The notes under the pieces: generated by a model
What the model was told of the DNA's origin: nothing
What the model saw: the letters and a program-made list of their open reading frames with translations, nothing else
Databases searched by the model: none
Assembly: GCF_008831545.1 (NCBI RefSeq)
Contig: NZ_CP044523.1
Span: forward strand, 930,001 to 994,000
DNA length: 64,000 nucleotides
Direction of reading: 5' to 3'
From: Halorussus halophilus
Lineage (GTDB): Archaea; Halobacteriota; Halobacteria; Halobacteriales; Haladaptataceae
Part shown: positions 1-64,000 of the stretch, piece by piece
Numbering within the stretch: the first letter of the stretch is position 1
Layout: each line of letters opens with the position of its first letter
Program-made: the position numbers and the translations under genes

Positions 1-268
1 CGAGACGGTGACGACCCATCCGGCGACGACCCGAACGATTCTGGACGAGGCTGAGAAGCGGGGCATCATCGACCGGGAGGACGGCATCATTCGACCCTCC
101 GGCGGAGGCTACGTGAGCTTCGAGAGCGAAATCGTAATCAAAGAAGGCGACTTCGACTGTCGGCGTTGCGGCGCGAGCATCTCCAAGGGTCACTTCATGA
201 AACTCGACGCGGGGGAGCATGGCCCGTTCGGGCCGGAGTGCATCCGGAAAGTGACTGGTCGAGACTGA
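1..268 (+). CDS. Small Cys-rich haloarchaeal protein, 3' part (DUF5830-like)
   Basis: The reading frame is open to the left edge, so the GTG at position 8 is probably internal and the gene starts outside the window. The visible 86 or so residues begin with a helical stretch (ATTRTILDEAEKRGII) and then carry a CRRCG pair followed about 25 residues later by a single Cys in a GPFGPEC motif, which looks like a small metal-binding or structural Cys cluster. From memory this matches the C-terminal part of the haloarchaeal DUF5830 family, whose members are about 115-120 residues long. No biochemical role is known to me. It is convergent with the next gene, stop to stop, 21 bases apart. Confidence 0.75.
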   Translation, partial: ETVTTHPATTRTILDEAEKRGIIDREDGIIRPSGGGYVSFESEIVIKEGDFDCRRCGASISKGHFMKLDAGEHGPFGPECIRKVTGRD

Positions 269-289
269 CTCGACGGCACTCGCTCGCTC

Positions 290-1483
290 TCAGCGGCCGC
301 GACTCAGTTCTTCGATGAGCGTCTCTATGGTGCGCTGTTGCTCTTCGAGCAGTTCGTTCTGGCGCTCGACCATCTCGGTGAGCGCGTCGAGTCGCTCTTC
401 GGTGTCCCCCTCACGGAGACTCGAACTCGCAGGTTCGAACCCGGACTCGGCGAAGCCACCGTCCGCGTCGGCACTTTCGGTGTTCTCCGCGCTCGACTCG
501 GTGACTGCCGCACTCCCTCCTTGCGCGACAGTTTCGGTCGTCTCCTCGGTCGCTTGCGCGTCTGACTGCTCGGCGTCGGAACTCGCCGTTGGGTCCGACT
601 CGTTCTCTCCGGCGTCAGTTTCGGGGCCGTCCGCGTCTGCGGCGAGCGGGTCCTCGTCGGCCGTCTCCTCGACGCGCTCACCGGTCGTTACGTCCGCGTC
701 GTCGTCGATTATCGCGCCGTTGTCGTCCAACTCTGGCGGATTCGCTTCGATGGGGTCTACGCCACCGCCCGCGAGCGGGTCGTTTTCGGAAGCCGGTTCG
801 TCGTCCGCGTCGGGGGTACCTTCGGCGTCGGCGTGTTCTTCTGCCTCGGCGTGCGCGCGGGCGAACTCCTCGTAGGAGGCGACGTCGTGATACGCGAGCA
901 GCGCGCGCTCGATGCGTTCCCGGACCTCGCGGGTCTGGTCGCTCGGGGTCTTGATACGCTGGGGCCGTCCGTCTGACTCGATGATAATCTGGGAGGAGAC
1001 GTTCCCCTCTTCGACTTCGAGGGCGGTCACGTCGGCGAACGGGAACTCCTCGAAGTCTTGGTCCCAGACGGCCGCGCCGACGTGTTTGACCACGCGGTCG
1101 CTCGTAATGACGAGCGTGAGTTCGCTGAACTGGTAGGTCTGCTTGACCGTCTCGTCGGGACCGGTCACGTCCGCGGCGTTCAGTACGCCAGCGAGTACCG
1201 GGTGGAGTGCTTCGTAGAGGCGGTTCGAGGGTATCTTGAATTTCTCGGTGCCCTCGATACCGTAGTCGAGGCTGACCGACGACTTGCGTCGGCCTTCCGA
1301 GATTTCGATGCGCTCTGCGCCGTGTGGGTACTCGTCTACGGACTCGTCGCTGAGGAGTCCGTCCGCACGGTAGATTAGCGTACGCGAGGGCGTCACGAAG
1401 AGGGCGTCTTCGCCCCCGAGTGAGACTTGGGCCGCGACCTGTTCGCCGTCGAGTCGGGACTGCACGATACCGGGAACGCTCAT
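290..1483 (-). CDS. Acidic haloarchaeal protein with C-terminal coiled coil (DUF7115-like)
   Basis: 397 residues. Residues 1-200 form a compact beta-rich region with two similar halves (each with a pattern like ALFVTPSRTLIYR and TLVITSDRVVKHV), reminiscent of repeated PH-like or bacterial-PH folds. Residues about 205-350 are a low-complexity, Asp/Glu/Ala-rich linker, and the last 40 residues are a predicted coiled coil (LDALTEMVERQNELLEEQQR) that could mediate oligomerisation. A TATA-like element lies about 28 bases upstream of ATG 1483, so the transcript is probably leaderless. The function is unknown. The DUF7115 match is from memory. Confidence 0.75.
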   Translation of the reverse strand: MSVPGIVQSRLDGEQVAAQVSLGGEDALFVTPSRTLIYRADGLLSDESVDEYPHGAERIEISEGRRKSSVSLDYGIEGTEKFKIPSNRLYEALHPVLAGVLNAADVTGPDETVKQTYQFSELTLVITSDRVVKHVGAAVWDQDFEEFPFADVTALEVEEGNVSSQIIIESDGRPQRIKTPSDQTREVRERIERALLAYHDVASYEEFARAHAEAEEHADAEGTPDADDEPASENDPLAGGGVDPIEANPPELDDNGAIIDDDADVTTGERVEETADEDPLAADADGPETDAGENESDPTASSDAEQSDAQATEETTETVAQGGSAAVTESSAENTESADADGGFAESGFEPASSSLREGDTEERLDALTEMVERQNELLEEQQRTIETLIEELSRGR

Positions 1484-1498
1484 GTGCAGGTATGTTTA

Positions 1499-1517
1499 GC
1501 CCCCCGTCATAAATCCG
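1499..1517 (-). promoter_or_regulatory. TATA element for the DUF7115-like gene
   Basis: On the minus strand the sequence gatttatgac is centred about 28 bases before the start codon at 1483, the distance expected for a leaderless haloarchaeal transcript. Confidence 0.4.
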
Positions 1518-1597
1518 CCGGGTGGCCGGTCGGCTACTGGTCACTTTATCGAGTAAAATCCCCGTGCGAAACGGTGCCGGAGCAGGCCGAGATGAGA

Positions 1598-1607
1598 ACT
1601 TTAAAGG
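1598..1607 (+). promoter_or_regulatory. TATA box of tRNA-Met
   Basis: The element ctttaaagg lies about 30 bases before the first base of the tRNA at 1633, the canonical archaeal TATA spacing. Confidence 0.6.
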
Positions 1608-1632
1608 CTACCACCTCCCTACCGAAAAGTGA

Positions 1633-1784
1633 GCCCGGGTGGCTTAGCTGGACATAGCGCCGCACTCATAGGGTTCTGAGATTCGGTGCGTTTCAGGCCT
1701 TGGAAGCCTCCCATGTCTACGAGGACCGCCGAGCCTCGTACCTGAGACATGCGGAGATCGAGGGTTCGGAGCCCTCCCCGGGCA
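1633..1784 (+). tRNA. Elongator tRNA-Met (CAU) with intron
   Basis: The acceptor arms GCCCGGG (1633-1639) and CCCGGGC (1777-1783) pair, with discriminator A at 1784. The anticodon stem is CCGCA (1660-1664) with TGCGG (1750-1754), the loop begins CTCATA with anticodon CAT at 1667-1669, and the T arm is GAGGG-TTCGGAG-CCCTC (1760-1776). An intron of about 78 bases (1671-1748) interrupts the loop after position 37, the usual site for haloarchaeal introns removed by the splicing endonuclease at a bulge-helix-bulge. The elongator tRNA-Met of Haloferax is also known to carry an intron of about this size. A TATA box sits 30 bases upstream. The tRNA does not encode CCA. Confidence 0.93.
1671..1748 (+). 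other. tRNA-Met intron
   Basis: About 78 bases lie between anticodon-loop position 37 (A1670) and position 38 (A1749). Removing them gives a standard 7-base anticodon loop CTCATAA closed by a 5-bp stem. The exact ends could shift by a base because the cut sites are inferred from the loop geometry only. Confidence 0.8.
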
Positions 1785-1785
1785 T
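1763..1785 (+). repeat. Attachment-site-like direct repeat, copy 1 (tRNA-Met 3' end)
   Basis: These 23 bases (T loop to acceptor end plus one base) recur exactly at 1918-1940. Duplication of a tRNA 3' end is the standard scar of integration by a tyrosine-recombinase element. Confidence 0.75.
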
Positions 1786-1917
1786 TTTCACATTCATCAC
1801 GAATCTCGTGTGAGTGATAACGCTGAAAAATGACCGCGAATAGGCGAAGAGCCCGTAGGTTCTCGGCGAACGGAGTGAGCCGAGAGCAGGAAAGGCGAGC
1901 GAAGCGAGTCTTTCCGT
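1786..1917. other. Remnant between tRNA-derived repeats, with hairpins
   Basis: This 132-bp stretch between the two tRNA-derived repeats contains no credible gene. It holds two hairpin-forming sequences: an interrupted pairing of tctcgg with ccgaga near 1860-1886, and one formed by ggaaag...ctttcc around 1889-1915 with a cgagcgaagcgag core typical of haloarchaeal intergenic repeats. It is best read as what is left after loss of an integrated element. Confidence 0.5.
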
Positions 1918-1940
1918 GGTTCGGAGCCCTCCCCGGGCAT
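1918..1940 (+). repeat. Attachment-site-like direct repeat, copy 2
   Basis: An exact 23-base copy of 1763-1785, starting GGTTCGGAG and ending CCGGGCAT, lies 155 bp downstream of the tRNA copy. It ends 31 bases from the stop codon of the phiH1-repressor-like gene. Confidence 0.75.
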
Positions 1941-1971
1941 CAATTTTCGATTCGTCGCTCGCTCCGTCGAG

Positions 1972-2235
1972 CTACTGCTCGCTCTCTCGTTCGAGCGTCT
2001 CCGGGTCTACCTCACCTGCGAGATACGCTCTGCCGACCGAGCTAATGGTGTAGATATCGCTCCCGAGGTGTTCGACTAGTCCGTACGCGGCGAGTTCTCG
2101 ACACCGCTGTTCGACCTGTTCGCGGCGCAAGGGCAACTGTGCGGCGACGCTGCTGAACGTGTCTTTACGCTCGTCGCGAAGCAGTGCGAGCAAGTGGTCG
2201 TCCACTGGCCGCATCCAGTCTGCTCGCCGTCGCAT
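1972..2235 (-). CDS. PhiH1 repressor-like winged-helix protein
   Basis: 87 residues. The start MRRRADWMRPVDDHLLALLRD followed by a helix-turn-helix (about residues 28-55, SSVAAQLPLRREQVEQRCREL) and a wing (LVEHLGSDIYTISSVGRAYL) matches the small ArsR/PhiH1-repressor-like wHTH proteins that are common in haloarchaeal viruses, plasmids and integrated elements. These bind DNA as repressors. Here it points towards the tRNA and ends just beyond the duplicated attachment site, so it may be the last gene left from the integrated element. Its target is not visible. Confidence 0.75.
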   Translation of the reverse strand: MRRRADWMRPVDDHLLALLRDERKDTFSSVAAQLPLRREQVEQRCRELAAYGLVEHLGSDIYTISSVGRAYLAGEVDPETLERESEQ

Positions 2236-2279
2236 ACGAACACGTGGGCGGGTGAGTACTCATGCTTTGCCCCAGCAGT

Positions 2280-2323
2280 TTTAGGTATACCAAAACAATT
2301 TTTCTTTAGAAGAAAACTTTTTC
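2280..2323 (+). promoter_or_regulatory. Promoter and palindromic operator candidate of the ZIP gene
   Basis: A near-perfect palindrome with core GGTATACC (2281-2294, TTAGGTATACCAAA) precedes an AT-rich stretch and a second small palindrome ttctttagaagaa (2302-2314). A TATA-like gaaaactttt is about 30 bases before the ATG at 2348. The palindrome layout resembles sites of DtxR/MntR-type metal regulators, which would suit a metal importer. That assignment is inference. Confidence 0.45.
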
Positions 2324-2347
2324 AGTCTCTCGTGCAAAGTTCGTCGT

Positions 2348-3148
2348 ATGGGCCTCCTCGCTAACTTGATGTTGGTCTTCGTCGCAGGGTTGATAACGGC
2401 CCTCGCAACCGGACTCGGGGCGCTTCCGTTCTTCGTAGTCAAGAGGGTGAGCGACCGATGGAACGTCGTCCTCTGGGGAATCGCGTCCGGAATCATGATT
2501 TCGGCGTCTGTCTTCGGACTCATCCTTGAGGGGTTAGCCGAGGGAACAGCCCTCCAAATCGGCGTCGGAATCGCCGCAGGCGTCGCGCTCGTGGTCGTCA
2601 GCCACCGCTTCATCAGCGACGCCGAAGTTGACCCGAAGGAGTACGAGCGCGCGGACTTCGACAAACTTCTGCTCATCCTCGGCGTCTTGACTATTCACAG
2701 TTTTCCGGAGGGCGTCGCAATCGGTGTCTCGTTCGCCGAGTTAGGCTTCGAGAACGCTGGGTTCCAGTTCCTCGGATTCGCTATCCCGATTCTGGCCGTG
2801 TTCATGACGATAGCTATCTCGATTCACAACGTTCCGGAGGGCGTCGCCATCTCCATCCCACTGCGGTCGCTGGGCGTCAGCGAGTGGCGGATGGTTGGCT
2901 GGGCCGTCTTTTCGAGTCTCCCACAACCACTCGGTGCAGTTTTGGCGTTCTACTTCGTCCGAATCGCTCGTGACTTGCTCCCTATCGGATTCGGGTTCGC
3001 CGCGGGCGCGATGATTTACCTCGTTCTCTCGGAGTTCGTCCCCGAGGCGCTCGAAGTCGGGCAGTCCCTACCCGGTGACGGCTACCGGGAACTCGCCGGG
3101 GGCATCGCCGCGGGGACACTGCTGATGGTCCCCCTCGCGTTCGTCTGA
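2348..3148 (+). CDS. ZIP family divalent metal transporter
   Basis: 266 residues with about eight hydrophobic segments. Segments in the middle carry the ZIP metal-site signatures: LTIHSFPEGVAIG (about residues 117-129) and ISIHNVPEGVAISIP (about 157-171), each giving His and Glu ligands in the H(S/N)xPEG motif. The family imports zinc, iron or manganese into the cytoplasm. The protein ends right after the last membrane segment, as is usual for ZIP proteins. It has its own promoter with a possible metal-responsive operator. Substrate specificity cannot be read from the sequence. Confidence 0.9.
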   Translation: MGLLANLMLVFVAGLITALATGLGALPFFVVKRVSDRWNVVLWGIASGIMISASVFGLILEGLAEGTALQIGVGIAAGVALVVVSHRFISDAEVDPKEYERADFDKLLLILGVLTIHSFPEGVAIGVSFAELGFENAGFQFLGFAIPILAVFMTIAISIHNVPEGVAISIPLRSLGVSEWRMVGWAVFSSLPQPLGAVLAFYFVRIARDLLPIGFGFAAGAMIYLVLSEFVPEALEVGQSLPGDGYRELAGGIAAGTLLMVPLAFV

Positions 3149-3239
3149 GTCTCAGGCAACGCCTGATTACCACCGAGCGCCGGATTTCAACGGTGCATTT
3201 CGGACTGCGTAAAATATCGGAGAAAAACGCTTAGAACCG

Positions 3240-3347
3240 GTTTTAAATTTTATAGAGCGTTCTGAACGTTTCGTGAAACGAACTCTTTACAGATGTTCAG
3301 AGTGAATTAAACTGAACTCTCGCTAACGCTCGTCCCCTTATATAGTC
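3240..3347 (+). promoter_or_regulatory. Inverted-repeat-rich promoter region
   Basis: The stretch contains cgttcTgaacg (3258-3268), cgtttc-GT-gaaacg (3267-3280), a distant tctgaac/gttcaga pair (3261 and 3295), and an AT-rich ttttaaattttatag at 3241. A clear TATA box (ttatatag) is at about 3338-3345, 45 bases before the ATG at 3389. Several overlapping dyads suggest a regulated promoter for the small membrane protein downstream. Confidence 0.4.
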
Positions 3348-3388
3348 CCCCGGGTCTAAGGAGTAGTCGAGGCCGAGGTGCCCTGAAG

Positions 3389-3685
3389 ATGAGTGAACCC
3401 ACCCTCCAAAACGAAAGCAATTCCGCCATCGGTTCCCCTGCTGACGCTGGTGAAGCGACCGCAGGGCGTCACAAACTCGCCGAACTGTTCGACCGCTACC
3501 ACGAACACACGCTCACGACGCCGGTCGAAGTCCTTGGCTTCTGGACCGCTGTCGCGCTCCCGTTCCTCTACGTTCCCCTCCTCGTGACGGGCATCGACGG
3601 CAACGGAGAACTCCTGACGTTCTTCGGTCTGCTCGTCCTCAATCTGGCGGCCCTGATGGCCGGTCACGGCCACAAGCGAGAGTAA
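3389..3685 (+). CDS. Small two-helix membrane protein, unknown
   Basis: 98 residues. The first 40 are polar and acidic, followed by two hydrophobic helices (about 50-68, LGFWTAVALPFLYVPLLVT, and 75-91, LLTFFGLLVLNLAALMA) and a short basic tail GHGHKRE. I do not recognise the family. A strong TATA box and dyad-rich upstream region support real expression. A short purine stretch (gaggtg near 3376) may serve as ribosome binding site because the predicted leader is about 20 bases. Confidence 0.6.
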   Translation: MSEPTLQNESNSAIGSPADAGEATAGRHKLAELFDRYHEHTLTTPVEVLGFWTAVALPFLYVPLLVTGIDGNGELLTFFGLLVLNLAALMAGHGHKRE

Positions 3686-3988
3686 CGCGCACGTCTCGAC
3701 AGCTATCGCACGTCCCCGCACGTCACGCCCTACGGCACGCTACTCTACGCGACTCCACGCGACACACCCAATCCGACCACACGTTCCGACGCACCTACTC
3801 CCCGCGCACACCATTCTCCACTACACTTCTTTCTCCCTCACTGAGCGCTTCTCTCGAACATTCCCTCTCGACCGCGCTTCTCTCGACCGATTCGGTCTCA
3901 CAGCTCTCGGCATGACTTTAGGCTACGACTATACCTACTCCATCCGTCGATGAACGCGCTTAACAGCTTGCTGTGACAAAACTAGCGT
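3686..3988. other. Gene-free, C-rich and G-poor stretch
   Basis: About 300 bases with no supportable gene. The plus strand is strikingly rich in C and poor in G up to about 3910 and contains a 13-base direct repeat gcgcttctctcga (3845-3857 and 3874-3886). The last 60 bases hold the promoter of the aldo/keto reductase (aacagcttgctgtgacaaaa). I see no hairpin or RNA fold that stands out. Confidence 0.5.
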
Positions 3989-4957
3989 ATGGATTTAGAC
4001 GCCGTGTCGCTCGGCCGAACTGGAACGAAGGTGAGCGAAATCGCGTTCGGGACGTGGCGCTTCGGCCGCGAAGACGACGAGGGAACCGTCGAAGTCGGTG
4101 AGAAGCAAGCACACGAACTGCTCGACGCCTACGCCGACGCGGGTGGGAACTTCATCGACACCGCCGACATGTACGGCGAAGGGCGCAGTGAGGAGTACAT
4201 CGGCAACTGGCTAGCAGACCGTGAGCGCGAAGACTTCGTCCTCGCTTCGAAGATTTACTGGCCGACTCGCGACGGCCCGAACGGTAGCGGTCTCTCGCGC
4301 AAACACCTCCGGAACAGTCTCGAAGAGATTCTCCATCGCCTCGGCACCGACTACATCGACCTACTCTACATCCACCGCTGGGACGACGAGACGCCCGCCG
4401 AGGAGTTCATGCGCACGCTCGACGAGTTCGTCCGCGACGGCAAGGTAAACTACCTCGGAGCCTCGACGCTCGAACCCAACGCGTGGAAGGTCGCCAAAGC
4501 CAACGAAATCGCGGACAAGCGCGGATACGAACCGTTCAAACTGGCACAGCCCCGCTACAACCTCGCCAACCGAGAAATCGAGGGCAACTATCTCGACATG
4601 TGTCGCGACTACGACGTGGGCGTCGTGCCGTGGAGTCCGCTCGCTGGTGGTTTCCTGACCGGCAAGTACAGTCGGGGCGAAGAACCACCGGAAGGCACTC
4701 GCGGCGCAACCGACGAGCAGTTCCGCGACTCGTATCTCACCGCGGAGAATTTCGACGTGCTGGAAACCGTCGAAACTGTCGCGGAGGAAGTCGGTTCGTC
4801 ACCTGCACAGGTCAGTCTCGCGTGGTTGACCCACCACGAACAAGTTTCGGCTCCTATCGTCGGGGCGCGAACGGTCGAACAGTTGAACGAGAATCTCGTG
4901 GCGACCGACATCGAACTGACCGACGAGCAGTTCGAGCGGTTGGCGACGGCGAAATAG
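3989..4957 (+). CDS. Aldo/keto reductase
   Basis: 322 residues, the normal size. The N-terminus (LGRTGTKVSEIAFGTWRFG) and the catalytic tetrad of the fold are visible: Asp and Tyr in FIDTADMYGEGRSEE (about 56-70), Lys in LASKIYWP (about 85) and His in LLYIHRWD (about 128). The C-terminal NADPH-binding segment includes SPLAGGFLTGKY and SAPIVGARTVEQLNENL. The family reduces aldehydes or ketones with NADPH in the cytoplasm. The sequence is closest in style to the YajO/Kv-beta-like branch. Substrate is unknown. It is convergent with the next small gene. Confidence 0.92.
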   Translation: MDLDAVSLGRTGTKVSEIAFGTWRFGREDDEGTVEVGEKQAHELLDAYADAGGNFIDTADMYGEGRSEEYIGNWLADREREDFVLASKIYWPTRDGPNGSGLSRKHLRNSLEEILHRLGTDYIDLLYIHRWDDETPAEEFMRTLDEFVRDGKVNYLGASTLEPNAWKVAKANEIADKRGYEPFKLAQPRYNLANREIEGNYLDMCRDYDVGVVPWSPLAGGFLTGKYSRGEEPPEGTRGATDEQFRDSYLTAENFDVLETVETVAEEVGSSPAQVSLAWLTHHEQVSAPIVGARTVEQLNENLVATDIELTDEQFERLATAK

Positions 4958-4990
4958 AATTTCCGTATCCACCCCTTTTCGAAGCTCGTC

Positions 4991-5179
4991 TCAGTCCCGA
5001 TACAGCGGCACCAGCAGTCCGAGCGCGAGTACCGAGACGACCGGGTGACTCAGCGACTCCACGCCGAAGAAGTACAGCGCGCTGTTGCACGCGACGATAG
5101 TCAGACCGACGACGAAGAGGAAGGTTGCAGTGTCGTCAAGATTCGAGAGGGAGAGGCGAGTCCGCGTTAGTCGGTCCAT
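4991..5179 (-). CDS. Small two-helix membrane protein, unknown
   Basis: 62 residues with an N-terminal polar segment (MDRLTRTRLSLSNLDD) and two hydrophobic helices (about 18-37, ATFLFVVGLTIVACNSALYFFG, and 45-59, HPVVSVLALGLLVPLY). It lies between the reductase and the EamA transporter, with 57 bases to the latter's stop. I do not recognise the family. The composition and membrane pattern argue for a real gene. Confidence 0.6.
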   Translation of the reverse strand: MDRLTRTRLSLSNLDDTATFLFVVGLTIVACNSALYFFGVESLSHPVVSVLALGLLVPLYRD

Positions 5180-5236
5180 CGAGATGCTCTGGTCACTACC
5201 TCTTAAAAGCCCTTGCGGCCTGCGGTGGAGCGGGAG

Positions 5237-6163
5237 TCACCGGTCACCGACGACTGCTCGGATTCTGGGCAGTTCGCGGGCTAAGGCGCGTCGTTTCAGC
5301 AGGCAGAAACCTGCGAAGATGACGAGGAAGCCAGTTCCCGTCGAAATCGTCACCGGTTCGCTCAAGAAGAACCACCCCGAGAGCGCGGCGAAGATGGGCG
5401 CGACGTAGGAGACGAGGTTGATTTCGATGGGACCCAGCTTTTCGAGCAGGTCGAAGTAGACGAGGAACCCGATTGCGCTGGCGGCTATCGAGAGGTACCC
5501 GAGCGCGAGGATGGCGTCCGGGGTCCACCGAATCGCGGCGATCGATTCGCTGGGTCGCGCGAAGCTCACGACGTGCATCAGTAGCGCGCCGAACACCATC
5601 GACCACGCCTCCATCGTCTCGATGGGCAGTTGGGCGTCGATGCGTCGCGTGAGAACGCTCCCGAGCGCGAACGATGCGGCGGCGGCGAACACGAGCAGTT
5701 GCCCGACCACGTCCTCGGTCAACAGGTTGTTGGGGTCCGGTTGGCTCAGCACGACGACGCCGACTAGTCCGAGGAGAAGTCCTGCGAGTCCGAGCGGCGT
5801 CAACCGCTCGCTCGGGAGGAACACTCGCGCGAAGCCAGTCGTCAGAATCGGACTCAAGCTGACGACGACTGCGGCGACGGCGCTCGTCGTGTACTGTTCG
5901 CCGACGAACAGGAAGGCGTGGTACGCGGCTATCATCAGCGTGGCACCCACAGCGATGAGTGCCCACTCGCCTCGGTTCCGCGGCCGCCAGTGGTCGGTTA
6001 CGTAGACGGCGTAGCCGAGCATGAGCAGTCCGGCGATGTCGTAGCGCACCGCCGCGAACAGCACGGGCGGGAAGTACGCCAACCCGGCTTTGATGGCCAT
6101 GAACGCCGACCCCCACACGGCGGCGAGCAACACGAACAGCGCGACGTTCCGATAGCTGGTCAC
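5237..6163 (-). CDS. DMT superfamily transporter (EamA/RhaT type)
   Basis: 308 residues with ten predicted membrane helices in two EamA repeats (about 8-140 and 155-290). The start MTSYRNVALFVLLAAVWGSAFMAIKAGL and the second-repeat ending LSGWFFLSEPVTISTGTGF with a Glu-Pro in the penultimate loop are typical of drug/metabolite exporters. It acts in the cytoplasmic membrane and probably exports amino acids or other metabolites. The substrate cannot be predicted. The next gene upstream on this strand is 78 bases away. Confidence 0.9.
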   Translation of the reverse strand: MTSYRNVALFVLLAAVWGSAFMAIKAGLAYFPPVLFAAVRYDIAGLLMLGYAVYVTDHWRPRNRGEWALIAVGATLMIAAYHAFLFVGEQYTTSAVAAVVVSLSPILTTGFARVFLPSERLTPLGLAGLLLGLVGVVVLSQPDPNNLLTEDVVGQLLVFAAAASFALGSVLTRRIDAQLPIETMEAWSMVFGALLMHVVSFARPSESIAAIRWTPDAILALGYLSIAASAIGFLVYFDLLEKLGPIEINLVSYVAPIFAALSGWFFLSEPVTISTGTGFLVIFAGFCLLKRRALARELPRIRAVVGDR

Positions 6164-6241
6164 TGCGGAGACTCGCCCTCGCGTGGGCCTGAAGGTTTCG
6201 AAAGCGGAAGGAACTGTTCGCGTTCAGTGATGGTCGTAGTA

Positions 6242-6556
6242 TCAGTCGCGGCCGTGACCGTGCCCGTCCTCGCGTGCCGCGTAGCCGGACAGGTCCTCGA
6301 ACGAGGTGCCGAACTGCTCCTCGAAGAGTGCGCGAGTGTCGGCTTCGATGTCTCGAACGTCCTCACCGACCGCGCCCTCGCTGGAGCGAACTGCCTCGTA
6401 CATTTGCTGGGTGCAGGCCATCATCGCTACGTCCGCGACCACGTCCGTCGGAGCGTCCTCTTCGGTGCCGATCAGGTCCACGAGCGCGGCGGGCAGTTCC
6501 AGTTCGGTGCTATCGCCCGCGCTCTCGATGGTGAACGTGACGGTTTCGCCGTTCAT
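6242..6556 (-). CDS. Conserved haloarchaeal protein (DUF7545-like)
   Basis: 104 residues from the ATG at 6556. The frame stays open further upstream, but that part lies inside the phosphatase gene and is not credible. The pattern TVTFTIESAGDSTELELPAALVDLIG followed by helices and a His-rich end (DGHGHGRD) resembles the DUF7545 family from memory. The ATG overlaps the phosphatase stop codon (ATGA), so translation is probably coupled. No function is known. The His-rich tail might bind metal, consistent with the metallophosphatase next to it, but this is only suggestive. Confidence 0.75.
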   Translation of the reverse strand: MNGETVTFTIESAGDSTELELPAALVDLIGTEEDAPTDVVADVAMMACTQQMYEAVRSSEGAVGEDVRDIEADTRALFEEQFGTSFEDLSGYAAREDGHGHGRD

Positions 6557-8322
6557 AGTAGCCCTACGACGTTCTCGTCCGAGGCGGTGCCTGCGACTTC
6601 GACCCACCCTGTTCCGTTCTCTTCTCGGGCTTCGAACGGTCCGAAGGTGTAGGTCCCCGTCTCGTCCGGTGCTTCGGCGTAGTAGACCACATCCGGACTG
6701 GTCCTCGGGTCCACGTCGAAGTAGACGTACTTCCTGCCCTCGGGCGCGTCGGTGGTATCGACCATGTCTGGGGCACTGTCGCCACCGCTCGCTACGTTCC
6801 ACTCCTCGGGAATCTCGTCTCGGAGTCGCACTGACTCTTCCGCGCTCGCAGTGAGTCGAACCCGGTTCGTTTCGCCGCTGTCGAACGCCGAACCATCGTC
6901 TCGGCGCTGACCCGACACCGAGAGAGACTCTGCTTCCGCGTCACCGGGATTCGGTTGCGTCGGTTCGCCGTCCTCCTTGACGATGGTGAATTCGTCTACG
7001 ACCGTGCCGTCGATGGCGACGTACTCCCCGCGGATTCGCTCGTCGGTCACGTCCAACTGCACCGCGCCGTAGTGGTCGCTGTCGCGGAAGGCAGTCCACT
7101 CGGGTGGTTCGTTGTGCTGGAAGCCGTAGTGGCCCGACCCGCCGGTTCCGTTGACGACGTACGTCGTGCCGGTCTCTGCGACCGCCTCTCCCCGAATCGG
7201 CTTCGAGCGCTCGTAGGAGTGGTTGTGGCCCGCCAACACGAGGTCCACGTCGTACTCGTCGAAGTACGGTCCCCAGAGGTCCCGCAGGTCCTGGCGAGCG
7301 TCGTGGTCGCCGTCGGTCCAGAAACCGCTGTGCATGTAGACGACTATCCACTTCACCGAGTCGTCTGCGTCGGCTTCCTTAAGCGTCTCTTCGACGTACT
7401 CGCGCTGGCGCTCGTTGTAGAAGTACGACGCTTCGGTCCGACAGCGGGTGTCCTGCAGTGGGATGAACTCTTCGCCGCGAGCGTAGTCCCCACAAGCGTC
7501 CGCAGAGGTGTTCAGACCGACGAACAGTGTGTTTCCGTACTGGAAGTCGTACCACCGTTGTTTGGAGGTGAGGTTCGGGAGACCAGGGTCGTCGAACGGC
7601 ATCAGTTCGTTCAGGCGGGCGTCGTACTGGACGAACCCCTGTCCGGGTTCCTTCTCGTGGTTGCCCGGCACCGTGAGGAACTGATTGCTCGCGTAGAACT
7701 CCTCGAACGACTCGAAGTACTCGTCCCACGTGAACGGGTAGCCGTTGGCGTACGCGATGTCGCCGACGCCCAGATGGAAGTCGGGGTCGAACGACGCCGC
7801 GCGGTCGAGGACTCGAACTGGATTGTCGTCGTCGGCCCGCTGGAATTCGTTGTCCGGGTCGGCGATACCGTGGTCGCCGACTGCCGTAACTCGGAGGCTC
7901 GTTTCGCTGTCTGGCGGTGCAGTCCGGAAACTGAACGTCTCGGACGTGGTGTCGCCGTGGACGACGCGATACTCATAGCTCGTGTCCGGGTCGAGTCCGG
8001 TGAGTTCCGCGGTGTACGCGTACAGCCCTTCGCCCGGTACGACGGTCTTGTCTGCGTCTGCGGTCTTCGAGAAGTCCTCGCCGTACTCCACGTGCCCGCC
8101 GAGTATCTCGTCGCCGGTCCATCCGACTCGTGCCTGCCGCTTCGGATTGGTACCGAACGAGACGTGGACGCCGGTCGGGCCGTCGAGCAGACCGTCGCTC
8201 GCCCGGCCAGTCGAAGTTGGGAAGACGGGCACGCTCCCGGCCATCGCGGCCACGCCAGCCCCCTTCAGCAGGCTTCGGCGGTCGATGTCCGGACGCTCGC
8301 CGTCGCTATTCGCGTCTCTCAT
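6553..8322 (-). CDS. Tat-exported purple acid phosphatase-like metallophosphoesterase
   Basis: 589 residues from ATG 8322, chosen because the Tat signal (IDRRSLLKGAGVAAMAG) then sits at the N-terminus and a TATA-like aaatttaa is 30 bases upstream. After the signal comes a fibronectin-like domain (VHVSFGTNPKRQARVGWTG to about residue 140). The metallophosphoesterase domain follows with its motifs in order: GDHG, GDIAYANG, PGNHE, a His in VYMHSGFW and GHNHSYER, which bind the two metals. It should hydrolyse phosphate esters outside the cell. The last 110 residues are a separate beta-rich domain of unknown role. It is coupled to the DUF7545-like gene. Confidence 0.9.
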   Translation of the reverse strand: MRDANSDGERPDIDRRSLLKGAGVAAMAGSVPVFPTSTGRASDGLLDGPTGVHVSFGTNPKRQARVGWTGDEILGGHVEYGEDFSKTADADKTVVPGEGLYAYTAELTGLDPDTSYEYRVVHGDTTSETFSFRTAPPDSETSLRVTAVGDHGIADPDNEFQRADDDNPVRVLDRAASFDPDFHLGVGDIAYANGYPFTWDEYFESFEEFYASNQFLTVPGNHEKEPGQGFVQYDARLNELMPFDDPGLPNLTSKQRWYDFQYGNTLFVGLNTSADACGDYARGEEFIPLQDTRCRTEASYFYNERQREYVEETLKEADADDSVKWIVVYMHSGFWTDGDHDARQDLRDLWGPYFDEYDVDLVLAGHNHSYERSKPIRGEAVAETGTTYVVNGTGGSGHYGFQHNEPPEWTAFRDSDHYGAVQLDVTDERIRGEYVAIDGTVVDEFTIVKEDGEPTQPNPGDAEAESLSVSGQRRDDGSAFDSGETNRVRLTASAEESVRLRDEIPEEWNVASGGDSAPDMVDTTDAPEGRKYVYFDVDPRTSPDVVYYAEAPDETGTYTFGPFEAREENGTGWVEVAGTASDENVVGLL

Positions 8323-8344
8323 GGTCCAACTCAGGGGGCGCACT

Positions 8345-8380
8345 CGGGTTAAATTTCTTGGCCGGAGCGTAGAATATAGT
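8345..8380 (-). promoter_or_regulatory. Promoter of the phosphatase gene
   Basis: On the minus strand a TATA-like aaatttaac is centred about 30 bases before ATG 8322, and a second one, ctatattc, lies at about 8371-8378. The first fits a leaderless transcript. Confidence 0.4.
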
Positions 8381-8422
8381 GGCCCGTCGTTCAGACCGAA
8401 TCCGTCCCGAGTATGCAACAGT

Positions 8423-8926
8423 CTACGCCGAACTCGCCCCGCGCCGCTCGTCCCGAATCGCCCGAAGTACGTCCTGTCGAGCGACGATACCGACGAGTTC
8501 GCCGTCCTCCACGACCGGCAAGCGATTGATGTCGCGCTCGTCTTCGACCAGCAGGTCGAGGATGCGGTCGATGTCGGTGTCGGGCGTCACCGTCACCACG
8601 TCCTCGCTCATGATGGTGCTGACCGGTTTTCCGGCGTGTTTCAACAGGTCGAGTTCGGTGTCGAGTTCGTCCCACGACAGGTCGATGGCGTACTCCAGCG
8701 ATTCGAGGAACGGCGGGAAGCCGATGGGAATCCACAGCGTCCGGTCGCTCGGTTGAAACAGATGCACGAGGTCGTGTTGCGTGACGACGCCGACGACTTC
8801 GCCGTCGTCGTCCACGACTGGATAGCCGTTGAAGTCCGCGCGAGCGAGGCGGGTTAGTACTTCGCTAATTTCGTCGTCGGGATGAACCGTCTCGACGTCC
8901 GTCGTCATCAAGTCGCGGGCGTGCAT
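8423..8926 (-). CDS. Tandem CBS-domain protein
   Basis: 167 residues from ATG 8926 (MHARDLMTTDVETVHPDDEI). The frame continues upstream, but no family member has such an extension. Two CBS motifs are clear: residues about 3-60 (MTTDVETVHPDDEISEVLTRL...GYPVVDDDGEVVGVVTQHDL) and about 102-160 (IMSEDVVTVTPDTDIDRILDLL...RLPVVEDGELVGIVARQDVLRAI). Paired CBS modules bind adenine nucleotides and regulate partner enzymes or transporters. The insert between them (DRTLWIPIGFPPFLESLEYAIDL) is typical of archaeal stand-alone CBS proteins. The partner is not identifiable from the neighbours. Confidence 0.9.
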   Translation of the reverse strand: MHARDLMTTDVETVHPDDEISEVLTRLARADFNGYPVVDDDGEVVGVVTQHDLVHLFQPSDRTLWIPIGFPPFLESLEYAIDLSWDELDTELDLLKHAGKPVSTIMSEDVVTVTPDTDIDRILDLLVEDERDINRLPVVEDGELVGIVARQDVLRAIRDERRGASSA

Positions 8927-9119
8927 ACCTGATAGAAGGCAGTCACACGTTGTATGGTTTCCGGCGAGACAGTTCGTGCGAACGTTCGAATACCGGGACG
9001 CAACCAACTGCTTCCGTGTCGTCGTATTTGCCCGTCGCGTTGGTCTTGCTTCTGCCGTTCGTGAGTCACCACTGGCTATCCAGCCAACCTTTACCCCCGC
9101 AGATAACCTACCCGAAGAC

Positions 9120-9215
9120 ATGGGGGAACAGTACGTCTGCGAAGCCTGTGGAAAGGAGTTCGACAGCGAGCGGGAGCTACGGGACCATGTCTACGCCGTG
9201 GGACTGGTCGAGTAA
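9120..9215 (+). CDS. Single C2H2 zinc-finger mini-protein
   Basis: 31 residues: MGEQYVCEACGKEFDSEREL and then RDHVYAVGLVE. The CxxC pair and the single His give most of a C2H2-type finger, but only one His is present, so the fourth ligand is uncertain. Very similar mini-proteins with a CEVCGxxF...LxxHVxxVGLV pattern are common in haloarchaea. A TATA-like cctttaccc lies about 30 bases upstream of ATG 9120. It may act by binding nucleic acid or protein. The target is unknown. Confidence 0.7.
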   Translation: MGEQYVCEACGKEFDSERELRDHVYAVGLVE

Positions 9216-9254
9216 GCCACCGCCCGGAGACCGGCCCGACCTACCAGAGCCACC

Positions 9255-9890
9255 TCAGTCGCTGGCGTGACGGTCGCGCCGCGACGGCGGTGGAATCTGC
9301 GCTTGGCTCGACCTCGGATTGGTCGGCAACAGACATCGGTCGCGTTCGTGGTTGACGTGCGCGTACTCGCTTGGCGTGTTCGCCAGCGAGTGCGCCGGGT
9401 TGACGTCGCTGTCCAGTACAGCGGCGCGTAGTTCACCGAACCCACAGATTCGCGCCCGGATGCCTCGCCAGTGGTGGCGCGTCGGCCGCGGGACCGACAG
9501 CTTCCGCGGCGGTTTGTGGTCGGAACGTCGGGTCGCCAGCGCCGCGCTGTTGACGTTCGCCGCGAGGTCGTCGTGGTCTACCAGCACGCCGACGCGCGCG
9601 TCGGCAGGTGCGCGAGCAGCCAGTACGTCCAGTCCGAGGTGGAGCGCCCGGTACTCGGCGATGTTGTTGTCGCCGACGCTGTCGTCTGGTATTGCCAACC
9701 GTGCGACTCGCTCGCCGTCCCGCGTCTCGATGATGACGCCGAGACCGCCGCCGCCACTCTCTAAGCTGTAAGAGCCGTCTGTGGCGACGTAGAAGTCTCG
9801 GTGATGGGTGCGCGGCGGATGAGCGATGTGGGGCGTCGGTGATTCGTCGAACAGTGCCCGGAGTTGGGAGGGACGGCCGTGAACGGCCAT
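9255..9890 (-). CDS. RNase H-like protein
   Basis: 211 residues. The RNase H fold shows in FYVATDGSYSLESGGGGLGVII (first catalytic Asp), DNNIAEYRALHLGLDVL (catalytic Glu), VLVDHDDLAANVN (second Asp) and a C-terminal NPAHSLAN with another acidic position just before it (DSDVNP). The family cleaves RNA in RNA-DNA hybrids. Haloarchaeal members help remove primers and hybrids. The tail (NPRSSQAQIPPPSRRDRHASD) is basic and disordered. A TATA-like sequence (ataagtttaag) about 27 bases before ATG 9890 supports the start. It shares a divergent promoter region with the oligopeptide operon. Confidence 0.8.
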   Translation of the reverse strand: MAVHGRPSQLRALFDESPTPHIAHPPRTHHRDFYVATDGSYSLESGGGGLGVIIETRDGERVARLAIPDDSVGDNNIAEYRALHLGLDVLAARAPADARVGVLVDHDDLAANVNSAALATRRSDHKPPRKLSVPRPTRHHWRGIRARICGFGELRAAVLDSDVNPAHSLANTPSEYAHVNHERDRCLLPTNPRSSQAQIPPPSRRDRHASD

Positions 9891-9911
9891 ATTTCGCGTA
9901 TCGATTTACTC

Positions 9912-10012
9912 CAACTTAAACTTATGGCCAATATCTGCCACATAGGGGTACGAGCTATAGAACCGCCGATAGGACGGGCGAATAGTGTGACACACCCCAG
10001 CATATTTATGTG
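9912..10012. promoter_or_regulatory. Divergent promoter region (RNase H-like gene and Opp/Dpp operon)
   Basis: Minus-strand TATA ataagtttaag at about 9912-9922 serves the RNase H-like gene. Plus-strand TATA atatttatg at about 10001-10009 is 27 bases before ATG 10034, as expected for a leaderless operon transcript. Confidence 0.55.
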
Positions 10013-10033
10013 CGAATAGGCGTTGTAACGGGT

Positions 10034-11668
10034 ATGGCGCAAGACGAAAGCGCGTCCCGACGAACGTTCTTGAAAACTGCTGGCGCGGCTGCGGCAACCG
10101 CGTCTGTCGCCGGGTGTACCGGCGGCGGTGGACAGGATACGAGTACTACGACGAGTGGGTCCGACACGACTACGGACTCCGGGACAGGAACGACGGAAAG
10201 TGGCGGCGAAAACATGGGTGACTTCCCGGTCACGATTACGCAGGGTCAGATGCCCTCCACGCTGGACCCGCAGAACCACCGGGAGACGCCGACGGACAAC
10301 GTGGTCCTTCACGCCTACGAAGGGCTACTCGCCCGCGACCGCAAAGGCAAAGCGCAGGCCGAACTGGCCACGGAGTGGGAGCGCACGAGCGACGGCGTCG
10401 TCAAGTTCCAACTCCGCGAAGGAGTCACGTTCCACAGTGGCAACGACCTCACGCCGGAGGACGTGGCGTTCAGCATCAACCGCATCGTGAAAGAGGACGT
10501 GAGCATCGCCAGTCCGCAGTCCGACCAGCTATCGGGCGTGACTGGAGCGTCCGTCGTAGACGGCGAGCGGGCCGTCGAAGTGCAGTCCGACGGCCTGAAC
10601 CCTATCGTGTTCTCGCTGTTCGCGACGTACTGCGACATCATGGAGAAGCAGTGGGTACAGGACCGGAGCAAGTCGGAGGTCGCGAAGGACATGAACGGAA
10701 CCGGACCGTTCAAACTCGAAAACTATCAGGAGAACGTTCAGGTCCGACTGTCGCGTAACGAGGACTACTGGCGAGAGCCGGCAGCCGTCTCGACGCTGAC
10801 GTTCCGCGCGGCCAAAGAGTCGAGTACTCGCGTGAACCAGTTGCTCGAAGGCGAGACGGACGTCATCGTTAACGTCCCGCCGCAGGAAATCGGCCGCGTC
10901 AAGGGGTCCGGGTCGGCGCGCATCGCGGCGGTGCCGAGTACCCGAATCATCTACAACGCGATGCGGTACGACGCAGAGCCGTTCTCCAGTCCGAAGTTCC
11001 GGCAGGCGATGAACTACGCCATCGACCTGAACAGCATCCTCGAAAACATCCTCTCTGGGTTCGGCGACGCGACCGGGCAACCGACGCTCGAAGGGTTCAC
11101 GGGCTACAACTCGAACGTCAGTGCCTACGCGGCGAACAAGTCCAGAGCGGAGACGCTCGTCGAAGAGAGCGGCCACGCTGGCGTGTCCATCACGCTCCAC
11201 ACGCCGGTCGGTCGGTACCTCAAGGACGTGGAAATCGCACAGGCAGTGTCGAACCAGATCAACCAGTTGAGCAACGTCAGCTGTTCGGTCAAACAGCGCG
11301 ACTTCGGTGCGCTCGCCGGGCAACTGACGGACGGCAACTTAGAGACCAGTCCGAAGTTCTACCTCATCGGTTGGGGTAACGCGACGTTCGACGCGAGCCA
11401 GACCATCATCCCGCTCCTGACGACCGATGGCGCACTCACGTCCTACAGCAACGAGAACGTGGACAGCACCATACAGGAGGCACAGAACACTGGCAACGCC
11501 GACCAGCGTTCGAGTCTGCTCCAACAGACGAACAAGACGCTCCACGACGAGGCACCGTGGATATTCCTCAATCGTCAGTACAGCGTCTACGGCGTCAGTC
11601 AAAGCGTCGCGTGGCAAGCGCGCCGCGACGAGCGCATCGACGCCTACGCGATGGAACCAAAGCAGTAA
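10034..11668 (+). CDS. Oligopeptide/dipeptide-type ABC transporter substrate-binding lipoprotein
   Basis: 544 residues from ATG 10034, supported by the TATA 27 bases upstream. A Tat signal with lipobox (RRTFLKTAGAAAATASVAGC) gives an outward-facing lipoprotein, followed by a Thr/Ser/Gly-rich tether. The remainder is a family 5 solute-binding protein: LDPQNHRETPTDNVVLHAYEGLLARD near the start, the GTGPFKLENY motif at about 220 and NYAIDLNSI in the second lobe. It binds peptides, nickel or another solute and feeds the two permeases that follow. It is the first gene of a five-gene operon. The exact ligand is unknown. Confidence 0.93.
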   Translation: MAQDESASRRTFLKTAGAAAATASVAGCTGGGGQDTSTTTSGSDTTTDSGTGTTESGGENMGDFPVTITQGQMPSTLDPQNHRETPTDNVVLHAYEGLLARDRKGKAQAELATEWERTSDGVVKFQLREGVTFHSGNDLTPEDVAFSINRIVKEDVSIASPQSDQLSGVTGASVVDGERAVEVQSDGLNPIVFSLFATYCDIMEKQWVQDRSKSEVAKDMNGTGPFKLENYQENVQVRLSRNEDYWREPAAVSTLTFRAAKESSTRVNQLLEGETDVIVNVPPQEIGRVKGSGSARIAAVPSTRIIYNAMRYDAEPFSSPKFRQAMNYAIDLNSILENILSGFGDATGQPTLEGFTGYNSNVSAYAANKSRAETLVEESGHAGVSITLHTPVGRYLKDVEIAQAVSNQINQLSNVSCSVKQRDFGALAGQLTDGNLETSPKFYLIGWGNATFDASQTIIPLLTTDGALTSYSNENVDSTIQEAQNTGNADQRSSLLQQTNKTLHDEAPWIFLNRQYSVYGVSQSVAWQARRDERIDAYAMEPKQ

Positions 11669-11717
11669 CTCCACTACTCCGATTTATGACTCCCTTGCCA
11701 CGATGGGGTGACGTTTG

Positions 11718-12704
11718 ATGTCGATGGGACGGTTCCTTCTGAAGCGCACACTGCAAGGTATCTTCGTCATCTGGGGCGTCGTGACCGCGGTGTTTCTCCT
11801 GCGGTTCATCACGCCGGGCAGTCCGATAACGTTCGTCGCGCCGTTGGACGCCAGCCAAGAGCTACGACAGCAAATCGCCCGCGAACTCGGGTTGAACAAG
11901 CCGTTTTACGTCCAGTACCTCGACTACCTGTTCAACCTCTTGCAGGGCGACATGGGCTACTCGTACATCTCGGGCACCGAGGCGAGCAACCTCATCTTCG
12001 CCCGCCTGCCCGCGACACTTGAACTCGCCGTCGCGGCGAGCATCGTCGCGGTCGTCCTGTCGATTCCGCTCGGCGTCATCAGCGCGACGCGCCGACACGA
12101 ACCGGCCGACTACGCGGCCACGTCGTTCTCGCTGGTCGGCATCAGCACGCCGAACTTCTGGCTCGGCATCATGCTGGTGTTGCTGTTGTCGGTGCAGTTC
12201 GGCTTCTTCCCGACGAGTCGGCGCGGTATCGGTCTCGGGCCTGCACTCGGGATGCTCGTGACCCAAGCGAAGATTTCCGGACTGACCACGTGGTTGTCCC
12301 ACATCACACTCCCGGCGATTACGCTCGGGACGTACTTCACCGCGCTCATCACGCGTCTGACTCGGAGCGGGATGTTGGACGAGTTAGGCAAACCCTACGT
12401 CCGCGCCTCGCGGGCGAAGGGACTGCCTGAAACGCTCGTTCGATACAAGCACGCGCTCCGAAACACGCTGATTCCGGTCGTGACGGTGCTGGGCCTCCAG
12501 TTGGGGACGCTCATCGGTGGTGCGGTCATCACCGAGGCCGTCTTCGCGTGGCCCGGACTCGGCACCCTGCTCATCAACGCCATCAACGCGCGCGACTGGC
12601 CGTTGATTCAGGGGTCGCTCATCGTCATCGGGGCCGGGTTCGTCATCATCAACATCTTCGTGGACGCGCTGTACGCGCGACTCAACCCGCAGGTGGTTCA
12701 CTGA
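11718..12704 (+). CDS. ABC transporter permease, DppB/OppB type
   Basis: 328 residues from ATG 11718 (MSMGRFLLKRTLQGIFVIWG). Six membrane helices, a large external loop after the first helix, and the EAA loop (RASRAKGLPETLVRYKHALRNTLIPVVT, about 217-245), which contacts the ATPases, identify a BPD-type inner-membrane component. The RFITPGSP segment after helix 1 is typical of the DppB branch. It lies 49 bases after the binding-protein gene and pairs with the next gene product to form the channel. Confidence 0.93.
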   Translation: MSMGRFLLKRTLQGIFVIWGVVTAVFLLRFITPGSPITFVAPLDASQELRQQIARELGLNKPFYVQYLDYLFNLLQGDMGYSYISGTEASNLIFARLPATLELAVAASIVAVVLSIPLGVISATRRHEPADYAATSFSLVGISTPNFWLGIMLVLLLSVQFGFFPTSRRGIGLGPALGMLVTQAKISGLTTWLSHITLPAITLGTYFTALITRLTRSGMLDELGKPYVRASRAKGLPETLVRYKHALRNTLIPVVTVLGLQLGTLIGGAVITEAVFAWPGLGTLLINAINARDWPLIQGSLIVIGAGFVIINIFVDALYARLNPQVVH

Positions 12705-12705
12705 T

Positions 12706-12711
12706 GGAGGT
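12706..12711 (+). promoter_or_regulatory. Ribosome binding site of the DppC gene
   Basis: GGAGGT lies 9 bases before ATG 12721, just after the DppB stop codon, which shows that internal operon genes use Shine-Dalgarno initiation. Confidence 0.6.
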
Positions 12712-12720
12712 AGTTTACTG

Positions 12721-13791
12721 ATGGCTGGTCCGATAGAGAAGTTCGGCGACCTCGTCTGGGGCGCACTCAGTCGCGGGATTTCGCCGCGAACGCTGCGGAA
12801 TCTCAAGAAAGAACTCCGCCAGAGCGCGCTCGCGAAGACGGGCATCGTCATCGTCGTCCTCATCGTACTGGTGGCGATATTCGCGCCGCTGGTCGCACCG
12901 CACAACCCGACGAACCAGAACTTAGACGACGCGCAACTCCCACCGCTTGGGTTCAGCAAGACGACAGAGAAGACGAGTTCGGAGATGGTCAACGGGTCGG
13001 TCGAAGTCGTCAACGAGACAGTCGTCATCAACGCGACCGCAGAGTACCCACTCGGAACCGACGCACTCGGCCGCGACATGCTTTCGCGGGTCATCTACGG
13101 CGCGCGAACGTCACTACTCGTTGGCCTGTTCGGCACCCTCATCGCCGCGTTAGTGGGGGTGACGATTGGCCTGTCTGCAGGCTACTACGGCGGCAAAGTG
13201 GACGACGCGCTGATGCGGTCGGCAGACATCATGCTGGCGTTCCCGTCGCTGGTGTTGGCCGTCGCGTTGGTCGGCCTGTTCGGTAGGGCGGTCGTCTGGT
13301 TACCGGACCCGCTCGTAATAGCGGGGGTGACCCCGAATATGCCCGCGAGGTTCGCCCTGCCGGGGACGGTCATCCTCGTGGTCGGCCTCGTGAACTGGGT
13401 GTGGTTCGCCCGCGTCGCTCGCGGCGAAGCACTCTCCGTGGAGAGCGAGGAGTACGTCAAGGCCGCACGTTCGGTGGGCGCTGGCGACGGATTCATCCTT
13501 CGCAAGCACATCCTGCCGAACAGCGTGACGCCAATCCTCGTGCTCGCGACCATCCAAATCGCGGCCATCATCCTGCTGGAGAGCGCGCTGTCGTTCCTCG
13601 GGTTCTCGGGAACGAGCCTCTCGTGGGGCTTCGACATCGCGCAGGGCCGCGACTATCTGGCGTCGTCGTGGTGGATTTCGACGGTGCCAGGCATCGCAAT
13701 CGTACTGACGGTCATCGGCATCAACCTCGTCGGTGACTGGCTGAGAGACGCCTTGGACCCCGGCATCGAGGGCGAAGGAGGTGGCGTCTGA
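12721..13791 (+). CDS. ABC transporter permease, DppC/OppC type
   Basis: 356 residues. The cytoplasmic N-terminus is longer than usual (about 40 residues before the first helix at 41-60, TGIVIVVLIVLVAIFAPLVAPH). The DppC hallmark EYPLGTDALGRDMLSRVIYGAR and the EAA loop VESEEYVKAARSVGAGDGFILRKHILPN are present, and the end LGDWLRDALDP (here VGDWLRDALDPGIEGEG) is canonical. A 45-residue insertion in the first periplasmic loop (SKTTEKTSSEMVNGSVEVVN) is rich in Asn-x-Thr/Ser sequons. With the upstream permease it forms the translocation pore. Its stop codon overlaps the start of the next gene by one base. Confidence 0.93.
   Translation: MAGPIEKFGDLVWGALSRGISPRTLRNLKKELRQSALAKTGIVIVVLIVLVAIFAPLVAPHNPTNQNLDDAQLPPLGFSKTTEKTSSEMVNGSVEVVNETVVINATAEYPLGTDALGRDMLSRVIYGARTSLLVGLFGTLIAALVGVTIGLSAGYYGGKVDDALMRSADIMLAFPSLVLAVALVGLFGRAVVWLPDPLVIAGVTPNMPARFALPGTVILVVGLVNWVWFARVARGEALSVESEEYVKAARSVGAGDGFILRKHILPNSVTPILVLATIQIAAIILLESALSFLGFSGTSLSWGFDIAQGRDYLASSWWISTVPGIAIVLTVIGINLVGDWLRDALDPGIEGEGGGV
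13777..13783 (+). promoter_or_regulatory. Ribosome binding site of the DppD gene
   Basis: GGAGGTG within the end of the DppC gene lies 7 bases before ATG 13791, supporting coupled translation. Confidence 0.6.
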
Positions 13792-15047
13792 TGGCGGAAG
13801 ACCTCCTCCGCGTTCGGGACCTCTCGACCCGCTTCTTCACCGAAGAAGGGCAGGTCAACGCCGTCGAACAGGTCAGTTTCGACGTGCGCGACGGCGAGGT
13901 GTTCGGCATCGTCGGCGAGTCGGGGTCCGGCAAGAGCGTCACCGCGCTCTCTGTCATCGACCTCGTGGAGTCGCCCGGACGGGTGACGAACGGCGAAGTC
14001 TGGTATCGAAACTCGGACCTCGCCGAAGAACTGCGCGGCGACACGCCCGACGCAGTCGATGGCGACTTCGTGGACGTGCGGCGCGCTCCCGAGAACGTCC
14101 GTCGAGCGCTTCGCGGACCGTCGTTCAGCACCATCTTCCAAGACCCGATGAGCAGTCTAAATCCCTCGATTACCGTCGGCGAGCAAATCGCCGAGGCGGT
14201 CGAAGTCCAGCGACGAGCGCGCTCGAACCCGCGTTCGACGCGCTCGCGAACGCAGGGATTCGGACTGGCGAACTTCATCACCAGCACCGTGCTTCCGTCT
14301 CAGCAGTACGTCAGCGAAGACAGTCACGCCCGCGCAGTCGAACTGCTCGAACAGGTCGGCATTCCCGACCCCGCAGAGCGCGCCGAGGAGTATCCCCATC
14401 AGTTCTCCGGCGGGATGCTCCAGCGGGCGATGATTGCCCAAGCACTCGCTGGCGAACCGGACCTGCTCATCGCCGACGAACCGACCACTGCGCTGGACGT
14501 GACGATTCAGGCCCAGATTCTGGACCTACTCCGTGACCTCCAGGAAGAGACCGACATGAGTATCGTGATGATTACGCACAACCTCGGCGTCATCGCCCGC
14601 ATGTGCGACCGCGTCGGCGTGATGTACGCGGGAGAGGTGGTCGAGCGCGGCGAACTCGAAGACGTGTTCGACGAGTCGGTTCATCCCTACACGAAAGGAC
14701 TGTTGGGGTCGATTCCGGACCTCGAAGACCCCGCACCGCGACTGCAACCCATCGAGGGCAACGTGCCCGACCTCATCGATTCGGAGATGGAGAACCGCTG
14801 TTACTTCGCCGACCGCTGTCCGAAAGCCATGGAAGAGTGTCTACAGAAACCACCTGAGTTCGAAGTCGGCGGCGACTCCGGCGAGCACGCTGCGAAGTGT
14901 TACCTCGTGGAACACGACTACGACCCCTCGCAAGCGCTTCCGGACGATTACTTCGAGGGCGAGAGCGAGGCGCGCGAATCCGAGACAGAGCGCGTCTCGT
15001 CTACGAGCGGGGAAACGGCGAGTACAGACGGGGGTGAGCGCCGATGA
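13791..15047 (+). CDS. ABC transporter ATP-binding protein, DppD/OppD type
   Basis: 418 residues. Walker A GESGSGKS (about 43-50), Q-loop [17 protein letters not shown], signature [15 protein letters not shown] (about 205), Walker [13 protein letters not shown] and switch His in [13 protein letters not shown] are all present. The C-terminal oligopeptide-transporter extension carries Cys residues in [14 protein letters not shown], typical of DppD/OppD. There is an insertion between Q-loop and signature ([18 protein letters not shown], about 142-160) and an acidic tail, as often seen in haloarchaea. It couples ATP hydrolysis to transport on the cytoplasmic face. Confidence 0.94.
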
Positions 15048-16108
15048 CTGACCCCCTCGTTCGCGTCGAAGACCTGCACAAGTACTACTTCCAGCAGGAC
15101 GACTTGCTGGACCGAATTCTCGGCAAAGAGCCCGAAAGCGTGCAAGCAGTCGATGGCGTCAGCTTCGAGGTCGAACAGGGCGAAACCTTGGGGCTGGTCG
15201 GCGAGTCTGGGTGTGGCAAGTCCACGACCGGCGAGACGTTGCTCCGACTCCGCGACGCGACCGACGGAGAGGTCTACTTCGACGGCGAGAACGTCTTCGA
15301 GATGGACGATTTGACGCAGTTCCGAAAACGCTCGCAGGTCGTCTTCCAAGACCCGTTCTCCAGTCTCGACCCGCGAATGACGGCGGGCGAGATAATCCGC
15401 GAACCGCTCGACGTTCACGGTATCGGGACCAAAGAAGACCGGCGCGAGAAGGTCGCGGAACTGCTCGAACGGGTCGGTCTCTCGGCGGGACAAATCGACC
15501 GCTACCCCCACGAGTTCTCCGGCGGCCAGCGCCAACGCATCGGCATCGCTCGGGCCTTGGCGCTCGAACCGGACTTCATCGTCTGCGACGAACCAGTGTC
15601 GGCGCTCGACGTATCTGTGCAGGCACAAGTCCTCAATCTGCTCGAAGACCTCCAAGACGAGTTCGGCCTGACCTATCTGTTCATCGCCCACGACCTGAGC
15701 GTGGTTCGACACATCTGCGACCGCGTCGCCGTGATGTATCTGGGCGAAATCGTCGAAATCGGGCCGACTGACGAGATATTCGAGAATCCGGGCCATCCCT
15801 ACACGGAGGCCTTGCTCGAAAGCGTTCCGCGCGCGGACACCAGCGAACACGGCCGCGAGGTCGAGACGCTGTCGGGCGACGTGCCGTCGCCCCGAAACCC
15901 GCCCGCTGGCTGTCGGTTCCACACGCGCTGTCCGTACGCCCGAGAAGCGTGTCGGCAATCGGACCCGGAGCGCGTCGATGTCGAGTACGGCGGCGACGAC
16001 CACGAATCGGCCTGCTTCCGACGCATCGAGGACCACGAGTACTGGGACAGCGAGTCGCTCGAACCGGCCGAGAAGCGCGCCGAGGCGGAACGACCGGCAG
16101 ACGACTAA
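15044..16108 (+). CDS. ABC transporter ATP-binding protein, DppF/OppF type
   Basis: 354 residues. It overlaps the previous stop by 4 bases (ATGA). Walker A GESGCGKS (about 53-60), Q-loop [17 protein letters not shown], signature [15 protein letters not shown], Walker [13 protein letters not shown] and switch His in [13 protein letters not shown] are present. The C-terminal [14 protein letters not shown] motif is typical of OppF. It forms the ATPase heterodimer with the preceding gene product. It closes the five-gene operon. The next gene is 169 bases away with its own upstream region. Confidence 0.94.
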
Positions 16109-16277
16109 CAGACGGACTTGAACTGTCCGGCACTACCCTTATCCCCTCGAATATCGTTTCCTTGGCTCCGGCGCGACGCTCAGCGTGTTCGCCCTGATGA
16201 GAGAGGGGACGATGACAATCGGGTCATTCGCGTGGCCGTACGCGGTCACACTGAGAATCTCGCACCGACTACCAACC

Positions 16278-16676
16278 ATGAGCCACAACGAATCGGGGAG
16301 CGTCTCACCCCCACACGTCTCGGCGCAGGACGTACTGCCAGTCAACAGCGAGAGCGAGACGTTAGACGAAGTGTTTCGTGCGCTGGCCGACCACCGTCGA
16401 CGATGCGTCTGTCACTACCTCGCGCGCCGCGAAGAGGGCCTGAATGTCGCCGAACTCGCCGAACTCGTCGCCGCCTCGATGAGCGAGAAGACCCGTGCAG
16501 TCCTCACCTCGGCCGAAATCGAGAAGACGAAAGCGGAACTCCAACAACTGCACCTCCCGAACTTGACCGAAGCCGGAATCGTCGAACACGACGACGAAGC
16601 CGGTGTCGTCAAATTGGCTGGTTCTACGGAGGTAAGGGAGTTCCTCGAAGCTGCAGAGGCGCTAGATTTTGGCTGA
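16278..16676 (+). CDS. Haloarchaeal HTH regulator (DUF7344-like)
   Basis: 132 residues from ATG 16278 (MSHNESGSV). The core is a winged helix: LDEVFRALADHRRRCVCHYLARRE, a linker helix with VAELAELVAASMSE, then LQQLHLPNLTEAGIVEHDDEAGVVKL. This pattern is the DUF7344-type HTH that is abundant in haloarchaea, usually as transcription regulators. The insert TRAVLTSAEIEKTKAELQ is the usual dimerisation helix. It lies just before a histidine kinase gene with its own promoter, so a link is possible but unproved. The frame is open upstream to 16185, but the extension lacks family similarity. Confidence 0.85.
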   Translation: MSHNESGSVSPPHVSAQDVLPVNSESETLDEVFRALADHRRRCVCHYLARREEGLNVAELAELVAASMSEKTRAVLTSAEIEKTKAELQQLHLPNLTEAGIVEHDDEAGVVKLAGSTEVREFLEAAEALDFG

Positions 16677-16693
16677 GGAGACGATTCCCGGCG

Positions 16694-16710
16694 AAAGGGT
16701 TTATAAGTTT
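16694..16710 (+). promoter_or_regulatory. TATA box of the histidine kinase gene
   Basis: The sequence gggtttataagtttg is centred about 35 bases before ATG 16737. Confidence 0.5.
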
Positions 16711-16736
16711 GTCCGACAACTTTCAAATAACAACTT

Positions 16737-18146
16737 ATGTCGGATATCGACCCGACGCCCGACAGGTCACTAGCCACCGACATTTGCGTTCTTCACGTGG
16801 ACGACGACGAGAAGTTGCTGGAAGCGACGAAAACCGCACTCGAACGAACAGACCACATCGATTGTGTCGAAACGACGACGACGGCGAGCGAGGCACTCAC
16901 ACTCCTCGACGAACGAGAGATACACTGCGTCGTCTCCGACCAGAATTTATCCGAGCACGACGGCATCGAGTTGTTAGAGGCCGTTCGACGCGACTACCCG
17001 AATCTCCCGTTCATCCTCTTCACAGGTACCGGGAACGAAGACGTAGCGAGTCAAGCCATCTCGGCGGGCGTCTCGAACTACCTCCAGAAAGGTAGTTCGA
17101 CGGATATCATCGACGTACTGTCGAAGCAGGTCCACGAAGCGGTGTTCCAACGCCGCGTCGAAGAGGAGATGCACCGCGGGTTCGAGGCGATAGAAACCGC
17201 CAAAGAAGGTATCGCCATGTTGGACGAAGAGGGAGAGTTCAACTACGTCAACGAGGCGTTCGCCGAAATCTTCGGCTACGAACAGCGGTCGCTCGTCGGC
17301 AAGAGATGGGAGACGTTGAATCCTGAGGGAATTCTGGGCCGACTCACCGAAGAGATTCTCCCCGAACTCGAACGGACGGGCGAGTGGTCCGGCGAAACCA
17401 TCGGCAAGAGAGACGATGGTTCCACGTTCGTCGCCGACGTGACGGTTTCGGAGACGAAAGTCAGCGGCCTCGTCTGCGTCGTCAGCGACATCACCGAGCG
17501 AAAAGAGCGCCAAGAAGAACTGCGAAGACAGAACGAACGTCTCGACGCGTTCGCGGGGACCGTCTCCCACGACCTCCGAAATCCGCTGAACATCGCGTCG
17601 GTGTATCTCAACATGGCCCGCGATTCGGGGGAGGACGAGCACTTCGACGAACTCGAAAACGCCCTGAATCGCATCGAGAACATAACGTCCGACCTGTTGG
17701 AGTTGGCCAGAACTGGCGAAGAGAACATCGACCCCGAACCGGTGCGAATCACCCACCTCGTCGAGACTGTCTGGCGCGGCACCGAGACTAACGGCGCGGA
17801 ACTGGTCGTGGAGTTCGACGACGACACCGAACTCGTCGCCGACGAAGACCGACTGACCGAACTGATTGCGAATCTGTTTCGCAACGCAATCCAACACGCC
17901 GGAAGCTCCGTCCGCGTCGGCACCGGACCCAAAGAGGACGGGTTCTACATCGAAGACGACGGTCCCGGTATCCCGGAGGAGGAGCGCGAACGAGTGTTCG
18001 AATCGGGGTACACCACCGCCGACAGTACGGGGTTCGGACTCAGTATCGTCCAGAGCGTCGCCGAGGCTCACGGGTGGGATGTCGAAATCACGGAGAGTGA
18101 CGCTGGTGGGGCGTGCTTCGAGTTCGAAGGCGTGGAGTACGTTTAA
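16737..18146 (+). CDS. REC-PAS histidine kinase
   Basis: 469 residues without membrane helices, so cytoplasmic. Residues about 15-135 are a receiver domain with acidic pocket VDDDE, phosphoacceptor Asp68 in VVSDQN, Thr in LFTGTG and Lys118 in YLQKGSS. Residues about 145-260 are a PAS domain (EGIAMLDEEGEFNYVNEAFAEIFG...VVSDITERK). The HisKA box has His278 (TVSHDLRNPLNI), followed by the ATPase domain with N box LFRNAIQHA, G1 EDDGPGIP and G2 TGFGLSIV. This REC-first layout is common in haloarchaea and may work in phosphorelays. No cognate regulator is adjacent. Confidence 0.92.
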   Translation: MSDIDPTPDRSLATDICVLHVDDDEKLLEATKTALERTDHIDCVETTTTASEALTLLDEREIHCVVSDQNLSEHDGIELLEAVRRDYPNLPFILFTGTGNEDVASQAISAGVSNYLQKGSSTDIIDVLSKQVHEAVFQRRVEEEMHRGFEAIETAKEGIAMLDEEGEFNYVNEAFAEIFGYEQRSLVGKRWETLNPEGILGRLTEEILPELERTGEWSGETIGKRDDGSTFVADVTVSETKVSGLVCVVSDITERKERQEELRRQNERLDAFAGTVSHDLRNPLNIASVYLNMARDSGEDEHFDELENALNRIENITSDLLELARTGEENIDPEPVRITHLVETVWRGTETNGAELVVEFDDDTELVADEDRLTELIANLFRNAIQHAGSSVRVGTGPKEDGFYIEDDGPGIPEEERERVFESGYTTADSTGFGLSIVQSVAEAHGWDVEITESDAGGACFEFEGVEYV

Positions 18147-18239
18147 ACACCGGACCCTGATTGCAGGGCACAGAAATTAAACTTTAAGTCCGAATACGGA
18201 ATAATAATGTAGTTATCTTTCTAATAGCCAAAAGGACCT

Positions 18240-18644
18240 ATGAAATACCCAACCCGTTCGCCTCGACGAACTTTCCTCCGCATCATGGGGGTCTCTGCAG
18301 CAACAGGTATAGCAGGCTGTCTCAATACAAATGAAACGCAGAGCTACGGGTTGATCGTCGTTAACTACCAGAGTAGCTCACAAGAGATTAGCGTGACTAT
18401 AACTCGAAACGATACCTCGAAAACTCTTCTTAACGATACGTATACGCTAGGTAGCGAAGAGCGTATCTCCGAGGAGGCGGTGTTCGATAGTGCTGGAGCG
18501 TACACGATATCTGCGAATGTGGCCGGAGGAACGAGCGCGAGTACTGATTTCACCGTTCCGGAAGACGATCAACTACCCGCCAGTTCTTACCATATCCATC
18601 TCACGGCAGAAGGCGAGTTGAACCTATTTTTCCCCTCTCCGTAG
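18240..18644 (+). CDS. Tat lipoprotein, unknown
   Basis: 134 residues. The signal RRTFLRIMGVSAATGIAGC has twin arginines and a lipobox Cys at about residue 27, so the protein is probably lipid-anchored outside the membrane. The mature part is a beta-rich domain of about 105 residues (LIVVNYQSSSQEISVTITR...GAYTISANVAGGTSASTDF) resembling the small beta-sandwich domains of haloarchaeal lipoproteins. Base composition is visibly lower in GC than neighbours, as for the following gene, suggesting acquisition by transfer. A TATA-like attaaacttt lies at about 18176. Confidence 0.7.
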   Translation: MKYPTRSPRRTFLRIMGVSAATGIAGCLNTNETQSYGLIVVNYQSSSQEISVTITRNDTSKTLLNDTYTLGSEERISEEAVFDSAGAYTISANVAGGTSASTDFTVPEDDQLPASSYHIHLTAEGELNLFFPSP

Positions 18645-18652
18645 TCGGAAGC

Positions 18653-19129
18653 CTACGTGAACGGATATTCTTGGAAGTTCGAGACGAAGGCCTCCACGTC
18701 CTCGTTGTAGTTAGCGAACTCGTCGTAGGTGTAACTCCACTGTGGCATGATGTGCTTTACCATCTTGATGGCGTGACTGTACTCCCAATAGTTGCCACCC
18801 AGATGGGCATCCTTGTGTATCGGGGTCGCTTCGGTGTGTGTGTACACGTCGACGCACCATTCATTGAAGTTCGAGTCGTACCACTCGAATAGCCGGACGT
18901 GAAGTTGCCAGTCGGCAGTATCGATACTACTGCTGATTCGCCGCATTGACGCTGCAGACCAATCGTACAGACTTGTATGTTCGGCATTCTGATACGACGC
19001 GATGACGTGCGTATTGAAACCATGGTTCCGGAAAGCGTCTTCCGCCTGTTCGATGTCATATCCGCGCATCGTTCCGGCGAGACTGTCGGACTGAACTGAC
19101 CACGTCGAACCGTTACCGATCTCTTCCAT
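18653..19129 (-). CDS. Hypothetical protein, unknown family
   Basis: 158 residues, rich in Trp, Tyr and His for a haloarchaeal protein (for example YDWSAASMRR, LHVRLFEWYDSNFNEW, GGNYWEYSHAIKMVKHIMPQW). I do not recognise it. No signal peptide or membrane segment is present. It is convergent with the lipoprotein gene, 8 bases apart, and shares the lower GC content. The pair lies between conserved chromosomal genes, so it looks like a small acquired cargo. The start at ATG 19129 is the only convincing one. Confidence 0.6.
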   Translation of the reverse strand: MEEIGNGSTWSVQSDSLAGTMRGYDIEQAEDAFRNHGFNTHVIASYQNAEHTSLYDWSAASMRRISSSIDTADWQLHVRLFEWYDSNFNEWCVDVYTHTEATPIHKDAHLGGNYWEYSHAIKMVKHIMPQWSYTYDEFANYNEDVEAFVSNFQEYPFT

Positions 19130-19270
19130 GATGCCGTTGACTACACTGGTTCCTTCCGACCAACAGCCTATTTTTCCAATCGAAGAGAGTAGACGGATAG
19201 TTGACCGGTAGTCGCTTCAACCGAAAACTACGACGGGGTGCGACTCGTCCAAAAGGTATCTCAGCAATGA

Positions 19271-21529
<2,259 letters not shown>

Positions 21530-21621
21530 GCAGGGAGCACTCGTGTGAGGGAGTAAAAAACTACCCGAACCCGTCGAATTTGACATCGACAAACGTCGAA
21601 ATCAGGTCAGGTCGAGTCAGG

Positions 21622-22728
21622 TCAAACATCTTTGACTAGTACGTCGGCGCGTGCCAACGCCACGTCGTAGTCCCATCCGTCCACGACGGTCGTCGGCCAC
21701 TGTCCGGTCGTCGTCAGCACTTCGAGGCCGTCCTCGGTCACCAACACCGTGTCCTCGCTCTTGGCACCCTGGACGGTGGGATTCCACGCGTAGGCCATCG
21801 GCGTCGTCACCTCGGCGTCGCTTTCGGGTGTCGCCACCCATTCGCGTCCGGCGAACCCGGCGGCACCACCCTGATGGTGGTTCTGCCACTCGTCGGCGTA
21901 GCCGACGTGTTCGTAGGCGGCCTGAATCGCGTCGAAGACGTCTCCGGCGTCGCCGCCGAGGTCGGCGACTGCTTGCGTCGCGCCGAGTGCGGTCATCTCC
22001 ACGATGCGGGCGGCTTGGTGCTTGTCGCCGAGTTCGTTCAGTTCGGGCGCGGGGTTCTCCTCTTCACCGAAGGCGACCGTCCGGGTCATACTGGCGTGCA
22101 GGCCGTCGCGCTCTGCGGTCACGGACACCAGCGCGTAGTCGCCCAGCTCGCGGTGCTTCGGCGTGTAGTGGCGGTACTGCTGGGCGCGCTCGGACCCACC
22201 GACGAGTGCGACTGGCGCTTCGATGCCGCGTGCGGAGAGCGCGACTCGTAGTGCGGAGGCGACCTCCGACTCCACGTCGCCGGGTTGGAGTTCCCGGCAG
22301 ACCGCCTCGACTGCTTCGGCAGTGTCGTAGCCCAAATCGCGGTAGTTCTCGATATCCTCCTCGGTGAGTGGCTGGCGGAGCGGCGAGGCGTCCACAGTGT
22401 CGAAGTTGGGCACGTCGAAGTCTGCGGCCGCGGGTCGGGGGCTCTGGTCGGCGACTGCTTCCGCGAGCGACGAGTCGTACCACTGAAACTCGGTCACTGT
22501 CACGTCGTCGTCCAACTCTTCCTCGCGGAGTCGGTCGGCTTCGATGTTGTTCGTGACGACGGAGAGTTCATCGCCGTCGTAGCCCACTGCGGCGACCCCC
22601 ACGTCGCCCTCGCGGTCTACCACGTTGTCGCCGCCGGTCAACCACGTGAAGGAGTTCGGGCGCGCGAACCAGACGGCTTCGAGGTCGTGTTGGTCGAGGT
22701 AGATGTCGAGGCGTTCCTGCTTGGTCAT
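21622..22728 (-). CDS. M24 (creatinase/aminopeptidase fold) family protein, degenerate metal site
   Basis: 368 residues. The N-terminal creatinase domain (MTKQERLDIYLDQHDLEAVW...ARPNSFTWLTGGDN) and the pita-bread fold are recognisable. The usual metal ligands are not. Where active enzymes have an Asp in VxVDxGA and another in SDxTRT, this one reads LVSVTAERDG and ASMTRT. The His pair survives as HHQGGAAG, and the usual Glu of the VxEPG motif is replaced in AYAWNPTVQGAKSED. It is therefore probably a binding or scaffold protein rather than a metallopeptidase. The arrangement is 92 bases upstream of the malic enzyme gene on the same strand. Confidence 0.8.
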   Translation of the reverse strand: MTKQERLDIYLDQHDLEAVWFARPNSFTWLTGGDNVVDREGDVGVAAVGYDGDELSVVTNNIEADRLREEELDDDVTVTEFQWYDSSLAEAVADQSPRPAAADFDVPNFDTVDASPLRQPLTEEDIENYRDLGYDTAEAVEAVCRELQPGDVESEVASALRVALSARGIEAPVALVGGSERAQQYRHYTPKHRELGDYALVSVTAERDGLHASMTRTVAFGEEENPAPELNELGDKHQAARIVEMTALGATQAVADLGGDAGDVFDAIQAAYEHVGYADEWQNHHQGGAAGFAGREWVATPESDAEVTTPMAYAWNPTVQGAKSEDTVLVTEDGLEVLTTTGQWPTTVVDGWDYDVALARADVLVKDV

Positions 22729-23442
22729 TACTCGTGGATTGTTCGGGAAATCCTTGAAGGACTTGGATTCGGGAAGTGAGTTTGGAGTGGTGTTTGTGAC
22801 GGAGAAGACCGGATGATGGGATGGCCGCTGGCAGACAGAACGCAGACAGCGAGACGCTATCTACTCCCGAGACAAAGCCGCGCCCTCGCTCCACCTCGCT
22901 TACCGCCGGACGCCACAGAGTGGCGTCCAAACGCTCGGTTCCGGTCGCCCGCTCCCACCAAGGGAAGCCCTCGTCGCTCGCTTCACTCACTCCTCGCCCT
23001 TCATCCACCGGCAGAGGTTGCTCTGCCGAGCCTTCGTTCGCTCCGCTCACGAAGACACCAAGGCAGGTTCCCCATTTCTCCCCGCTCGCGCCATCCGGCG
23101 CGACCGCATCCTGTGGCCGATGTCACAATCCACGAAACGGAACCTAACCAACCGCCCGAAACGCGAATTCTCACTGGAATCAGTCCGCGCGGCCGCAGAG
23201 CGGCCGCGCTCCTGCGGATAGCCGGGAGCGGCGAAGCGAGACGTGGAACGACCGAAGGGAGTAAGCACCGAGTGAGGGCGCGGCTTTACACGGCTTCAGT
23301 CCGCTTCGAACTATCTTCGTCTGCGGTTACAGTTGAGGTTCCAACGAACTCCCGAACGCCCCCGAGTTCCGATTCCCAGATTCTGAAGACGGTCGGACAG
23401 ACCTAAGTACGAACGCCCGATAGCTCCACTAAGAGCAAACAC
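22729..23442. other. Gene-free hairpin-rich region
   Basis: 714 bases between the divergently transcribed M24-like and heme A synthase genes. No reading frame has haloarchaeal protein character. The region from 22874 to 23287 is packed with perfect hairpins and is bounded by imperfect inverted repeats (separate entries). The last 60 bases hold the promoter of the heme A synthase gene (gacctaagtacg near 23400). Confidence 0.6.
22874..23287. repeat. Hairpin island bounded by 18-bp inverted repeats
   Basis: Outer arms aaagccgcgccctcgctc (22874-22891) and its inverted copy (23270-23287) match at 17 of 18 bases. Inside are at least five hairpins: 22908-22928 (9-bp arms, AGA loop), 23009-23028 (8-bp arms, GTTG loop), 23032-23054 (6-bp arms), 23086-23103 (7-bp arms, ATCC loop) and 23187-23209 (10-bp arms GCGCGGCCGC, AGA loop). 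This could be a small non-autonomous mobile element, a structured RNA or a decayed gene. No target-site duplication was seen. Confidence 0.6.
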
Positions 23443-23919
23443 ATGGTTCGCTATCGCCACCTCGCCGCCGTGACTACGGGGCTGACGTTCGCGCTCATCC
23501 TGCTCGGCGTCTACACCGCCGCGATGGGTGCCGGGCTGTCCTGTTCGGCCCAGTGGCCCCTCTGTGACGGCGGGGTCCTCCCCCAGACGTTCCCCAGTTT
23601 CGTCGAGTGGTTCCACCGACTGATTGCGATGATAACCGGCTTCTTCATCATCGGCACGACTGTCGGCGCGTGGAAGTACCACAGCGAGAAGCGCATCCGC
23701 GGGGCCGCTACGCTCGCACTGGCCGTGACCCCACTGCAAATCGTCCTCGGTGGTGCGACCGTTCTCGTCTACACGCCGCTCGTGCAGGTGGCCCACCACG
23801 CCGCCGCGATGATAATCTTCGGGGCGCTCGTGGCGACGACGCTCTGGTCCTACGAGGCCGAAACTGCCACTGGTGGTTCCAGTGCCGACGCGGCCGCGGG
23901 CTATCCCAGCGACGATTGA
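23443..23919 (+). CDS. ctaA: Half-size heme A synthase (CtaA/Cox15 family)
   Basis: 158 residues with four membrane helices instead of the usual eight. The start GLTFALILLGVYTAAMGAGLSCSAQWPLCDGG has the conserved Cys pair of the first external loop. EWFHRLIAMITG and LVQVAHHAAAMIIFG carry heme-ligand or catalytic His residues. Four-helix members of this family are known in some archaea and are regarded as an ancestral type that must dimerise. It should convert heme O to heme A for terminal oxidases. No oxidase gene is adjacent. A polar tail of 20 residues follows the last helix. Confidence 0.85.
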   Translation: MVRYRHLAAVTTGLTFALILLGVYTAAMGAGLSCSAQWPLCDGGVLPQTFPSFVEWFHRLIAMITGFFIIGTTVGAWKYHSEKRIRGAATLALAVTPLQIVLGGATVLVYTPLVQVAHHAAAMIIFGALVATTLWSYEAETATGGSSADAAAGYPSDD

Positions 23920-24003
23920 CTGGCCAGCGGCGACTGACAAACCAACGACGACTGAACCTGTTTTTAGCTCGTCTATCTTCCGAATTTGGACGTTTCACGC
24001 CAA

Positions 24004-24018
24004 CTACTATATACTATC
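24004..24018 (+). promoter_or_regulatory. TATA box of first amino-acid binding-protein gene
   Basis: The sequence actatatactatcag is centred about 36 bases before ATG 24047. Confidence 0.5.
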
Positions 24019-24046
24019 AGATTGCACGTAGCCGCGGGGGAAACAC

Positions 24047-24967
24047 ATGGACATCGACAGGCGGACGTTTGTCAAGGGGAGCGCAGGAGCTATCGGCGGA
24101 CTCACGGTCGGCGGACTCGTGAGCGCACAAGACGGCGAAGTAGTTCGAATCGGGTCGGACATTCCGTACAAGCCGTTCGAGTATCGCAATCAGGATGGTG
24201 AAATCGTCGGTTTCGACGTAGACCTCGCTGGGGCGATTTTCGAGGAACTGGGGACGGACTACGAGTTCGTCCAGACGGGCTTCGACACCATCATCCCGAG
24301 TCTGAACAACGGGAACTTCCGCATCATCATGTCCGCGATGACCATCAACGACGAGCGCGCGGAGAAAGTGGATTTCTCGGACCCGTACTTCGTCGCCTAC
24401 CAGACTGTGGCGATTTTGCAGGGGAGCGACATCAGTTCGGTCGAAGACCTGCGCGGCCAGACAGTCGCCGTCCAGAAAGGGACGACTGGCGAAGGAGCGG
24501 CGGAGGACCTGCAAGAGCAGTTCGGTGGCGACCTGACCATCGACAGCTACGACCAGATTACGGGTGCGTTCAATGCGCTTCTGAACAACCAAGCTGTCGC
24601 AGTCATCAACGACAACACGGTCAACGTGCAGTTCACGCAGGACAACGAGAATATCGTGCTGTTGGAGGGCGAGGGTGTTGCCGCAGAGCGAGGTGAAGCC
24701 GCGCCGGATTACCTAACGCTGACCGTCGAGGAGTACGGCATCGCGTTCCGGCAGGACGACGACGAGTTCCGCCAGCAGGTCAACGAGGCACTAACTGCGG
24801 TCATCGAGAGCGGTCGGTACGAAGAAATCTACCGCGAGTATTTCACGGGTGATCCGCCAGCGTCTATCTTGGAACGTGGTCAGGTGACCACGATGGGCGG
24901 AACCACGACAGTGAGCAACGGAACCGCGACCAATGAAACCGAGTCGGGAACTACCGAGGGTAGCTAA
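24047..24967 (+). CDS. Polar amino-acid-type ABC substrate-binding protein (Tat, no lipobox)
   Basis: 306 residues. The Tat signal (IDRRTFVKGSAGAIGGLTVGG) ends in GLVSAQDG with no Cys, so the protein may be released or anchored otherwise. The family 3 solute-binding fold runs from VVRIGSDIPYKPFEYRNQDG to about residue 255: GFDVDLAGAIFEELG, RIIMSAMTINDERAEKVDFSDPY, VAVQKGTTGE. A Thr/Ser-rich tail of about 45 residues (TTTVSNGTATNETESGTTEG) follows. It is a close tandem paralogue of the next gene, which is a lipoprotein. It likely binds a polar amino acid. No permease lies upstream. Confidence 0.9.
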   Translation: MDIDRRTFVKGSAGAIGGLTVGGLVSAQDGEVVRIGSDIPYKPFEYRNQDGEIVGFDVDLAGAIFEELGTDYEFVQTGFDTIIPSLNNGNFRIIMSAMTINDERAEKVDFSDPYFVAYQTVAILQGSDISSVEDLRGQTVAVQKGTTGEGAAEDLQEQFGGDLTIDSYDQITGAFNALLNNQAVAVINDNTVNVQFTQDNENIVLLEGEGVAAERGEAAPDYLTLTVEEYGIAFRQDDDEFRQQVNEALTAVIESGRYEEIYREYFTGDPPASILERGQVTTMGGTTTVSNGTATNETESGTTEGS

Positions 24968-25108
24968 GTTGCTCAACTGAATTCCGTAATTTTTGCATAT
25001 TGTTTGGGAGAACTGGCTGCCGAAGCCAAAGCGTCAACAGAAGACATTGAACTCTTCCGAATCAAAAAAAGTAAACCTACATAGCCTAAATGAGTGGCTA
25101 TCACACAC

Positions 25109-26017
25109 ATGAAGCGACGAACCTTTGTCAAGGGCAGTGCTGGCATCACCACCGGATTGACGCTCGCAGGCTGTATCGGCGGCGATGGTGGCGGAGAGGG
25201 AGAGAGCACGACGACCGAATCGACGGACACGACTGCGTCGGGAACTTCGGCGGAAGAGACGACCTCCGGCGAAAGTTCGAGCATGGATGGACCAGTCGTC
25301 ATCGGGTCGGACATCCCCTACCCGCCCTTCGAGTACCGCAACAACAGCGGCGAGCTCAAGGGATTCGACGTGGACATCGCGAAGGCGCTCTTCGAAGAGG
25401 AGATGGGCATCGGATACGAGTTCAAGAAGACTGGCTTCGACACCATCATTCCGAGCCTGAACAACGGGAACTTCCGCATCATCATGTCCGCGATGACCAT
25501 CAACGACAAACGTGCCCAGAAGGTGGACTTCTCGGACCCGTACTTCACGGCGTACCAGACCGTCGCAATCCGGAAAGGCGGCGACATCTCCAAACTCGAA
25601 GACCTGAAGGGGACGACGGTCGCGGTCCAGAAGGGGACGACTGGCGAAGGTGCCGCAGAAGGTCTCAAAGAACAGTTTGGCGGTAGCTTGACCATCGACA
25701 GCTACGACCAGATTACGGGCGCGTTCAACGCGCTCCTGAACAATCAGGCCTCCGCGGTCATCAACGACAACACGGTCAACGCGAAGTACGTCAACGAACA
25801 AGACAACGTTGTCTTCCTCAAAGGCGAGGGCGAGGCCGCGAAACAAGGCAAGAACGCGCCGGACTACCTCACTCTCACCGTCGAGGAGTACGGCATCGCG
25901 TTCCGACAGGACGACGACGACTTCAAGAAGAAGGTCAACGAAGCACTCGCGGCAATCAAAGAGAGCGGCAAGTACGACGAAATCTACAACGAGTACTTCG
26001 GCTCCGGCTCGAACTAA
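25109..26017 (+). CDS. Polar amino-acid-type ABC substrate-binding lipoprotein
   Basis: 302 residues from ATG 25109 (MKRRTFVKGSAGITTGLTLAGC), which puts the twin Arg near the N-terminus and a lipobox Cys at residue 22. A Gly/Thr/Ser-rich tether follows, then the family 3 binding fold (VVIGSDIPYPPFEYRNNSGE...MTINDKRAQKVDFSDPYF). Protein identity to the preceding gene is high, and a 51-base stretch (25457-25507) is identical in DNA to 24302-24352. The permease and ATPase genes follow directly, so this is the transporter's main receptor. Ligand is probably a polar amino acid. Confidence 0.93.
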   Translation: MKRRTFVKGSAGITTGLTLAGCIGGDGGGEGESTTTESTDTTASGTSAEETTSGESSSMDGPVVIGSDIPYPPFEYRNNSGELKGFDVDIAKALFEEEMGIGYEFKKTGFDTIIPSLNNGNFRIIMSAMTINDKRAQKVDFSDPYFTAYQTVAIRKGGDISKLEDLKGTTVAVQKGTTGEGAAEGLKEQFGGSLTIDSYDQITGAFNALLNNQASAVINDNTVNAKYVNEQDNVVFLKGEGEAAKQGKNAPDYLTLTVEEYGIAFRQDDDDFKKKVNEALAAIKESGKYDEIYNEYFGSGSN

Positions 26018-26071
26018 CGCCCGAGCGAGGCTTTTTGGTCGTTGCTAACGCTTGATACACATCGATTCACA

Positions 26072-26911
26072 ATGGCGGAAACATACTCAGACGAACCGAC
26101 TGTAGAGGAGCGCCGGTCGTCGGACGGACTGTTGACCGACGAGCGAGTCAAGTGGTTCGGCATAGCGGTCGCTGGGCTGTTTACCTCGGCAGTACTCTAC
26201 TTGCTGTACCGCATTCTGACCGACTTCGTGGACTACGAGCTGATGGCGGCGGTGTTTCCACGGTTCGTGGACGCCTACATTCTAGTCCTCAAAATCTTCC
26301 TCGTTTCGGCGGTACTCTCGCTCGTCGCCGGGACGATGGTCGGGTTGGGACGAGTGTCACGGACGAAGTTCACCAAAGCAATAGCGACGGGCTACGTCGA
26401 GTTCTTCCGTGGAACGCCGTTGCTGTTCCAGATTTTTATCATCTACCTCGGAATCCCGGCCTTCTGGCGGGCTTCGCCAGAGCCGTTTCCCATCGCGAAC
26501 TGGAATATCCCTGCTGCGATCATCGCTCTAACGCTAAACCACGCCGCGTACTCCGGCGAGGCAATCAAAGGCGGTATCACGGCGGTTCCGGACGGCCAGA
26601 TGGAGGCCGCCCGGTCGCTCGGGATGTCCTACATCGACTCGATGCGGGAGGTCATCCTGCCCCAAGCGGCCCGAAACGCGCTCGCGGCACTCGGCAACGA
26701 CCAGGTCATCCTCGTGAAAGACACCTCGCTACTGACGGTCATCGCGGTGCCCGAAATCATCAGCGTCTTCCGGAACGTCAACAGCAACACCTTCGACGCG
26801 TGGACACCGATCGTCCTCGTGGCCATCTCGTATCTCGCCATCACGTTGCCGCTCGGAAAACTCGTGCGCTATCTCGAACGCCGCTCTGACTGGGGTGGTA
26901 GCGATGCCTAA
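26072..26911 (+). CDS. Polar amino-acid ABC transporter permease
   Basis: 279 residues from ATG 26072. About five membrane helices, beginning at residue 37, are preceded by a 35-residue polar N-terminus. The family motif [20 protein letters not shown] (about 109-128), [42 protein letters not shown] (EAA loop, about 159-199) and [14 protein letters not shown] identify a HisMQ/GltJK-type permease. A single permease gene suggests a homodimer. It lies 54 bases after the binding-protein gene, and its last 8 bases overlap the ATPase gene. Confidence 0.93.
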
Positions 26912-27641
26912 CGTGCCTGCCGTGGAGTTCGACGGCGTGGACAAGTACTTCGGCGAGACGCACGTCCTCAAAGACGTCGACCTCGAAATCGACGAGAGCG
27001 AAGTGGTCGTCATCATCGGTCCCAGTGGGAGCGGAAAATCGACGCTACTTCGCTGTGTGAACCGCCTCGAAGAAATTCAGGACGGTGACATCCGTATCCA
27101 AGGAACGTCCATCACCGACCCCGAGACGGACCTCAATCGCCTGCGTCAGCGCATCGGCATGGTGTTCCAGAGCTTCAACTTGTTCCCACACAAGACGGCG
27201 CTCCAGAACGTCACGCTCGCGCCCGAGGAGGTCCGTGGAGTGCCCAAATCGGAGGCCGAAGAACATGGTCGAAGCCTACTCGCGGAAGTCGGACTCGGAG
27301 ACCAAGCAGATTCGTACCCCAACCAGCTCTCCGGTGGCCAGCAACAGCGTGTCGCCATCGCTCGCGCGCTGGCTATGGACCCGAGCGTGATGCTGTTCGA
27401 CGAAGTGACGAGCGCACTCGACCCCGAACTCGTCGGGGAAGTGCTGTCGGTAATGCGGAAGCTCGCCGAGGAAGGGATGACGATGCTGGTCGTCACCCAC
27501 GAGATGGGGTTCGCCCGCGAAGTCGGTGACCGAATCGTGTTGATGGCCGATGGAAACATCGTCGAAACTGGTCCCCCCGAGCAGTTCTTCGAGCATCCCG
27601 GAACTGACCGGGCAAAACAGTTCCTCGCGCGGGTGGAGTGA
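26904..27641 (+). CDS. Polar amino-acid ABC transporter ATP-binding protein
   Basis: 245 residues from ATG 26904. Walker [10 protein letters not shown] (about 36-44), Q-loop [16 protein letters not shown], signature [15 protein letters not shown], Walker [20 protein letters not shown] and switch His in [13 protein letters not shown] are present. The length and the [14 protein letters not shown] segment are typical of GlnQ/HisP. It energises the permease encoded just upstream. An upstream GTG at 26895 would add three residues but has less support. Confidence 0.94.
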
Positions 27642-27733
27642 CGCCCGAGTCAGCGTCCGTTCTGGTTCACTTGCGTTTCCTGTCGGCGTCTCGATTTTGT
27701 TTGAACTGTCCAACTAGACGCCGAAATCTCTAT

Positions 27734-27758
27734 CCGTGTGAAACTAGCTATCACACGG
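27734..27758 (+). promoter_or_regulatory. Operator-like inverted repeat before the NhaC gene
   Basis: CCGTGTGA (27734-27741) and TCACACGG (27751-27758) are perfect inverted arms around a 9-base spacer. The repeat ends 6 bases before ATG 27765, so it could be a repressor site or a hairpin hiding the start. The 10-mer gctatcacac inside it also occurs at 25097-25106, three bases before the start of the lipoprotein gene. Confidence 0.5.
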
Positions 27759-27764
27759 GTACAG

Positions 27765-29444
27765 ATGGCGTTAGAAAGCATCGACGCGGGCATCTGGTCC
27801 ATCGTTCCGGCACTGTTGGCGATTACACTGGCGTGGACGACCCGAGATGCGATCATCGGACTGTTCGTTGGTATCGCAAGCACCGGACCGATTTACGGTG
27901 CGATAAAACCCGCTACCGTCGGCGTTCCGAAGGAGTTCGTCGGGAGTATCAGTGGACAGGCGCTCGGCGCACTGTTCGGTCTCAAAGTAATCCCGACGCT
28001 CGTCGCCACCGCGCCGCTGTTCAGTAGCGCGTGGTACGTCGAAAACGTCCTGATAGCTATCTTCGCTATCGGCGGCATGATCGGCTTGATGATTCGGTCG
28101 GGGGCGATTCAGGGCGTCCTCGAATCGCTCGCGAGTTGGGCCGACTCGTCGGAAGACGCCGAGAAGGCCGCCTTCCTCGCAGGTATCGCTATTCACATCG
28201 ACGACTACTTCAACTGTCTCGTGGTCGGGTCGATGCTTCGACCGCTGACCGACCGCTTCGACGTGTCGCGGGCGAAGTTGGCGTACTACGTCGATAGCGC
28301 CGGGAGTCCGGCCGCACGCCTCGCGTTCTACTCGACGTGGGGCGCAGCACTTATCGGGTTCATCGGCGCGGGTCTCACGGAAGCCCAGAAACAGGGGAAT
28401 CTTCCGTCTGACATGAGTCAGTTCGTCACGGGCACCGGAGAGAGCGCCAGCGCGGCCACGGCACAGGTCTGGCCGCTGTTCTTCAACAGCCTCTTCTTCG
28501 GCTTCTACTCGTGGGTGGCGCTCATCATCGCGGCGGGCGTCGCGTGGCAGGTCGTCCCGAACATCTTCGGCATGGGCGACGAGGAACGGCGCGCCCGCAA
28601 GGAAGGAAAGGTCGTCGGCGACGACCACGACCCGATGATTTCGAAGGAGATGGACGAGTACGAGATGGCAGAGACGGCGACTCCCGACTGGCGGAACTTC
28701 GCCATTCCCATCGCCACGATGGTTGCCGTCGGTCTCGGGGCGATGTTCTGGCGCAGTAGCCCAGTCGTGCACGTCGCTGGCAAGCCGGAGAACGTCCTGT
28801 TCTCGCTCGGCGGCTACCAGTTGATGGTGCCGCCAGCAGGCCCGTGGGCGTTCAACATTGGCGGCGTGAAGTTGGGTCTCGCGGCAACGACGGCGCTCGT
28901 CGTGGCGTTCGTCCTGTATCGCGTGAAGGGCGACATCCCGAGCAACGACGACGCGACGGACGCGATGTTGCGCGGGTTCAAGGGTATCTTCCTCGCGGCA
29001 CTCATCCTGATGCTCGCCTCTACGATTCAGAACAGCGTCACCACGCTCGGCATCGCCAACTTCGTCACCGACTGGTTCTCCGGCGTTCCAGCGGCCGTCG
29101 TGCCGTTCATCATCTTCGCCGCGACGGCAGGAATCAGCTTCTCCGACGGCAGTTCGTGGTCCACCTACGGCATCATGTTCCCCATCGCCATCCCCGTGGC
29201 GTTCACGACCGGTGCGAACCTGCCGCTCGTGATGGGCGCGGTGTTCAGCGGTGGTATCTTCGGTGACCACTCCTCGCCGATTTCGGACACGACGGTGCTG
29301 GCGTCCTCGACCAGTGGGAGCGACCACTTGGTTCACGTCAAAACGCAGATTCCCTACGCCGTCGCCGCGGCGAGCATTGCAGGGGCACTGTTCCTCCTTC
29401 TGGGGTTCGTTCTCCCCGAAGGCTTCGTCGTCATCCCGTACTGA
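27765..29444 (+). CDS. NhaC-type Na+/H+ antiporter
   Basis: 559 residues from ATG 27765, with about eleven or twelve hydrophobic helices. Helix motifs such as FLAGIAIHIDDYFNCLVVGSMLRPLTDRFDVSRAKLAYYVDSAGSP and ISFSDGSSWSTYGIMFPIAIPVAF...SGGIFGDHSSPISDTTVLAS are typical of NhaC, where conserved Asp and polar residues carry cations. A charged cytoplasmic loop of about 60 residues is in the middle (EERRARKEGKVVGDDHDPMI). It exports sodium (or another substrate) in exchange for protons at the cell membrane, or imports amino acids with sodium in some relatives. Gene neighbours suggest an amino-acid link. Confidence 0.87.
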   Translation: MALESIDAGIWSIVPALLAITLAWTTRDAIIGLFVGIASTGPIYGAIKPATVGVPKEFVGSISGQALGALFGLKVIPTLVATAPLFSSAWYVENVLIAIFAIGGMIGLMIRSGAIQGVLESLASWADSSEDAEKAAFLAGIAIHIDDYFNCLVVGSMLRPLTDRFDVSRAKLAYYVDSAGSPAARLAFYSTWGAALIGFIGAGLTEAQKQGNLPSDMSQFVTGTGESASAATAQVWPLFFNSLFFGFYSWVALIIAAGVAWQVVPNIFGMGDEERRARKEGKVVGDDHDPMISKEMDEYEMAETATPDWRNFAIPIATMVAVGLGAMFWRSSPVVHVAGKPENVLFSLGGYQLMVPPAGPWAFNIGGVKLGLAATTALVVAFVLYRVKGDIPSNDDATDAMLRGFKGIFLAALILMLASTIQNSVTTLGIANFVTDWFSGVPAAVVPFIIFAATAGISFSDGSSWSTYGIMFPIAIPVAFTTGANLPLVMGAVFSGGIFGDHSSPISDTTVLASSTSGSDHLVHVKTQIPYAVAAASIAGALFLLLGFVLPEGFVVIPY

Positions 29445-29455
29445 ACCGGAAGCTG

Positions 29456-29462
29456 ATTTTTA
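29456..29462 (+). terminator. T-run after the NhaC gene
   Basis: A tttttag stretch 12 bases beyond the stop codon is the kind of short U-tract at which archaeal RNA polymerase stops. No hairpin precedes it. Confidence 0.3.
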
Positions 29463-29551
29463 GGCGGTTTAGGGGACGATACGACGTTCGAATGACCCGT
29501 CCAGCACCATCCTTATGCAGCCCAATCGCCACCTCTGTCCAGTGACGAACG

Positions 29552-30172
29552 ATGAAAGAAACGACAATGAAAGAAGATGCAGTCCGAACGCTGGTCCCCC
29601 GAAGTATCGAGAGTACAGAGGTGTTGGTCAGCACTGACCCCGGCGAGATATTCCTGGACGTGCCCGCGTCGAGTCCGCGATACATTCGCATCCGTGAGGA
29701 CGAAATCGTCCAAGAGGGAGACGTTCGTTCGCGCGAGAAGAACGAACTCGAATCGGCCGGACTCACGAAGTGGCAGATAGCGAAGATAGACCCCGACCGA
29801 GTCATCGGCATCGACACCGAGACGAGCGACCGTCGAACGTGGAAACGAGAGACGCTGGAACGCCAGCTCGTTACCGGCGGACTCAGCACGAATCTGACCG
29901 ACTTCGAGCGCGTCAGCGTGACTCGAACCGATGGGTGGAACGACGAGGGGGCCGGACCGTCGGCCGAGTCCGTCGTCGCGGTGGCCTACGGGAACGACGG
30001 CCAGAAGTTCACGCAGACGTATCGAATTCTGGACGACGAGACGGCGAGCGAGGAGCGGCGACTCACGCTATCGAAGTCCGACAACGAAGTAGAATCGTTC
30101 GAAGACGACCTTCGGGAGCGATTCACGCAGGCCGTCGAACTCGCGCTTCGGAGCGAAGGGTACGCGGTCTAA
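29552..30172 (+). CDS. Hypothetical haloarchaeal protein
   Basis: 206 residues from ATG 29552; a second ATG 15 bases on (29567) is equally possible. The protein is soluble and acidic with no signal. The first half has SPRYIRIREDEIVQEGDV and a GIDTETSDRRTWKRETLERQLVTGG segment, the second half VVAVAYGNDGQKFTQTYRI. I do not recognise the family. A TATA-like ccttatgc is about 38 bases before the first ATG. It converges on the next gene with a 4-base overlap of stop codons (CTAA). Confidence 0.65.
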   Translation: MKETTMKEDAVRTLVPRSIESTEVLVSTDPGEIFLDVPASSPRYIRIREDEIVQEGDVRSREKNELESAGLTKWQIAKIDPDRVIGIDTETSDRRTWKRETLERQLVTGGLSTNLTDFERVSVTRTDGWNDEGAGPSAESVVAVAYGNDGQKFTQTYRILDDETASEERRLTLSKSDNEVESFEDDLRERFTQAVELALRSEGYAV

Positions 30173-30822
30173 GCGCCGCTCGACTCGCCGCTCGTTTCCA
30201 CCGCTACGCCGTGCCCGACTAACCTGCTCTCGTTGCCGAGCGTCTGTTCGACGACGTCGCTCGCGACCCGGTCCTCGAACTGGTAGAGCGCGTGCGCTCG
30301 TTCACAGAGGTCGCGAACCTCCGTGACGTTCAACTCCTCCTCTTCGCGAAGATACGAGGGCAACTCAGCCACTGCGGCGGTCGTCCGGTTCGCTCGTATC
30401 TCGACCGTTCGAGCGCGCACGACGAACCCCGACAGCGACGTTCGGTACTCGCCTTTCGAAATGTCGCCGTCCTCCCACGACTCGGTGAGGTTCCCCCGCG
30501 CTGATTCGAGGGCTTCGACGTACGCCTCGATGGTCTCGACTTCTTCGGCGAGTAGTTCGGCGCGCTCCTCGGCCGAACTCGCGTTAGCCAATCGCTCGGA
30601 GAGCGTTCGATTCCAGAGTTCGCCCTCGACCGCCGCTTCCTGTGCGCCGACGACACCAGCGAGTTGCTGACCCGGTGGCACCGTCGTCGCGTTCGTACTC
30701 TCGTTCGCCGTCGTCGTCCCCTCGTCTGGGGCCGACGGCGGGCCGGAGTCAGCAGTGGCGGCACCGGCGAGACACCCCAGTACCAGCAACCCCATCGCTA
30801 CCCAGAGTACCCGTTTCATCAC
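30169..30822 (-). CDS. Secreted helical protein (DUF7096-like)
   Basis: 217 residues. A Sec-type signal (MKRVLWVAMGLLVLGCLAGAATADS, after an extra Met) is followed by an Asn/Thr-rich linker with several N-glycosylation sequons. A long helical domain follows (ELWNRTLSERLANASSAEERAELLAEEVETIEAYVEALESARGNL), with an external beta-like segment EYRTSLSGFVVRARTVEIRAN. From memory this resembles the DUF7096 N-terminal domain of haloarchaeal surface proteins. It lies 98 bases downstream of the membrane-anchored wHTH gene, on the same strand, and may be its ligand or partner. That link is inference. Confidence 0.7.
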   Translation of the reverse strand: MMKRVLWVAMGLLVLGCLAGAATADSGPPSAPDEGTTTANESTNATTVPPGQQLAGVVGAQEAAVEGELWNRTLSERLANASSAEERAELLAEEVETIEAYVEALESARGNLTESWEDGDISKGEYRTSLSGFVVRARTVEIRANRTTAAVAELPSYLREEEELNVTEVRDLCERAHALYQFEDRVASDVVEQTLGNESRLVGHGVAVETSGESSGA

Positions 30823-30920
30823 TGGTTACCTCGCACTCGACGGGCAATAAGCCGACGTTACTGAACTCGGATTAACGCGAATTAATGCCGATTCACGGGT
30901 TAAGCCTCCTTTCTCCGAAA

Positions 30921-32045
30921 CTATGGCTCCTGCCGGGGCAGCGCGAGGACGTTCTCGCGCCCGAGGCGGAAACTCTCGATTTTGCCCTCCTCGCGCAGGC
31001 GTCCGACTACTTGACTGGTCTTCGCCTCGGTCCACCCTAGCTCGGAAACGATTGCTTTCTGCTTGACGCGGCCGTTGTGCCGTTCGAGGACGCGCAGGAC
31101 GCGCTCTTCGTTGCTGAGGAGGTCTTCGGGCGGTCTGTCGTCGGTCGTGTCGCCTTCGTCCTCTTCGGGGGCCGCTCCGTCGCGGCGGCGGAACAGCCAC
31201 CACGCACCGCCGAGTCCGACGACGGCCACTCCACCCGCCAGCGCGGCGAGAAGCCACGTCGGCAAGTCGAGCCAGTTGGGCAAGTCGAAGGGGCCGCTTC
31301 CCGGCACCGAGAGGACGATTCGCGGCTCGTTCATCGTGAACTCGGTGGGACCGACCCAGAGCGCGCCACGCTCGCGCCGTTCGTCTGGCGTCGGTCGGAC
31401 CGTCGTCGCCTCGTACTCCTCGGGCCAGGAGATGAGCAGTCGCGTCTTCTCGTCTAACACCAACCCAGAGAGGGCGTCACCGAGGTGCATCTCGCTACCA
31501 CCGACTGCCGCGAACCCCGTCCAGCGGAACGAGTAGACGACGACGCCGTAGCGCTGGGGGAACTCCCGCAGGTCGGCGTCTACCGTGAAGTTCGTCCCGT
31601 TCATCTCGCGGCCGGTCGCCTGCTCCGCTCCCGAGATAGTCCCGCGCATCCGGCGCACGAACTGTTCGCTGTGTTCGGCCGAGTCGTTCTCGATGTCGGA
31701 TTGGAGGCTCCGAAAGGCCTCCGTGGTCTCTTGGTCGTCCAAGCGAGTACGGTACTCGACCTCCCACGTCGCCGACCCGTTCTCGTGAACTTGCACGCGC
31801 ATGACGATTGTATCGGGCGTGACGCCGTTGGCCTGCGCGAGGTTGGTAGTTGCGGTCGTCGGGTTACTGGCGATTGCCGCAGAGCTACTAGCAATCGCCG
31901 TAGTTCCACCAGCCGCTCCAAACTCACCAGCAGTCGCTCCCGCTCTCTCGGCAGTCGCCCCGGCCCCACCGGCAGTCGCGGGGACGGTCGTCGCCAGACA
32001 GACGGCGACCACCACGACGACCGCAGAGAACTCACCTCGCCCCAT
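30921..32045 (-). CDS. Membrane-anchored winged-helix regulator with external domain
   Basis: 374 residues. An N-terminal signal (FSAVVVVVAVCLATTVPATAGG) is followed by a low-complexity Ala/Thr stretch and an external domain (DTIVMRVQVHENGSATWEVEYRTRLDD...) up to about residue 255. One membrane helix (LPTWLLAALAGGVAVVGLGGAWWLF, about 261-285) follows, then an acidic linker and a C-terminal winged helix (LLSNEERVLRVLERHNGRVKQ...IVSELGWTEAKTSQVVGRLREEG). The layout fits a one-step signal receptor in which an outside cue changes DNA binding inside. It resembles the haloarchaeal DUF7345/DUF7343 proteins from memory. A TATA-like ccctttttcgg lies 30 bases upstream. Confidence 0.85.
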   Translation of the reverse strand: MGRGEFSAVVVVVAVCLATTVPATAGGAGATAERAGATAGEFGAAGGTTAIASSSAAIASNPTTATTNLAQANGVTPDTIVMRVQVHENGSATWEVEYRTRLDDQETTEAFRSLQSDIENDSAEHSEQFVRRMRGTISGAEQATGREMNGTNFTVDADLREFPQRYGVVVYSFRWTGFAAVGGSEMHLGDALSGLVLDEKTRLLISWPEEYEATTVRPTPDERRERGALWVGPTEFTMNEPRIVLSVPGSGPFDLPNWLDLPTWLLAALAGGVAVVGLGGAWWLFRRRDGAAPEEDEGDTTDDRPPEDLLSNEERVLRVLERHNGRVKQKAIVSELGWTEAKTSQVVGRLREEGKIESFRLGRENVLALPRQEP

Positions 32046-32195
32046 CTACACACCCTTCCAACCCCGACCGAAAAAGGGATTGCGTCGTTTTGACTCCGCC
32101 TACTTTCCGCCATCGTCTTCCACGGCTCGTTTCCCTCGACCGGTCTCGTTCAACGAATCGTTTCCAACAGTTAGCAGTTCGTTGTCGGTCTGAAC

Positions 32196-32209
32196 TCGAA
32201 TTAATTCGA
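32196..32209. repeat. 14-bp perfect palindrome
   Basis: TCGAATTAATTCGA is a perfect palindrome in the gap between the membrane regulator (start 32045) and the HalOD1 gene (start 32299), about 90 bases before the latter. It could be an operator for either gene. Confidence 0.4.
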
Positions 32210-32298
32210 CGGCAAGCCGCCCGCAGTCCCGCCAATCGGCTTTCAGAATTTGGGGGCTTGATAGCCGGACGCGACGAAGCCGTAATCGGCGAGATAGC

Positions 32299-32607
32299 AT
32301 GTCGAAAGCAAACACACAACAGCAAGCCGCCCCAGAGACCGAACGCGAGACACCCCTCAGAATGCACGTCGAGTTGTCCGGTAGCGAGACGCTCGACTCC
32401 GCGGTCACGTGTGCAGTGTCACGGGCGACGGGCGTCGCAGTTACCGACCTCGCGCCGCTCTACGAGTACATGGACCCCGACGCACTCCACGAGTTCGTCA
32501 CGTCGATGCGCGACCGAGAGACGGCGACGAGTGTCACGTTCGAGTACGAAGGTCACGACGTTCGAGTCAAGGGCGACGGTGAGATACTCGTCTGGCCGGA
32601 AACGTAG
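32299..32607 (+). CDS. HalOD1 domain protein
   Basis: 102 residues, almost entirely a HalOD1 output domain: LDSAVTCAVSRATGVAVTDLAPLYEYMDPDALHEFV, then TSVTFEYEGHDVRVKGDGEILVWP. HalOD1 is known as an output domain of haloarchaeal receiver proteins and also exists alone, with unknown mechanism. It may act downstream of histidine kinases through protein contacts. It is convergent with the replication factor C gene, 13 bases apart. The short N-terminal extension is Gln/Glu-rich. Confidence 0.87.
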   Translation: MSKANTQQQAAPETERETPLRMHVELSGSETLDSAVTCAVSRATGVAVTDLAPLYEYMDPDALHEFVTSMRDRETATSVTFEYEGHDVRVKGDGEILVWPET

Positions 32608-32620
32608 CCGCTACGACCCA

Positions 32621-34066
32621 TCACCCGAAGTCCGCGAGTCCGGTCTGGCTGTCGTCGTCGTCCGTCGCGTCGTCCTTCGAATCCGCGCCGTCGGACGCCG
32701 CGTCCGCGGTAGCCGCCGTGTCGTCGTCCGACTCCACAGTCTCGGAGCGAGTCGCTCCCTCGAACGCACCGCCCGAGTGTTCGACCGCCGCCTTCTCCCG
32801 TAGTTCCGCCGCGTCAGCGACGACGTTCTCGACTTTGTTCGTCGTCTTGCCGCTTCCCGTGACGAACGAGACGTGCTTTTCCTCTAAGTCGTACTTGGCG
32901 GCCATCGCTGTCGTCAACTCCCGGTTCTTACAGTGGTGGGTCATCGACGCGAGGAACGGCATGATTTCGCGGCGCGCTGTGGACATGCTCACGCCGTCGG
33001 TTTCGGCGATTTTCTGCGCGATGTAGTCGCGAGTGTTCCGATTTGCCTTCGAACTGCCGAGCTTTCGCCAATAACTCGGCGGGCCGTAGCGGGTCCAGCC
33101 ACCTTTCTTCTCGCGGCGCGAGGCGGCGACGCCAGCGGTGATGTTGTCGCCCGCGTATCGCCAGTAGGAGTAGTTCTGCGTGGCGCGAACGCGACCGAGC
33201 CACGTGTCGGCGTTCGAGAGGAAGTCGTAGGCGTCCGCGAGTTCCGCGCCGGAGTAGTCTTTCGGGACGTTGTCCTCTATCCAGTTCAGCATGTCGTCCG
33301 GCGTCTCGTCCACGTCGTAGGACTCCTCTAACGCCTCCTTCGCGTCTGCTTCTTTGAAGACCTTGTCGAGGTAGTCGAAGATGCCGCTCGTTCGGTCGCG
33401 GTCGCCAGTGACGCTCACGTCGTCTTCCGTCAACGTTTCGTTCGTCTCGGCGATTGCTTGGAGGTCGTTGACCGCCGAGCGCAGGTCGCCGCTGTTCTTG
33501 TCGGCGATAGCGCGGAGTGCGTCGTCTTCGTACTCGACGCCTTCCTGCCGACAGATGTCCCGGAGGACGGGGACGATAGAGCGTGCAGACACGTCGCGGA
33601 ACTCGATGGTCTCGCAGGCGTTCCGGAGCGAGTTCGACATGTCGTAGAACTCGTTGGCGATGAGTACCATCGGTTGACCGGCGTCCTTGACGATACTGGT
33701 GATTGCTCGGGACCCGCCCCTATCGACGTTGCCGTGGAGGTTGTCGGCTTCGTCCATGACGACGAGTCGGCGGCCAGAACTACCGCCAGTGAGGGTGCCG
33801 CTCTTGGCGGCCTCGCCTGCGACTCGCTCGACCACGTCCTTGGTCCGGGTGTCGCTGGCGTTCAACTCGATGGTCGGCCAGCCCATGTCGCTCGCCAGTG
33901 CGTGGGCCGCCGAAGTCTTGCCGACGCCGGGACTGCCGTGGACGATGACGGCGTCCCCGTGTTCGTCCCACGTGTCCGCCCACTCTTTCAGTTTGTCGCG
34001 GGCCTTGTTGTTCCCGCGCACCTCCGAGAGGGTCGAAGGCCGGTACTTCTCCGTCCAGTCGGTCAT
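32621..34066 (-). CDS. rfcL: Replication factor C large subunit (clamp loader)
   Basis: 481 residues from ATG 34066 (MTDWTEKYRPSTLSEVRGN). The frame continues upstream to 34684, but that part lies over the next gene and has no family similarity. Walker A GSPGVGKT (44-51), Walker B VVMDEADN (103-109), sensor-1 region MVLIANEFYDMSNSLRN, and a helical collar domain follow. The acidic C-terminal tail ends in QTGLADFG, a shortened PCNA-interacting (PIP) box. With the small subunit it opens the PCNA clamp during DNA replication. It has its own promoter. Confidence 0.95.
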   Translation of the reverse strand: MTDWTEKYRPSTLSEVRGNNKARDKLKEWADTWDEHGDAVIVHGSPGVGKTSAAHALASDMGWPTIELNASDTRTKDVVERVAGEAAKSGTLTGGSSGRRLVVMDEADNLHGNVDRGGSRAITSIVKDAGQPMVLIANEFYDMSNSLRNACETIEFRDVSARSIVPVLRDICRQEGVEYEDDALRAIADKNSGDLRSAVNDLQAIAETNETLTEDDVSVTGDRDRTSGIFDYLDKVFKEADAKEALEESYDVDETPDDMLNWIEDNVPKDYSGAELADAYDFLSNADTWLGRVRATQNYSYWRYAGDNITAGVAASRREKKGGWTRYGPPSYWRKLGSSKANRNTRDYIAQKIAETDGVSMSTARREIMPFLASMTHHCKNRELTTAMAAKYDLEEKHVSFVTGSGKTTNKVENVVADAAELREKAAVEHSGGAFEGATRSETVESDDDTAATADAASDGADSKDDATDDDDSQTGLADFG

Positions 34067-34183
34067 TACTGGTGGTAGGAACGAGCGGCGTTTAGTGGTT
34101 GCGGAGCGCCACGCCACGGACACCAAACCAAGTCCCGAGAATCGCGCTACACCTTTTTGCGGTTGCGGATTGTTCTCACTCCT

Positions 34184-34639
34184 ATGGGGGACATCCGTTC
34201 GGTCCAGATGAGCGACGAAGAGCGCGACGAATTCCTCGAACGCGGCGGCACTGGGGTCGTCTCGTTCCCGCGAGCCAGCGACGAACCGCCCCACTCGATT
34301 CCCGTTTCGTACGGCTACGAGGTGGACAACGGCCACTTCTACTTCCGACTCGCGTTCGGTCCCGACAGCGACAAAAGCGAGTTGATCGACGAGGAGACCC
34401 CAGTCTCGTTCGTCACCTACGACCAGACCGAGACGGGGTGGCAGAGCGTCGTCGCCACCGGAAAGTTGGACGAAGTTCCAGAAGACGAACTCGACAAGTC
34501 GATTTCCGAAGCGATGCGACAGGTCGAAATTCCACTCGTAGACGTGTTCGAACGTCGTCCACAGGAAGTGACCTTCCGTTTCTTCCAGTTGGTCCCCGAC
34601 GAGTTGACGGGACGGAAAGAGGCCCGGGCCGACGACTAG
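34184..34639 (+). CDS. Pyridoxamine 5'-phosphate oxidase-like FMN-binding protein
   Basis: 151 residues from ATG 34184 (MGDIRSVQMSDEERDEFLERGGTGVVSF). The split-barrel fold shows in SIPVSYGYEVDNGHFYFRLAFGPDSDKSELI and VSFVTYDQTETGWQSVVATGKLDEV. Family members bind FMN or similar cofactors and act as oxidases or heme/F420-related proteins. No particular substrate can be read here. A TATA-like ccttttt element is about 30 bases upstream. It stands alone between rfcL (divergent) and the levansucrase gene. Confidence 0.85.
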   Translation: MGDIRSVQMSDEERDEFLERGGTGVVSFPRASDEPPHSIPVSYGYEVDNGHFYFRLAFGPDSDKSELIDEETPVSFVTYDQTETGWQSVVATGKLDEVPEDELDKSISEAMRQVEIPLVDVFERRPQEVTFRFFQLVPDELTGRKEARADD

Positions 34640-34687
34640 CGAATTCTCCCCGTCCGTCTGGTAGTCAGGTGACAGTTTCTGCAACGA

Positions 34688-34703
34688 GAGGGATTTAATC
34701 CTT
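34688..34703 (+). promoter_or_regulatory. TATA box of the levansucrase gene
   Basis: The palindromic sequence ggatttaatcc is centred 26 bases before ATG 34721, consistent with a leaderless transcript. Confidence 0.5.
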
Positions 34704-34720
34704 CAGTAGCAATCGCCTCT

Positions 34721-36115
34721 ATGCCCGATATATCGCTGGACGACTACCCCTCCGGCGAGGACTCACCACGCTCTTCGTGGACGCGCGAACAGGCCGCCGC
34801 CATGGAGCGCACCGAGATGAACGTCGCTCCCATCATCTACCCGCCAGAAGACGACCCTGCCGCAGACGACGGCGTTCACGTCTGGGACACGTGGCTGTTG
34901 CGCGATAGAAACGGAGAAATAGCCGAAATAGACGGCTGGCGCGTCGTCTTCTCGCTGACCGCCGCGTCGGAGTTGCTCCCCGGCAAGCGCCACGACTGTG
35001 CGACGATTCGGTACTTCTACTCGCGCGACGGGAAATCGTGGCAGGGCGGCGGCCCAGTTTTCGACGGCGGTGCGCTCGGCCAGCGCCAGTGGGCGGGGTC
35101 CGCGCTGTACGACGACGGCGACCTCTACGTCTACTACACCGCCGCAGGCGACGACGAAGGCGACGAACTGACCTACACCCAGCGCATCGCAGGCGCGGAA
35201 GGCGGCAACGTCGAGTCGAGCGACGACGGTCTCGAAATCGGCGGGTCGTGGAACCACCAAGTGCTACTCACGCCCGACGGCGACCGGTACGAGACCGAGG
35301 AACAGTCTCGGGGCATGATTTACACCTTCCGGGACCCGTGGTTCTTCGAGGACCCAGAAACTGGCGAGACCTGCCTCCTGTTCGAGGCGAACACCCCCGT
35401 TCCAGAAGGTAGCGACGTCTGTGGCGGTGACGCGGCCCAGAGCGAGTTCAACGGGAGCATCGGTGTCGCCATCTCGGAGAGCGGCGACCCGATGGAGTGG
35501 GAACTCGACGACCCGATTCTCGACGCTGTCTGTGTCAATCAGGAACTCGAACGCCCGCACGTCGTTTACACCGACCAAAGGTACTACCTCTTCATCTCCA
35601 GCCACATGCACACCTTCGCACCCGGATTAGAGGGGTACGACGCGCTCTATGGCTTCGTCGCCGACTCGCTTCGCGGACCGTACGAACCGCTGAACGACTC
35701 GGGACTGGTCGTCACGAACCCCGCGAACGCGCCGTTTCAGGCCTACTCGTGGATGGCGTTCCCCCACGGCGACGACGCGCTCGTCCAGAGCTTCTTCAAC
35801 TACTACGACTTCGCGGGCACGTCGCTCGACGCCATCGGCGACCTGCCAGAAGCAGAGCAGATGCGACGCTTCGGCGGGACGCTCGGCCCGACGATTTCGC
35901 TCGGCATCGACGGCGACCGAACGCGGATTACGGGGACCCTCGACCACTGGCACATCCCGACGGCGAACGAGGAGTTGTCGCTACGGGACTTAGGCGTCTC
36001 GAAGCGCAGTGAGAACGCGGGAAGTAGCGAGACCGGTGCAATCGAGTCAGACGAGAACGCGACGAACGACGGGTCGGGCGACGCGAGCGACCGCGGCGGG
36101 TACGGATACTACTAA
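34721..36115 (+). CDS. Levansucrase-like enzyme (glycoside hydrolase family 68)
   Basis: 464 residues. The five-bladed propeller motifs of GH68 are in order: nucleophile Asp56 in VWDTWLL, stabiliser Asp205 in FRDPWFF and general acid Glu277 in ELERPHV. SLTAASELLPGKRHD and WAGSALYDDGDLYVYYT are further family features. It should split sucrose and either build levan or release fructose. No signal peptide is visible at the N-terminus (MPDISLDDYPSGEDSPRSSW). Known haloarchaeal levansucrases also often lack a classical one, so location is open. The acidic disordered tail is about 60 residues. It converges on the GH32 gene with a 4-base overlap. Confidence 0.9.
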   Translation: MPDISLDDYPSGEDSPRSSWTREQAAAMERTEMNVAPIIYPPEDDPAADDGVHVWDTWLLRDRNGEIAEIDGWRVVFSLTAASELLPGKRHDCATIRYFYSRDGKSWQGGGPVFDGGALGQRQWAGSALYDDGDLYVYYTAAGDDEGDELTYTQRIAGAEGGNVESSDDGLEIGGSWNHQVLLTPDGDRYETEEQSRGMIYTFRDPWFFEDPETGETCLLFEANTPVPEGSDVCGGDAAQSEFNGSIGVAISESGDPMEWELDDPILDAVCVNQELERPHVVYTDQRYYLFISSHMHTFAPGLEGYDALYGFVADSLRGPYEPLNDSGLVVTNPANAPFQAYSWMAFPHGDDALVQSFFNYYDFAGTSLDAIGDLPEAEQMRRFGGTLGPTISLGIDGDRTRITGTLDHWHIPTANEELSLRDLGVSKRSENAGSSETGAIESDENATNDGSGDASDRGGYGYY

Positions 36116-38280
36116 TCCGACTGCGAGGGCGTCGGCGACTGTTTTTGGCCTGCTTCTGCCTTCCACGCCGATTCGAGACGCCACACCGACAGTGAACTGA
36201 CCGTCGTCCGGCCGTCGTCGCTCCACAGCGAGACACCGGTACTGTCCTCGCGGGTAGGGTAGACCCGACTCGTTAGGCAGTGGCGCTCGTTCGCGAACAG
36301 TTCCACGATAGAGCCGTCGAGGAACACTCGGAGGGTCAGGGGTTCGTCGTAGGGCGTCACCCGAATGCGCTGTGGTTCGGCAACTACTGACTGGTCGAGG
36401 CTCGACTCGCCGCGCTCGACCACCAGTTCGTTCCCCGCCGTGTAGCGAATCGGTGTCCGTTCGTCGCCGTCTGGTGACTCGAAGACGACGAGTTCGAACG
36501 CTTCGGCGTCTTCCAACTTGACTTCGAGTTCGAGTTCGAGCGCACGTCCCGACGCATCCAGGGACTGTCGTTCTCCGGCGTCGAGTGCGACCTGTTCGTC
36601 GGCGACGAGCGTCTCCGCTCGAAGCTCCTCGACTTCGTCCGCGGGTCGCTGTCTGAGTCGGCCGTCGTCACCGAGACTGACGACCCGCGGCATCGAGAGC
36701 GCACCCGACCAACCAGCGTCCCACTGCGACTCGGGGTTGCGGGCTTCCGGCAGCCAGCCCCACGTAACGTAGCGGTCGCCGTCGTCCAGCGACTGGGGCG
36801 CGTAGTAGTCGCCATGGTCGAGTCTGTCGGTCGATTCGGCGGCGAAGCGCTCGCCGTCGAACTCGCCGATGAAGTAGTTCACCTCTTCGTAGTTCGAGAC
36901 GTGGAGCAGTTGTTTCTCCCCCAAATCGAGCAGTTCCGGACACTCCCAGACCTGTCCGGACTCGTCCCAACTGCCGACGAGGAGCGGGCCGACGTAGTCC
37001 CAGTTGCGGAGGTCCTCCGAGGTGTAGAGCAGTGCCGCGCCGCCGACGTCTTCGATGCCGGTGCCGATAATCTGGTACCACTGGTCGTCGTCGCGCCAGA
37101 CGTTGTGGTCGCGGAACTCCGCTTGCCAGTGTTCCGTTTCGAGGACGTCGATGTCCGTCGGCGTCTCCTCGATAATCGGGTTGTCGGCGTGTTTCGTCCA
37201 CGAATCGAGGGTCGGGTCGTCGGTGGTCGCCAGACACGGCAGCTGTTTCCTATCGCGGCCACCGGTGTATAGCAGGGTCGCGGTGCCGTCGTCGTCTATC
37301 GCACAGCCGGACCAGCAACCGTCTCTGTCCGGGCCATCGGGCGACGGCGTCAACGCGACCGGTCTGTCTTCCCAGTGAACCAAATCGTCGCTCACGGCGT
37401 GGCCCCAGTGAATTGCGTGGTGGAACGGTCCCGCGGGGTTGTACTGGTAGAAGACGTGATAGCGGCCGTTCCACTCGATGAGACCGTTCGGGTCGTTCAG
37501 CCAGTTCGCGGGTGCGGTGAGATGGTACCGCGGCCGACACGGGTCGTCGGCGAGACTGGCACGGATAGCCGCGAAGTCCTCGGCGTCTTTCGGGCGACCG
37601 TAGTGGCTGGACGGTCCGGCGTCGCCGGAGAGCGCGTCGAGCAGTCCCTCGAAGAACGTCGAGCGGTGGGCTTCGACGTGGTCGCCGACCGCTTGCTGGA
37701 ACGCGAGCGGTGCGCCGACGCCGAGGACCGTGCCGTCGCCGACCTGCCACGAGACGACCGGCATCTCGTCTAAGACATCAACGCCCGAGCGGACTGTCGA
37801 AGCGAGGACTTCACCCTCGGCGGGGAGTACATCTTCGTATCGCGCGTAGGGGGCCGTCCCGTGTTCGTAGAGCGGGATACGAAGCGTGTCGAAATCGGAG
37901 ACAGCGGGGTGGTCGTCGTACAGCGACCGCCACAGCACGCCCGCCGGTTCGCCGACTGATTGCTCGCCGACGGCGTCTGGTCCGACCGAGTCGATACCGA
38001 GTGGTTCGACCATCGCCATTCCGCGGAGCGTCAGCAGGAGTCCGCCGCCGTCTGCGACGAACTGCTGGATAGCGTCTGCATCTGGGGTTGCCGGAGAAAC
38101 GTCGCTCACGGGGTCGTCGCGGTGCCACCACAGCAGGTCGTACCCGGAGAAGTCGTCCTCGCTGACCGGCACCGTCTCGACCTCGTAGCGTCGCGCGCTT
38201 AGCCACTCCAACACAGCGTGTTGTTCTTCGGAAAGTGTCCTGTGATAGATAAACCCGACGTGAACCGGCGACTCGGACAT
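36112..38280 (-). CDS. GH32 fructosidase with N-terminal glutamine-amidotransferase-like domain
   Basis: 722 residues, larger than a plain GH32 enzyme (about 480-520). Residues 1-215 form a GATase1/ThuA-like domain (VGFIYHRTLSEEQHAVLEWL...DLLWWHRDDP...GGGLLLTLRG) without the usual Cys nucleophile. Residues about 250-722 are GH32: nucleophile Asp263 in WLNDPNG, Asp391 in FRDHNVW (RDH instead of the common RDP), acid Glu446 in WECPELL, then the beta-sandwich module ending near LRVFLDGSIVELFANE. It should hydrolyse sucrose or fructans. No signal peptide is present. A TATA-like gttttcactc is 30 bases upstream. Confidence 0.9.
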   Translation of the reverse strand: MSESPVHVGFIYHRTLSEEQHAVLEWLSARRYEVETVPVSEDDFSGYDLLWWHRDDPVSDVSPATPDADAIQQFVADGGGLLLTLRGMAMVEPLGIDSVGPDAVGEQSVGEPAGVLWRSLYDDHPAVSDFDTLRIPLYEHGTAPYARYEDVLPAEGEVLASTVRSGVDVLDEMPVVSWQVGDGTVLGVGAPLAFQQAVGDHVEAHRSTFFEGLLDALSGDAGPSSHYGRPKDAEDFAAIRASLADDPCRPRYHLTAPANWLNDPNGLIEWNGRYHVFYQYNPAGPFHHAIHWGHAVSDDLVHWEDRPVALTPSPDGPDRDGCWSGCAIDDDGTATLLYTGGRDRKQLPCLATTDDPTLDSWTKHADNPIIEETPTDIDVLETEHWQAEFRDHNVWRDDDQWYQIIGTGIEDVGGAALLYTSEDLRNWDYVGPLLVGSWDESGQVWECPELLDLGEKQLLHVSNYEEVNYFIGEFDGERFAAESTDRLDHGDYYAPQSLDDGDRYVTWGWLPEARNPESQWDAGWSGALSMPRVVSLGDDGRLRQRPADEVEELRAETLVADEQVALDAGERQSLDASGRALELELEVKLEDAEAFELVVFESPDGDERTPIRYTAGNELVVERGESSLDQSVVAEPQRIRVTPYDEPLTLRVFLDGSIVELFANERHCLTSRVYPTREDSTGVSLWSDDGRTTVSSLSVWRLESAWKAEAGQKQSPTPSQSD

Positions 38281-38364
38281 AGTTCGAACGTATTCGGCCG
38301 CGAGTGAAAACGCTATCGCGGACCGCGGAGTTTTGCCTGGTCCGTGTGGGGGACCCTAACACCC

Positions 38365-38378
38365 TCAGACAACGCTTT
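38365..38378 (+). promoter_or_regulatory. TATA element of the GNAT operon
   Basis: The sequence cgcttttaccc lies about 32 bases before ATG 38405. It would serve four coupled genes. Confidence 0.45.
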
Positions 38379-38404
38379 TACCCACCGCCTTCGTCGTCGG
38401 TGAC

Positions 38405-38986
38405 ATGTTCCCCGAACGCCTCGAAACCGAGCGGTTGGCATTGACGCCGCTCACGTCCGACCACGTAGACCCACTCGACTTCTACGAACTCTGTTCTGCG
38501 GACGCAGCGCACATCGAGGAGGTCACCGAATCGCTACCGTGGGAACCACACCAGACGCCGAAGGAGACCAAGAAGTTCCTCGACGGACTCGGACAGCAGT
38601 GGAGCGACGCCCAGAACGCGGAGTACGCCGTGCGCGTCAGGCCGGAGGAAGACGACGAAATAGCGGGTGCGGTCGGTCTGAACCCCGACTGGGACCGTCG
38701 CACCGGCGAGTTGGGCATCTGGCTCCGCAAGCCGTTCTGGGGCCGAGGCTACTACGGCGAGGCGTTCGCCGAACTGACTCGCGTGGCGTTCGAACGTCTC
38801 GACCTCGAACTGGTCGAAATCCTCCACAAGCACGGCAACGAGAAGTCCCAGCGAGCGACCGAGAAGTTCACAGAGCGCTTCGGTGGCCGCCACGAAGGTC
38901 GGTTCCGAAACCTGTGGAGTGGACCCGAGGTCGCCGATGCGCATCGCTACACCATCTCGCAGGCCGAGTACGAGCAAACCAGATGA
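38405..38986 (+). CDS. GNAT acetyltransferase, RimJ/RimL type (first of three)
   Basis: 193 residues, the normal length. It opens with LETERLALTPLTSDHVDPLDFYELCS and contains the acetyl-CoA loop LGIWLRKPFWGRGYYGEAFAELTRVAFERLDLELVEILHKHGNEKSQRATEKF, the RimJ/RimL pattern. Such enzymes acetylate protein N-termini or small amines with acetyl-CoA in the cytoplasm. Substrate is unknown. Its stop overlaps the start of the next gene (ATGA), so the three homologues are co-translated. Confidence 0.9.
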   Translation: MFPERLETERLALTPLTSDHVDPLDFYELCSADAAHIEEVTESLPWEPHQTPKETKKFLDGLGQQWSDAQNAEYAVRVRPEEDDEIAGAVGLNPDWDRRTGELGIWLRKPFWGRGYYGEAFAELTRVAFERLDLELVEILHKHGNEKSQRATEKFTERFGGRHEGRFRNLWSGPEVADAHRYTISQAEYEQTR

Positions 38987-39588
38987 GCGACCTCTTCCCC
39001 GAGCACATCGAGACCGACCGCCTCGTCCTCGAACCGCTCACCACCGAGAACGTGGACGTGCTGGCGTACTATCGCCTCTGCTCGCACCAGAACCCGCACA
39101 TCGAGGAGATAACCGAGTTCCTCTCGTGGGAGCCACACGAGACGCCGAAGGAGACGCTGGAGTTCGTCGAGTCGCGCGAAGACGCATGGCACGCTGGCGA
39201 GGACGCGACGTACGTCGTCCGTCCGAAAGGTGGAGAAGACGGTGCAGGAGAAATCGCTGGCGCGGCCGGACTCCACCCACACTGGGGCCGCCGCACCGCG
39301 ACTCTCGGTACGTGGCTCCGCAAGCCGTTCTGGGGTCGTGGCTACTCCGGCGAGCGCGCGCTGGCGCTCATCGAAGTTGCCTTCGAGCGCCTCGACTTGG
39401 AAGTCGTCACGGTGAACCACCAGACCGGCAACGAGAATTCTCGACGCGCAATCGAGAAGTACGTCGAGCAGGCGGGAGGGCAACACGAGGGACTACTCCG
39501 GAACGGGACGATGGGCCCCGACGGCCCGGTCGATTGCCACCGGTACTCCGTGACCCGCGAGCAGTGGGAGGAATCGCGTGACGAGTGA
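38983..39588 (+). CDS. GNAT acetyltransferase, RimJ/RimL type (second of three)
   Basis: 201 residues from ATG 38983. It is a clear paralogue of its neighbours (LFPEHIETDRLVLEPLTTENVDVLAYYRLCS, LGTWLRKPFWGRGYSGERALALIEVAFERLDLE, NENSRRAIEKY). It has the same acetyl-CoA-binding loop RGYSGE. The start overlaps the previous stop by 4 bases, and its stop overlaps the GTG of the third gene by 11 bases. The substrate is unknown. Local gene amplification followed by divergence is the likely origin. Confidence 0.9.
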   Translation: MSDLFPEHIETDRLVLEPLTTENVDVLAYYRLCSHQNPHIEEITEFLSWEPHETPKETLEFVESREDAWHAGEDATYVVRPKGGEDGAGEIAGAAGLHPHWGRRTATLGTWLRKPFWGRGYSGERALALIEVAFERLDLEVVTVNHQTGNENSRRAIEKYVEQAGGQHEGLLRNGTMGPDGPVDCHRYSVTREQWEESRDE

Positions 39589-40177
39589 CCTCTTTCCCGA
39601 GACTATCGAAACCGAGCGACTCGTCCTCGAACGACTCTGCCGCGAGAACGTCGATACGCTCGATTTCCACCACTGTTTCGCCAGCGGCGAAGCCGACCCG
39701 GAAATCTTCGAGTACATCCCCCAAGAACCGTGGTGTGTCCCGAAGGAAGCCCACGACCGAATCGAGCGCGTGGAAGAACGCTGGAACGACAGTGACGCCG
39801 CCGAATACGTCGTTCGGCCAACGCAGGACGAGCAGGGTGCTGGCGAAATCGCCGGAACCGCCCACCTCCACTTCGACTGGGACCGCCGGATGGGCCGACT
39901 CGGTTGCATCCTCCGCGAGCCGTTCTGGGGGCGCGGATACTCGGGCGAACGCGCAGGCGCGCTCTTGAAACTCGGCTTCGACCGACTCGACCTCGAACTC
40001 GTCGAGACTGGCTGTAACGCCGGAAACGAGAACTCCCGACGGGCCATCGAGAAGTACGTCGAGCGGTGGGGAGGGGAGTACGAGGGTCTCCTCCGAAACC
40101 ACGTCCCGATGGGCGACCGAGTAGACGACTACCACCGTTATATCATCTCGCGCGGACAGTTCGAACGAAACCGATGA
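39578..40177 (+). CDS. GNAT acetyltransferase, RimJ/RimL type (third of three)
   Basis: 199 residues starting at GTG 39578 (read MTSDLFPETIETERLVLERLC). It has the same architecture: ILREPFWGRGYSGERAGALLKLGFDRLDLELVETGCNAGNENSRRAIEKYVERWGGEYEG. Compared with the first two it has FHHCFASGEADPEIFEYIPQEPW in place of the YRLCS region. Its stop overlaps the next gene by 4 bases (ATGA). The arrangement implies coupled translation along the four-gene operon. Confidence 0.9.
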   Translation: MTSDLFPETIETERLVLERLCRENVDTLDFHHCFASGEADPEIFEYIPQEPWCVPKEAHDRIERVEERWNDSDAAEYVVRPTQDEQGAGEIAGTAHLHFDWDRRMGRLGCILREPFWGRGYSGERAGALLKLGFDRLDLELVETGCNAGNENSRRAIEKYVERWGGEYEGLLRNHVPMGDRVDDYHRYIISRGQFERNR

Positions 40178-40407
40178 GCGACCCCGAACCCTTCGACGTG
40201 CACAAAATTCGACACAAGCTCAAACTGCACAACGACACGGGCGACAGACAACTATGGGAGAACAAGAAGGACGCCGTCTGTCCAGCCTGCGAGGATCCGT
40301 TTTCCGAACTCCTGATATCTGAACAGCTCGAAAACAGCTTCAACCGACCCGACGGTCGGTTTTGCGTCGTCCGCGAGGAGAGTCGAATCCTCGTCTTTAC
40401 TCACTGA
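40174..40407 (+). CDS. Small Cys-pair protein (DUF7385-like, flagella-cluster-like)
   Basis: 77 residues from ATG 40174, overlapping the third GNAT stop by 4 bases. The motif FDVHKIRHKLKLHNDTG followed by AVCPACEDPFSELLISEQ and a closing GRFCVVREESRILVFTH matches the small haloarchaeal proteins sometimes annotated as flagella cluster protein (DUF7385 from memory). A CPAC pair may bind zinc with the later Cys. The role is unknown. The coupling suggests it works with, or is co-expressed with, the acetyltransferases. Confidence 0.8.
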   Translation: MSDPEPFDVHKIRHKLKLHNDTGDRQLWENKKDAVCPACEDPFSELLISEQLENSFNRPDGRFCVVREESRILVFTH

Positions 40408-40424
40408 GTTTTGTTCGTTGACTT

Positions 40425-41624
40425 TCAATCACTGCGTTCGCCGACGCCACCCGCACCGAACTGCTCGCCAGCGACGACTTCGCCGCCTTTGACGACGGTT
40501 CGTGGCTCTCGAATCGCGGCGGTGTCTTCGAGTGGGTTCGAATCGAGGACGAGGAAGTCCGCGTAGTTCTCCGCTTCGAGCGTTCCGGCGTCTTCCAACC
40601 CGATTACGTCGGCCGCCTTGCCGGTCATGGCGACCAGAGCATCCATCGGGTCCATCGCGTGTTCGACCATGAACGAGATTTCCGTGGCGTTCGCTCCGTG
40701 GTAGTTGAACGGCGTCCCGGCGTCGGTGCCGCCGACGATTTCGACGCCCGCTTCGACCGCGCGCTGGAACGACTCGATGTGGCGTTCGTAGACGACGTTC
40801 GTCTTCTGGAGGCTCTCGTCGGTCGCGTGGTCGGCGTTGCGCACGATGCGGTACGGTGCCGAAAGCGTCGGCACGAGTGTCACGTCTTCGGCGACGAGCA
40901 TCTCGACGGCGTCGTCGTCCAGATACGTCCCGTGTTCGACGGTATCGACGCCAGCGCGGACTGCGGCTTTGACTCCTTCCGCACCGTGGGCGTGCGTGGC
41001 GACGTGGACGCCGCGGCGGTGTGCTTCGTCCACGAGTGCGTCCATCTCCTCGGGCGTGAACGCGGGCGTGTCGGGGTCGGTTCCAGGCGTGGTCACCCCG
41101 CCGGTCGCCATGAACTTGATGAACTGGGCGCCCTGTTTGACCTGTTCGCGGACCGCACGTCGGCAGTCGGTCGGCCCATCGACTTCTCGACCGAGGTGGT
41201 GGCCGTGACCGCCCGTAATCGTGATCGAGCGGCAGTTCGCCACCATGCGCGGGCCGGGCACGTCACCACGGTCGATTCGCTCTGCGAGGAGTACGTCCAA
41301 GTCCTTCGCACCCATCGCACGGACGCCGGTAACGCCCGATTGGAGCGTCTTGCGGGCGTTTCGCGCTTCGACCAGCATCAGTTCGGCCTCGCTCATCTGG
41401 ACGACCTCTGCGACGCTGGCCTCGCCCGAGAGCGAGAAGTGAACGTGTGCGTCCACCAGTCCGGGGACGATGGTCTTGCCAGCGAGGTCGTAGATTGCTT
41501 CTTCGGGACCGGGGGTCGCGTCGCCGACCGCTGTAATCCGACCGCTCTCCCGGTCGAACTGGACCGCCGCTTCTTCGTAGAGTTCGCCCGTCCCGTCCAG
41601 CAGGCGAACGTCGCGTAGAATCAT
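40425..41624 (-). CDS. Amidohydrolase (imidazolonepropionase/prolidase-like)
   Basis: 399 residues, normal length. Metal ligands of the family are visible: VDAHVHFSLSGE (HxH), a Lys in FIKFMATGGV, THAHGAEGV (His), VEHGTYLD (His) and GGTDAGTPFNYHG (Asp). The amidohydrolase fold is flanked by the small beta-sandwich made of both termini (MILRDVRLLDGTG and LVLDSNPLEDTAAIREPRTVVKGG). Relatives hydrolyse dipeptides, aryl amides or lactams. The physiological substrate is unknown. It has its own transcription unit facing the GNAT operon, with 17 bases between stops. Confidence 0.92.
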   Translation of the reverse strand: MILRDVRLLDGTGELYEEAAVQFDRESGRITAVGDATPGPEEAIYDLAGKTIVPGLVDAHVHFSLSGEASVAEVVQMSEAELMLVEARNARKTLQSGVTGVRAMGAKDLDVLLAERIDRGDVPGPRMVANCRSITITGGHGHHLGREVDGPTDCRRAVREQVKQGAQFIKFMATGGVTTPGTDPDTPAFTPEEMDALVDEAHRRGVHVATHAHGAEGVKAAVRAGVDTVEHGTYLDDDAVEMLVAEDVTLVPTLSAPYRIVRNADHATDESLQKTNVVYERHIESFQRAVEAGVEIVGGTDAGTPFNYHGANATEISFMVEHAMDPMDALVAMTGKAADVIGLEDAGTLEAENYADFLVLDSNPLEDTAAIREPRTVVKGGEVVAGEQFGAGGVGERSD

Positions 41625-41768
41625 TTCCTGAAACTTTCCGTTGGCATCCCTTGAATCTACTGAACCACGCTCTCGCGCGTCGAGCGGATAGTTTTCGGGC
41701 GAACAGTCGTGTCATCGCAGTGTCCAGAGGCCGCAATATTCTCATTGCTTCGGTTAGACTGCCTGACT

Positions 41769-42341
41769 ATGTCAGGTTTCGAAGACAGTTCTCTCCCCCT
41801 CGGTCGCGGTGCAGTCGGCGGTATCGCGGCGTGGTTGTTCGGCTATCTGGTCGCGTACGTATGGAAATCGAACGCAGTCGCCGAGACGTTGGAAGGCGTC
41901 GGGTTCATCTCGCAACTGCTCGGTGGCGAGGCAGTGCCGACGTGGAAGGGCGTCGCGTGGCTGTTCATGAACGCGCACTTCGTCGCGGCGAAGGCACCGA
42001 CCATCACGGGTGCCACGCAGACGGTCAACCTCGTGACTGCAGAAGAGGGCCCGACGGCACTGCTCGTGCTGCCGCCACTCGTCTTGATACTTGCCGGAAT
42101 AGCCGTCGCGTACGGCCTGACTCGGAGCGAGGACCCCATCGCAGGCGCCAAATCGGGCGCGACGCTCGCGCTGGGCTACCTTCCTCTCTCAATCGGGGCG
42201 GCGTTCCTCACGAGTCACGCGATTGGCGACACCGACGCCGCAATCGCGCCCGACCCCGTCACCGCGATATTGCTCGCTGGCGTCGTCTATCCGGTCGTGT
42301 TCGGCGGACTCGGCGGAGTCGTGCCGAGTTACTTGGAGTGA
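41769..42341 (+). CDS. Haloarchaeal multi-helix membrane protein (DUF7978-like)
   Basis: 190 residues from ATG 41769 (MSGFEDSSLPLGRGAVGGIAAWLFGYLVAYVW). About five hydrophobic helices, with a loop containing TWKGVAWLFMNAHFVAAKAPT and AYGLTRSEDPIAGAKSGATLALGYLPL. It resembles a haloarchaeal integral membrane family of unknown role (DUF7978 from memory). It ends 1 base before the stop codon of the convergent acetyltransferase gene. Confidence 0.8.
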   Translation: MSGFEDSSLPLGRGAVGGIAAWLFGYLVAYVWKSNAVAETLEGVGFISQLLGGEAVPTWKGVAWLFMNAHFVAAKAPTITGATQTVNLVTAEEGPTALLVLPPLVLILAGIAVAYGLTRSEDPIAGAKSGATLALGYLPLSIGAAFLTSHAIGDTDAAIAPDPVTAILLAGVVYPVVFGGLGGVVPSYLE

Positions 42342-42342
42342 C

Positions 42343-42873
42343 CTACAGTTCTCGGGCGACCATCTCGCCCCAGTGTTCGAAGCCGTGTCTCTCGTAGAAC
42401 GCCTGCGCACGGTCGTTTTCCCGGTCCACGTCGAGGACAAGTCTGTCGAGTGGTAAATTCTGTGACTCGGCGAACGCGACTGCGGCGGCCATCAACTCGT
42501 CCGCGATTCCGGTCCCTCTGGCTTCCGCTCGGACGAAAATCTCGTTCAACACGGCGGCGTCCCAAATCATGGCGAACTGCTGAGGTAGGACGAAGACGTA
42601 GCCGAGGAGTTCGCTCTCTCCCGCCGATGCGGAGTCGGCGTTCGTGGACGCCGACTCAGCGACCAGCACGCACCGCTCGTCGTGAGAGACGCACCAGCGC
42701 GCCCAGTTCAGATACCGCTCGCGATAGTCGTCGTCCAGTTTCGCCTCGTAGACTTCCTGCTTGTCGTCGGTGCCGGTACCCGACCCGAGACCCAACTCGA
42801 AGCCGCGTTTGAGTTCCCAGAGGTCCTCGGCGTCTCGGTCTAGGTCGTACGGTCGCACTGCTACGTCGTCCAT
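42343..42873 (-). CDS. GNAT family acetyltransferase
   Basis: 176 residues from ATG 42873 (MDDVAVRPYDLDRDAEDLWELKRGFE). The GNAT core is LNEIFVRAEARGTGIADELMAAAVAFAESQNLPLDRLVLDVDRENDRAQAFYERHGFEHWGEM, with the RGTGIA acetyl-CoA loop. An Ala/Ser/Asp-rich insertion (SASTNADSASAGESELLG) precedes the central strands. It is not closely related to the three RimJ/RimL-type genes at 38.4-40.2 kb. The substrate is unknown. The long upstream frame is not credible because it covers the next gene. Confidence 0.88.
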   Translation of the reverse strand: MDDVAVRPYDLDRDAEDLWELKRGFELGLGSGTGTDDKQEVYEAKLDDDYRERYLNWARWCVSHDERCVLVAESASTNADSASAGESELLGYVFVLPQQFAMIWDAAVLNEIFVRAEARGTGIADELMAAAVAFAESQNLPLDRLVLDVDRENDRAQAFYERHGFEHWGEMVAREL

Positions 42874-42935
42874 GCGCAATCGTTGGCGTGCGTACGAGTT
42901 AGCGGTTGTGGAGTGGCGAACTCGTAGCGCAGTCT

Positions 42936-43643
42936 TCACTCGCGCTCCATCCACAGGCGGAGCGTCACGACGAGGTAGCCAGTCAGCGCGAGCAGGAAGC
43001 GTTCGCCGGAGGCGAAGATGTGGAAGACGCGCTCGACGGACTGTTTCTCGGTGTTTCGCGAGGGGTCTACTCCGGTGCTGTAGTGAGTATTCTTGGTCGA
43101 AGGTGGCGGTGGGGTCTGCTCGGAACTCGCGTTGGCCTTCCCGGTAGCGTTCGGACTGCTCTCGGCCGCTCGGTCCGCCCAGAAATCGAGTCTGAAATCG
43201 AAGTCGAGTTCCACGAGCGTCTGGACGAATCCGCGCTCCGTCGAGTAGACGACTTTCCCCGAGAAGTCGTAGAACTGGTCGTGGAGCGGGTAGAGGATGT
43301 TCGCACCGTTGAAGAAGAGGTCCGGGCCGATTCCGGCGAAGGTGACGGCGACGACGCTTACCCACGCGACTCTCACACCGCGATTGTCCCACCGCTTGTG
43401 AAGGAGGGATTCCTCACGATACCGAAGGTCGTAGGCCAGCAGGAGAGCCCCAAGAAGCGGAAGTAATAGCGTGTGAAACGCCGCTCGGTGAGTGCCCGGA
43501 AACACCATGCCGACGAACACGTCCAAGTCGATGGCCGCGGTGGCGAACATGACGAGGAGTATCGCCCGCCAGTCGAAGTGGTCGGTGAGCAAGGCAGTGC
43601 CGACGAGTCCCGCGAGTGCGGCGTGGACCAGCGTCGATGGCAT
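42936..43643 (-). CDS. Membrane-bound metal-dependent hydrolase family protein (YdjM/DUF457-like)
   Basis: 235 residues from ATG 43643 (MPSTLVHAALAGLVGTALLTD). Several membrane helices and the family signature are present: HAALAG with His7, AAIDLDVFVG, FPGTHRAAFHTLLLPLLGALLLAYDL. The conserved His and Asp residues suggest a metal site near the membrane. The family (YdjM, LexA-regulated in E. coli) has an unclear biological function. The middle loop (SSPNATGKANASSEQTPPPP) is disordered. It lies 62 bases upstream of the GNAT gene on the same strand. Confidence 0.8.
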   Translation of the reverse strand: MPSTLVHAALAGLVGTALLTDHFDWRAILLVMFATAAIDLDVFVGMVFPGTHRAAFHTLLLPLLGALLLAYDLRYREESLLHKRWDNRGVRVAWVSVVAVTFAGIGPDLFFNGANILYPLHDQFYDFSGKVVYSTERGFVQTLVELDFDFRLDFWADRAAESSPNATGKANASSEQTPPPPSTKNTHYSTGVDPSRNTEKQSVERVFHIFASGERFLLALTGYLVVTLRLWMERE

Positions 43644-43749
43644 CGTCTGCCATGCGACGGGAAGACGTATATCAGTTTCCCGGAGTGTTCGACGTTCGCC
43701 GAACCCCAGTTTCGATACGTTTTTCCGGCACACCCGCACATCCCGGTGT

Positions 43750-44463
43750 ATGACAGAATCGACGGACCCCCGCGCGGACCTCGCGGAACGCGTCGCGGGA
43801 GAGATAACGCTCTCGGAGGACCCCGGCGCGACCCTGCGCAAGTGGCGGACCGACTTCGGCGTCTCCCAGACCGACCTCGCGGACCACCTCGACGTGTCGT
43901 CGTCGGTCATCAGCGACTACGAGAGCGGTCGCCGCGAGAGTCCTGGCATCGGGGTCGTCGCGCGCATAGTCAACGCATTGCTCGACATCGACGAACAGCG
44001 CGGCGGCGACCGCATCCGCCAGTACGCTCGGGTCCTCTCGGCCGGTTTCGAGAGCGACATCGTCAGCGACCTGCGCGAGTACCCGACGACGTTCCAGTTG
44101 GAGCGCTTCTACGACGCCATCGGCGCGACAGAACTCACCAGCGGCGACCACGACCACGTGACAGGCCACACCGTCATCGACAGCATCCAAGCCATCACGC
44201 GACTGTCCAGCGAGGAGTTCTACCGCCTCTACGGCCAGAGTACGAGTCGAGCGTTGATGTTCACCAACGTCACGCGCGGGGAGTCGCCGCTGGTCGCCAT
44301 GCGCGTCGTCAACCCGACGCCGAACGCCGTCGTCCTTCACGGCATCGACCGCGAGGCGTTGTGGGACCACGCGCCGAAGATGGCCCAACTCGACGGCTTC
44401 TCGCTGGCGGTTACCGACGACCCGCTGGACGAGATATTGGAGTCGCTGCGGGAGTTACCCTGA
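43750..44463 (+). CDS. XRE-type transcription regulator with C-terminal ligand domain
   Basis: 237 residues from ATG 43750. Residues about 28-80 are an HTH of the Xre/Cro type (LRKWRTDFGVSQTDLADHLDVSSSVISDYESGRRESPGIGVVARIV). The remaining 150 residues are a conserved archaeal effector domain (TTFQLERFYDAIGATEL...LFTNVTRGESPLVAMRVVNPTPNAVVLHGI, here RALMFTNVTRGES) of the COG1709 type. It ends 112 bases before the proteasome operon and could be its regulator, since a long palindrome lies between them. That is inference from position only. Confidence 0.88.
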   Translation: MTESTDPRADLAERVAGEITLSEDPGATLRKWRTDFGVSQTDLADHLDVSSSVISDYESGRRESPGIGVVARIVNALLDIDEQRGGDRIRQYARVLSAGFESDIVSDLREYPTTFQLERFYDAIGATELTSGDHDHVTGHTVIDSIQAITRLSSEEFYRLYGQSTSRALMFTNVTRGESPLVAMRVVNPTPNAVVLHGIDREALWDHAPKMAQLDGFSLAVTDDPLDEILESLRELP

Positions 44464-44520
44464 GTTCGCTCGTTTTCTGACCGTCGTCCACCTCGCGTCA
44501 GACGTTGCCTACACCTCTCC

Positions 44521-44540
44521 AGCTAAAATATATTTTAGCT
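44521..44540. promoter_or_regulatory. 20-bp perfect palindrome covering the proteasome promoter
   Basis: AGCTAAAATATATTTTAGCT reads the same on both strands and contains the likely TATA box. Its centre is about 45 bases before ATG 44576. A protein bound here would block TATA-binding protein, so this is a strong operator candidate for the proteasome operon. Confidence 0.7.
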
Positions 44541-44575
44541 AACATTTTTTGAGTCGTAGCGTCTACCAACTATCG

Positions 44576-45265
44576 ATGCCCGACCCAACCAACTCCCCGA
44601 ACTTCGGGACGGACTCGCCGAACGCGGGGGCCGACGTGCTCAAGACCGGTACGACGACCGTCGCGCTCACGGCCGCGGACGGCGTCGTCCTCGCGGCCGA
44701 CCAGCGCGCGAGTCTCGGTGGCCGTCTCGTCAGCAGCAAAGACATGCAGAAAGTCGAGCAGGTGCATCCGACCGCCGCGCTGACGCTCTCCGGCGCTGTC
44801 GGCGAACTCCAAGAGTACGTCCGGCAACTCCGCTCGAAGGTGGACCTCTACAAGACGCGCCGAGGTAACCCGCCGTCGATGCACGCCACCGCGACGTTCG
44901 CAGGAAACCTGCTCCGACACGGTCCGTACCGCGCCGCACAGTTGACCCTGGGCGGCGTCGATTCGGACGGGCAACAGGTCTACAGTTTCGACGCCGGCGG
45001 TGGCGTCACCGAGTCGCCATACGCCGCTGGCGGCAGTGGCATGCAACTGGCCTACGGCGTCCTCGAACGCGAGTTCGACGCCGAGATGACCATCGAGGAG
45101 GCGCGAGTCGTCGCTGCCCGCGCCATCGAATCGGCCAGCGAACGCGACACTGCGAGCGGGAACGGCCTTACGCTCGCAGAAGTGACTGCCGATGGCGTCG
45201 AACTCGACAGCTACGAGGACCCAGCGAGCGTCGCTGGTGACGATAGTATCGGGGAGGTGGCCTGA
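44576..45265 (+). CDS. psmB: 20S proteasome beta subunit
   Basis: 229 residues from ATG 44576. A propeptide of about 25 residues ends at LKTG, leaving catalytic Thr26 as the new N-terminus (TTTVALTAADGVVLAADQRAS). Asp of AADQR and Lys in SSKDMQKV are the other active-site residues, the latter after one extra residue (LGGRLVSSK) relative to familiar haloarchaeal beta subunits. The end has ASERDTASGNGLTLAEVT as in other members. It forms the proteolytic inner rings. It is followed, with one-base stop/start overlap, by an alpha gene, and sits behind a palindromic promoter. Confidence 0.93.
   Translation: MPDPTNSPNFGTDSPNAGADVLKTGTTTVALTAADGVVLAADQRASLGGRLVSSKDMQKVEQVHPTAALTLSGAVGELQEYVRQLRSKVDLYKTRRGNPPSMHATATFAGNLLRHGPYRAAQLTLGGVDSDGQQVYSFDAGGGVTESPYAAGGSGMQLAYGVLEREFDAEMTIEEARVVAARAIESASERDTASGNGLTLAEVTADGVELDSYEDPASVAGDDSIGEVA
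45252..45259 (+). promoter_or_regulatory. Ribosome binding site of the proteasome alpha gene
   Basis: A ggggaggtg stretch at the end of the beta gene lies just upstream of ATG 45265, supporting translational coupling. Confidence 0.5.
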
Positions 45266-46005
45266 TGCAAGACAACCAGCAGGCGTACGACCGCGGGACG
45301 AGCATCTTCTCGCCCGACGGGCGACTGTATCAGGTCGAGTACGCCCGCGAAGCGGTCAAGCGTGGCAGCGCCAGCGTGGGCGTGAAGACCAGAGAGGGCG
45401 TCGTGTTGGCGGCCCGCCGTAGAGTCCGGTCGTCGCTGATGGACCCCGATAGCGTCGAGAAACTGCACGAAATCGACGGCCACCTCGGCGTCGCCAGCGC
45501 GGGCCACGCGGCAGACGCACGCCAACTGGTCGAGTTCGCGCGCGAGGCCGCCCAGCGGGAGCGTCTCCGATTCGACGAACCGCTCGGCGTCGAGACGCTG
45601 ACCAAGGAACTGGCCGACCACGTGCAGGAGTACACCCAGAAAGGTGGTGCGCGGCCGTTCGGTACGGCACTGCTCGTGGGCGGTATCGGTGACTCGGGAC
45701 CCGCACTCTACGAGACCGACCCCAGCGGCACGCCCTCGGCGTGGAACGCCGCGGCGGTGGGCCGCAACAGCGCCGAGATTCAGGACTACCTCGAAGCGGA
45801 GTACGTCGCGGACGCCGACCTCGAATCGGGCGTCGATTTAGCGCTGTCGGCACTGGCGGCCCCGACAGAGGACGGGTTCGACACTGCGGACGTGGGGATT
45901 GCGACAGTGACCAACGCGAACGGATACCGGCAACTCGACGAGGACGAGCGTCGCGAGCGACTCGACGCGCTCGGGTTGCTGGACGACGGTCAGCAAGCGT
46001 CTTAG
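45265..46005 (+). CDS. psmA: 20S proteasome alpha subunit
   Basis: 246 residues. The N-terminal alpha signature YDRGTSIFSPDGRLYQVEYAREAVKRGSASVGVKT is nearly canonical, including residues of the gate. Lys of SVEKLHEID matches the pocket that receives the activator ATPase tail. GGARPFGTALLVGG and LYETDPSGTPSAWNAAAVG are typical. It forms the outer rings that gate access for PAN/Cdc48-type ATPases. The common haloarchaeal psmA genes are, as far as I know, not next to psmB, so this pair may be an additional, separately controlled proteasome. The stop overlaps that of the convergent gene (TTAG). Confidence 0.93.
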   Translation: MQDNQQAYDRGTSIFSPDGRLYQVEYAREAVKRGSASVGVKTREGVVLAARRRVRSSLMDPDSVEKLHEIDGHLGVASAGHAADARQLVEFAREAAQRERLRFDEPLGVETLTKELADHVQEYTQKGGARPFGTALLVGGIGDSGPALYETDPSGTPSAWNAAAVGRNSAEIQDYLEAEYVADADLESGVDLALSALAAPTEDGFDTADVGIATVTNANGYRQLDEDERRERLDALGLLDDGQQAS

Positions 46006-46994
46006 CTGGCCTGCTGTGTGTTCCGGCGGCGCGTCTCGGCGACGGTGAGGTCTCCGGCGACGAAGACGCCTAACTCCTCGTCGTCTAGTTGCGCGCTCAC
46101 CCTCACGCACCACGGGTCCGTCGAGAGGACCGTCTCCCGCCACTCGTCGCCGACGTTCCAGATGGGCCGGTCGCGGACGTTCTCGCCGTGGTCGTGGTAG
46201 AACGCTATCACGGCAGGGTGTTCGAGGACCGCGAGCGTCACCGGACAGTTGAGTTCGCAACCACACTGTTGGCAGTCGAGTGTGACTTGTGCTTGCTGAG
46301 AGTCCGCGTCGGTTTCCGTGGAGGTACCGGTCTGACGTTTGCCCACGAGTGCGAGCGTGGCGTCCATCTTCGCCGCGCACTCTGGACAGATACCGTCGGA
46401 CATGACCGACAGGCGGTGGCGATGGTGGCGGTCGAAGGCTTCGAGGAGGTCGGCGGTATCACGGTCGCGCTGGGCACCCGGCGGGAACGGCAGCGTGAGA
46501 ATTCCTTGTCGGCAGTCAGTGCAGGCGACCGTGACGTAGTTGGCTTCGCAGGTCGCGGCTAAGTTCCCATCCTCGCAAAGCGGACAGTCCTCGCCCATCT
46601 CGACTGGCCCGAACGACACGCGGTCAGTGTACGTCCCGGCGACGATGGCGCGGGCGACCTGCAACCCGGCGTAGGTCAGCGCGTAGCGGTCTTCCTCTTC
46701 GCCGGTCTTGCGGAGATAGAGGTCGGTCAGTTGCCGGAGGTGGTAGGCGAACCCGGCAGTCGTGTCGGCGGAACTCTCTTCGAAGAGTTCCGAGAACGTC
46801 ATCGTAGTGCCGGAGACGGATTCGTCGGCGTCGTCTACGAGCGCCCGGAGGACTGCCATCCGGACCTCGTTGCCGAGCGCGTCGAAGGCGTCGCTCGCCG
46901 GGACGGACTCGACTTCGGGGGTGGGTTCGGGGGTTTCGGTGGGTGGCGTTTCAGGAGTGACTTCGCCAACGTCCTCGGCCCCGGCATCGCTCAT
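46002..46994 (-). CDS. ArsR-like winged-helix protein with zinc-ribbon sites (DUF7351-like)
   Basis: 330 residues. After a Pro/Glu/Thr-rich N-terminus comes a wHTH (SDAFDALGNEVRMAVLRALVDD...TFSELFEESSADTTAGFAYHLRQLTDLYLRK). Two Cys clusters follow: CPLCEDGNLAATC...VACTDC at about 136-160, and CPECAAKM...CQQCGCELNC at about 199-247. These are likely zinc ribbons. The closing DPWCVRVSAQLDDEELGVFVAGDLTV is a small beta-domain. It is probably a transcription regulator. Convergent with the proteasome alpha gene with a 4-base overlap of the stop codons. Confidence 0.85.
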   Translation of the reverse strand: MSDAGAEDVGEVTPETPPTETPEPTPEVESVPASDAFDALGNEVRMAVLRALVDDADESVSGTTMTFSELFEESSADTTAGFAYHLRQLTDLYLRKTGEEEDRYALTYAGLQVARAIVAGTYTDRVSFGPVEMGEDCPLCEDGNLAATCEANYVTVACTDCRQGILTLPFPPGAQRDRDTADLLEAFDRHHRHRLSVMSDGICPECAAKMDATLALVGKRQTGTSTETDADSQQAQVTLDCQQCGCELNCPVTLAVLEHPAVIAFYHDHGENVRDRPIWNVGDEWRETVLSTDPWCVRVSAQLDDEELGVFVAGDLTVAETRRRNTQQAS

Positions 46995-47233
46995 ACCATG
47001 GAAGTCGGGCGTCTTCGTTTATAAACTCATGGCTAGATGGGGTATTGACCGGAAACGACCGACGAACAGCAGAAGGAGAGGTGATTGTGACCACCTCGAA
47101 AGCCCCCGCCCGCTCGCTACGAACCGCAGAAGTCATCGTGACCATGGCCGCCCAGAAAGTCCCGCCCGTGTGGTCTGGTTCACTGGCTGTTTCCGGGTGG
47201 CTGTTCCACCGGCAGTAACGATAGTGAACTCTC

Positions 47234-47291
47234 CATCCCTCGCGCGAACAGGTCGCACCACGAGGTGTGCGACCTGTTCGCGCGAGGGATG
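47234..47291. repeat. Long hairpin with 25-bp perfect stem
   Basis: The left arm 47234-47258 (catccctcgcgcgaac...) and right arm 47267-47291 (...gttcgcgcgagggatg) are perfect inverse complements, with an 8-base loop cacgaggt. It has no T-run after it, so a simple terminator is unlikely. Confidence 0.75.
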
Positions 47292-47304
47292 AGTAGCGCA
47301 GGCC

Positions 47305-47332
47305 CAGACGACGCGCTGGAGCGCGTCGTCTG
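47305..47332. repeat. 28-base near-continuous palindrome
   Basis: Arms CAGACGACGCGCT (47305-47317) and AGCGCGTCGTCTG (47320-47332) are perfect inverse complements around a GG centre. It begins 13 bases after the longer hairpin at 47234-47291. Confidence 0.75.
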
Positions 47333-47573
47333 TACTGAGCAACGCAGTCGGATGGGGAGGGACGCGAGGCGCGCGGGCGGTCACGCGAGCGAATGCGAGG
47401 GTGGCCTCGGCGGACGCGGTTTGTCCTCCGGTGGTGCGGAGAGCGGGCCTCGGTTAGTGAGCGGTGGAGCCGCGAACGTGTGGCTGATGCGGTTGGCGGT
47501 GCTGTGCGGTCTCGCCTTTGCACCGGCATCAGTGCTATTCTCGTTGTCGTCAATCTCTCCGTCCTGTTCCACC

Positions 47574-47605
47574 TGCTGATGGCAGTAACTGCTGATGGCA
47601 GTAAC
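47574..47605 (+). repeat. 16-base tandem direct repeat
   Basis: TGCTGATGGCAGTAAC is present twice in immediate succession (47574-47589 and 47590-47605). The 9-mer ggcagtaac also occurs at 47212-47220. Confidence 0.7.
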
Positions 47606-47680
47606 TAGCTCCAACTAACCCATCTGCCATCCCAAGACAAGAACAAAGAAAACAGAAACTACCGCTACCAAACGCCCGCT

Positions 47681-49018
47681 TTATTCCACGAAGTCGTACA
47701 TTCGCTCGTTCATGCGCCCGCGACCGGTGAACACGAACTCGCCGTCGGGAACCGTGAAGTCCTCGATCTCGATGGTCTTGTCGTGGTTGTGTCGGTCGTG
47801 GACCTTCTCGTACTCTTCGAACGAGAGGTCGTAGCGGTCCTCGATTTGGGCGTCGATGTTACTCGCCTCGATTTCGTCCTTCCAGCCGTCCTGCACGGTC
47901 TCGGCGTGGACTTCTGCCTGTGCGCCCGAACCGTAGGAGCCGACCAACAGACGCTTGCCTGTGAGGTCGATGCCCTCGTTGAGGGCGTGGCGGAGCGCGC
48001 TGGCGCGGGCGATGTGGACCGAGCCAGTGTACCAGTTGCCGACCTCGCGGGAGATGGAGAGGGTCGGGTCGATGGTGTTGCCGTACCACTCGCGGTACTG
48101 GTCGGTCTCTTTCAGTTTGTCCATGTAGTCCCGGATGGCTTCCTCGTAGGCTTCGCGGTCCTCAAACTCGTCCTCGCGGGGCTGGAAGCCGATTTCGTCG
48201 GCCAGTTCCTCTTCGACGGTGGTGTCTCGAATCATGTGGCGGTAACCGAGCAGGCCAGCCTTCCGAACCATACCGGGGAACGGCGTGTGGAACGGGATGT
48301 ACTCGAAGTCGTCGGGATGGGTGTCGCCCGAGACGGATTCGAAGTCCTCCACTGCCTCGCGCATGCGTGCGAGGTACACCTGCATCGAGCGCTTGCCGTC
48401 CACGCTCGGGAACTGCTGGTTCGGTTTGAGGAAGTCCGTCTCGTCCGCAGAGCCGTACCCCTGCTCGGTGGAGAGTTCCAGCACGCTGGGGTCCTCGGAG
48501 ATGAGCATGGCGACTGCGCCCGCACCCTGCGTCGCCTCGCCGGGGTCGCCGCGGGCGTAGAGCGCCGTATCAGTCGCAACCACGAGCGCCGAGCGACCAC
48601 GGTTGCGGCCTGCTTTGATCCAGTTGTAGGCGTCGTCGATGGCCTGCGTCCCGGCGACGCAGGCGAACTTGCGTTCGCCCTTGTTCGCGTGGTGGAAGTC
48701 CCCGTCGTACACCTGTTCGAGACAGCCCGCGATGTACGTCGAGACGGGCTTGGAGTTGTCGAACGCGCTCTCGGTGGCAACGTCGATGCGGCCGATGTCG
48801 TCGGGCGTCAGTCCCTTGCGGTCCATCAGTCGGTGGGCCGCGTTCGCGCCCATCGTTACGATGTCCTCGTGAGCGTCCGGGAACGAACTGGCGTTTAGTC
48901 CGAGTCCTTTCGTGTACTTCTCGGGGTCCTCGCCCTTCTCGGGCGCGAACGTGTTCGGCAGGTCCAGTTTCAGCTTCCCCGTCCAGATTTCGATGGCGTC
49001 GATACCGACGGCTGTCAT
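47681..49018 (-). CDS. Hydroxymethylglutaryl-CoA synthase
   Basis: 445 residues, the length of haloarchaeal enzymes. Catalytic residues of the thiolase-like fold are in place: Glu83 in VATESAFD, Cys120 in KFACVAGTQA and His244 in IPFHTPFPGM. The latter part has GNTIDPTLSISREVGNWYTGSVHIARASALRHAL and LLVGSYGSGAQAEV. It condenses acetyl-CoA with acetoacetyl-CoA to HMG-CoA, the first committed precursor of the mevalonate pathway for archaeal isoprenoid lipids. It stands alone, 60 bases from the divergent-facing pilin-like gene. Confidence 0.95.
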   Translation of the reverse strand: MTAVGIDAIEIWTGKLKLDLPNTFAPEKGEDPEKYTKGLGLNASSFPDAHEDIVTMGANAAHRLMDRKGLTPDDIGRIDVATESAFDNSKPVSTYIAGCLEQVYDGDFHHANKGERKFACVAGTQAIDDAYNWIKAGRNRGRSALVVATDTALYARGDPGEATQGAGAVAMLISEDPSVLELSTEQGYGSADETDFLKPNQQFPSVDGKRSMQVYLARMREAVEDFESVSGDTHPDDFEYIPFHTPFPGMVRKAGLLGYRHMIRDTTVEEELADEIGFQPREDEFEDREAYEEAIRDYMDKLKETDQYREWYGNTIDPTLSISREVGNWYTGSVHIARASALRHALNEGIDLTGKRLLVGSYGSGAQAEVHAETVQDGWKDEIEASNIDAQIEDRYDLSFEEYEKVHDRHNHDKTIEIEDFTVPDGEFVFTGRGRMNERMYDFVE

Positions 49019-49079
49019 GTGCGCTTGTCGGTCAGTGGGCTATATGATTTTGTCGATAGCGGATTCGACGGTTGTCGAA

Positions 49080-50852
49080 CTAGGCGCCAGTTGCCTCGAT
49101 GGTCAACTCCTCGGTTTCGACGGTTCCGTTCGCCAATCGGTAGGTGATTCGGACCGACACCGTTTCGCCGGTCATGTCCGCTTGCTGCGGGTTGTTTCCG
49201 TTTCCTTCGAGGAACTGCATGAGGGAGAAGGTCGCTGTACTCCCGCCGGACAAGACCGGCTCGACGGATGGCGTGGTCTGCCAGTAGAACTCACTCATGT
49301 CGAGGGACGTCGGGAGGTCGGCGCCGCCGGGAACGTCGTTGATTCCGTCTCGGGTATCCGCATCGACGTACAACTCGCTCTCCCACTGGCCTTCGTTCGA
49401 TGACGGGTCACTGAGTTGCTTTATTTTCCCGCGCTTCGGGTCGATTTCCACGTCGGTAATCGTCAATTGCTGATCGTAGCTGTTCGTGACACTGAACCGG
49501 ACGCTCGCAGGCGTCCCTTCGTTGTCGGCGTCAACGGCGACTGCGTCTCGGTTGTACTCGATTCCGCCGGGAGTCGGTGTCGGTCCACCCGGTCCGTTGC
49601 CGTTTCCGGGACCGCCGACGCCGTAGACGCTAAGTCTGAACGTCAGGTTCTCCTGGGCACCGTCTTCGAACTCGCCGCTCGTCGGTGGCACGTCGGCGAT
49701 GCTCGTCCGCACTTTCACCCGACGATTCGCACCGTCGAACTCGTCTACTTCGTAGCGGAGTTCGACTTGGCCCTGTCCGTCGGTTCGGACGTCCGTCAGC
49801 GTCTCTCCCACCTCACCACGGTAGTGGAGTCGGTCCGGCAAGTCGTTCGACACCAGCGAGAGGTTCACTCTTGCACCCGTGACGGGGTTGTTGTACCGAT
49901 CGCGCACTTCCACGACGAGTTTCCGCGTGCTGTTCTCGGCGACGCTCGTATTGTCACCCGACACATCGGTCACGTAATGCGGTTCGACGCCCGACACGTC
50001 GTTTCCGACGCCGACTTTGGCCAACTGTAATTCGTACGTTCCGGGTTCGAGAACGATGCGGACCGCATCCTCGCCCGGCACACTCTCGACGGCCTGCACG
50101 TACGCGTCCTCGTCCGAATCACTGCCGTCGAATTCGTCTTCCAGTAACGTCTCCTCCCACATCGTCGCTGAGAGTTCCGTCGGCACGGTCAACTCTATGG
50201 GGTCACCGCTCTCTCGAACCGCGATAGTTCGGGTAGACGCACTCACGGCCGTCGGCGAAACCGACAGCGACTGACTGCTGGACTTCGAGAGCGTGCCGTC
50301 TACCGTCACCAACGAAAGCGTGTTGCCCTTGACGAGTCGTTGGCCCGCGACGACGGTCTTGGCACTGTCAAAGCGGTTGTAGAGGACGCCGTTCGCGTAG
50401 ACCGTGGTCGGCGCGTTCTGGTAGACGTGGTAGTTCGGTTCGTAACTGAGTCCGCGCGTCGAGAACTCCTGCGTGGAACCGTCCCAGTAGTCGCGGGTCT
50501 CACCGGACGCGACTGCGTTCTCGATGCTCACTTTGCTGTCCGTCCCGAGTTCGGTCGTCCGGAGCGTCCCGGAGGGCGACGGTGGATTGACGAACAGCGC
50601 TCGAACGGGGTACTGCGTGCCGAGCGGAATCGAGGCCGACCCGCCACTGTCGGTGGCGGCGGTGCGGTGGAGTTCGTCGCGCAGGTCCTGTAGTTGGTTC
50701 TGGACCTGTTGATTGTGTTTGAACTCCACCTGGGAGTTCTCTTGAGGGACGACTTGGGCCTGATACGTCGATAACAGGACGACCAACACGGCGAACAGCA
50801 ACACCGTGCCAATCTGAACAGTCACCCCACGCTCGTCCGTTCGAAGTCGCAC
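49080..50852 (-). CDS. Large pilin-like surface protein with Ig-like domain
   Basis: 590 residues. The N-terminus DERGVTVQIGTVLLFAVLVVLLSTYQAQVVPQE is a class III (type IV pilin/archaellin) signal-like helix, likely cut after Gly by the prepilin peptidase PibD. The middle is beta-rich (to about residue 290). Residues about 300-370 form an Ig-like or Big_1-type domain (TRKLVVEVRDRYNNPVTGARVNLSLVSND). A Gly/Pro hinge (GGPGNGNGPGGPTPTPG) precedes a second beta domain. At this size it is more likely a pilin-like surface adhesin than a structural pilin. It resembles haloarchaeal pilin/DUF7289-type proteins. Confidence 0.8.
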   Translation of the reverse strand: MRLRTDERGVTVQIGTVLLFAVLVVLLSTYQAQVVPQENSQVEFKHNQQVQNQLQDLRDELHRTAATDSGGSASIPLGTQYPVRALFVNPPSPSGTLRTTELGTDSKVSIENAVASGETRDYWDGSTQEFSTRGLSYEPNYHVYQNAPTTVYANGVLYNRFDSAKTVVAGQRLVKGNTLSLVTVDGTLSKSSSQSLSVSPTAVSASTRTIAVRESGDPIELTVPTELSATMWEETLLEDEFDGSDSDEDAYVQAVESVPGEDAVRIVLEPGTYELQLAKVGVGNDVSGVEPHYVTDVSGDNTSVAENSTRKLVVEVRDRYNNPVTGARVNLSLVSNDLPDRLHYRGEVGETLTDVRTDGQGQVELRYEVDEFDGANRRVKVRTSIADVPPTSGEFEDGAQENLTFRLSVYGVGGPGNGNGPGGPTPTPGGIEYNRDAVAVDADNEGTPASVRFSVTNSYDQQLTITDVEIDPKRGKIKQLSDPSSNEGQWESELYVDADTRDGINDVPGGADLPTSLDMSEFYWQTTPSVEPVLSGGSTATFSLMQFLEGNGNNPQQADMTGETVSVRITYRLANGTVETEELTIEATGA

Positions 50853-50905
50853 TACCGACTTCTTTCAGGGGAGACAAATAAAAATGCCGTCTGTTATGCG
50901 ACCGA

Positions 50906-51490
50906 TTATTCGTCTTCTTCCTCTTCGACGACTTCCGGGTCGCTCATGGCGCTCTGGAGGCTGTCGAGACCGTTGACCCACTCCGTGACGAGACCGTACT
51001 CTAACTCTTCGGTGACGGACATGTCCAGTTCGTCGCCGTCGATGATGCGCGTGCCGCCCGCGGCCACGAGTCCGAGCGCCGAATCTAAGTCCTCGGCTTC
51101 TTCGGCCTTGCCAGCCTCGATGACGTACTCCTCGACGGGTGCGTCGTCGGCCGGACCGTTGGCGACGTACTCCTCGGCGGCGTAGAAGACGCAGACGAGA
51201 CTCGTCTGGACGCCGTCGATGAGCATCGCTTTCTCTTCGTTGCCGAAATCGACTTCCGAGAGGACGACCTCGCGGATGTCTTCGAGTTCCGAAAGCGCCT
51301 CCTCGTCGTCGATAGCGCCGTCGTCGGCCGCGGTGACGATCTTTGCGATTGCGATAGCCACGTCGTCTTGCAGGTTGAGCAAGAGGCGAGCGGAGTCTTC
51401 GTTCTCTGGGTCGATGTCCTCCTCTCGGATGCGGTCGAGCCAGTTCTGCCAGCGTTCGTCGGAGTAGAACTCCTCGGGAGGCGCGCTCAT
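50906..51490 (-). CDS. DUF2150 family protein
   Basis: 194 residues from ATG 51490 (MSAPPEEFYSDERWQNWLDRIREEDI). A TATA-like gatttatgaac is 27 bases upstream on this strand, supporting this start and a leaderless message. The long helical pattern LLLNLQDDVAIAIAKIVTAADDGAI...LIDGVQTSLVCVFYAAEEYV is that of DUF2150, conserved in haloarchaea and some other Euryarchaeota. It is a cytoplasmic all-helical protein of unknown function. The acidic end (MSDPEVVEEEEDE) is typical. Confidence 0.88.
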   Translation of the reverse strand: MSAPPEEFYSDERWQNWLDRIREEDIDPENEDSARLLLNLQDDVAIAIAKIVTAADDGAIDDEEALSELEDIREVVLSEVDFGNEEKAMLIDGVQTSLVCVFYAAEEYVANGPADDAPVEEYVIEAGKAEEAEDLDSALGLVAAGGTRIIDGDELDMSVTEELEYGLVTEWVNGLDSLQSAMSDPEVVEEEEDE

Positions 51491-51684
51491 ATCATCATCG
51501 AGCGTTGCGCGGTTCATAAATCCTGCGAGGCTGACTTTCGCTTCGAAAACTGAACTTTTCGGCGATTTCGGCACTGAGGACGCTTCAATCGGCTGAGAAA
51601 CGCGATAGCCGCGTTCACCGATATCTCGGTATTCAGACGGTTTTAAATCGGGGGACACCTCCCGCTCGAACGTCGCTATCGCGT

Positions 51685-52536
51685 CTACCGGTCCAACGTC
51701 GCAGTGGTGTCGAACCCGTAGACGCGCTCGGGCGTCTCGACGTGTGCGTTTCGTATCGCGTCGTCGTACTCCCGTTCTTGCATCCATCGCACGCGCCGGG
51801 GAACCGTCTTCGGTCCCATCACCGCGCCCGGCCGGTCGGGGTCGTCCACGAAGTCGGTCTCCATGAGGAACGGGTCGCCGCGCTCGGCCGCGACTTCCAA
51901 GCGGTCTTTCTCGCTCATCACGCTCGGCGTCGGCCCCTTCAGACGGCCGCCTGCGTAGTGCTTGACGACCTTCTCCGCGGGGAGGCCGACGTCTTCGGCC
52001 CACTCCGCGACTTCGCTCAGGTCGTCGGTCCCCTCGGTGTGAAGTTGGACCGCACAGTCCTCGTCGGCACCGAGTTCGAGACCGTGCCGGAGGACTTCGT
52101 TCGAGGCGTCCCAGACGGCGTCGGTCACGTCGTAGTGTGGTCGTCCAGTCTTGAGTGCGACTGCCTCGCCGTCTGCGACGTACTCGGCCGCGCAGTCGAG
52201 ACCTGCCTGCATCAGGTCGCGTGCTTCGTCGGGAGCAAAGTCGCGGTCATCTACGAGTTTCGAGACGAGTCCCGGGTGGACGCCGAGGACTGGCCACGCG
52301 CGACCAGATAAAATCTCGTTTGCGCTCGCGACCACGTCGATGGTCGTCTCGAAGACGGGCCGAAAATCATCGCCCTCCTGGGGTTCGACGCCGAGCAGCC
52401 ACGAGGGTTTGTTCACGACGAGCAGATGGGTGCCGCCGCTCCGCGCGAAGTCCTTGACCGCCTCGATACCGCGGCCGTGTTCGGGGTCTAAGTGCAGGTG
52501 ATTGTCCAACACCGGCGTCCCGAGGTCGTCGCTCAT
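51685..52536 (-). CDS. TatD-related metal-dependent hydrolase
   Basis: 283 residues from ATG 52536 (MSDDLGTPVLDNHLHLDPEHGRG), giving the metal-binding NHLHLD at the start of the barrel. Further ligands are likely in VLGVHPGLV, ALKTGRPHYDV, CAVQLHTEGTDDL, VVKHYAGGRL and METDFVDDPDRPG (catalytic Asp). It belongs to the archaeal TatD-related branch of the amidohydrolase superfamily (COG1099), which includes nucleases and lactonase-like enzymes. The actual reaction is unknown. The longer open frame upstream is not supported. Confidence 0.88.
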   Translation of the reverse strand: MSDDLGTPVLDNHLHLDPEHGRGIEAVKDFARSGGTHLLVVNKPSWLLGVEPQEGDDFRPVFETTIDVVASANEILSGRAWPVLGVHPGLVSKLVDDRDFAPDEARDLMQAGLDCAAEYVADGEAVALKTGRPHYDVTDAVWDASNEVLRHGLELGADEDCAVQLHTEGTDDLSEVAEWAEDVGLPAEKVVKHYAGGRLKGPTPSVMSEKDRLEVAAERGDPFLMETDFVDDPDRPGAVMGPKTVPRRVRWMQEREYDDAIRNAHVETPERVYGFDTTATLDR

Positions 52537-52797
52537 GTGCGAGAATACGCGCCGAAAATCAAAAACCGCAGTGGTTTCACTTCCCCGTGGCCCCACGTAA
52601 CTGCCGTAGCCAGCTCGGTGGCGTGCTGCGCCTGCCAGCGCAGAGCGTGCTGTGTTCGATTTCGCACTCGCGTGCCAGCGCGAAGATGTGCGATGATTTA
52701 CTGCCAATCGCGGTGACCGAGTTCCCAGCTCGGTCGGTCTGCCATACCCAGCTCGGTGGCGAATCGACCTCGACGCGGCTCGGAGAGTCGCGCCGAG

Positions 52798-54132
52798 TTA
52801 GCCGATGATGCTTCCGTCAACCTGACTGACCCACTGACCGTCGAGCCAAAAGGCCATCCCTTGGGGTGCGCTGCCGGACCCGTCGTGGATGCCTTTGTCC
52901 GCCTCGAACTTCCCGTCGGTGGTCGAGAGGTCCGTGCTCATGATGATGCCGTCTTGGCGCGTCCGCTTGCCCCACGTATCGCCGTCGTTGTAGAAGTGGG
53001 CCTCTCTACCGTCCGTCGTGATGGTCGAGCGGGCGACGTTGAGGTCCGTGTGTTCCTCGTCCTGGATGAGGTAGCCGTCGTCGTAGCGGTTGAACCGGCA
53101 GTTCCGAATCTCGCCGGCTTCGCCGGAGTTCAAGTGAATCGCACAGACGGTCTCGTTCATGCCGTTGAAGTAACAGCCCTGCACGAGGAAGTCGTGGTTC
53201 GGACCGTTGCTGTGGAAGCAGATGTCGATTTTGTTGCCGGAACCGGAGGCGTACTTCTCGGCGTTGCGCTCGAAGTAGAGATCTCGGAGCGTCAGCGAGA
53301 TGCTCCGTTCGATGAGCATCCCCCAGTCGTCTGCGTGCTGGATGGTGGAGTTCTGAACCACCGTGTCTGCTCCCGCCTGTCGGAGGTTGTAACCGTGTTG
53401 ACCCGCGCGATAGACGTTGACGTTGTCGAACGTCAGCGAGTGCGGTGCGGTGTTGTTCGCAACGTAGACGCCGTCGCCCTCGACGCCGGAGATACAGATA
53501 TTCCGGAAGTAGTTGTCGTAGCAAGTCTGAGAGTAGGAGTTGTCGGTGACTTTGATACCGGTGTTGCTTCCCCAGATAGTCACGTCCTGCACAGTCGCAC
53601 CGACGTGGCCTTCGACGACGACTGCATTGTCACCGCCAGCGAGTCGGACGTTGCTGAGCATCGGCGACTCGGTGTTGTGTTGTTCGGTCGCCGTGAACAC
53701 GAACGTGTTCTTCGTGGAGTCGCCGTTGTAGATGACGGTTCCCGTGTTCGACATCCCCCGAATGTCGGCGTAGCCGTCAACTACGACGGGGAACTGCTCG
53801 TCGCTCGAATCGTAGCTGTCGGCTATGACGACTGCACCGTTGGCGCCCGCGCCGTCGCCCGGAAGGTCGTCGTGTGCTCCCTGAATCGTCGTGTACATCC
53901 CATCGCCGTCGCCGACGATGTGGACGGTATCGAAGCCCGAGAAGCCGCTCGTACCGCCCGTATCCGTAGTTCCGTGGGCGCTTACGCTCCCCGACGCTGC
54001 GAGACCCATGCCTGCGACCCCTGCCAAAGCGAACAGTCCGCGACGCGTCAGATTTGTATCGCTGTCAGATCGAGTATCTTTCTGCTGTGTCTTTCCAATT
54101 CGGCCGTTACCTTTATTCCCAGTGTCGCTCAC
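52798..54132 (-). CDS. Tat-exported right-handed beta-helix protein (pectate-lyase-like fold)
   Basis: 444 residues if translation starts at GTG 54132 (read MSDTGNKGNGRIGK), which has a TATA-like acagaataag about 25 bases upstream. A longer frame from TTG 54201 also exists. The Tat signal LTRRGLFALAGVAGMGLAASGSVSA lies near residues 28-55. The mature protein has repeated beta-helix rungs (GNAVVVEGHVGATVQDVTIWGSNTGIKVTDN, RNICISGVEGDGVYVANNTA, NCRFNRYDDGYLIQD), like polysaccharide lyases or tailspike proteins. It is likely a secreted glycan-acting or surface protein. No catalytic residues can be named. Upstream region is AT-rich. Confidence 0.82.
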   Translation of the reverse strand: MSDTGNKGNGRIGKTQQKDTRSDSDTNLTRRGLFALAGVAGMGLAASGSVSAHGTTDTGGTSGFSGFDTVHIVGDGDGMYTTIQGAHDDLPGDGAGANGAVVIADSYDSSDEQFPVVVDGYADIRGMSNTGTVIYNGDSTKNTFVFTATEQHNTESPMLSNVRLAGGDNAVVVEGHVGATVQDVTIWGSNTGIKVTDNSYSQTCYDNYFRNICISGVEGDGVYVANNTAPHSLTFDNVNVYRAGQHGYNLRQAGADTVVQNSTIQHADDWGMLIERSISLTLRDLYFERNAEKYASGSGNKIDICFHSNGPNHDFLVQGCYFNGMNETVCAIHLNSGEAGEIRNCRFNRYDDGYLIQDEEHTDLNVARSTITTDGREAHFYNDGDTWGKRTRQDGIIMSTDLSTTDGKFEADKGIHDGSGSAPQGMAFWLDGQWVSQVDGSIIG

Positions 54133-54369
54133 AACAATACCGGCGGGAAGCTTATTCTGTAGAATGTTCGATTCAACTGGACAGCTATTATTAGGGGTCA
54201 AATGCTTAGATTATAAATCTCCATATATGTCGATGTTCTGGGCATACTGTGTTACTGGCTCTCACGAGACGGGTTGTCTACGTAGAGAGTCTGTGAACGA
54301 GACAGAAAACGACGTGCTGGGCCGCTCTCCGGCACGAACGCTAAAGGGCGTGGAGTTCCGACGAAAGCT

Positions 54370-54822
54370 ATGGTCGCGGGAGAGACCGACCCGCGCGACG
54401 TTCGTTCAATCGCAGTCACTGCCGACGACGTGGTGACGGCATACGAGGCGGACCGCCGAAGCGCGCGCAGTCCCGTCCTTCGAGTGACGCCGCCGTTCTC
54501 CGGGCGGATGCGGGCGCGACTGCACGTCGCCGACTCGGAGTCTCGTCGAACGAGCGACGTAGATGAGGAGACCGGCGCAGTCCACGTCTCGCCCACCCGA
54601 CTCGTAGACGAGACGCGAATCCCGGACTACCCGACGCCGGACGACACTGAAGACGCGATTCGGTCGAATCCCGACGAGTCGTTCTCCGTCGAGCACCATC
54701 ACGAGCGGCAGGTCGAAGCCGTCGCCGACTGGCGCGCGACAGTCGCAGACGCACTCGTCGAGTCGGTCGAACTTCGAACAGTAGACGGACCGCACCGCGT
54801 CGAAGTGAAGCGATTGGGGTAG
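54370..54822 (+). CDS. Conserved haloarchaeal protein, unknown
   Basis: 150 residues. The region RSIAVTADDVVTAYEADRRSARSPVLRVTPPFSGRMRARLHVAD resembles a haloarchaeal family that I cannot name with certainty (possibly DUF8009). The second half is helical and acidic (DDTEDAIRSNPDESFSVEHHHERQVEAVADWRATVADALVESVEL). No signal or membrane helix. It converges on the NYN-domain gene, 21 bases apart. A GTG or ATG further upstream is not supported. Confidence 0.7.
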   Translation: MVAGETDPRDVRSIAVTADDVVTAYEADRRSARSPVLRVTPPFSGRMRARLHVADSESRRTSDVDEETGAVHVSPTRLVDETRIPDYPTPDDTEDAIRSNPDESFSVEHHHERQVEAVADWRATVADALVESVELRTVDGPHRVEVKRLG

Positions 54823-54843
54823 TCCTCCGAAAGTGAGAACCGG

Positions 54844-55356
54844 TCACTTCTCGATGGTATACGCTTCGTGGGCCGCCTTCTGGAGCGCGTCGGAACGTCC
54901 GTACTCGCCGGGCGCGATGGCGACGGTTCGAATTCCGTTTCGAGCCGCTTTCTCAAGTACCGGCTTGAAGTCCGTGTCCCGCGAGGCGATGGCCAGCACG
55001 TCGAGACCGTTCGCGAGCGCGAACTCGGTAGCATCGACCGCGAGTTTCACGTCCACGTCGCCGCTGGTGACTGTCACTTCGAACCCGTGGGCTTCCGCGG
55101 CCTGAATGAGTCCGGGCGTCGCGTGTTCGTCCACGTACAACCGCGTAACCGCCAACTGCCCCAACTCCTCACCAGCGGCACGCACGTCTTCTAAATCGAC
55201 GTCGAACTCCTCGCGAAGAACGTTCGGGCCGTCCACGAACAGCGCGACGGACGGCTCCCCTGAGAGAAACGAGCGTAACGGCTTCATAACCGTCGATAGC
55301 GCATCGTCCGCTTTAGCCGTGGCGGTCCGGATTTTTCTTTGCAAAGTTCGGGACAC
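54844..55356 (-). CDS. NYN domain protein (PIN-like nuclease fold)
   Basis: 170 residues from GTG 55356. A shorter start at ATG 55287 (MKPLRSFLSG) is possible. The NYN/LabA core is visible: VALFVDGPNVLREEF (first acidic), SGDVDVKLAVDATEFA (Asp cluster) and LAIASRDTDFKPVLEKAARNG (SRDTDF). The family resembles PIN domains and includes RNA endonucleases that need metal ions. The acidic residues are conserved, so activity is plausible. No ligand or target is known. The promoter would fall in the hairpin array at 55356-55493. Confidence 0.85.
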   Translation of the reverse strand: MSRTLQRKIRTATAKADDALSTVMKPLRSFLSGEPSVALFVDGPNVLREEFDVDLEDVRAAGEELGQLAVTRLYVDEHATPGLIQAAEAHGFEVTVTSGDVDVKLAVDATEFALANGLDVLAIASRDTDFKPVLEKAARNGIRTVAIAPGEYGRSDALQKAAHEAYTIEK

Positions 55357-55493
55357 GGAGTGTCGCGGTTTGACACTCCGGCGTTCTCAGTCTCGTTTTG
55401 CGAGACTGAGAGCATGAGGGTCGCTGTTTGACCCCTCAGCGGGCCCGCCTTCTGCGAACCAAAACGAGATTTCGAAGTATCGCTGTTCGATAC
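55356..55493. repeat. Array of four hairpins, three with related loops
   Basis: Hairpin 1 (55356-55380) has 9-bp arms CGGAGTGTC/GACACTCCG and loop GCGGTTT. Hairpin 2 (55386-55410) has 10-bp arms CTCAGTCTCG/CGAGACTGAG and loop TTTTG. Hairpin 3 (55415-55438) has arms TGAGG.GTC/GACCCCTCA and loop GCTGTTT. Hairpin 4 (55477-55493) has 6-bp arms GTATCG/CGATAC and loop CTGTT. The TCGC[GT]GTT loop theme is shared by hairpins 1, 3 and 4. Confidence 0.6.
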
Positions 55494-55849
55494 ACCGGGC
55501 GAAATTCACAGCATCGGTCTATTCTCGACGCAGAAACCAAACATTTTTGATATATAATTGAAAACTCATTTGAAATCACATTTTTCTTGGTGAAAAGCTG
55601 TGGATTCGGTACTTTCGACTAGGTTCCCCGATTGCGCTATCCTCCGGAGTATAAATGTAGTCCCATGATATACCAACGTGATTTGTATTCAACACCCGAA
55701 TAACTCGTTACAAACTCAAAGTACGTTGATATCAGTTCCCATAATACTTGTTCACTCATGTGTGAGATAAATAACTATACTGCCCCAACAACTTATTACA
55801 ACTAAAGATTAAGATTTAAATAACGCTGTGAGGTTGTGTAGGACGCAGC
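55357..55849. other. Gene-free region: hairpin array then AT-rich leader
   Basis: 493 bases. The first 140 hold four consecutive hairpins (separate entry). From about 55500 to 55849 the sequence is unusually AT-rich for this genome, with no gene, and ends in the promoter of the subtilase gene. Confidence 0.6.
55811..55824 (+). promoter_or_regulatory. TATA box of the subtilase gene
   Basis: The sequence gatttaaataacgc is about 30 bases before ATG 55850, the standard leaderless spacing. Confidence 0.6.
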
Positions 55850-57427
55850 ATGTCAGACGAAAGCACACAGGGTTTCGATCGTCGTAGCTTCCTGAAGGCA
55901 ACTGGTGCGGTGGGTGCCGCAGCCGCATTTAGCGGTGTCACGGCCGCGACTCCCGGCCGTTCTCCCGGTCCGAAGGAAGACGAAATTCTCGTCGGTGTCT
56001 CTGCAGGTGCAGGCGACATCGAAAGTACTGTCTCGAGCTACATTCCCGGCAACGCGGAAATCGTTCACAAGAACGAGAACCTCCGCTACGTCGCAGTGAA
56101 GTTCCCGAGCCAGGCTCCGGAAGTCGCTCGCGAACGCTTCATCGACGCCATCACGCAGAAAGAAGAGATCAAGTACGCCGAGAAGAACGCGACGCACACG
56201 ACGCAGTTGACGCCGAACGACCCGCGTTTCGGCGACCAGTACGCACCCCAACAGGTCCAGTCCGACGACGCGTGGGACACGACGCTCGGTGACTCCAACG
56301 TCACCATCGCCGTAGTGGACCAGGGTGCCATGTACGACCACCCCGACCTACAGGCGAACTACAAGTCCAACCCGGGTTACGACTTCGTTGACAGCGACTC
56401 GGACCCGTACCCCGACTCGATGCAGGACGAGTATCACGGGACGCACGTCTCCGGCTGTGCCGCAGCAGTCGTAGACAACGGCACAGGCGTCGCCGGACAG
56501 GGTAACTCCTCGCTCATCAACGCCCGAACCCTAAGCGAAGAGGGTAGCGGTTCCACGGCCGACATCGCAGACGGTGTCGAGTGGGCCGCAGACCAGGGCG
56601 CGGACGTCATCAACATGTCCCTCGGTGGCGGTGGCTACACCGACACGATGAAGAACGCCGTCAGCTACGCGCAGGACCAAGGTGCCATCATCATCTGTGC
56701 GGCCGGTAACGACGGCTCCAGTTCCGTCTCCTACCCGGCGGCCTACAGCGAATGTATGGCCATCTCCGCGGTGGACGACAGCGAGAATCTCGCTTCGTTC
56801 TCGCAGTACGGAAGCTCGGTCGAACTCTGCGCACCCGGTGTGGACATTCTCTCGACGACCACCGACACCCGCGGTACCTACGAGAGGCTCTCGGGTACCT
56901 CGATGGCAACCCCCGTCACGTCCGGTGTGGCCGGTCTGACCCTCGCCAAGTGGGACCTCACGAACTCCGAGCTTCGTACTCACCTCAAGAACACGGCGAA
57001 GGACATCGGTCTCTCCTCGGACAAGCAGGGCTCCGGTCAAGTCAACGCCTTCAACGCAGTCACCACCGAACCCGGCAGCGGTGGCGGCGGTGGCGGCGGT
57101 GGCGGCGACTCGACCAGCGAAACCGTCAGTGGCTCGCTCAGTAGCTCCTACGACTACGACGACTACACGTGGAGCTGGGAGTACAGCTCGCCGAGCCAAG
57201 TCGAAGTCGTCCTCGACGGACCGTCGGACGCCGACTTCGACCTCTACATCAACACGGGCACCACGTCGAACGCGACCCCGAGCAACTACGACTACGGTTC
57301 CTACAGCACCAACAGCCAGGAGTCCATCACCATCGACAATCCGGACACCTCGACGGCGATGCAGATCGACGTTGACTCCTACAGTGGTTCGGGCAGCTAC
57401 GACCTGACCATCACCGAGACGAACTAA
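55850..57427 (+). CDS. Halolysin-type subtilisin-like serine protease (S8)
   Basis: 525 residues. Tat signal FDRRSFLKATGAVGAAAAFSG and an inhibitor-like propeptide (about 45-115, EILVGVSAGAGDIESTV...FIDAITQKEEIKYAEKN) are followed by the protease domain. Catalytic triad: Asp157 in VAVVDQG (here IAVVDQG), His196 in YHGTHVSG and Ser351 in GTSMATP. The oxyanion Asn is Asn287 in AAGNDG. A poly-Gly linker (about 403-412) leads to a C-terminal beta domain of the pre-peptidase type (PPC-like, SYDYDDYTWSWEY...DSYSGSGSYDLTI). It is exported and matured outside the cell. It has a long AT-rich upstream region. Confidence 0.94.
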   Translation: MSDESTQGFDRRSFLKATGAVGAAAAFSGVTAATPGRSPGPKEDEILVGVSAGAGDIESTVSSYIPGNAEIVHKNENLRYVAVKFPSQAPEVARERFIDAITQKEEIKYAEKNATHTTQLTPNDPRFGDQYAPQQVQSDDAWDTTLGDSNVTIAVVDQGAMYDHPDLQANYKSNPGYDFVDSDSDPYPDSMQDEYHGTHVSGCAAAVVDNGTGVAGQGNSSLINARTLSEEGSGSTADIADGVEWAADQGADVINMSLGGGGYTDTMKNAVSYAQDQGAIIICAAGNDGSSSVSYPAAYSECMAISAVDDSENLASFSQYGSSVELCAPGVDILSTTTDTRGTYERLSGTSMATPVTSGVAGLTLAKWDLTNSELRTHLKNTAKDIGLSSDKQGSGQVNAFNAVTTEPGSGGGGGGGGGDSTSETVSGSLSSSYDYDDYTWSWEYSSPSQVEVVLDGPSDADFDLYINTGTTSNATPSNYDYGSYSTNSQESITIDNPDTSTAMQIDVDSYSGSGSYDLTITETN

Positions 57428-57449
57428 TCGGACCCCTTCGACTCCCGAC

Positions 57450-57464
57450 TTTTTCCGTTCTTTT
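57450..57464 (+). terminator. T-rich terminator-like run after the subtilase
   Basis: TTTTT and TTTT tracts occur within 40 bases of the stop codon, the usual archaeal termination signal. No hairpin precedes them. Confidence 0.35.
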
Positions 57465-57547
57465 CGACCACCGTAGCGGTTCAACCGGAGAGCGCCGCTG
57501 GTCGGATGTACTTGGCATTTAATTGTCGCCCTCACCTACCCCGGGAC

Positions 57548-59254
57548 ATGGCCGCAGAGACCGGAATCGCCGCGGAACTCATCGACCTGTTGGCGGTGTT
57601 CGTCATCGCTGCGGGCGTCGGCGTCTTCGTCGCCAAAGTCGGGCGATTCCCCTACACTATCGCGCTGTTGCTCGCTGGACTCGTCGTGTCGATACTCGGT
57701 ATCGGAATCGACATCCAGTTGTCTCACGACCTCATCCTGCTCGTGTTGCTCCCGCCGCTGCTGTTCGAAGGGGCTGCGACGACCGACCTCGAACGCTTCC
57801 GGGCGAATCTCGTGCCCATCATCGTCCTCGCAGTGGTAGGACTGATTCTCTCGATACTTCTGTTGGGGTGGGTCGGAAGCTACGCCTTCGGGTTCCCATT
57901 GCTCATCTCGCTGTTGTTCGCTGCGATGATCCTCCCGACCGACCCAGTCTCGGTGCTGGCGCTGTTCGAGGAACTGGGCGCGCCCGAGCGACTCTCTGTC
58001 CTCGTCGAAGGCGAGAGTCTGGTCAACGACGGCGTCGGCGTCGTCATCTTCTCGACGCTGTTGGGGCTGGTGCTTCAGTCCCAAGAGAGCGGAACCAACC
58101 TCGAACAACTAGTCACGCCCTCGACTATCGGGCAGGCGTCCGTCGATATTCTCGTCTCCAGTGGCGGCGGACTGCTGGTCGGTCTCGTCGCCGGACTCGC
58201 GGTCTATCAGGTGATGTACCGACTGGACGACCACATGACCGAAATCGTACTGACGCTTATTCTCGCCTACGGGAGCTTCCTGCTCGCCGAACACTACCTC
58301 CACGTCAGCGGAGTCATCGCCACGGTCACGGCGGGTCTGTTCATCGGTAACCCCGCCGCCGAACACGCGATGAGCGCCCAGACGAAGATATCCATCTTCA
58401 ACACGTGGGAGACCGCGGCGTTCCTCGTCAACACGCTCATCTTCCTGCTCATCGGAGCGAAGACACCAATCAATCAGATGGTCGAACACGCGCCGCTCAT
58501 CCTGACGGCCATCCCGCTCGTCATTTTCGCGCGCGCCGCCGTCGTCTACCCGATTACCGCGGTGACGAACCGACTCACGTCGCCCGACATTCCGTTCTCT
58601 TATCGCCACGTGATGGTCTGGGGCGGTCTCCACGGGTCGATTCCCATCGCGCTGGTGTTGGGTCTCCCCGACGGCACGCCGTTCCCGCTCCGCGAAGAAC
58701 TCCGCGCGATGGTGTTCGGCGTCGCGGCGTTCAGCCTCGTCGTGCAGGGTCTCTCGATGGAGAATGTGATGGACAGACTCGACATCGTCACCCGGTCGGA
58801 CGCCGAGGAACTGTACGAGTTGCTCATCGGTCGCGCCCGCGCAGTGGATGCCGCGCTCGACGCCGCCGACAGACTGCACGACGCGGGTGACCTCTCGCGA
58901 ACGGTGTACGAGGATTTCCGCGGCGAGTACGAGCGCGAGAAAGAGGACCTCAACGAAGCTATCTCCGAACTGCTCGCGGACAACCCCGAACTGCGCCGCG
59001 AGGAACTGCTCGTCGGCGAGCGACGCGTGCTGAAGAAGGAGAAGAGCGCAATCATGGACGCCATGCGAACCGGAACTATCAGCGACGACGTGGGTCGCCG
59101 TCTGCTCGAAGAACTCGACCTGAAACTCGACCACGTCCAGACCGGCGAGAGTACGGTTCGAGACGACCCAGAAAAGGAAGCCTTCGAGGAGTTCTGGCGC
59201 GCTCGCGCGGCGGAGTTCGGCCTCGGGGGCGACGCGGAAGCAACCGACGACTAA
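57548..59254 (+). CDS. NhaP-type cation/proton antiporter (CPA1)
   Basis: 568 residues from ATG 57548, with TATA gcatttaattg 26 bases upstream. About twelve membrane helices span residues 10-410. The CPA1 core has LLPPLLFEGAATTDLERFRAN, ILPTDPVSVLALFEELGAPERLSVLVEGESLVNDGVGVV (with the ND motif of the CPA1 cation site) and MVWGGLHGSIPIALVLGLP. The last 150 residues are a soluble acidic regulatory tail (ADRLHDAGDLSRTVYEDFRGEYEREKEDL). It exchanges sodium or potassium for protons across the cell membrane, important for salt and pH balance in halophiles. Confidence 0.92.
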   Translation: MAAETGIAAELIDLLAVFVIAAGVGVFVAKVGRFPYTIALLLAGLVVSILGIGIDIQLSHDLILLVLLPPLLFEGAATTDLERFRANLVPIIVLAVVGLILSILLLGWVGSYAFGFPLLISLLFAAMILPTDPVSVLALFEELGAPERLSVLVEGESLVNDGVGVVIFSTLLGLVLQSQESGTNLEQLVTPSTIGQASVDILVSSGGGLLVGLVAGLAVYQVMYRLDDHMTEIVLTLILAYGSFLLAEHYLHVSGVIATVTAGLFIGNPAAEHAMSAQTKISIFNTWETAAFLVNTLIFLLIGAKTPINQMVEHAPLILTAIPLVIFARAAVVYPITAVTNRLTSPDIPFSYRHVMVWGGLHGSIPIALVLGLPDGTPFPLREELRAMVFGVAAFSLVVQGLSMENVMDRLDIVTRSDAEELYELLIGRARAVDAALDAADRLHDAGDLSRTVYEDFRGEYEREKEDLNEAISELLADNPELRREELLVGERRVLKKEKSAIMDAMRTGTISDDVGRRLLEELDLKLDHVQTGESTVRDDPEKEAFEEFWRARAAEFGLGGDAEATDD

Positions 59255-59324
59255 GGTTCAAGTACCGAGAGGCGACCAACTCGGAGCGACCGGCGTGCAG
59301 AACCCACCTGCCGGTCCAACAGCT

Positions 59325-59525
59325 ATGAACTGCCACAACTGCGGTCACGCCGACGCGTTCGTACTGCTCGCCGACTTCGCTGTGACGGTCCCGACCGACG
59401 GTTCGGACGGGCCGTCGTCGCCCGAACTGTCGCTTTCGACGCAGTGTCCAGCCTGTGAGAGCACCGACGTCGGTGCAGATGGTTCGGACTTGTTGGCCCG
59501 CTACGCCGCATCTATTTCGACGTAG
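59325..59525 (+). CDS. Small zinc-ribbon protein
   Basis: 66 residues from ATG 59325 (MNCHNCGHADAFVLLADFAVTV). Two CxxC pairs, CHNC at the start and CPAC about 30 residues later, form a zinc-ribbon. The piece between is polar (PTDGSDGPSSPELSLST). The end DVGADGSDLLARYAASIST is helical. It is one of many haloarchaeal mini zinc-ribbon proteins with unknown targets. The gene begins 70 bases after the antiporter stop. Confidence 0.72.
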   Translation: MNCHNCGHADAFVLLADFAVTVPTDGSDGPSSPELSLSTQCPACESTDVGADGSDLLARYAASIST

Positions 59526-59701
59526 CGGTCCACGGTTCGGTGCGACGTTGAGGCCAGTTGAGCGGCGAACGGCGACTTTCGAATGTCGGTGTGACTGCGA
59601 AGACGACGTGGGTCGAGAGACGACAGCTATCGTGGTCGTTCAGTAATCTAACTAGTTTGATAGTAGAATCGTAATTCGACTGCCGTGAGTGGCGTTGATT
59701 T

Positions 59702-59726
59702 TTCGACTTTATAGATATATTAGGCG
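59702..59726 (+). promoter_or_regulatory. AT-rich promoter of the AbrB gene
   Basis: The stretch tttatagatatattaggcgat contains TATA-like elements 60-80 bases before ATG 59783. A leader of about 40 bases would result, longer than usual here. Confidence 0.35.
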
Positions 59727-59782
59727 ATATAGTCGAAATAGCTAAGAGTCCATAACAATACCGATATCGAAGACACGCGTAG

Positions 59783-59950
59783 ATGAGCGACGAGAAGATA
59801 CTCGGCACGACGACAGTGACCCAGCGATGGCGAATCAGCCTCATCAAAGCAGTTCGTGAGGAGTTCGAGAAAGACGGCGTCGAGGTCGAAGAAGGCGACC
59901 GTCTCGTCTACAAACTCAAAGACGGCGAAATCGTCGTCGAACCAGCGTAA
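59783..59950 (+). CDS. AbrB/SpoVT-type mini DNA-binding protein
   Basis: 55 residues: it opens MSDEKILGTTTVTQRWRISL and continues with IKAVREEFEKDGVEVEEGDRL and VYKLKDGEIVVEPA. This is the swapped-hairpin AbrB/MazE fold, in which a dimer binds DNA. Haloarchaeal genomes carry many such single-domain proteins as regulators or antitoxins. No toxin gene is adjacent, so a plain regulator is more likely. It lies just upstream of gcvT (83 bases) in the same direction and could regulate it. Too short to be found by length filters. Confidence 0.75.
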   Translation: MSDEKILGTTTVTQRWRISLIKAVREEFEKDGVEVEEGDRLVYKLKDGEIVVEPA

Positions 59951-60033
59951 CTTGTTCGATTAACTCGGCTTGGCGTACAGTCTCCCGTCCCGGGAAAACA
60001 AAACATTACTTGCAGGGGGGTCAACTCCAGGGT

Positions 60034-61125
60034 ATGACCCTTCGGAAACCGCCACTGCGCGACGTTCACGACGAGCGCGGAGCGACGTTCACGGAGTTCG
60101 GCGGGTGGGACATGCCCGTCGAGTTCGATTCGATAAAGCTCGAACACCGCGCCGTCCGCGAAACAGTCGGCATCTTCGACGTCTCCCACATGGGCGAAAT
60201 CGAAGTGACCGGCCCGGACGCAGAAGCGTTGATGCAACGGCTCACGTCCAACGACGTGACCGCGCTCGACGCTGGCGACTCCCAGTACTCGATGATAACC
60301 GACGAAGACGGACACGTCATCGACGACTCGGTCGTCTATCGACTCCCGGACGACGACGAGGCAGACTACCTCTTCGTCCCGAACGCGGGTCACGACGAGC
60401 AGATGCACGACCGCTGGACGACCTACCGCGACGAGTGGGGCCTGGACGCGACGGTCAACAACGCCACCGACGAGTATGCGATGTACGCCTTGCAGGGACC
60501 AGACGCCCCCGACCTGCTCGGTGAAGTCGCGGAGGACTCCCTTTCCGACCTCTCGAAGTTCGAGGCGAAGTACGTCTCGGTCGCTGGCGTCGAGTGCTGG
60601 GTCGCCCGTACCGGTTACACCGGAGAAGACGGCTTCGAGTTGATTCTTCCCTCGACCGAGGCAACGACCGTGTGGGAAGCACTCGACTGCCAGCCTTGCG
60701 GTCTCGGGTCGCGTGACACGCTCCGCATGGAGATGGGCTTCCTGCTCTCCGGACAGGACTTCGACCACGAGGACGACCCGCGAGACCCATACGAGGCGGG
60801 CGTCGGCTTCACCGTCAAACTCGACACCGAGTTCGTCGGCCGCGACGCACTCGAACAGGTCAAGGAGGAGGGCGTCGAAGACGAGTTCGTCGGCATCAAA
60901 CTGGTAGACCGCGGAGTACCGCGGCACGGCTACGACGTGACCAACACCGACAACATCGTCATCGGCGAAGTGACCAGCGGGACGATGAGTCCAACGCTGA
61001 ACGAACCGATTGCGCTGGGCTACGTACCGACGGAGTACGCAGACCCCGGCACGGTCGTTCGCGTGATGGTCCGCGGGCAGTCCAAAAAGGCAAAGGTAGC
61101 GAGCACACCATTTATCGACAACTAA
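60034..61125 (+). CDS. gcvT: Aminomethyltransferase (T protein of glycine cleavage)
   Basis: 363 residues from ATG 60034 ([31 protein letters not shown]), the normal size. The folate-binding fold shows in [67 protein letters not shown] and [21 protein letters not shown]. It transfers the methylene group from the H-protein lipoyl arm to tetrahydrofolate and releases ammonia. gcvH follows two bases after the stop. A TATA-like aaaacattac precedes it. Confidence 0.95.
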
Positions 61126-61127
61126 CA

Positions 61128-61511
61128 ATGAGCTTCGAAGTACCAGACGACCGGAAGTACATGGAATCGCACGAGTGGGCAACTAACGCAGACGACACCG
61201 CCAAGGTCGGCATCACCGACTTCGCGCAGGACGAACTCGGAGACGTGGTGTTCGTCGAACTCCCCAGCGAGGGCGACGAACTCACCAAAGACGAAGAGTT
61301 CGGCGTGGTCGAGTCCATCAAAGCCGTCTCGGACCTCTACTCGCCTGTCAACGGCACCGTCGTCGCAGTCAACGAGGCCCTACACGACCAACCCGAACTG
61401 GTCAACGACGACCCGTTCGGCGAGGGGTGGATGCTGGAAGTGGAACTCGACGACGACAGCGGTCTCGACGAACTGCTCAGCGCCGGGGAGTACCGCGAGC
61501 AAATCGAGTAG
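61128..61511 (+). CDS. gcvH: Glycine cleavage system H protein
   Basis: 127 residues. The lipoyl domain is canonical: [11 protein letters not shown] at the start, [26 protein letters not shown] and the lipoylated Lys in [28 protein letters not shown] (about residue 64). [12 protein letters not shown] closes the fold. It carries the aminomethyl group between P, T and L proteins in the cytoplasm. The P subunit genes are not downstream here, so they must lie elsewhere. Translation follows gcvT with two bases between stop and start. Confidence 0.95.
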
Positions 61512-61597
61512 GATAGTTAAATTTCCTTACATAGCTACGGTTCGCCGAACACTGATAGCCCCAGCGCCGGTCACGTTTTCCCGTACGAAGCAAGACT

Positions 61598-61631
61598 CGT
61601 CAGAGAGTAGCTCTGACGGTGCACATTTTTT
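61598..61631 (+). terminator. Hairpin plus T-run after gcvTH
   Basis: An 8-bp stem CGTCAGAG/CTCTGACG with loop AGTAG (61598-61618) is followed by a gtgcacattttttc U-tract, a terminator-like arrangement about 90 bases after the gcvH stop. A second hairpin GAGGGCC-GAA-GGCCCTC follows at 61647-61663. Confidence 0.55.
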
Positions 61632-61695
61632 CGAGGAGTAGTGCGCGAGGGCCGAAGGCCCTCAGCGCATCCGACGACAAAAAAGGGGGGCGAGA

Positions 61696-61708
61696 GTCTT
61701 ACAATGCC
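61696..61708 (+). promoter_or_regulatory. TATA element of the J-domain gene
   Basis: The sequence agtcttacaatg is about 27 bases before GTG 61729, consistent with a leaderless transcript starting with GTG. Confidence 0.45.
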
Positions 61709-61728
61709 CCGGTGCCAACTCACCGAGA

Positions 61729-62262
61729 GTGAAGCAGACGAAGCTCCTGTTCGGACTCGCCTCCGTCTTCGCCGGACTCGCCACGGTGCAGTTCGTCTTG
61801 GGGTTCGTCTACAGTCCGGTCTTCTTTGCGGTTGCACTACCGTTCGCCGTGGCCGCCTACCTAATCTGGTACCACGCCAGTGGTCGCCTCGCCGAGCGGG
61901 TACGGCAGGGCCGAGCGGGCGAGTACCGCGACGAAACCACAGAAACTGGCGGGTTCGGTGCGGGTCCGCGCGAGTCGTTCTCCGAGCGGAGTCGGTTCGG
62001 TAGTGGTTTCGACGCGAGGGAGCAAGGCCGCCAGCGGGGGAATCGACGAACTCGAAACCGACCGCCGAACCAGCCCAATTCTGGCCCGAGCGTCACCGAG
62101 GCGTCTCGCACGCTCGGTGTCACACCCGACGCCGACACCGAACAGGTGCGACAGGCTTACCGCCAGAAGGTCAAGGCCGTCCACCCCGACAGCGAAGATG
62201 GCGACGAAGAGCAGTTCAAGCAGGTGCAAGAAGCCTACGAGCGGTTGCAGAACCGTAGCTGA
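61729..62262 (+). CDS. Membrane-anchored J-domain protein
   Basis: 177 residues from GTG 61729 (read MKQTKLLFGLASVFAGLATVQF). Two N-terminal membrane helices (about 5-23 and 28-46) are followed by a Gly/Arg/Asn-rich linker (about 60-115). A C-terminal J domain follows with the HPD motif: EASRTLGVTPDADTEQVRQAYRQKVKAVHPDSEDGDEEQFKQVQEAYERL. J domains recruit Hsp70 (DnaK). This one would place DnaK at the membrane, for example for protein insertion. It is not next to dnaK. Confidence 0.88.
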   Translation: MKQTKLLFGLASVFAGLATVQFVLGFVYSPVFFAVALPFAVAAYLIWYHASGRLAERVRQGRAGEYRDETTETGGFGAGPRESFSERSRFGSGFDAREQGRQRGNRRTRNRPPNQPNSGPSVTEASRTLGVTPDADTEQVRQAYRQKVKAVHPDSEDGDEEQFKQVQEAYERLQNRS

Positions 62263-62357
62263 GAACACATAATTTTCGAGGCAGTGTCACCACACGAATT
62301 TATTAGGGATGACTCATAACACCTCGGTTACTTTCCGGCGACCCCGCCGCATCCCCC

Positions 62358-63863
62358 ATGTTCGAGAGACAGACCCAGTTCGGTACCGCCCTCGCAGTGG
62401 CCATCGTCCTCCTCGCTGTGACGACACCGCCACTAGTGAGTGGTGCGCCAAGCGCGAAGTCGGCCGAACTCACGCCTAACGCATCGTTCACACCGCAGGT
62501 CGTTCACGAACATCGCGGTGACATCGCCACAATTACCGTCGATTCGCCGAAGAGTGGCTACGTCAACATCGGGTCGCAAGATACAGCATTCTGGCTCAAG
62601 GTGAAAGTGGGGTCGGGAACGACTGAACTGAAGTTGAATACGTACAAAGCCGGGATGGCAGATTCGACAGCAGCGATGAAAGCCGCACTCGACGGCGGCA
62701 CCGTCGTCAACAATCCGGCACCGACGCCGCTCGACAAGCCGTTAGGGGCTGCTCAGTACGAGATGAACGTGACGATGGACAACGGGCAGGAAATCGGCAT
62801 CGGGAAGCTCATCATCGAAGAGCGCGCGACGAACAGTATCGAGACTCGCATCGCCCCGGAGAAACTCCAGTCCCAGGTCGAAAATCTGGAAATCACCGAC
62901 CTCCCGAAACAGACGGTTGAGCCGTGGAACAACGGTTCGGTTGCGCACGAGGATTGGGTGTCTATTCACGTCAACGCATCTGGTCTCTCGGGGATGCTGA
63001 CGAAAGAGAAACTCGACGGCCACGACGGCGACGGCATCCAACTCAAGTTCACGCAGACCAGTGGCGAACTGAACGAAGAACACAACGAGTTCTGGGCCAG
63101 CGAAGACGCTACGTACTTCATTGCCAACAAGTCTGGCGAAGGATTCTTCGTGCTTATCGACACCAACAAACACGGAATCGGCCCGGGGGAGCGCTACAAC
63201 GTCACGTTCTCCGTGAAGAGACCGCTCGCTAGCGAGAAGGGCGAACGAGTGAGTACTTCGTTTAAGACGGTGCCGCGCCGGACAAAGATAAATCGAAACG
63301 GGGCCGGCGAGGAAGTCGTCGTGGACGGCAAGACCACGATATCGGGGAAGACGACGCTCACTCCGGGATCGACTATTAATTTGACAGTCCGAAACCAGAC
63401 GCTTCCGCAGTTGTTCATGACGAAGCAAGTGGAGGTCCGGGGTGACCGAACGTTCGCGACGAATTTTGATTTCAGTGACGTGTCGCCGGGACGAGCGTTC
63501 GAGATTCGGCTTCCCGACTCAGACCGGAAGAAGTCCGTCCCCGGCGTCGTCGCCGGTGGCGAGCCGACGACTCCCGAGACGACGACCCCGCCGACCACCA
63601 CGCGTCCGCCGACAACGACACCCGACGAAACCGACACGCCTGTCCAGACGACGACTACAGAACCGACCACACCCGCCACGACGGCGGGGTACACCCAGGC
63701 GGCCATCGGGGCGACCGAATCGCCACTCACCGAGCGGCCACTCGAAAACGCGAGTCAGAGCCAGGAAGGCGGCGAGAGCTTGGTGCCGGGCTTCGGAGTC
63801 GAACTAGCCATCGTTGCGCTCGCTGGCGCAGTGCTTCTCGCGCGGCGGTCGTCGGGGCGATGA
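62358..63863 (+). CDS. Surface glycoprotein-like protein with PGF-CTERM-type anchor (BGTF-like)
   Basis: 501 residues. Sec signal TALAVAIVLLAVTTPPLVSGAP is followed by beta-rich domains of S-layer/BGTF surface-protein type (DIATITVDSPKSGYVNIGSQDTAFWLKVKVGSG and a second half from about 185). Many Asn-x-Ser/Thr sequons are present. A Thr/Pro-rich stalk (TTPETTTPPTTTRPPTTTP, about 395-440) precedes a membrane helix with a VPGFGVELAIVALAGAVLLARR end, the PGF-CTERM signal for archaeosortase-type processing. It should be glycosylated and anchored to the cell surface. Binding partner is unknown. Confidence 0.88.
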   Translation: MFERQTQFGTALAVAIVLLAVTTPPLVSGAPSAKSAELTPNASFTPQVVHEHRGDIATITVDSPKSGYVNIGSQDTAFWLKVKVGSGTTELKLNTYKAGMADSTAAMKAALDGGTVVNNPAPTPLDKPLGAAQYEMNVTMDNGQEIGIGKLIIEERATNSIETRIAPEKLQSQVENLEITDLPKQTVEPWNNGSVAHEDWVSIHVNASGLSGMLTKEKLDGHDGDGIQLKFTQTSGELNEEHNEFWASEDATYFIANKSGEGFFVLIDTNKHGIGPGERYNVTFSVKRPLASEKGERVSTSFKTVPRRTKINRNGAGEEVVVDGKTTISGKTTLTPGSTINLTVRNQTLPQLFMTKQVEVRGDRTFATNFDFSDVSPGRAFEIRLPDSDRKKSVPGVVAGGEPTTPETTTPPTTTRPPTTTPDETDTPVQTTTTEPTTPATTAGYTQAAIGATESPLTERPLENASQSQEGGESLVPGFGVELAIVALAGAVLLARRSSGR

Positions 63864-63885
63864 TTTTTATACGGGGAGTGTAGAC

Positions 63886-63966
63886 ATGAACGCGAACGAG
63901 ACAAACAACACGACTGAGGAAGCGGACGGCGCGGGTACTTCGTCCGGCGGTCTCTGGCGGTGCTAG
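63886..63966 (+). CDS. Possible 26-residue peptide (doubtful)
   Basis: A 26-codon frame MNANETNNTTEEADGAGTSS-GGLWRC ends at 63966, directly before an ATG at 63968. A TATA-like tttttata is at about 63865-63871, too close to be its ideal promoter. It may be a leader peptide or just part of a leader sequence. I cannot support a function. Confidence 0.25.
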   Translation: MNANETNNTTEEADGAGTSSGGLWRC

Positions 63967-63967
63967 A

Positions 63968-64000
63968 ATGTTACAGAGTATGGATAAGACGGCGTTCGGA
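63968..64000 (+). CDS. Start of a gene cut by the window end
   Basis: An open frame begins at ATG 63968 (MLQSMDKTAFG) and runs out of the window. A second possible ATG is at 63980. Too little is visible to name it. Confidence 0.3.
   Translation, partial: MLQSMDKTAFG

Follow-up and report, generated by a model that had tools for sequence, protein, structure and literature searches.

A two-hairpin palindromic unit within a repeat island of Halorussus halophilus is dispersed among haloarchaeal genomes and occurs in frame within genes

Hairpin island between an M24-peptidase gene and a COX15/CtaA-family gene

A hairpin-rich island of 414 bp (22874-23287) was found in a 64,000-nt stretch of Halorussus halophilus DNA (hereafter the window), between the starts of two divergent genes, which encode an M24 peptidase and a COX15/CtaA-family protein (Table 1). 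A preliminary description of this DNA had reported 18-bp outer arms complementary at 17 of 18 bases. These arms were borne out; when the island was shuffled 60 times with dinucleotides preserved, no 18-nt inverted pair matched at more than 15 positions, vs. 17 in the real sequence. At least five hairpins, two with AGA loops, had also been claimed: four are tight and perfect, the fifth has an 11-nt loop, and both AGA loops are present. The four perfect hairpins (arms ≥6 bp, loops 3-8 nt) compare with a shuffle mean of 0.89, and four or more were obtained in 2 of 300 dinucleotide shuffles. In agreement with the claimed absence of a gene, the gene caller placed none across the two-hairpin unit described below; mechanical ORFs do run across the island. 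A tRNA scan of window positions 20000-26000 found none. Among named organisms, the closest relatives of the M24 protein came from Halorussus species.

The two genes are 714 nt apart here and 175-553 nt apart in 15 of the 17 other Halorussus genomes, measured where both genes lay within the fetched stretch (G011 and G013 were left out, having no M24 gene in the flank). Blastn of the island gave no match at any of the 17 other Halorussus loci. Other repeats with a GCTAGC end were seen by eye in the equivalent spacer of G006 and G002, and repeats therefore appear to have entered this spacer on more than one occasion.

Table 1. Features of the island and its neighbours (positions in the window)
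Feature	Position	Strand	Remark
M24-peptidase gene	21622..22728	-	neighbour; without the in-gene insert of its G004 and G005 orthologues
COX15/CtaA-family gene	23443..23919	+	neighbour
Whole repeat island (backbone)	22856..23300	+	ends approximate
Left motif GCTATCTACTCCCGA	22856-22870	+	resembles left end GCTAGCTACTCCCGA of a larger own-genome repeat family
Left 18-bp arm	22874..22891	+	not kept as an end in two own-genome paralogues
Perfect hairpin, 9 bp, AGA loop	22908..22928	+	hairpin scan
Second-repeat segment ..GAAGCCCTC..CGCCCTTCATC	22956..23005	+	common to repeats in other genera
Two-hairpin unit CACCG-H1-CGAGCC-H2-GA, 50 nt	23006..23055	+	top-scoring own-genome R1 match, itself an R1 seed
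Perfect hairpin H1 of unit, 8 bp	23009..23028	+	hairpin scan, covariation
Hairpin H2 of unit, CTTCGT/ACGAAG, 6 bp, 11-nt loop TCGCTCCGCTC	23032..23054	+	sequence, covariation
Backbone part aligned to own-genome paralogue L040 (71%)	23036-23230	+	
Backbone part aligned to own-genome paralogue L039 (73%)	23037..23291	+	
Perfect hairpin, 7 bp	23086..23103	+	hairpin scan
Perfect hairpin, 10 bp, AGA loop	23187..23209	+	hairpin scan
Right 18-bp arm	23270..23287	+	retained in L039

The island is a nested mosaic of repeats

The comparison with its own genome by BLASTN, which the preliminary description had proposed, revealed that the island is not a single copy: matches lay at 16 places. The backbone is common to only two of these (C1:201563, 73%; C1:3561317, 71%); at the rest, the similarity covers the two-hairpin unit and the sequence around it, not the backbone. 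The 414-bp stretch is a mosaic in which a backbone, a segment of a second repeat and one unit of ~50 nt are nested. A unit-free form of the second repeat is present at locus L026, where CTCGCCCTTCATC^CACCAAGG are joined directly; at the island, the 50-nt unit separates CTCGCCCTTCATC from CACCAAGG.

The whole island could instead be a single MITE with the 18-bp inverted repeats as its termini. The complementarity of the arms fits such an element, and so do related-looking longer repeats with inverted ends that were recently amplified in G122 and G174. However, the two own-genome paralogues do not have both arms in common (the right one is kept in L039, the left one in neither), and a single element with terminal inverted repeats is unsupported because these two diverged paralogues do not retain the arms as ends. 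Backbone identity is only 71-73%, the flanking target duplications that had been suggested for checking were not seen at the island arms, and the site has diverged in relatives, hence no exact joint is available. We regard this reading as highly improbable. The earlier term "non-autonomous element" was thus right as to kind and wrong as to unit and ends; MITE-type terminal inverted repeats are also absent from the ends of the two-hairpin unit.

The unit is spread through the haloarchaea and its stems covary

The unit has the consensus C[AG]CCG-H1-CGAGCC-H2-GA and a length of 45-59 nt. A covariance model (R1) was built from 14 copies, the window copy among them. R1 gave at least 103 matches in the own genome (E≤0.01), 20-140 in each of the 18 Halorussus genomes (18/18; E≤1e-3), and matches in at least 100 of 116 genomes of the class (E≤1e-5). 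Across 80 genomes sampled from the phylum, matches among the candidates scored occurred in 14/14 haloarchaea and 0/66 others. All these match numbers are lower bounds and the E-values are rough: 150 of ~3600 candidates per genome were scored in the own-genome and Halorussus scans, and fewer low-scoring candidates per genome in the class and phylum scans. A weak second match in the window (61572-61621, minus strand, E 0.005) is probably due to chance.

Most other own-genome matches place the unit inside a larger repeat that starts with GCTAGCTACTCCCGA and ends with GCGCGCGCC. This family (L041-L052, L110-L179) is ~200-400 nt long and has interchangeable inner hairpins between its GCTAGCTACTCCCGA/GCGCGCGCC ends; L045 and L051 have an alternative left end, GGACGCGGAGAA... 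A further host type, AACCTTTT..CGCTGGCAAAACGTTGATGAAAAT-unit-CACGTCGTCACC, was observed at L033, L034, L157, L158, L162, L164, L170, L173 and L178, and some of its copies lie directly 3′ of a stop codon. G122 and G174 contain nearly identical long repeats (..CACCGAAAGCCCTCG...CGAGGGCTTTCGGTG..) with the unit inside at many sites; these composite loci (L280-L284, L286-L290, L292 and L293) were recently amplified. The long repeats that carry the unit in G122 and G174 have inverted ends. Since the unit lies inside amplified repeats there, it is also able to spread as a passenger.

Covariation was scored on an alignment of 96 rows (94 distinct) fitted to R1's own structure. In H1 and H2 together, 12 of 13 pairs had changed on both sides; 95.1% of stem cells were paired (68.9% after shuffling), and the covariation score was 0.604 (shuffled, 0.163). 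Strong covariation of both stems and conserved linkers are what would be expected of a structured RNA (a small RNA, an mRNA 3′-end stabiliser or a terminator) that has spread by virtue of its function as RNA, and the copies of the host type found shortly 3′ of a stop codon also suit that explanation. However, G-U is not in excess among the non-Watson-Crick stem cells (15 G-T, 32 A-C, 26 other), and Rfam gave no significant match to the island (best E 0.61). The lack of G-T enrichment mildly favours upkeep of the stems at the DNA level.

Insertion outside genes

Comparison of copies and sites showed that the unit is either there in full or missing exactly, as one block. Only 8 of 70 copies have a right flank whose first four bases repeat the unit's own CACC/CGCC; the base that follows the unit is C in 66 of 70. 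Together with exact codon-level joints in orthologues, the 8/70 identity of prefix and right flank points to no general target duplication. Some units are nested within others (L130/L047, L153, L230), and tandem units occur in L029 and L296. At L297 (G096), two adjoining units lie inside an apparent second tRNA 3′ end (GGTTCAAATC^CGCCCCAACCCA). Hairpin-loop targeting was rejected as a general rule, the mean being 3.16 at insertion points and 3.55 at shifted controls. G004 and G015 were compared over 400 kb each, and none of the 14 gaps listed was a clean intergenic unit-free site; the gaps were mostly genes or diverged spacer, and gap B129126 was a clear repeat with a GCTAGC end and no clean joints.

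Near-perfect pairing with few intermediates, and the tandem units in L029 and L296, would also be explained if the hairpins were local replication errors (template switching, quasi-palindrome correction, tandem slippage) and no mobile element existed. However, differences of exactly one unit among scattered, unrelated gene sites require copying and joining, and so do linkers that are conserved class-wide. Replication errors may help to keep the stems perfect, but as the whole explanation they are unlikely.

Gene context was determined for 89 (70 + 19) of the 103 own-genome matches. By flanking genes, 66 intergenic copies (the 70 minus two with no gene on one side and two inside genes) were divided into 17 divergent, 17 convergent and 32 tandem; orientation to genes is therefore as by chance. 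A terminator or promoter role of the unit is unsupported by this distribution, which also stands against the structured-RNA explanation. The window unit sits within an intergenic repeat and most likely has no effect on the genes on either side.

In-frame copies within genes

Copies inside genes are rare in the own genome (2/89, in the DapF and TrpG genes), and 28 relatives' loci checked for an in-gene unit had none (0/28). Of 10 matches in 800 kb of G004 and G015, five were in genes. At E≤1e-3, the in-gene share was 15/35 in G004 and 13/23 in G014, together 28/58, all of these calls depending on a simple codon-score gene caller. Among the 28 in-gene copies, 22 were antisense to the gene in one codon phase with a length that is a multiple of 3, five were sense, and one was antisense and off phase. 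Length was a multiple of 3 in 27 of 28 in-gene copies, vs. 17 of 68 own-genome intergenic ones. The preferred antisense frame was open in 69 of 70 own-genome units and contained a stop in one; 68 of these 70 lie outside called genes. The occurrence of units inside coding frames is further evidence against the structured-RNA explanation, which we consider improbable.

Most in-gene units lengthen the protein by 15-19 residues, which contain a motif like GVSASEASGGSSDESDGV. Hosts scoring above NCBIfam cut-offs included CysRS, HMG-CoA reductase, HisH, BirA, archaeal TrpE, DapF and haloarchaeal anthranilate synthase II (TrpG); two further hosts matched the pantoate kinase and cysteine synthase models with scores below the cut-offs. 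Pfam added an AIR-synthase-domain protein, a zinc dehydrogenase, an M19 dipeptidase and a HAD hydrolase. Compared with the remainder of the host proteins, inserts are rich in Ser/Thr (29% vs. 12%) and poor in hydrophobic residues (10.5% vs. 27.6%). Extra acidity was rejected: D+E amounted to 20.0% in inserts and 19.7% in the remainder. The AlphaFold prediction for TrpG with its insert had a mean pLDDT of 31.8 and was uninformative on the insert fold.

In L296 (G158), three tandem 51-nt units lie in frame in a histidine-kinase-like gene, and kinases of G004 and G014 again contain a related motif, NAVEHGSTSPRSQAHEDAV. The L296 tandem and the sense matches in histidine kinases (L351, L352, L357, L377) may be look-alikes and were set apart.

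Orthologues with and without the insert

Subtraction of 57 nt from the TrpG gene gives the length of the insert-free proteins. Among the 18 other TrpG loci listed, a decayed insert is present in G003 and G009 and none in 14; L276 and L277 are distant paralogues with other sequence at the insert position. Six of 16 other DapF loci (L251-L256) lack the insert, and that of G013 (L252) has the exact unit-free codons. The H1 part is kept in G004, G015 and G017, and the remaining DapF loci have loops of varied length.

Among the Halorussus M24-peptidase loci listed, those of G004 and G005 contain a 45-nt insert. Neither the window gene nor that of G015 (the sister of G004) has the insert, and eight more loci are likewise without it; short insertions of unrelated sequence occur in G003 and G012, and one listed locus is incomplete. 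The inserts of L087/L189 (G004) and L093 (G005) are nearly alike, though the two species are not sisters. A DNA gene tree of COX15/CtaA supported G004 and G015 as sisters and was otherwise weak. Presence of the M24 insert in G004 and G005 and its absence from G015 must involve losses, transfer or reuse of the site.

CysRS of G014 has a 48-nt insert just before TWDSPWSEGRPGWHIECS; in an alignment with the solved chain 8qhp, the insert region falls between residues 199 and 200. A long loop is absent from the own gene (L388) and from L389, L393 and L411, and the remaining 26 CysRS loci listed have a different peptide in the loop. Gain of the unit is suggested by comparison of sequences; its absence from an orthologue could reflect precise loss.

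Nature and possible movement of the unit

The island is best explained as a nest of non-coding, hairpin-rich, transposase-less repeats whose key part is a non-autonomous palindromic element of 45-59 nt resembling the Rickettsia palindromic elements (RPEs). We hold this explanation with good confidence. It is founded on features read from sequence: the unit is dispersed, its fold is conserved, it comes and goes unit-wise, and reading frames are preserved around it.

The unit may be mobilised in trans as a folded DNA strand, by a hairpin-recognising nuclease as candidate mover or during replication. Movement as folded DNA, as proposed here, would account for hairpins that persist although their sequence varies. 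Frame-breaking insertions would presumably be lost through reading-frame selection, so that in-gene copies would need no special targeting. A resident Y1 transposase is unsupported as the driver: copy number was not correlated with PF01797 count (Spearman 0.13, p 0.60). A Y1 match is absent from 8 of 18 Halorussus genomes, one of which has 130 units.

Tentatively, this class-wide mobile palindrome of haloarchaea could continually supply conserved proteins with new peptide loops, and some "halophilic peptide insertions" could stem from it; we rate this possibility below even chances. Under it, insertions in CysRS, TrpE, TrpG, DapF, HMG-CoA reductase, HisH and BirA would be tolerated because the antisense frame is almost always open and encodes a soluble, Ser/Gly-rich peptide. 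If so, the origin of halophile-specific insertions would be testable by orthologues with and without the insert, and, for annotators, a common source would underlie many hairpin islands of haloarchaea and many Ser/Gly-rich insert peptides. No earlier report of the haloarchaeal unit or its in-frame copies was found in the open-licence literature; subscription journals fell largely outside this search, and an earlier description is possible.

Comparison with known systems

Single-strand transposition of the IS200/IS605 type is characterized by hairpin ends and the lack of a target duplication, as is the unit. REP sequences are described with the same two features in an excerpted account (PMC3733652). 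The unit differs from both systems in that no link to a resident Y1 transposase was found.

The SMR, PATE and MITE elements of Haloquadratum walsbyi, as far as the excerpts of their description extend (PMC3119063), include close haloarchaeal parallels. SMR-A and PATE resemble the unit in being short and transposase-less, in causing no target duplication and in nesting in hairpin repeats. However, SMR-A elements as portrayed there (PMC3119063) are ~110 bp long with prominent terminal inverted repeats, whereas the unit has internal hairpins and CACCG/GA ends; they are >95% alike within a type, which is not a rule for the unit; and they target palindromes in PATEs and in IS605-type transposons. 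The unit was found in palindromes of other elements in single nested cases, without enrichment over shifted controls. Unlike SMR-A in the excerpted description, the unit sits in genes too.

Halophilic peptide insertions, in the excerpts cited, are short insertions near the active site of a conserved enzyme, e.g., Halobacterium CysRS (PMC3787623, PMC3940603). The unit is likewise a short insert in a conserved enzyme, CysRS of Halorussus G014. However, most other haloarchaeal CysRS in our comparison have another peptide in the loop, and acidity is not raised in the unit's inserts relative to their host proteins.

In-frame coding palindromic repeats are best known from Rickettsia, whose genes contain RPEs in frame according to excerpted accounts (Ogata 2000, 2002; PMC10969869, PMC3733652). 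The unit differs in length from RPEs as characterized there (45-59 nt vs. ~150 nt, or ~100-150 bp as a range) and in consisting of two hairpins with variable stems; the two are likened by description, not by sequence. Like RPEs in those accounts, the unit is a repeated palindrome that lies outside genes as well as in frame in unrelated conserved genes; both favour one reading frame and encode a conserved peptide, 22 of 28 in-gene units being in one antisense phase. If new peptide loops do arise from the unit, archaea would have a route to new protein loops comparable to that of Rickettsia.

Follow-up and report, generated by a model that had tools for sequence, protein, structure and literature searches.

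A probable second 20S proteasome with its own candidate regulator as a conserved module of haloarchaea

Background

Archaea often carry two or three alpha or beta subunits of the 20S proteasome, and the effect of this multiplicity on proteolysis is mostly unknown (PMC13022661). In Natrialba magadii, a second 20S operon (Nmag_0515-0514) joins an alpha and a beta gene, in addition to canonical genes that stand apart (PMC3403918). In Haloferax volcanii, the subunit alpha2 (psmA2/psmC) becomes more abundant in stationary phase, and cells whose proteasomes are all of the alpha2-beta type tolerate hypochlorite better (PMC2910475, PMC6267482). Outside the archaea, a bacterium with two alpha and two beta genes provides a prokaryotic likeness in subunit count, and the eukaryotic immunoproteasome, with conditional catalytic subunits beside a constitutive set, may be similar in outline.

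The locus described here lies in a 64,000-nt window of the Halorussus halophilus genome (C1:930001-994000), which is the whole stretch of DNA that was analysed and to which the positions below refer unless a contig is named; the genome measures 4.45 Mb in four contigs and is 99.98% complete. Like the N. magadii operon, the Halorussus pair is a linked second set beside separate canonical alpha and beta genes, and its psmA2, like H. volcanii alpha2, encodes an alternative alpha subunit; however, a Haloferax-type genome that lacks the module has just a single beta, unlike the Halorussus genomes that carry it. The N. magadii paper gives only a gene list and deals with neither an operator nor a regulator, clade or distribution (PMC3403918). 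The review of the two-alpha/two-beta bacterial case describes no dedicated dyad and regulator such as those of the Halorussus module, and the regulation of the immunoproteasome is not homologous, the accessory pocket residues here being largely canonical-like. In openly licensed PubMed Central papers, no description of the dyad, regulator, clade, distribution or conserved module was found, and on second proteasomes of haloarchaea with a regulator the same literature yielded only the N. magadii gene list. As far as that literature goes, the linked second set in N. magadii was known before, and what appears to be new is the module as a conserved unit, with its dyad and candidate regulator.

Data and methods

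The comparative sample comprised 392 Halobacteriales genomes, one per species, some of them incomplete. A separate set of named genomes was searched with a single beta query, which returned no match, and with an alignment of the regulator, which returned matches; the named relatives (H. salinisoli, H. litoreus and H. aquaticus) place the genome in Halorussus. Quick trees of the beta and alpha subunits were checked by careful ones, and the regulator tree is a quick tree. Two mis-trimmed rows in the first quick beta tree (L122 and L138) were excluded from later trees. E-values, shuffles and support values are reported as given by the tools.

Results and discussion

The psmB2-psmA2 pair and the canonical genes

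The first gene of the pair, psmB2 (44576..45265, forward strand), encodes an accessory 20S proteasome beta subunit of 229 aa and is followed on the same strand by psmA2 (45265..46005), which encodes an accessory alpha subunit of 246 aa. Both products are proteasome subunits of full length (PF00227 at E 4e-43 and 2e-52) and match archaeal subunits in the PDB (E to 8e-40 for psmB2 and 2e-59 for psmA2), with psmA2 also carrying the N-terminal signature Proteasome_A_N (PF10584, E 8e-13). The psmB2 gene runs from ATG at 44576 to TGA at 45265, and psmA2 from ATG at 45265 to TAG at 46005; because the junction reads GGAGGTGGCCTGATGCAA, the two genes have a single base in common (A, 45265). This overlap is no chance, as the other Halorussus pairs show TGATG at the junction too. 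Coordinates, Pfam matches and junction all agree with the first-pass annotation, which had described complete beta and alpha genes in one operon with a one-base overlap. Within the 3' end of psmB2, on the same strand, lies a Shine-Dalgarno-like sequence for psmA2, GGAGGTGG (45253..45260), and GGAGGTGGCCTGATG is conserved at this site in nearly all Halorussus pairs. A Shine-Dalgarno-like site inside psmB2 suggests that the translation of psmA2 is coupled to that of psmB2.

The H. halophilus genome contains five PF00227 genes, namely the psmB2-psmA2 pair, an unlinked alpha, an unlinked beta and a short beta-like ORF on C2. The canonical psmA (C1:1077425) and psmB (C1:2245384) are not linked to each other, and psmA2 and psmB2 are 60% and 53% identical to the canonical alpha and beta, respectively. 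The presence of canonical, unlinked psmA and psmB in the same genome supports the earlier suggestion that the pair might belong to an additional 20S proteasome. Nor do all close relatives share the linkage, which occurs in 10 of 18 Halorussus genomes (H. halophilus included), so that the refuting condition named in the first-pass annotation, a sole pair linked in the same way in every close relative, does not hold. Two genes for PAN-like ATPases are present in the genome, both away from the pair, and no dedicated ATPase gene adjoins psmB2-psmA2 at the locus. The short stand-alone ORF (G000:C2:469528-470037; L005, about 1501-2034, forward strand) looks catalytically dead, because by eye it has Ala at Thr1 and K33 is missing; weak PF00227 matches resembling it are present in many relatives.

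Catalytic residues and phylogeny of the accessory subunits

Residues 1-25 of psmB2 constitute the propeptide, and the catalytic Thr1 is residue 26 (44651-44653), which is preceded by Gly and aligns with Thr1 of the Archaeoglobus fulgidus subunit. The residues T1, D17, K33, S129, D166 and S169 are found in psmB2 and in all 66 of the aligned accessory betas, and with these residues intact psmB2 is predicted to be catalytically competent. The S1 pocket of the accessory betas shows no clear change of class, its residues being largely canonical-like. A GGR insertion after G23 was considered as a marker of accessory betas and rejected, since some canonical betas carry it too.

In a tree of 68 rows, one branch (SH-aLRT 99) set all the dyad-associated betas apart from the others, and the same branch was recovered in a 49-row tree with bootstrap/SH-aLRT support of 100/99, appearing in 100% of the bootstrap trees. 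Rooted with A. fulgidus, the accessory betas form a clade (100/99) nested within haloarchaeal psmB; the first-pass annotation had asked whether the pair forms its own clade, and for the beta subunit it does. Independent, linked alpha-then-beta pairs from other families (L025, L049, L052, L053 and L054) were rejected as instances of the same module, as their betas fall with canonical psmB, and given these pairs proteasome duplication has arisen several times in haloarchaea. Within Halorussus, the accessory subunits are less alike than their canonical counterparts (58-65% identity for beta2 versus 79-83% for beta1, and 73-78% for alpha2 versus 84-89% for alpha1).

The gate and HbYX-pocket residues Y8, D9, R10, P17, Y26, K66 and G80 are present in psmA2, and P17, Y26 and K66 are invariant in 64 of 64 accessory alphas. 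In the alpha tree, the accessory copies stand apart from the others with SH-aLRT 95, but the separation is weak (71/83) once Haloferax-type alpha2 is added; forcing the accessory alphas and Haloferax-type alpha2 into one clade lowered lnL by 0.15 (p 0.36), so that neither arrangement is rejected. Eight genomes of family f5 keep the dyad, psmB2 and the regulator with no linked alpha, and in six of these eight a second alpha of the Haloferax type lies 8-15 kb from the module (L345-L362). Wherever they could be read, the f5, or Haloferacales-type, second alphas contain GTSLFSPDGR, a published H. volcanii alpha2 peptide (PMC2910475, PMC6267482). The proximity of 8-15 kb in six of eight genomes suggests that Haloferax alpha2 shares the history of the module.

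An operator-like dyad upstream of psmB2

Upstream of psmB2 lies an operator-like dyad, GCTAAA-ATATAT-TTTAGC (44522..44539, no strand assigned; -54 to -37 relative to the psmB2 ATG), within a perfect 20-bp palindrome, AGCTAAAATATATTTTAGCT, at 44521-44540. The palindrome is unique in the genome even at up to three mismatches, and GCTAAA-N6-TTTAGC occurs in the 4.45 Mb as one exact and one 1-mismatch copy, compared to 14 matches per strand for a reversed-pattern control. A genome-wide regulon site was rejected for H. halophilus on the strength of this single exact copy. Across the sample, CTAAAATATATTTTAGCTAA at up to two mismatches was found in 73 of 392 Halobacteriales genomes and 31 of 95 genera (the reversed control gave two matches in all), and in 71 of these 73 genomes it lies directly upstream of an accessory psmB2. 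Another 23 genomes were found by the regulator only, 22 of which have beta2, and all 22 of their dyads have at most 1/12 mismatches, keeping GCTAAA and TTTAGC, while the six central bases have drifted (e.g., GAGCGT, GGCATC, CCGACG). In the separate named-genome set, the dyad is present at up to 2/12 mismatches in 56 of 57 beta2 loci, the exception being cut by a contig end. As background, random 330-nt stretches usually have five mismatches, and the regions upstream of canonical subunits have 3-6. From the kept half-sites, the drifting spacer and the low background, the putative operator can be written as GCTAAA-N6-TTTAGC; its half-sites are conserved upstream of psmB2 from family to family and seldom occur in the rest of the genome, and the dyad is conserved more strongly than the proteins of the module. 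In Actinarchaeum halophilum, a 1-mismatch palindrome (L128; G226:C2, about 63221) lies upstream of a short ORF that is not a proteasome gene, with the usual promoter geometry (ATG at +55); the module of this species is found elsewhere (L237) and has a drifted dyad.

Just 3' of the dyad is a TATA-like element with the consensus TAACAxTTWT (44542..44550, forward strand), centred about 29 nt before the psmB2 ATG. Columns 18-25 after the dyad start are conserved over 71 loci, and the distance from dyad start to start codon is 50-55 nt in most loci. A geometry such as this, the dyad spanning roughly -54 to -37 and the TATA-like element lying near -29, is that of leaderless haloarchaeal promoters. 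The element is accordingly positioned as a probable TATA box, and the spacing suggests that the psmB2-psmA2 mRNA is leaderless or nearly so. As the dyad abuts the BRE, an activator would fit best, but repression would also fit, given the BRE overlap and the ArsR-like fold predicted for the candidate regulator.

A co-inherited candidate regulator

Tail to tail with psmA2, and overlapping it by 4 nt, is a reverse-strand gene (46002..46994) for a 330-aa protein in which Pfam identifies a winged-helix domain, DUF7347, and a DUF7351 domain with two 4-Cys zinc-ribbon-like clusters. This gene adjoins the pair in families f1, f4, f5, f7, f8, f9 and f13; in genome G003, the zinc-ribbon gene lies about 13 kb from the pair. 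The H. halophilus genome contains 14 DUF7351 genes, and the linked copies form one clade (SH-aLRT 96) apart from its 13 own paralogs. Exactly one regulator ortholog (E <= 1e-62) is present in each of 87 of the 392 genomes, and the eight Cys in the two clusters of the linked regulator are invariant. In a structural model, the winged helix is shaped like those of ArsR/SmtB-type dimeric regulators; Foldseek matched about 90 residues of the model to PagR, HlyU, BigR, SmtB and CadC with TM (target) values of 0.6-0.75 and E above 0.001, Pfam assigning the protein to DUF7347/DUF7351. The linked regulators of f13 (L134-L137) are about 126-129 aa long and retain the winged helix but lack the zinc-ribbon half (DUF7351). 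This suggests that the conserved role is to bind DNA. No papers mentioning DUF7351 were found in the openly licensed PubMed Central literature.

On the basis of co-inheritance, synteny and the winged-helix model, we propose the DUF7347-DUF7351 protein as the dedicated regulator of psmB2-psmA2. The first-pass annotation had suggested that the pair may be specially controlled, for which the conserved dyad and the co-inherited DUF7347-DUF7351 gene now provide strong comparative support, the control itself being deduced from sequence. It had also pointed to a flanking XRE regulator and a zinc-ribbon winged-helix protein; both genes are real, but XRE represents family-level synteny and not a part of the module. 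At L125 (G007:C3, about 107370) in Halorussus salinisoli, a dyad-like site, ACTAAA-ATGTTT-TTTAGC with a TAACACTTAT extension, adjoins a divergent DUF7347-DUF7351 paralog and no proteasome gene, which hints that related members of the family may bind similar sites.

Distribution, loss and neighbouring genes

An accessory beta2 behind the dyad was found in 93 of the 392 genomes (71 by the palindrome and 22 by the regulator), and the accessory clade spans at least seven families. Five other Natrialba species in the named-genome set carry this module. Within Halorussus, 10 genomes have the pair, the palindrome and the regulator together, and the other eight sampled (one of them 62% complete) have none of the three. 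In most of the pair-less genomes, the XRE and HMG-CoA synthase genes are still adjacent (50 nt apart in G009). Loss as a unit is the simpler reading, because sister genera of f1 use the same insertion site. One group of f8 genomes clusters with f4 genomes in all three trees, those of beta, alpha and the regulator, so the unit may have been transferred as a whole. At L094 (G379:C1, about 647000), an internal deletion fuses the beginning of psmB2 with the remainder of psmA2 and leaves palindrome and regulator intact, which we read as a decaying module.

Two neighbours in the window lie outside the module. The gene for a 237-aa XRE-type HTH protein (43750..44463, forward strand; HTH_31/HTH_3) was rejected as a module part, as it stays at empty sites and adjoins the pair only in the host family, f1. 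The HMG-CoA synthase gene (47681..49018, reverse strand) is a flanking synteny marker, 84-88% identical and kept at empty sites; together with a GNAT gene and a YdjM-like membrane gene, it was rejected as a functional partner, these showing family-level synteny only. A 16 bp tandem repeat (47573-47606; 2.1 perfect copies of CTGCTGATGGCAGTAA) is located between the regulator and HMG-CoA synthase genes.

Proposed mechanism and alternative explanations

With the dyad always upstream and the same DNA-binding protein nearly always adjacent, the locus resembles a spare proteasome that the cell can do without and that has a switch to itself. It is probable that it represents a dispensable, self-contained haloarchaeal module encoding a second, catalytically competent 20S proteasome that is switched by one dedicated regulator. 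A DUF7347-DUF7351 homodimer would bind GCTAAA-N6-TTTAGC, directly upstream of and abutting the BRE/TATA, and would set how much leaderless psmB2-psmA2 mRNA is transcribed, its zinc-ribbon half sensing a signal of the redox, metal or starvation type. Translation of psmA2 would be coupled to that of psmB2, and the alternative core particle, alpha2-beta2 and possibly mixed with canonical alpha1 or beta1, would be used by the two PAN-like ATPases of the cell. We infer the binding of the regulator to the dyad, the direction of control, the signal and the particle composition from comparisons of this kind. Redox or stationary-phase stress is hinted at as the signal by the eight-Cys zinc-ribbon half and by the behaviour of H. 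volcanii alpha2, the latter hint holding only if Haloferax alpha2 is related to the module, since it depends on that unproven relation. Against a dedicated neighbour as the switch, the protein that reads the dyad could come from a gene at another locus, as the distant gene in G003 illustrates. In addition, a strictly separate alpha2-beta2 particle would not always be possible, because eight Haloferacales-type genomes keep beta2 alone at the dyad.

The same eight genomes, with beta2 at the dyad and no linked alpha2, favour a different arrangement, in which subunits of the module mix into the canonical particle (beta2 with alpha1, alpha2 with beta1) in the manner of inducible subunit exchange. 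H. volcanii particles of the types alpha1-beta, alpha2-beta and alpha1-alpha2-beta (PMC6267482) are in keeping with such mixing; however, alpha2 and beta2 are apparently translationally coupled neighbours in most module genomes, suggesting joint assembly, and six of the eight beta-only genomes have their second alpha 8-15 kb away, and so we regard mixing as a serious possibility without expecting it. A more speculative history, which is conceivable but which we would hold only tentatively, is that an ancient haloarchaeal module of dyad, psmB2, psmA2 and a redox- or metal-sensing regulator, lost or transferred as a unit, switches the 20S core, with Haloferax alpha2 as a leftover after loss of beta2 and regulator.

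The remaining explanations would remove the dedicated switch or the special role. The dyad could be a core promoter element of unusual conservation (a symmetric TATA/BRE for a particular TFB/TBP), with the zinc-ribbon gene merely co-inherited, and indeed it is AT-rich, adjoins TAACAxTTWT and keeps a fixed distance to the start codon. This is unlikely, as a core element should recur whereas the dyad has a single exact copy per genome, a separate TATA-like element comes after it, and the drift of the spacer between kept outer half-sites is the pattern of a dimer site and not of a TATA box. A recent or redundant duplication, serving gene dosage only or decaying without a special role, might explain why beta2 and alpha2 evolve faster than the canonical genes within Halorussus, why the pair has been lost repeatedly and why one fused, deleted remnant (L094) exists; yet an ancient clade in at least seven families, catalytic residues kept in 66 of 66 betas and a cis element that outlasts the proteins in conservation make this quite improbable. 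Finally, the upstream XRE-type protein is adjacent to the pair and codirectional with it in f1, where it is 78-90% conserved, but its gene remains in genomes without the pair and was not found by the pair in the other families that share the dyad, so that its acting as the regulator is scarcely credible.

Conclusions

A search of one Haloferax-type genome did not find the module, and only psmA1, psmA2 and a single psmB are present there; the first-pass statement that these genes are separate in Haloferax is in line with what has been published on the species. If model organisms of this kind lack the module, that would account for its being unstudied. The conserved dyad amounts to a specific binding prediction for the DUF7347-DUF7351 family, to whose Pfam domains no function has been assigned. 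A second core with an apparent one-target switch would also make it possible to test what an archaeon gains from a second proteasome.
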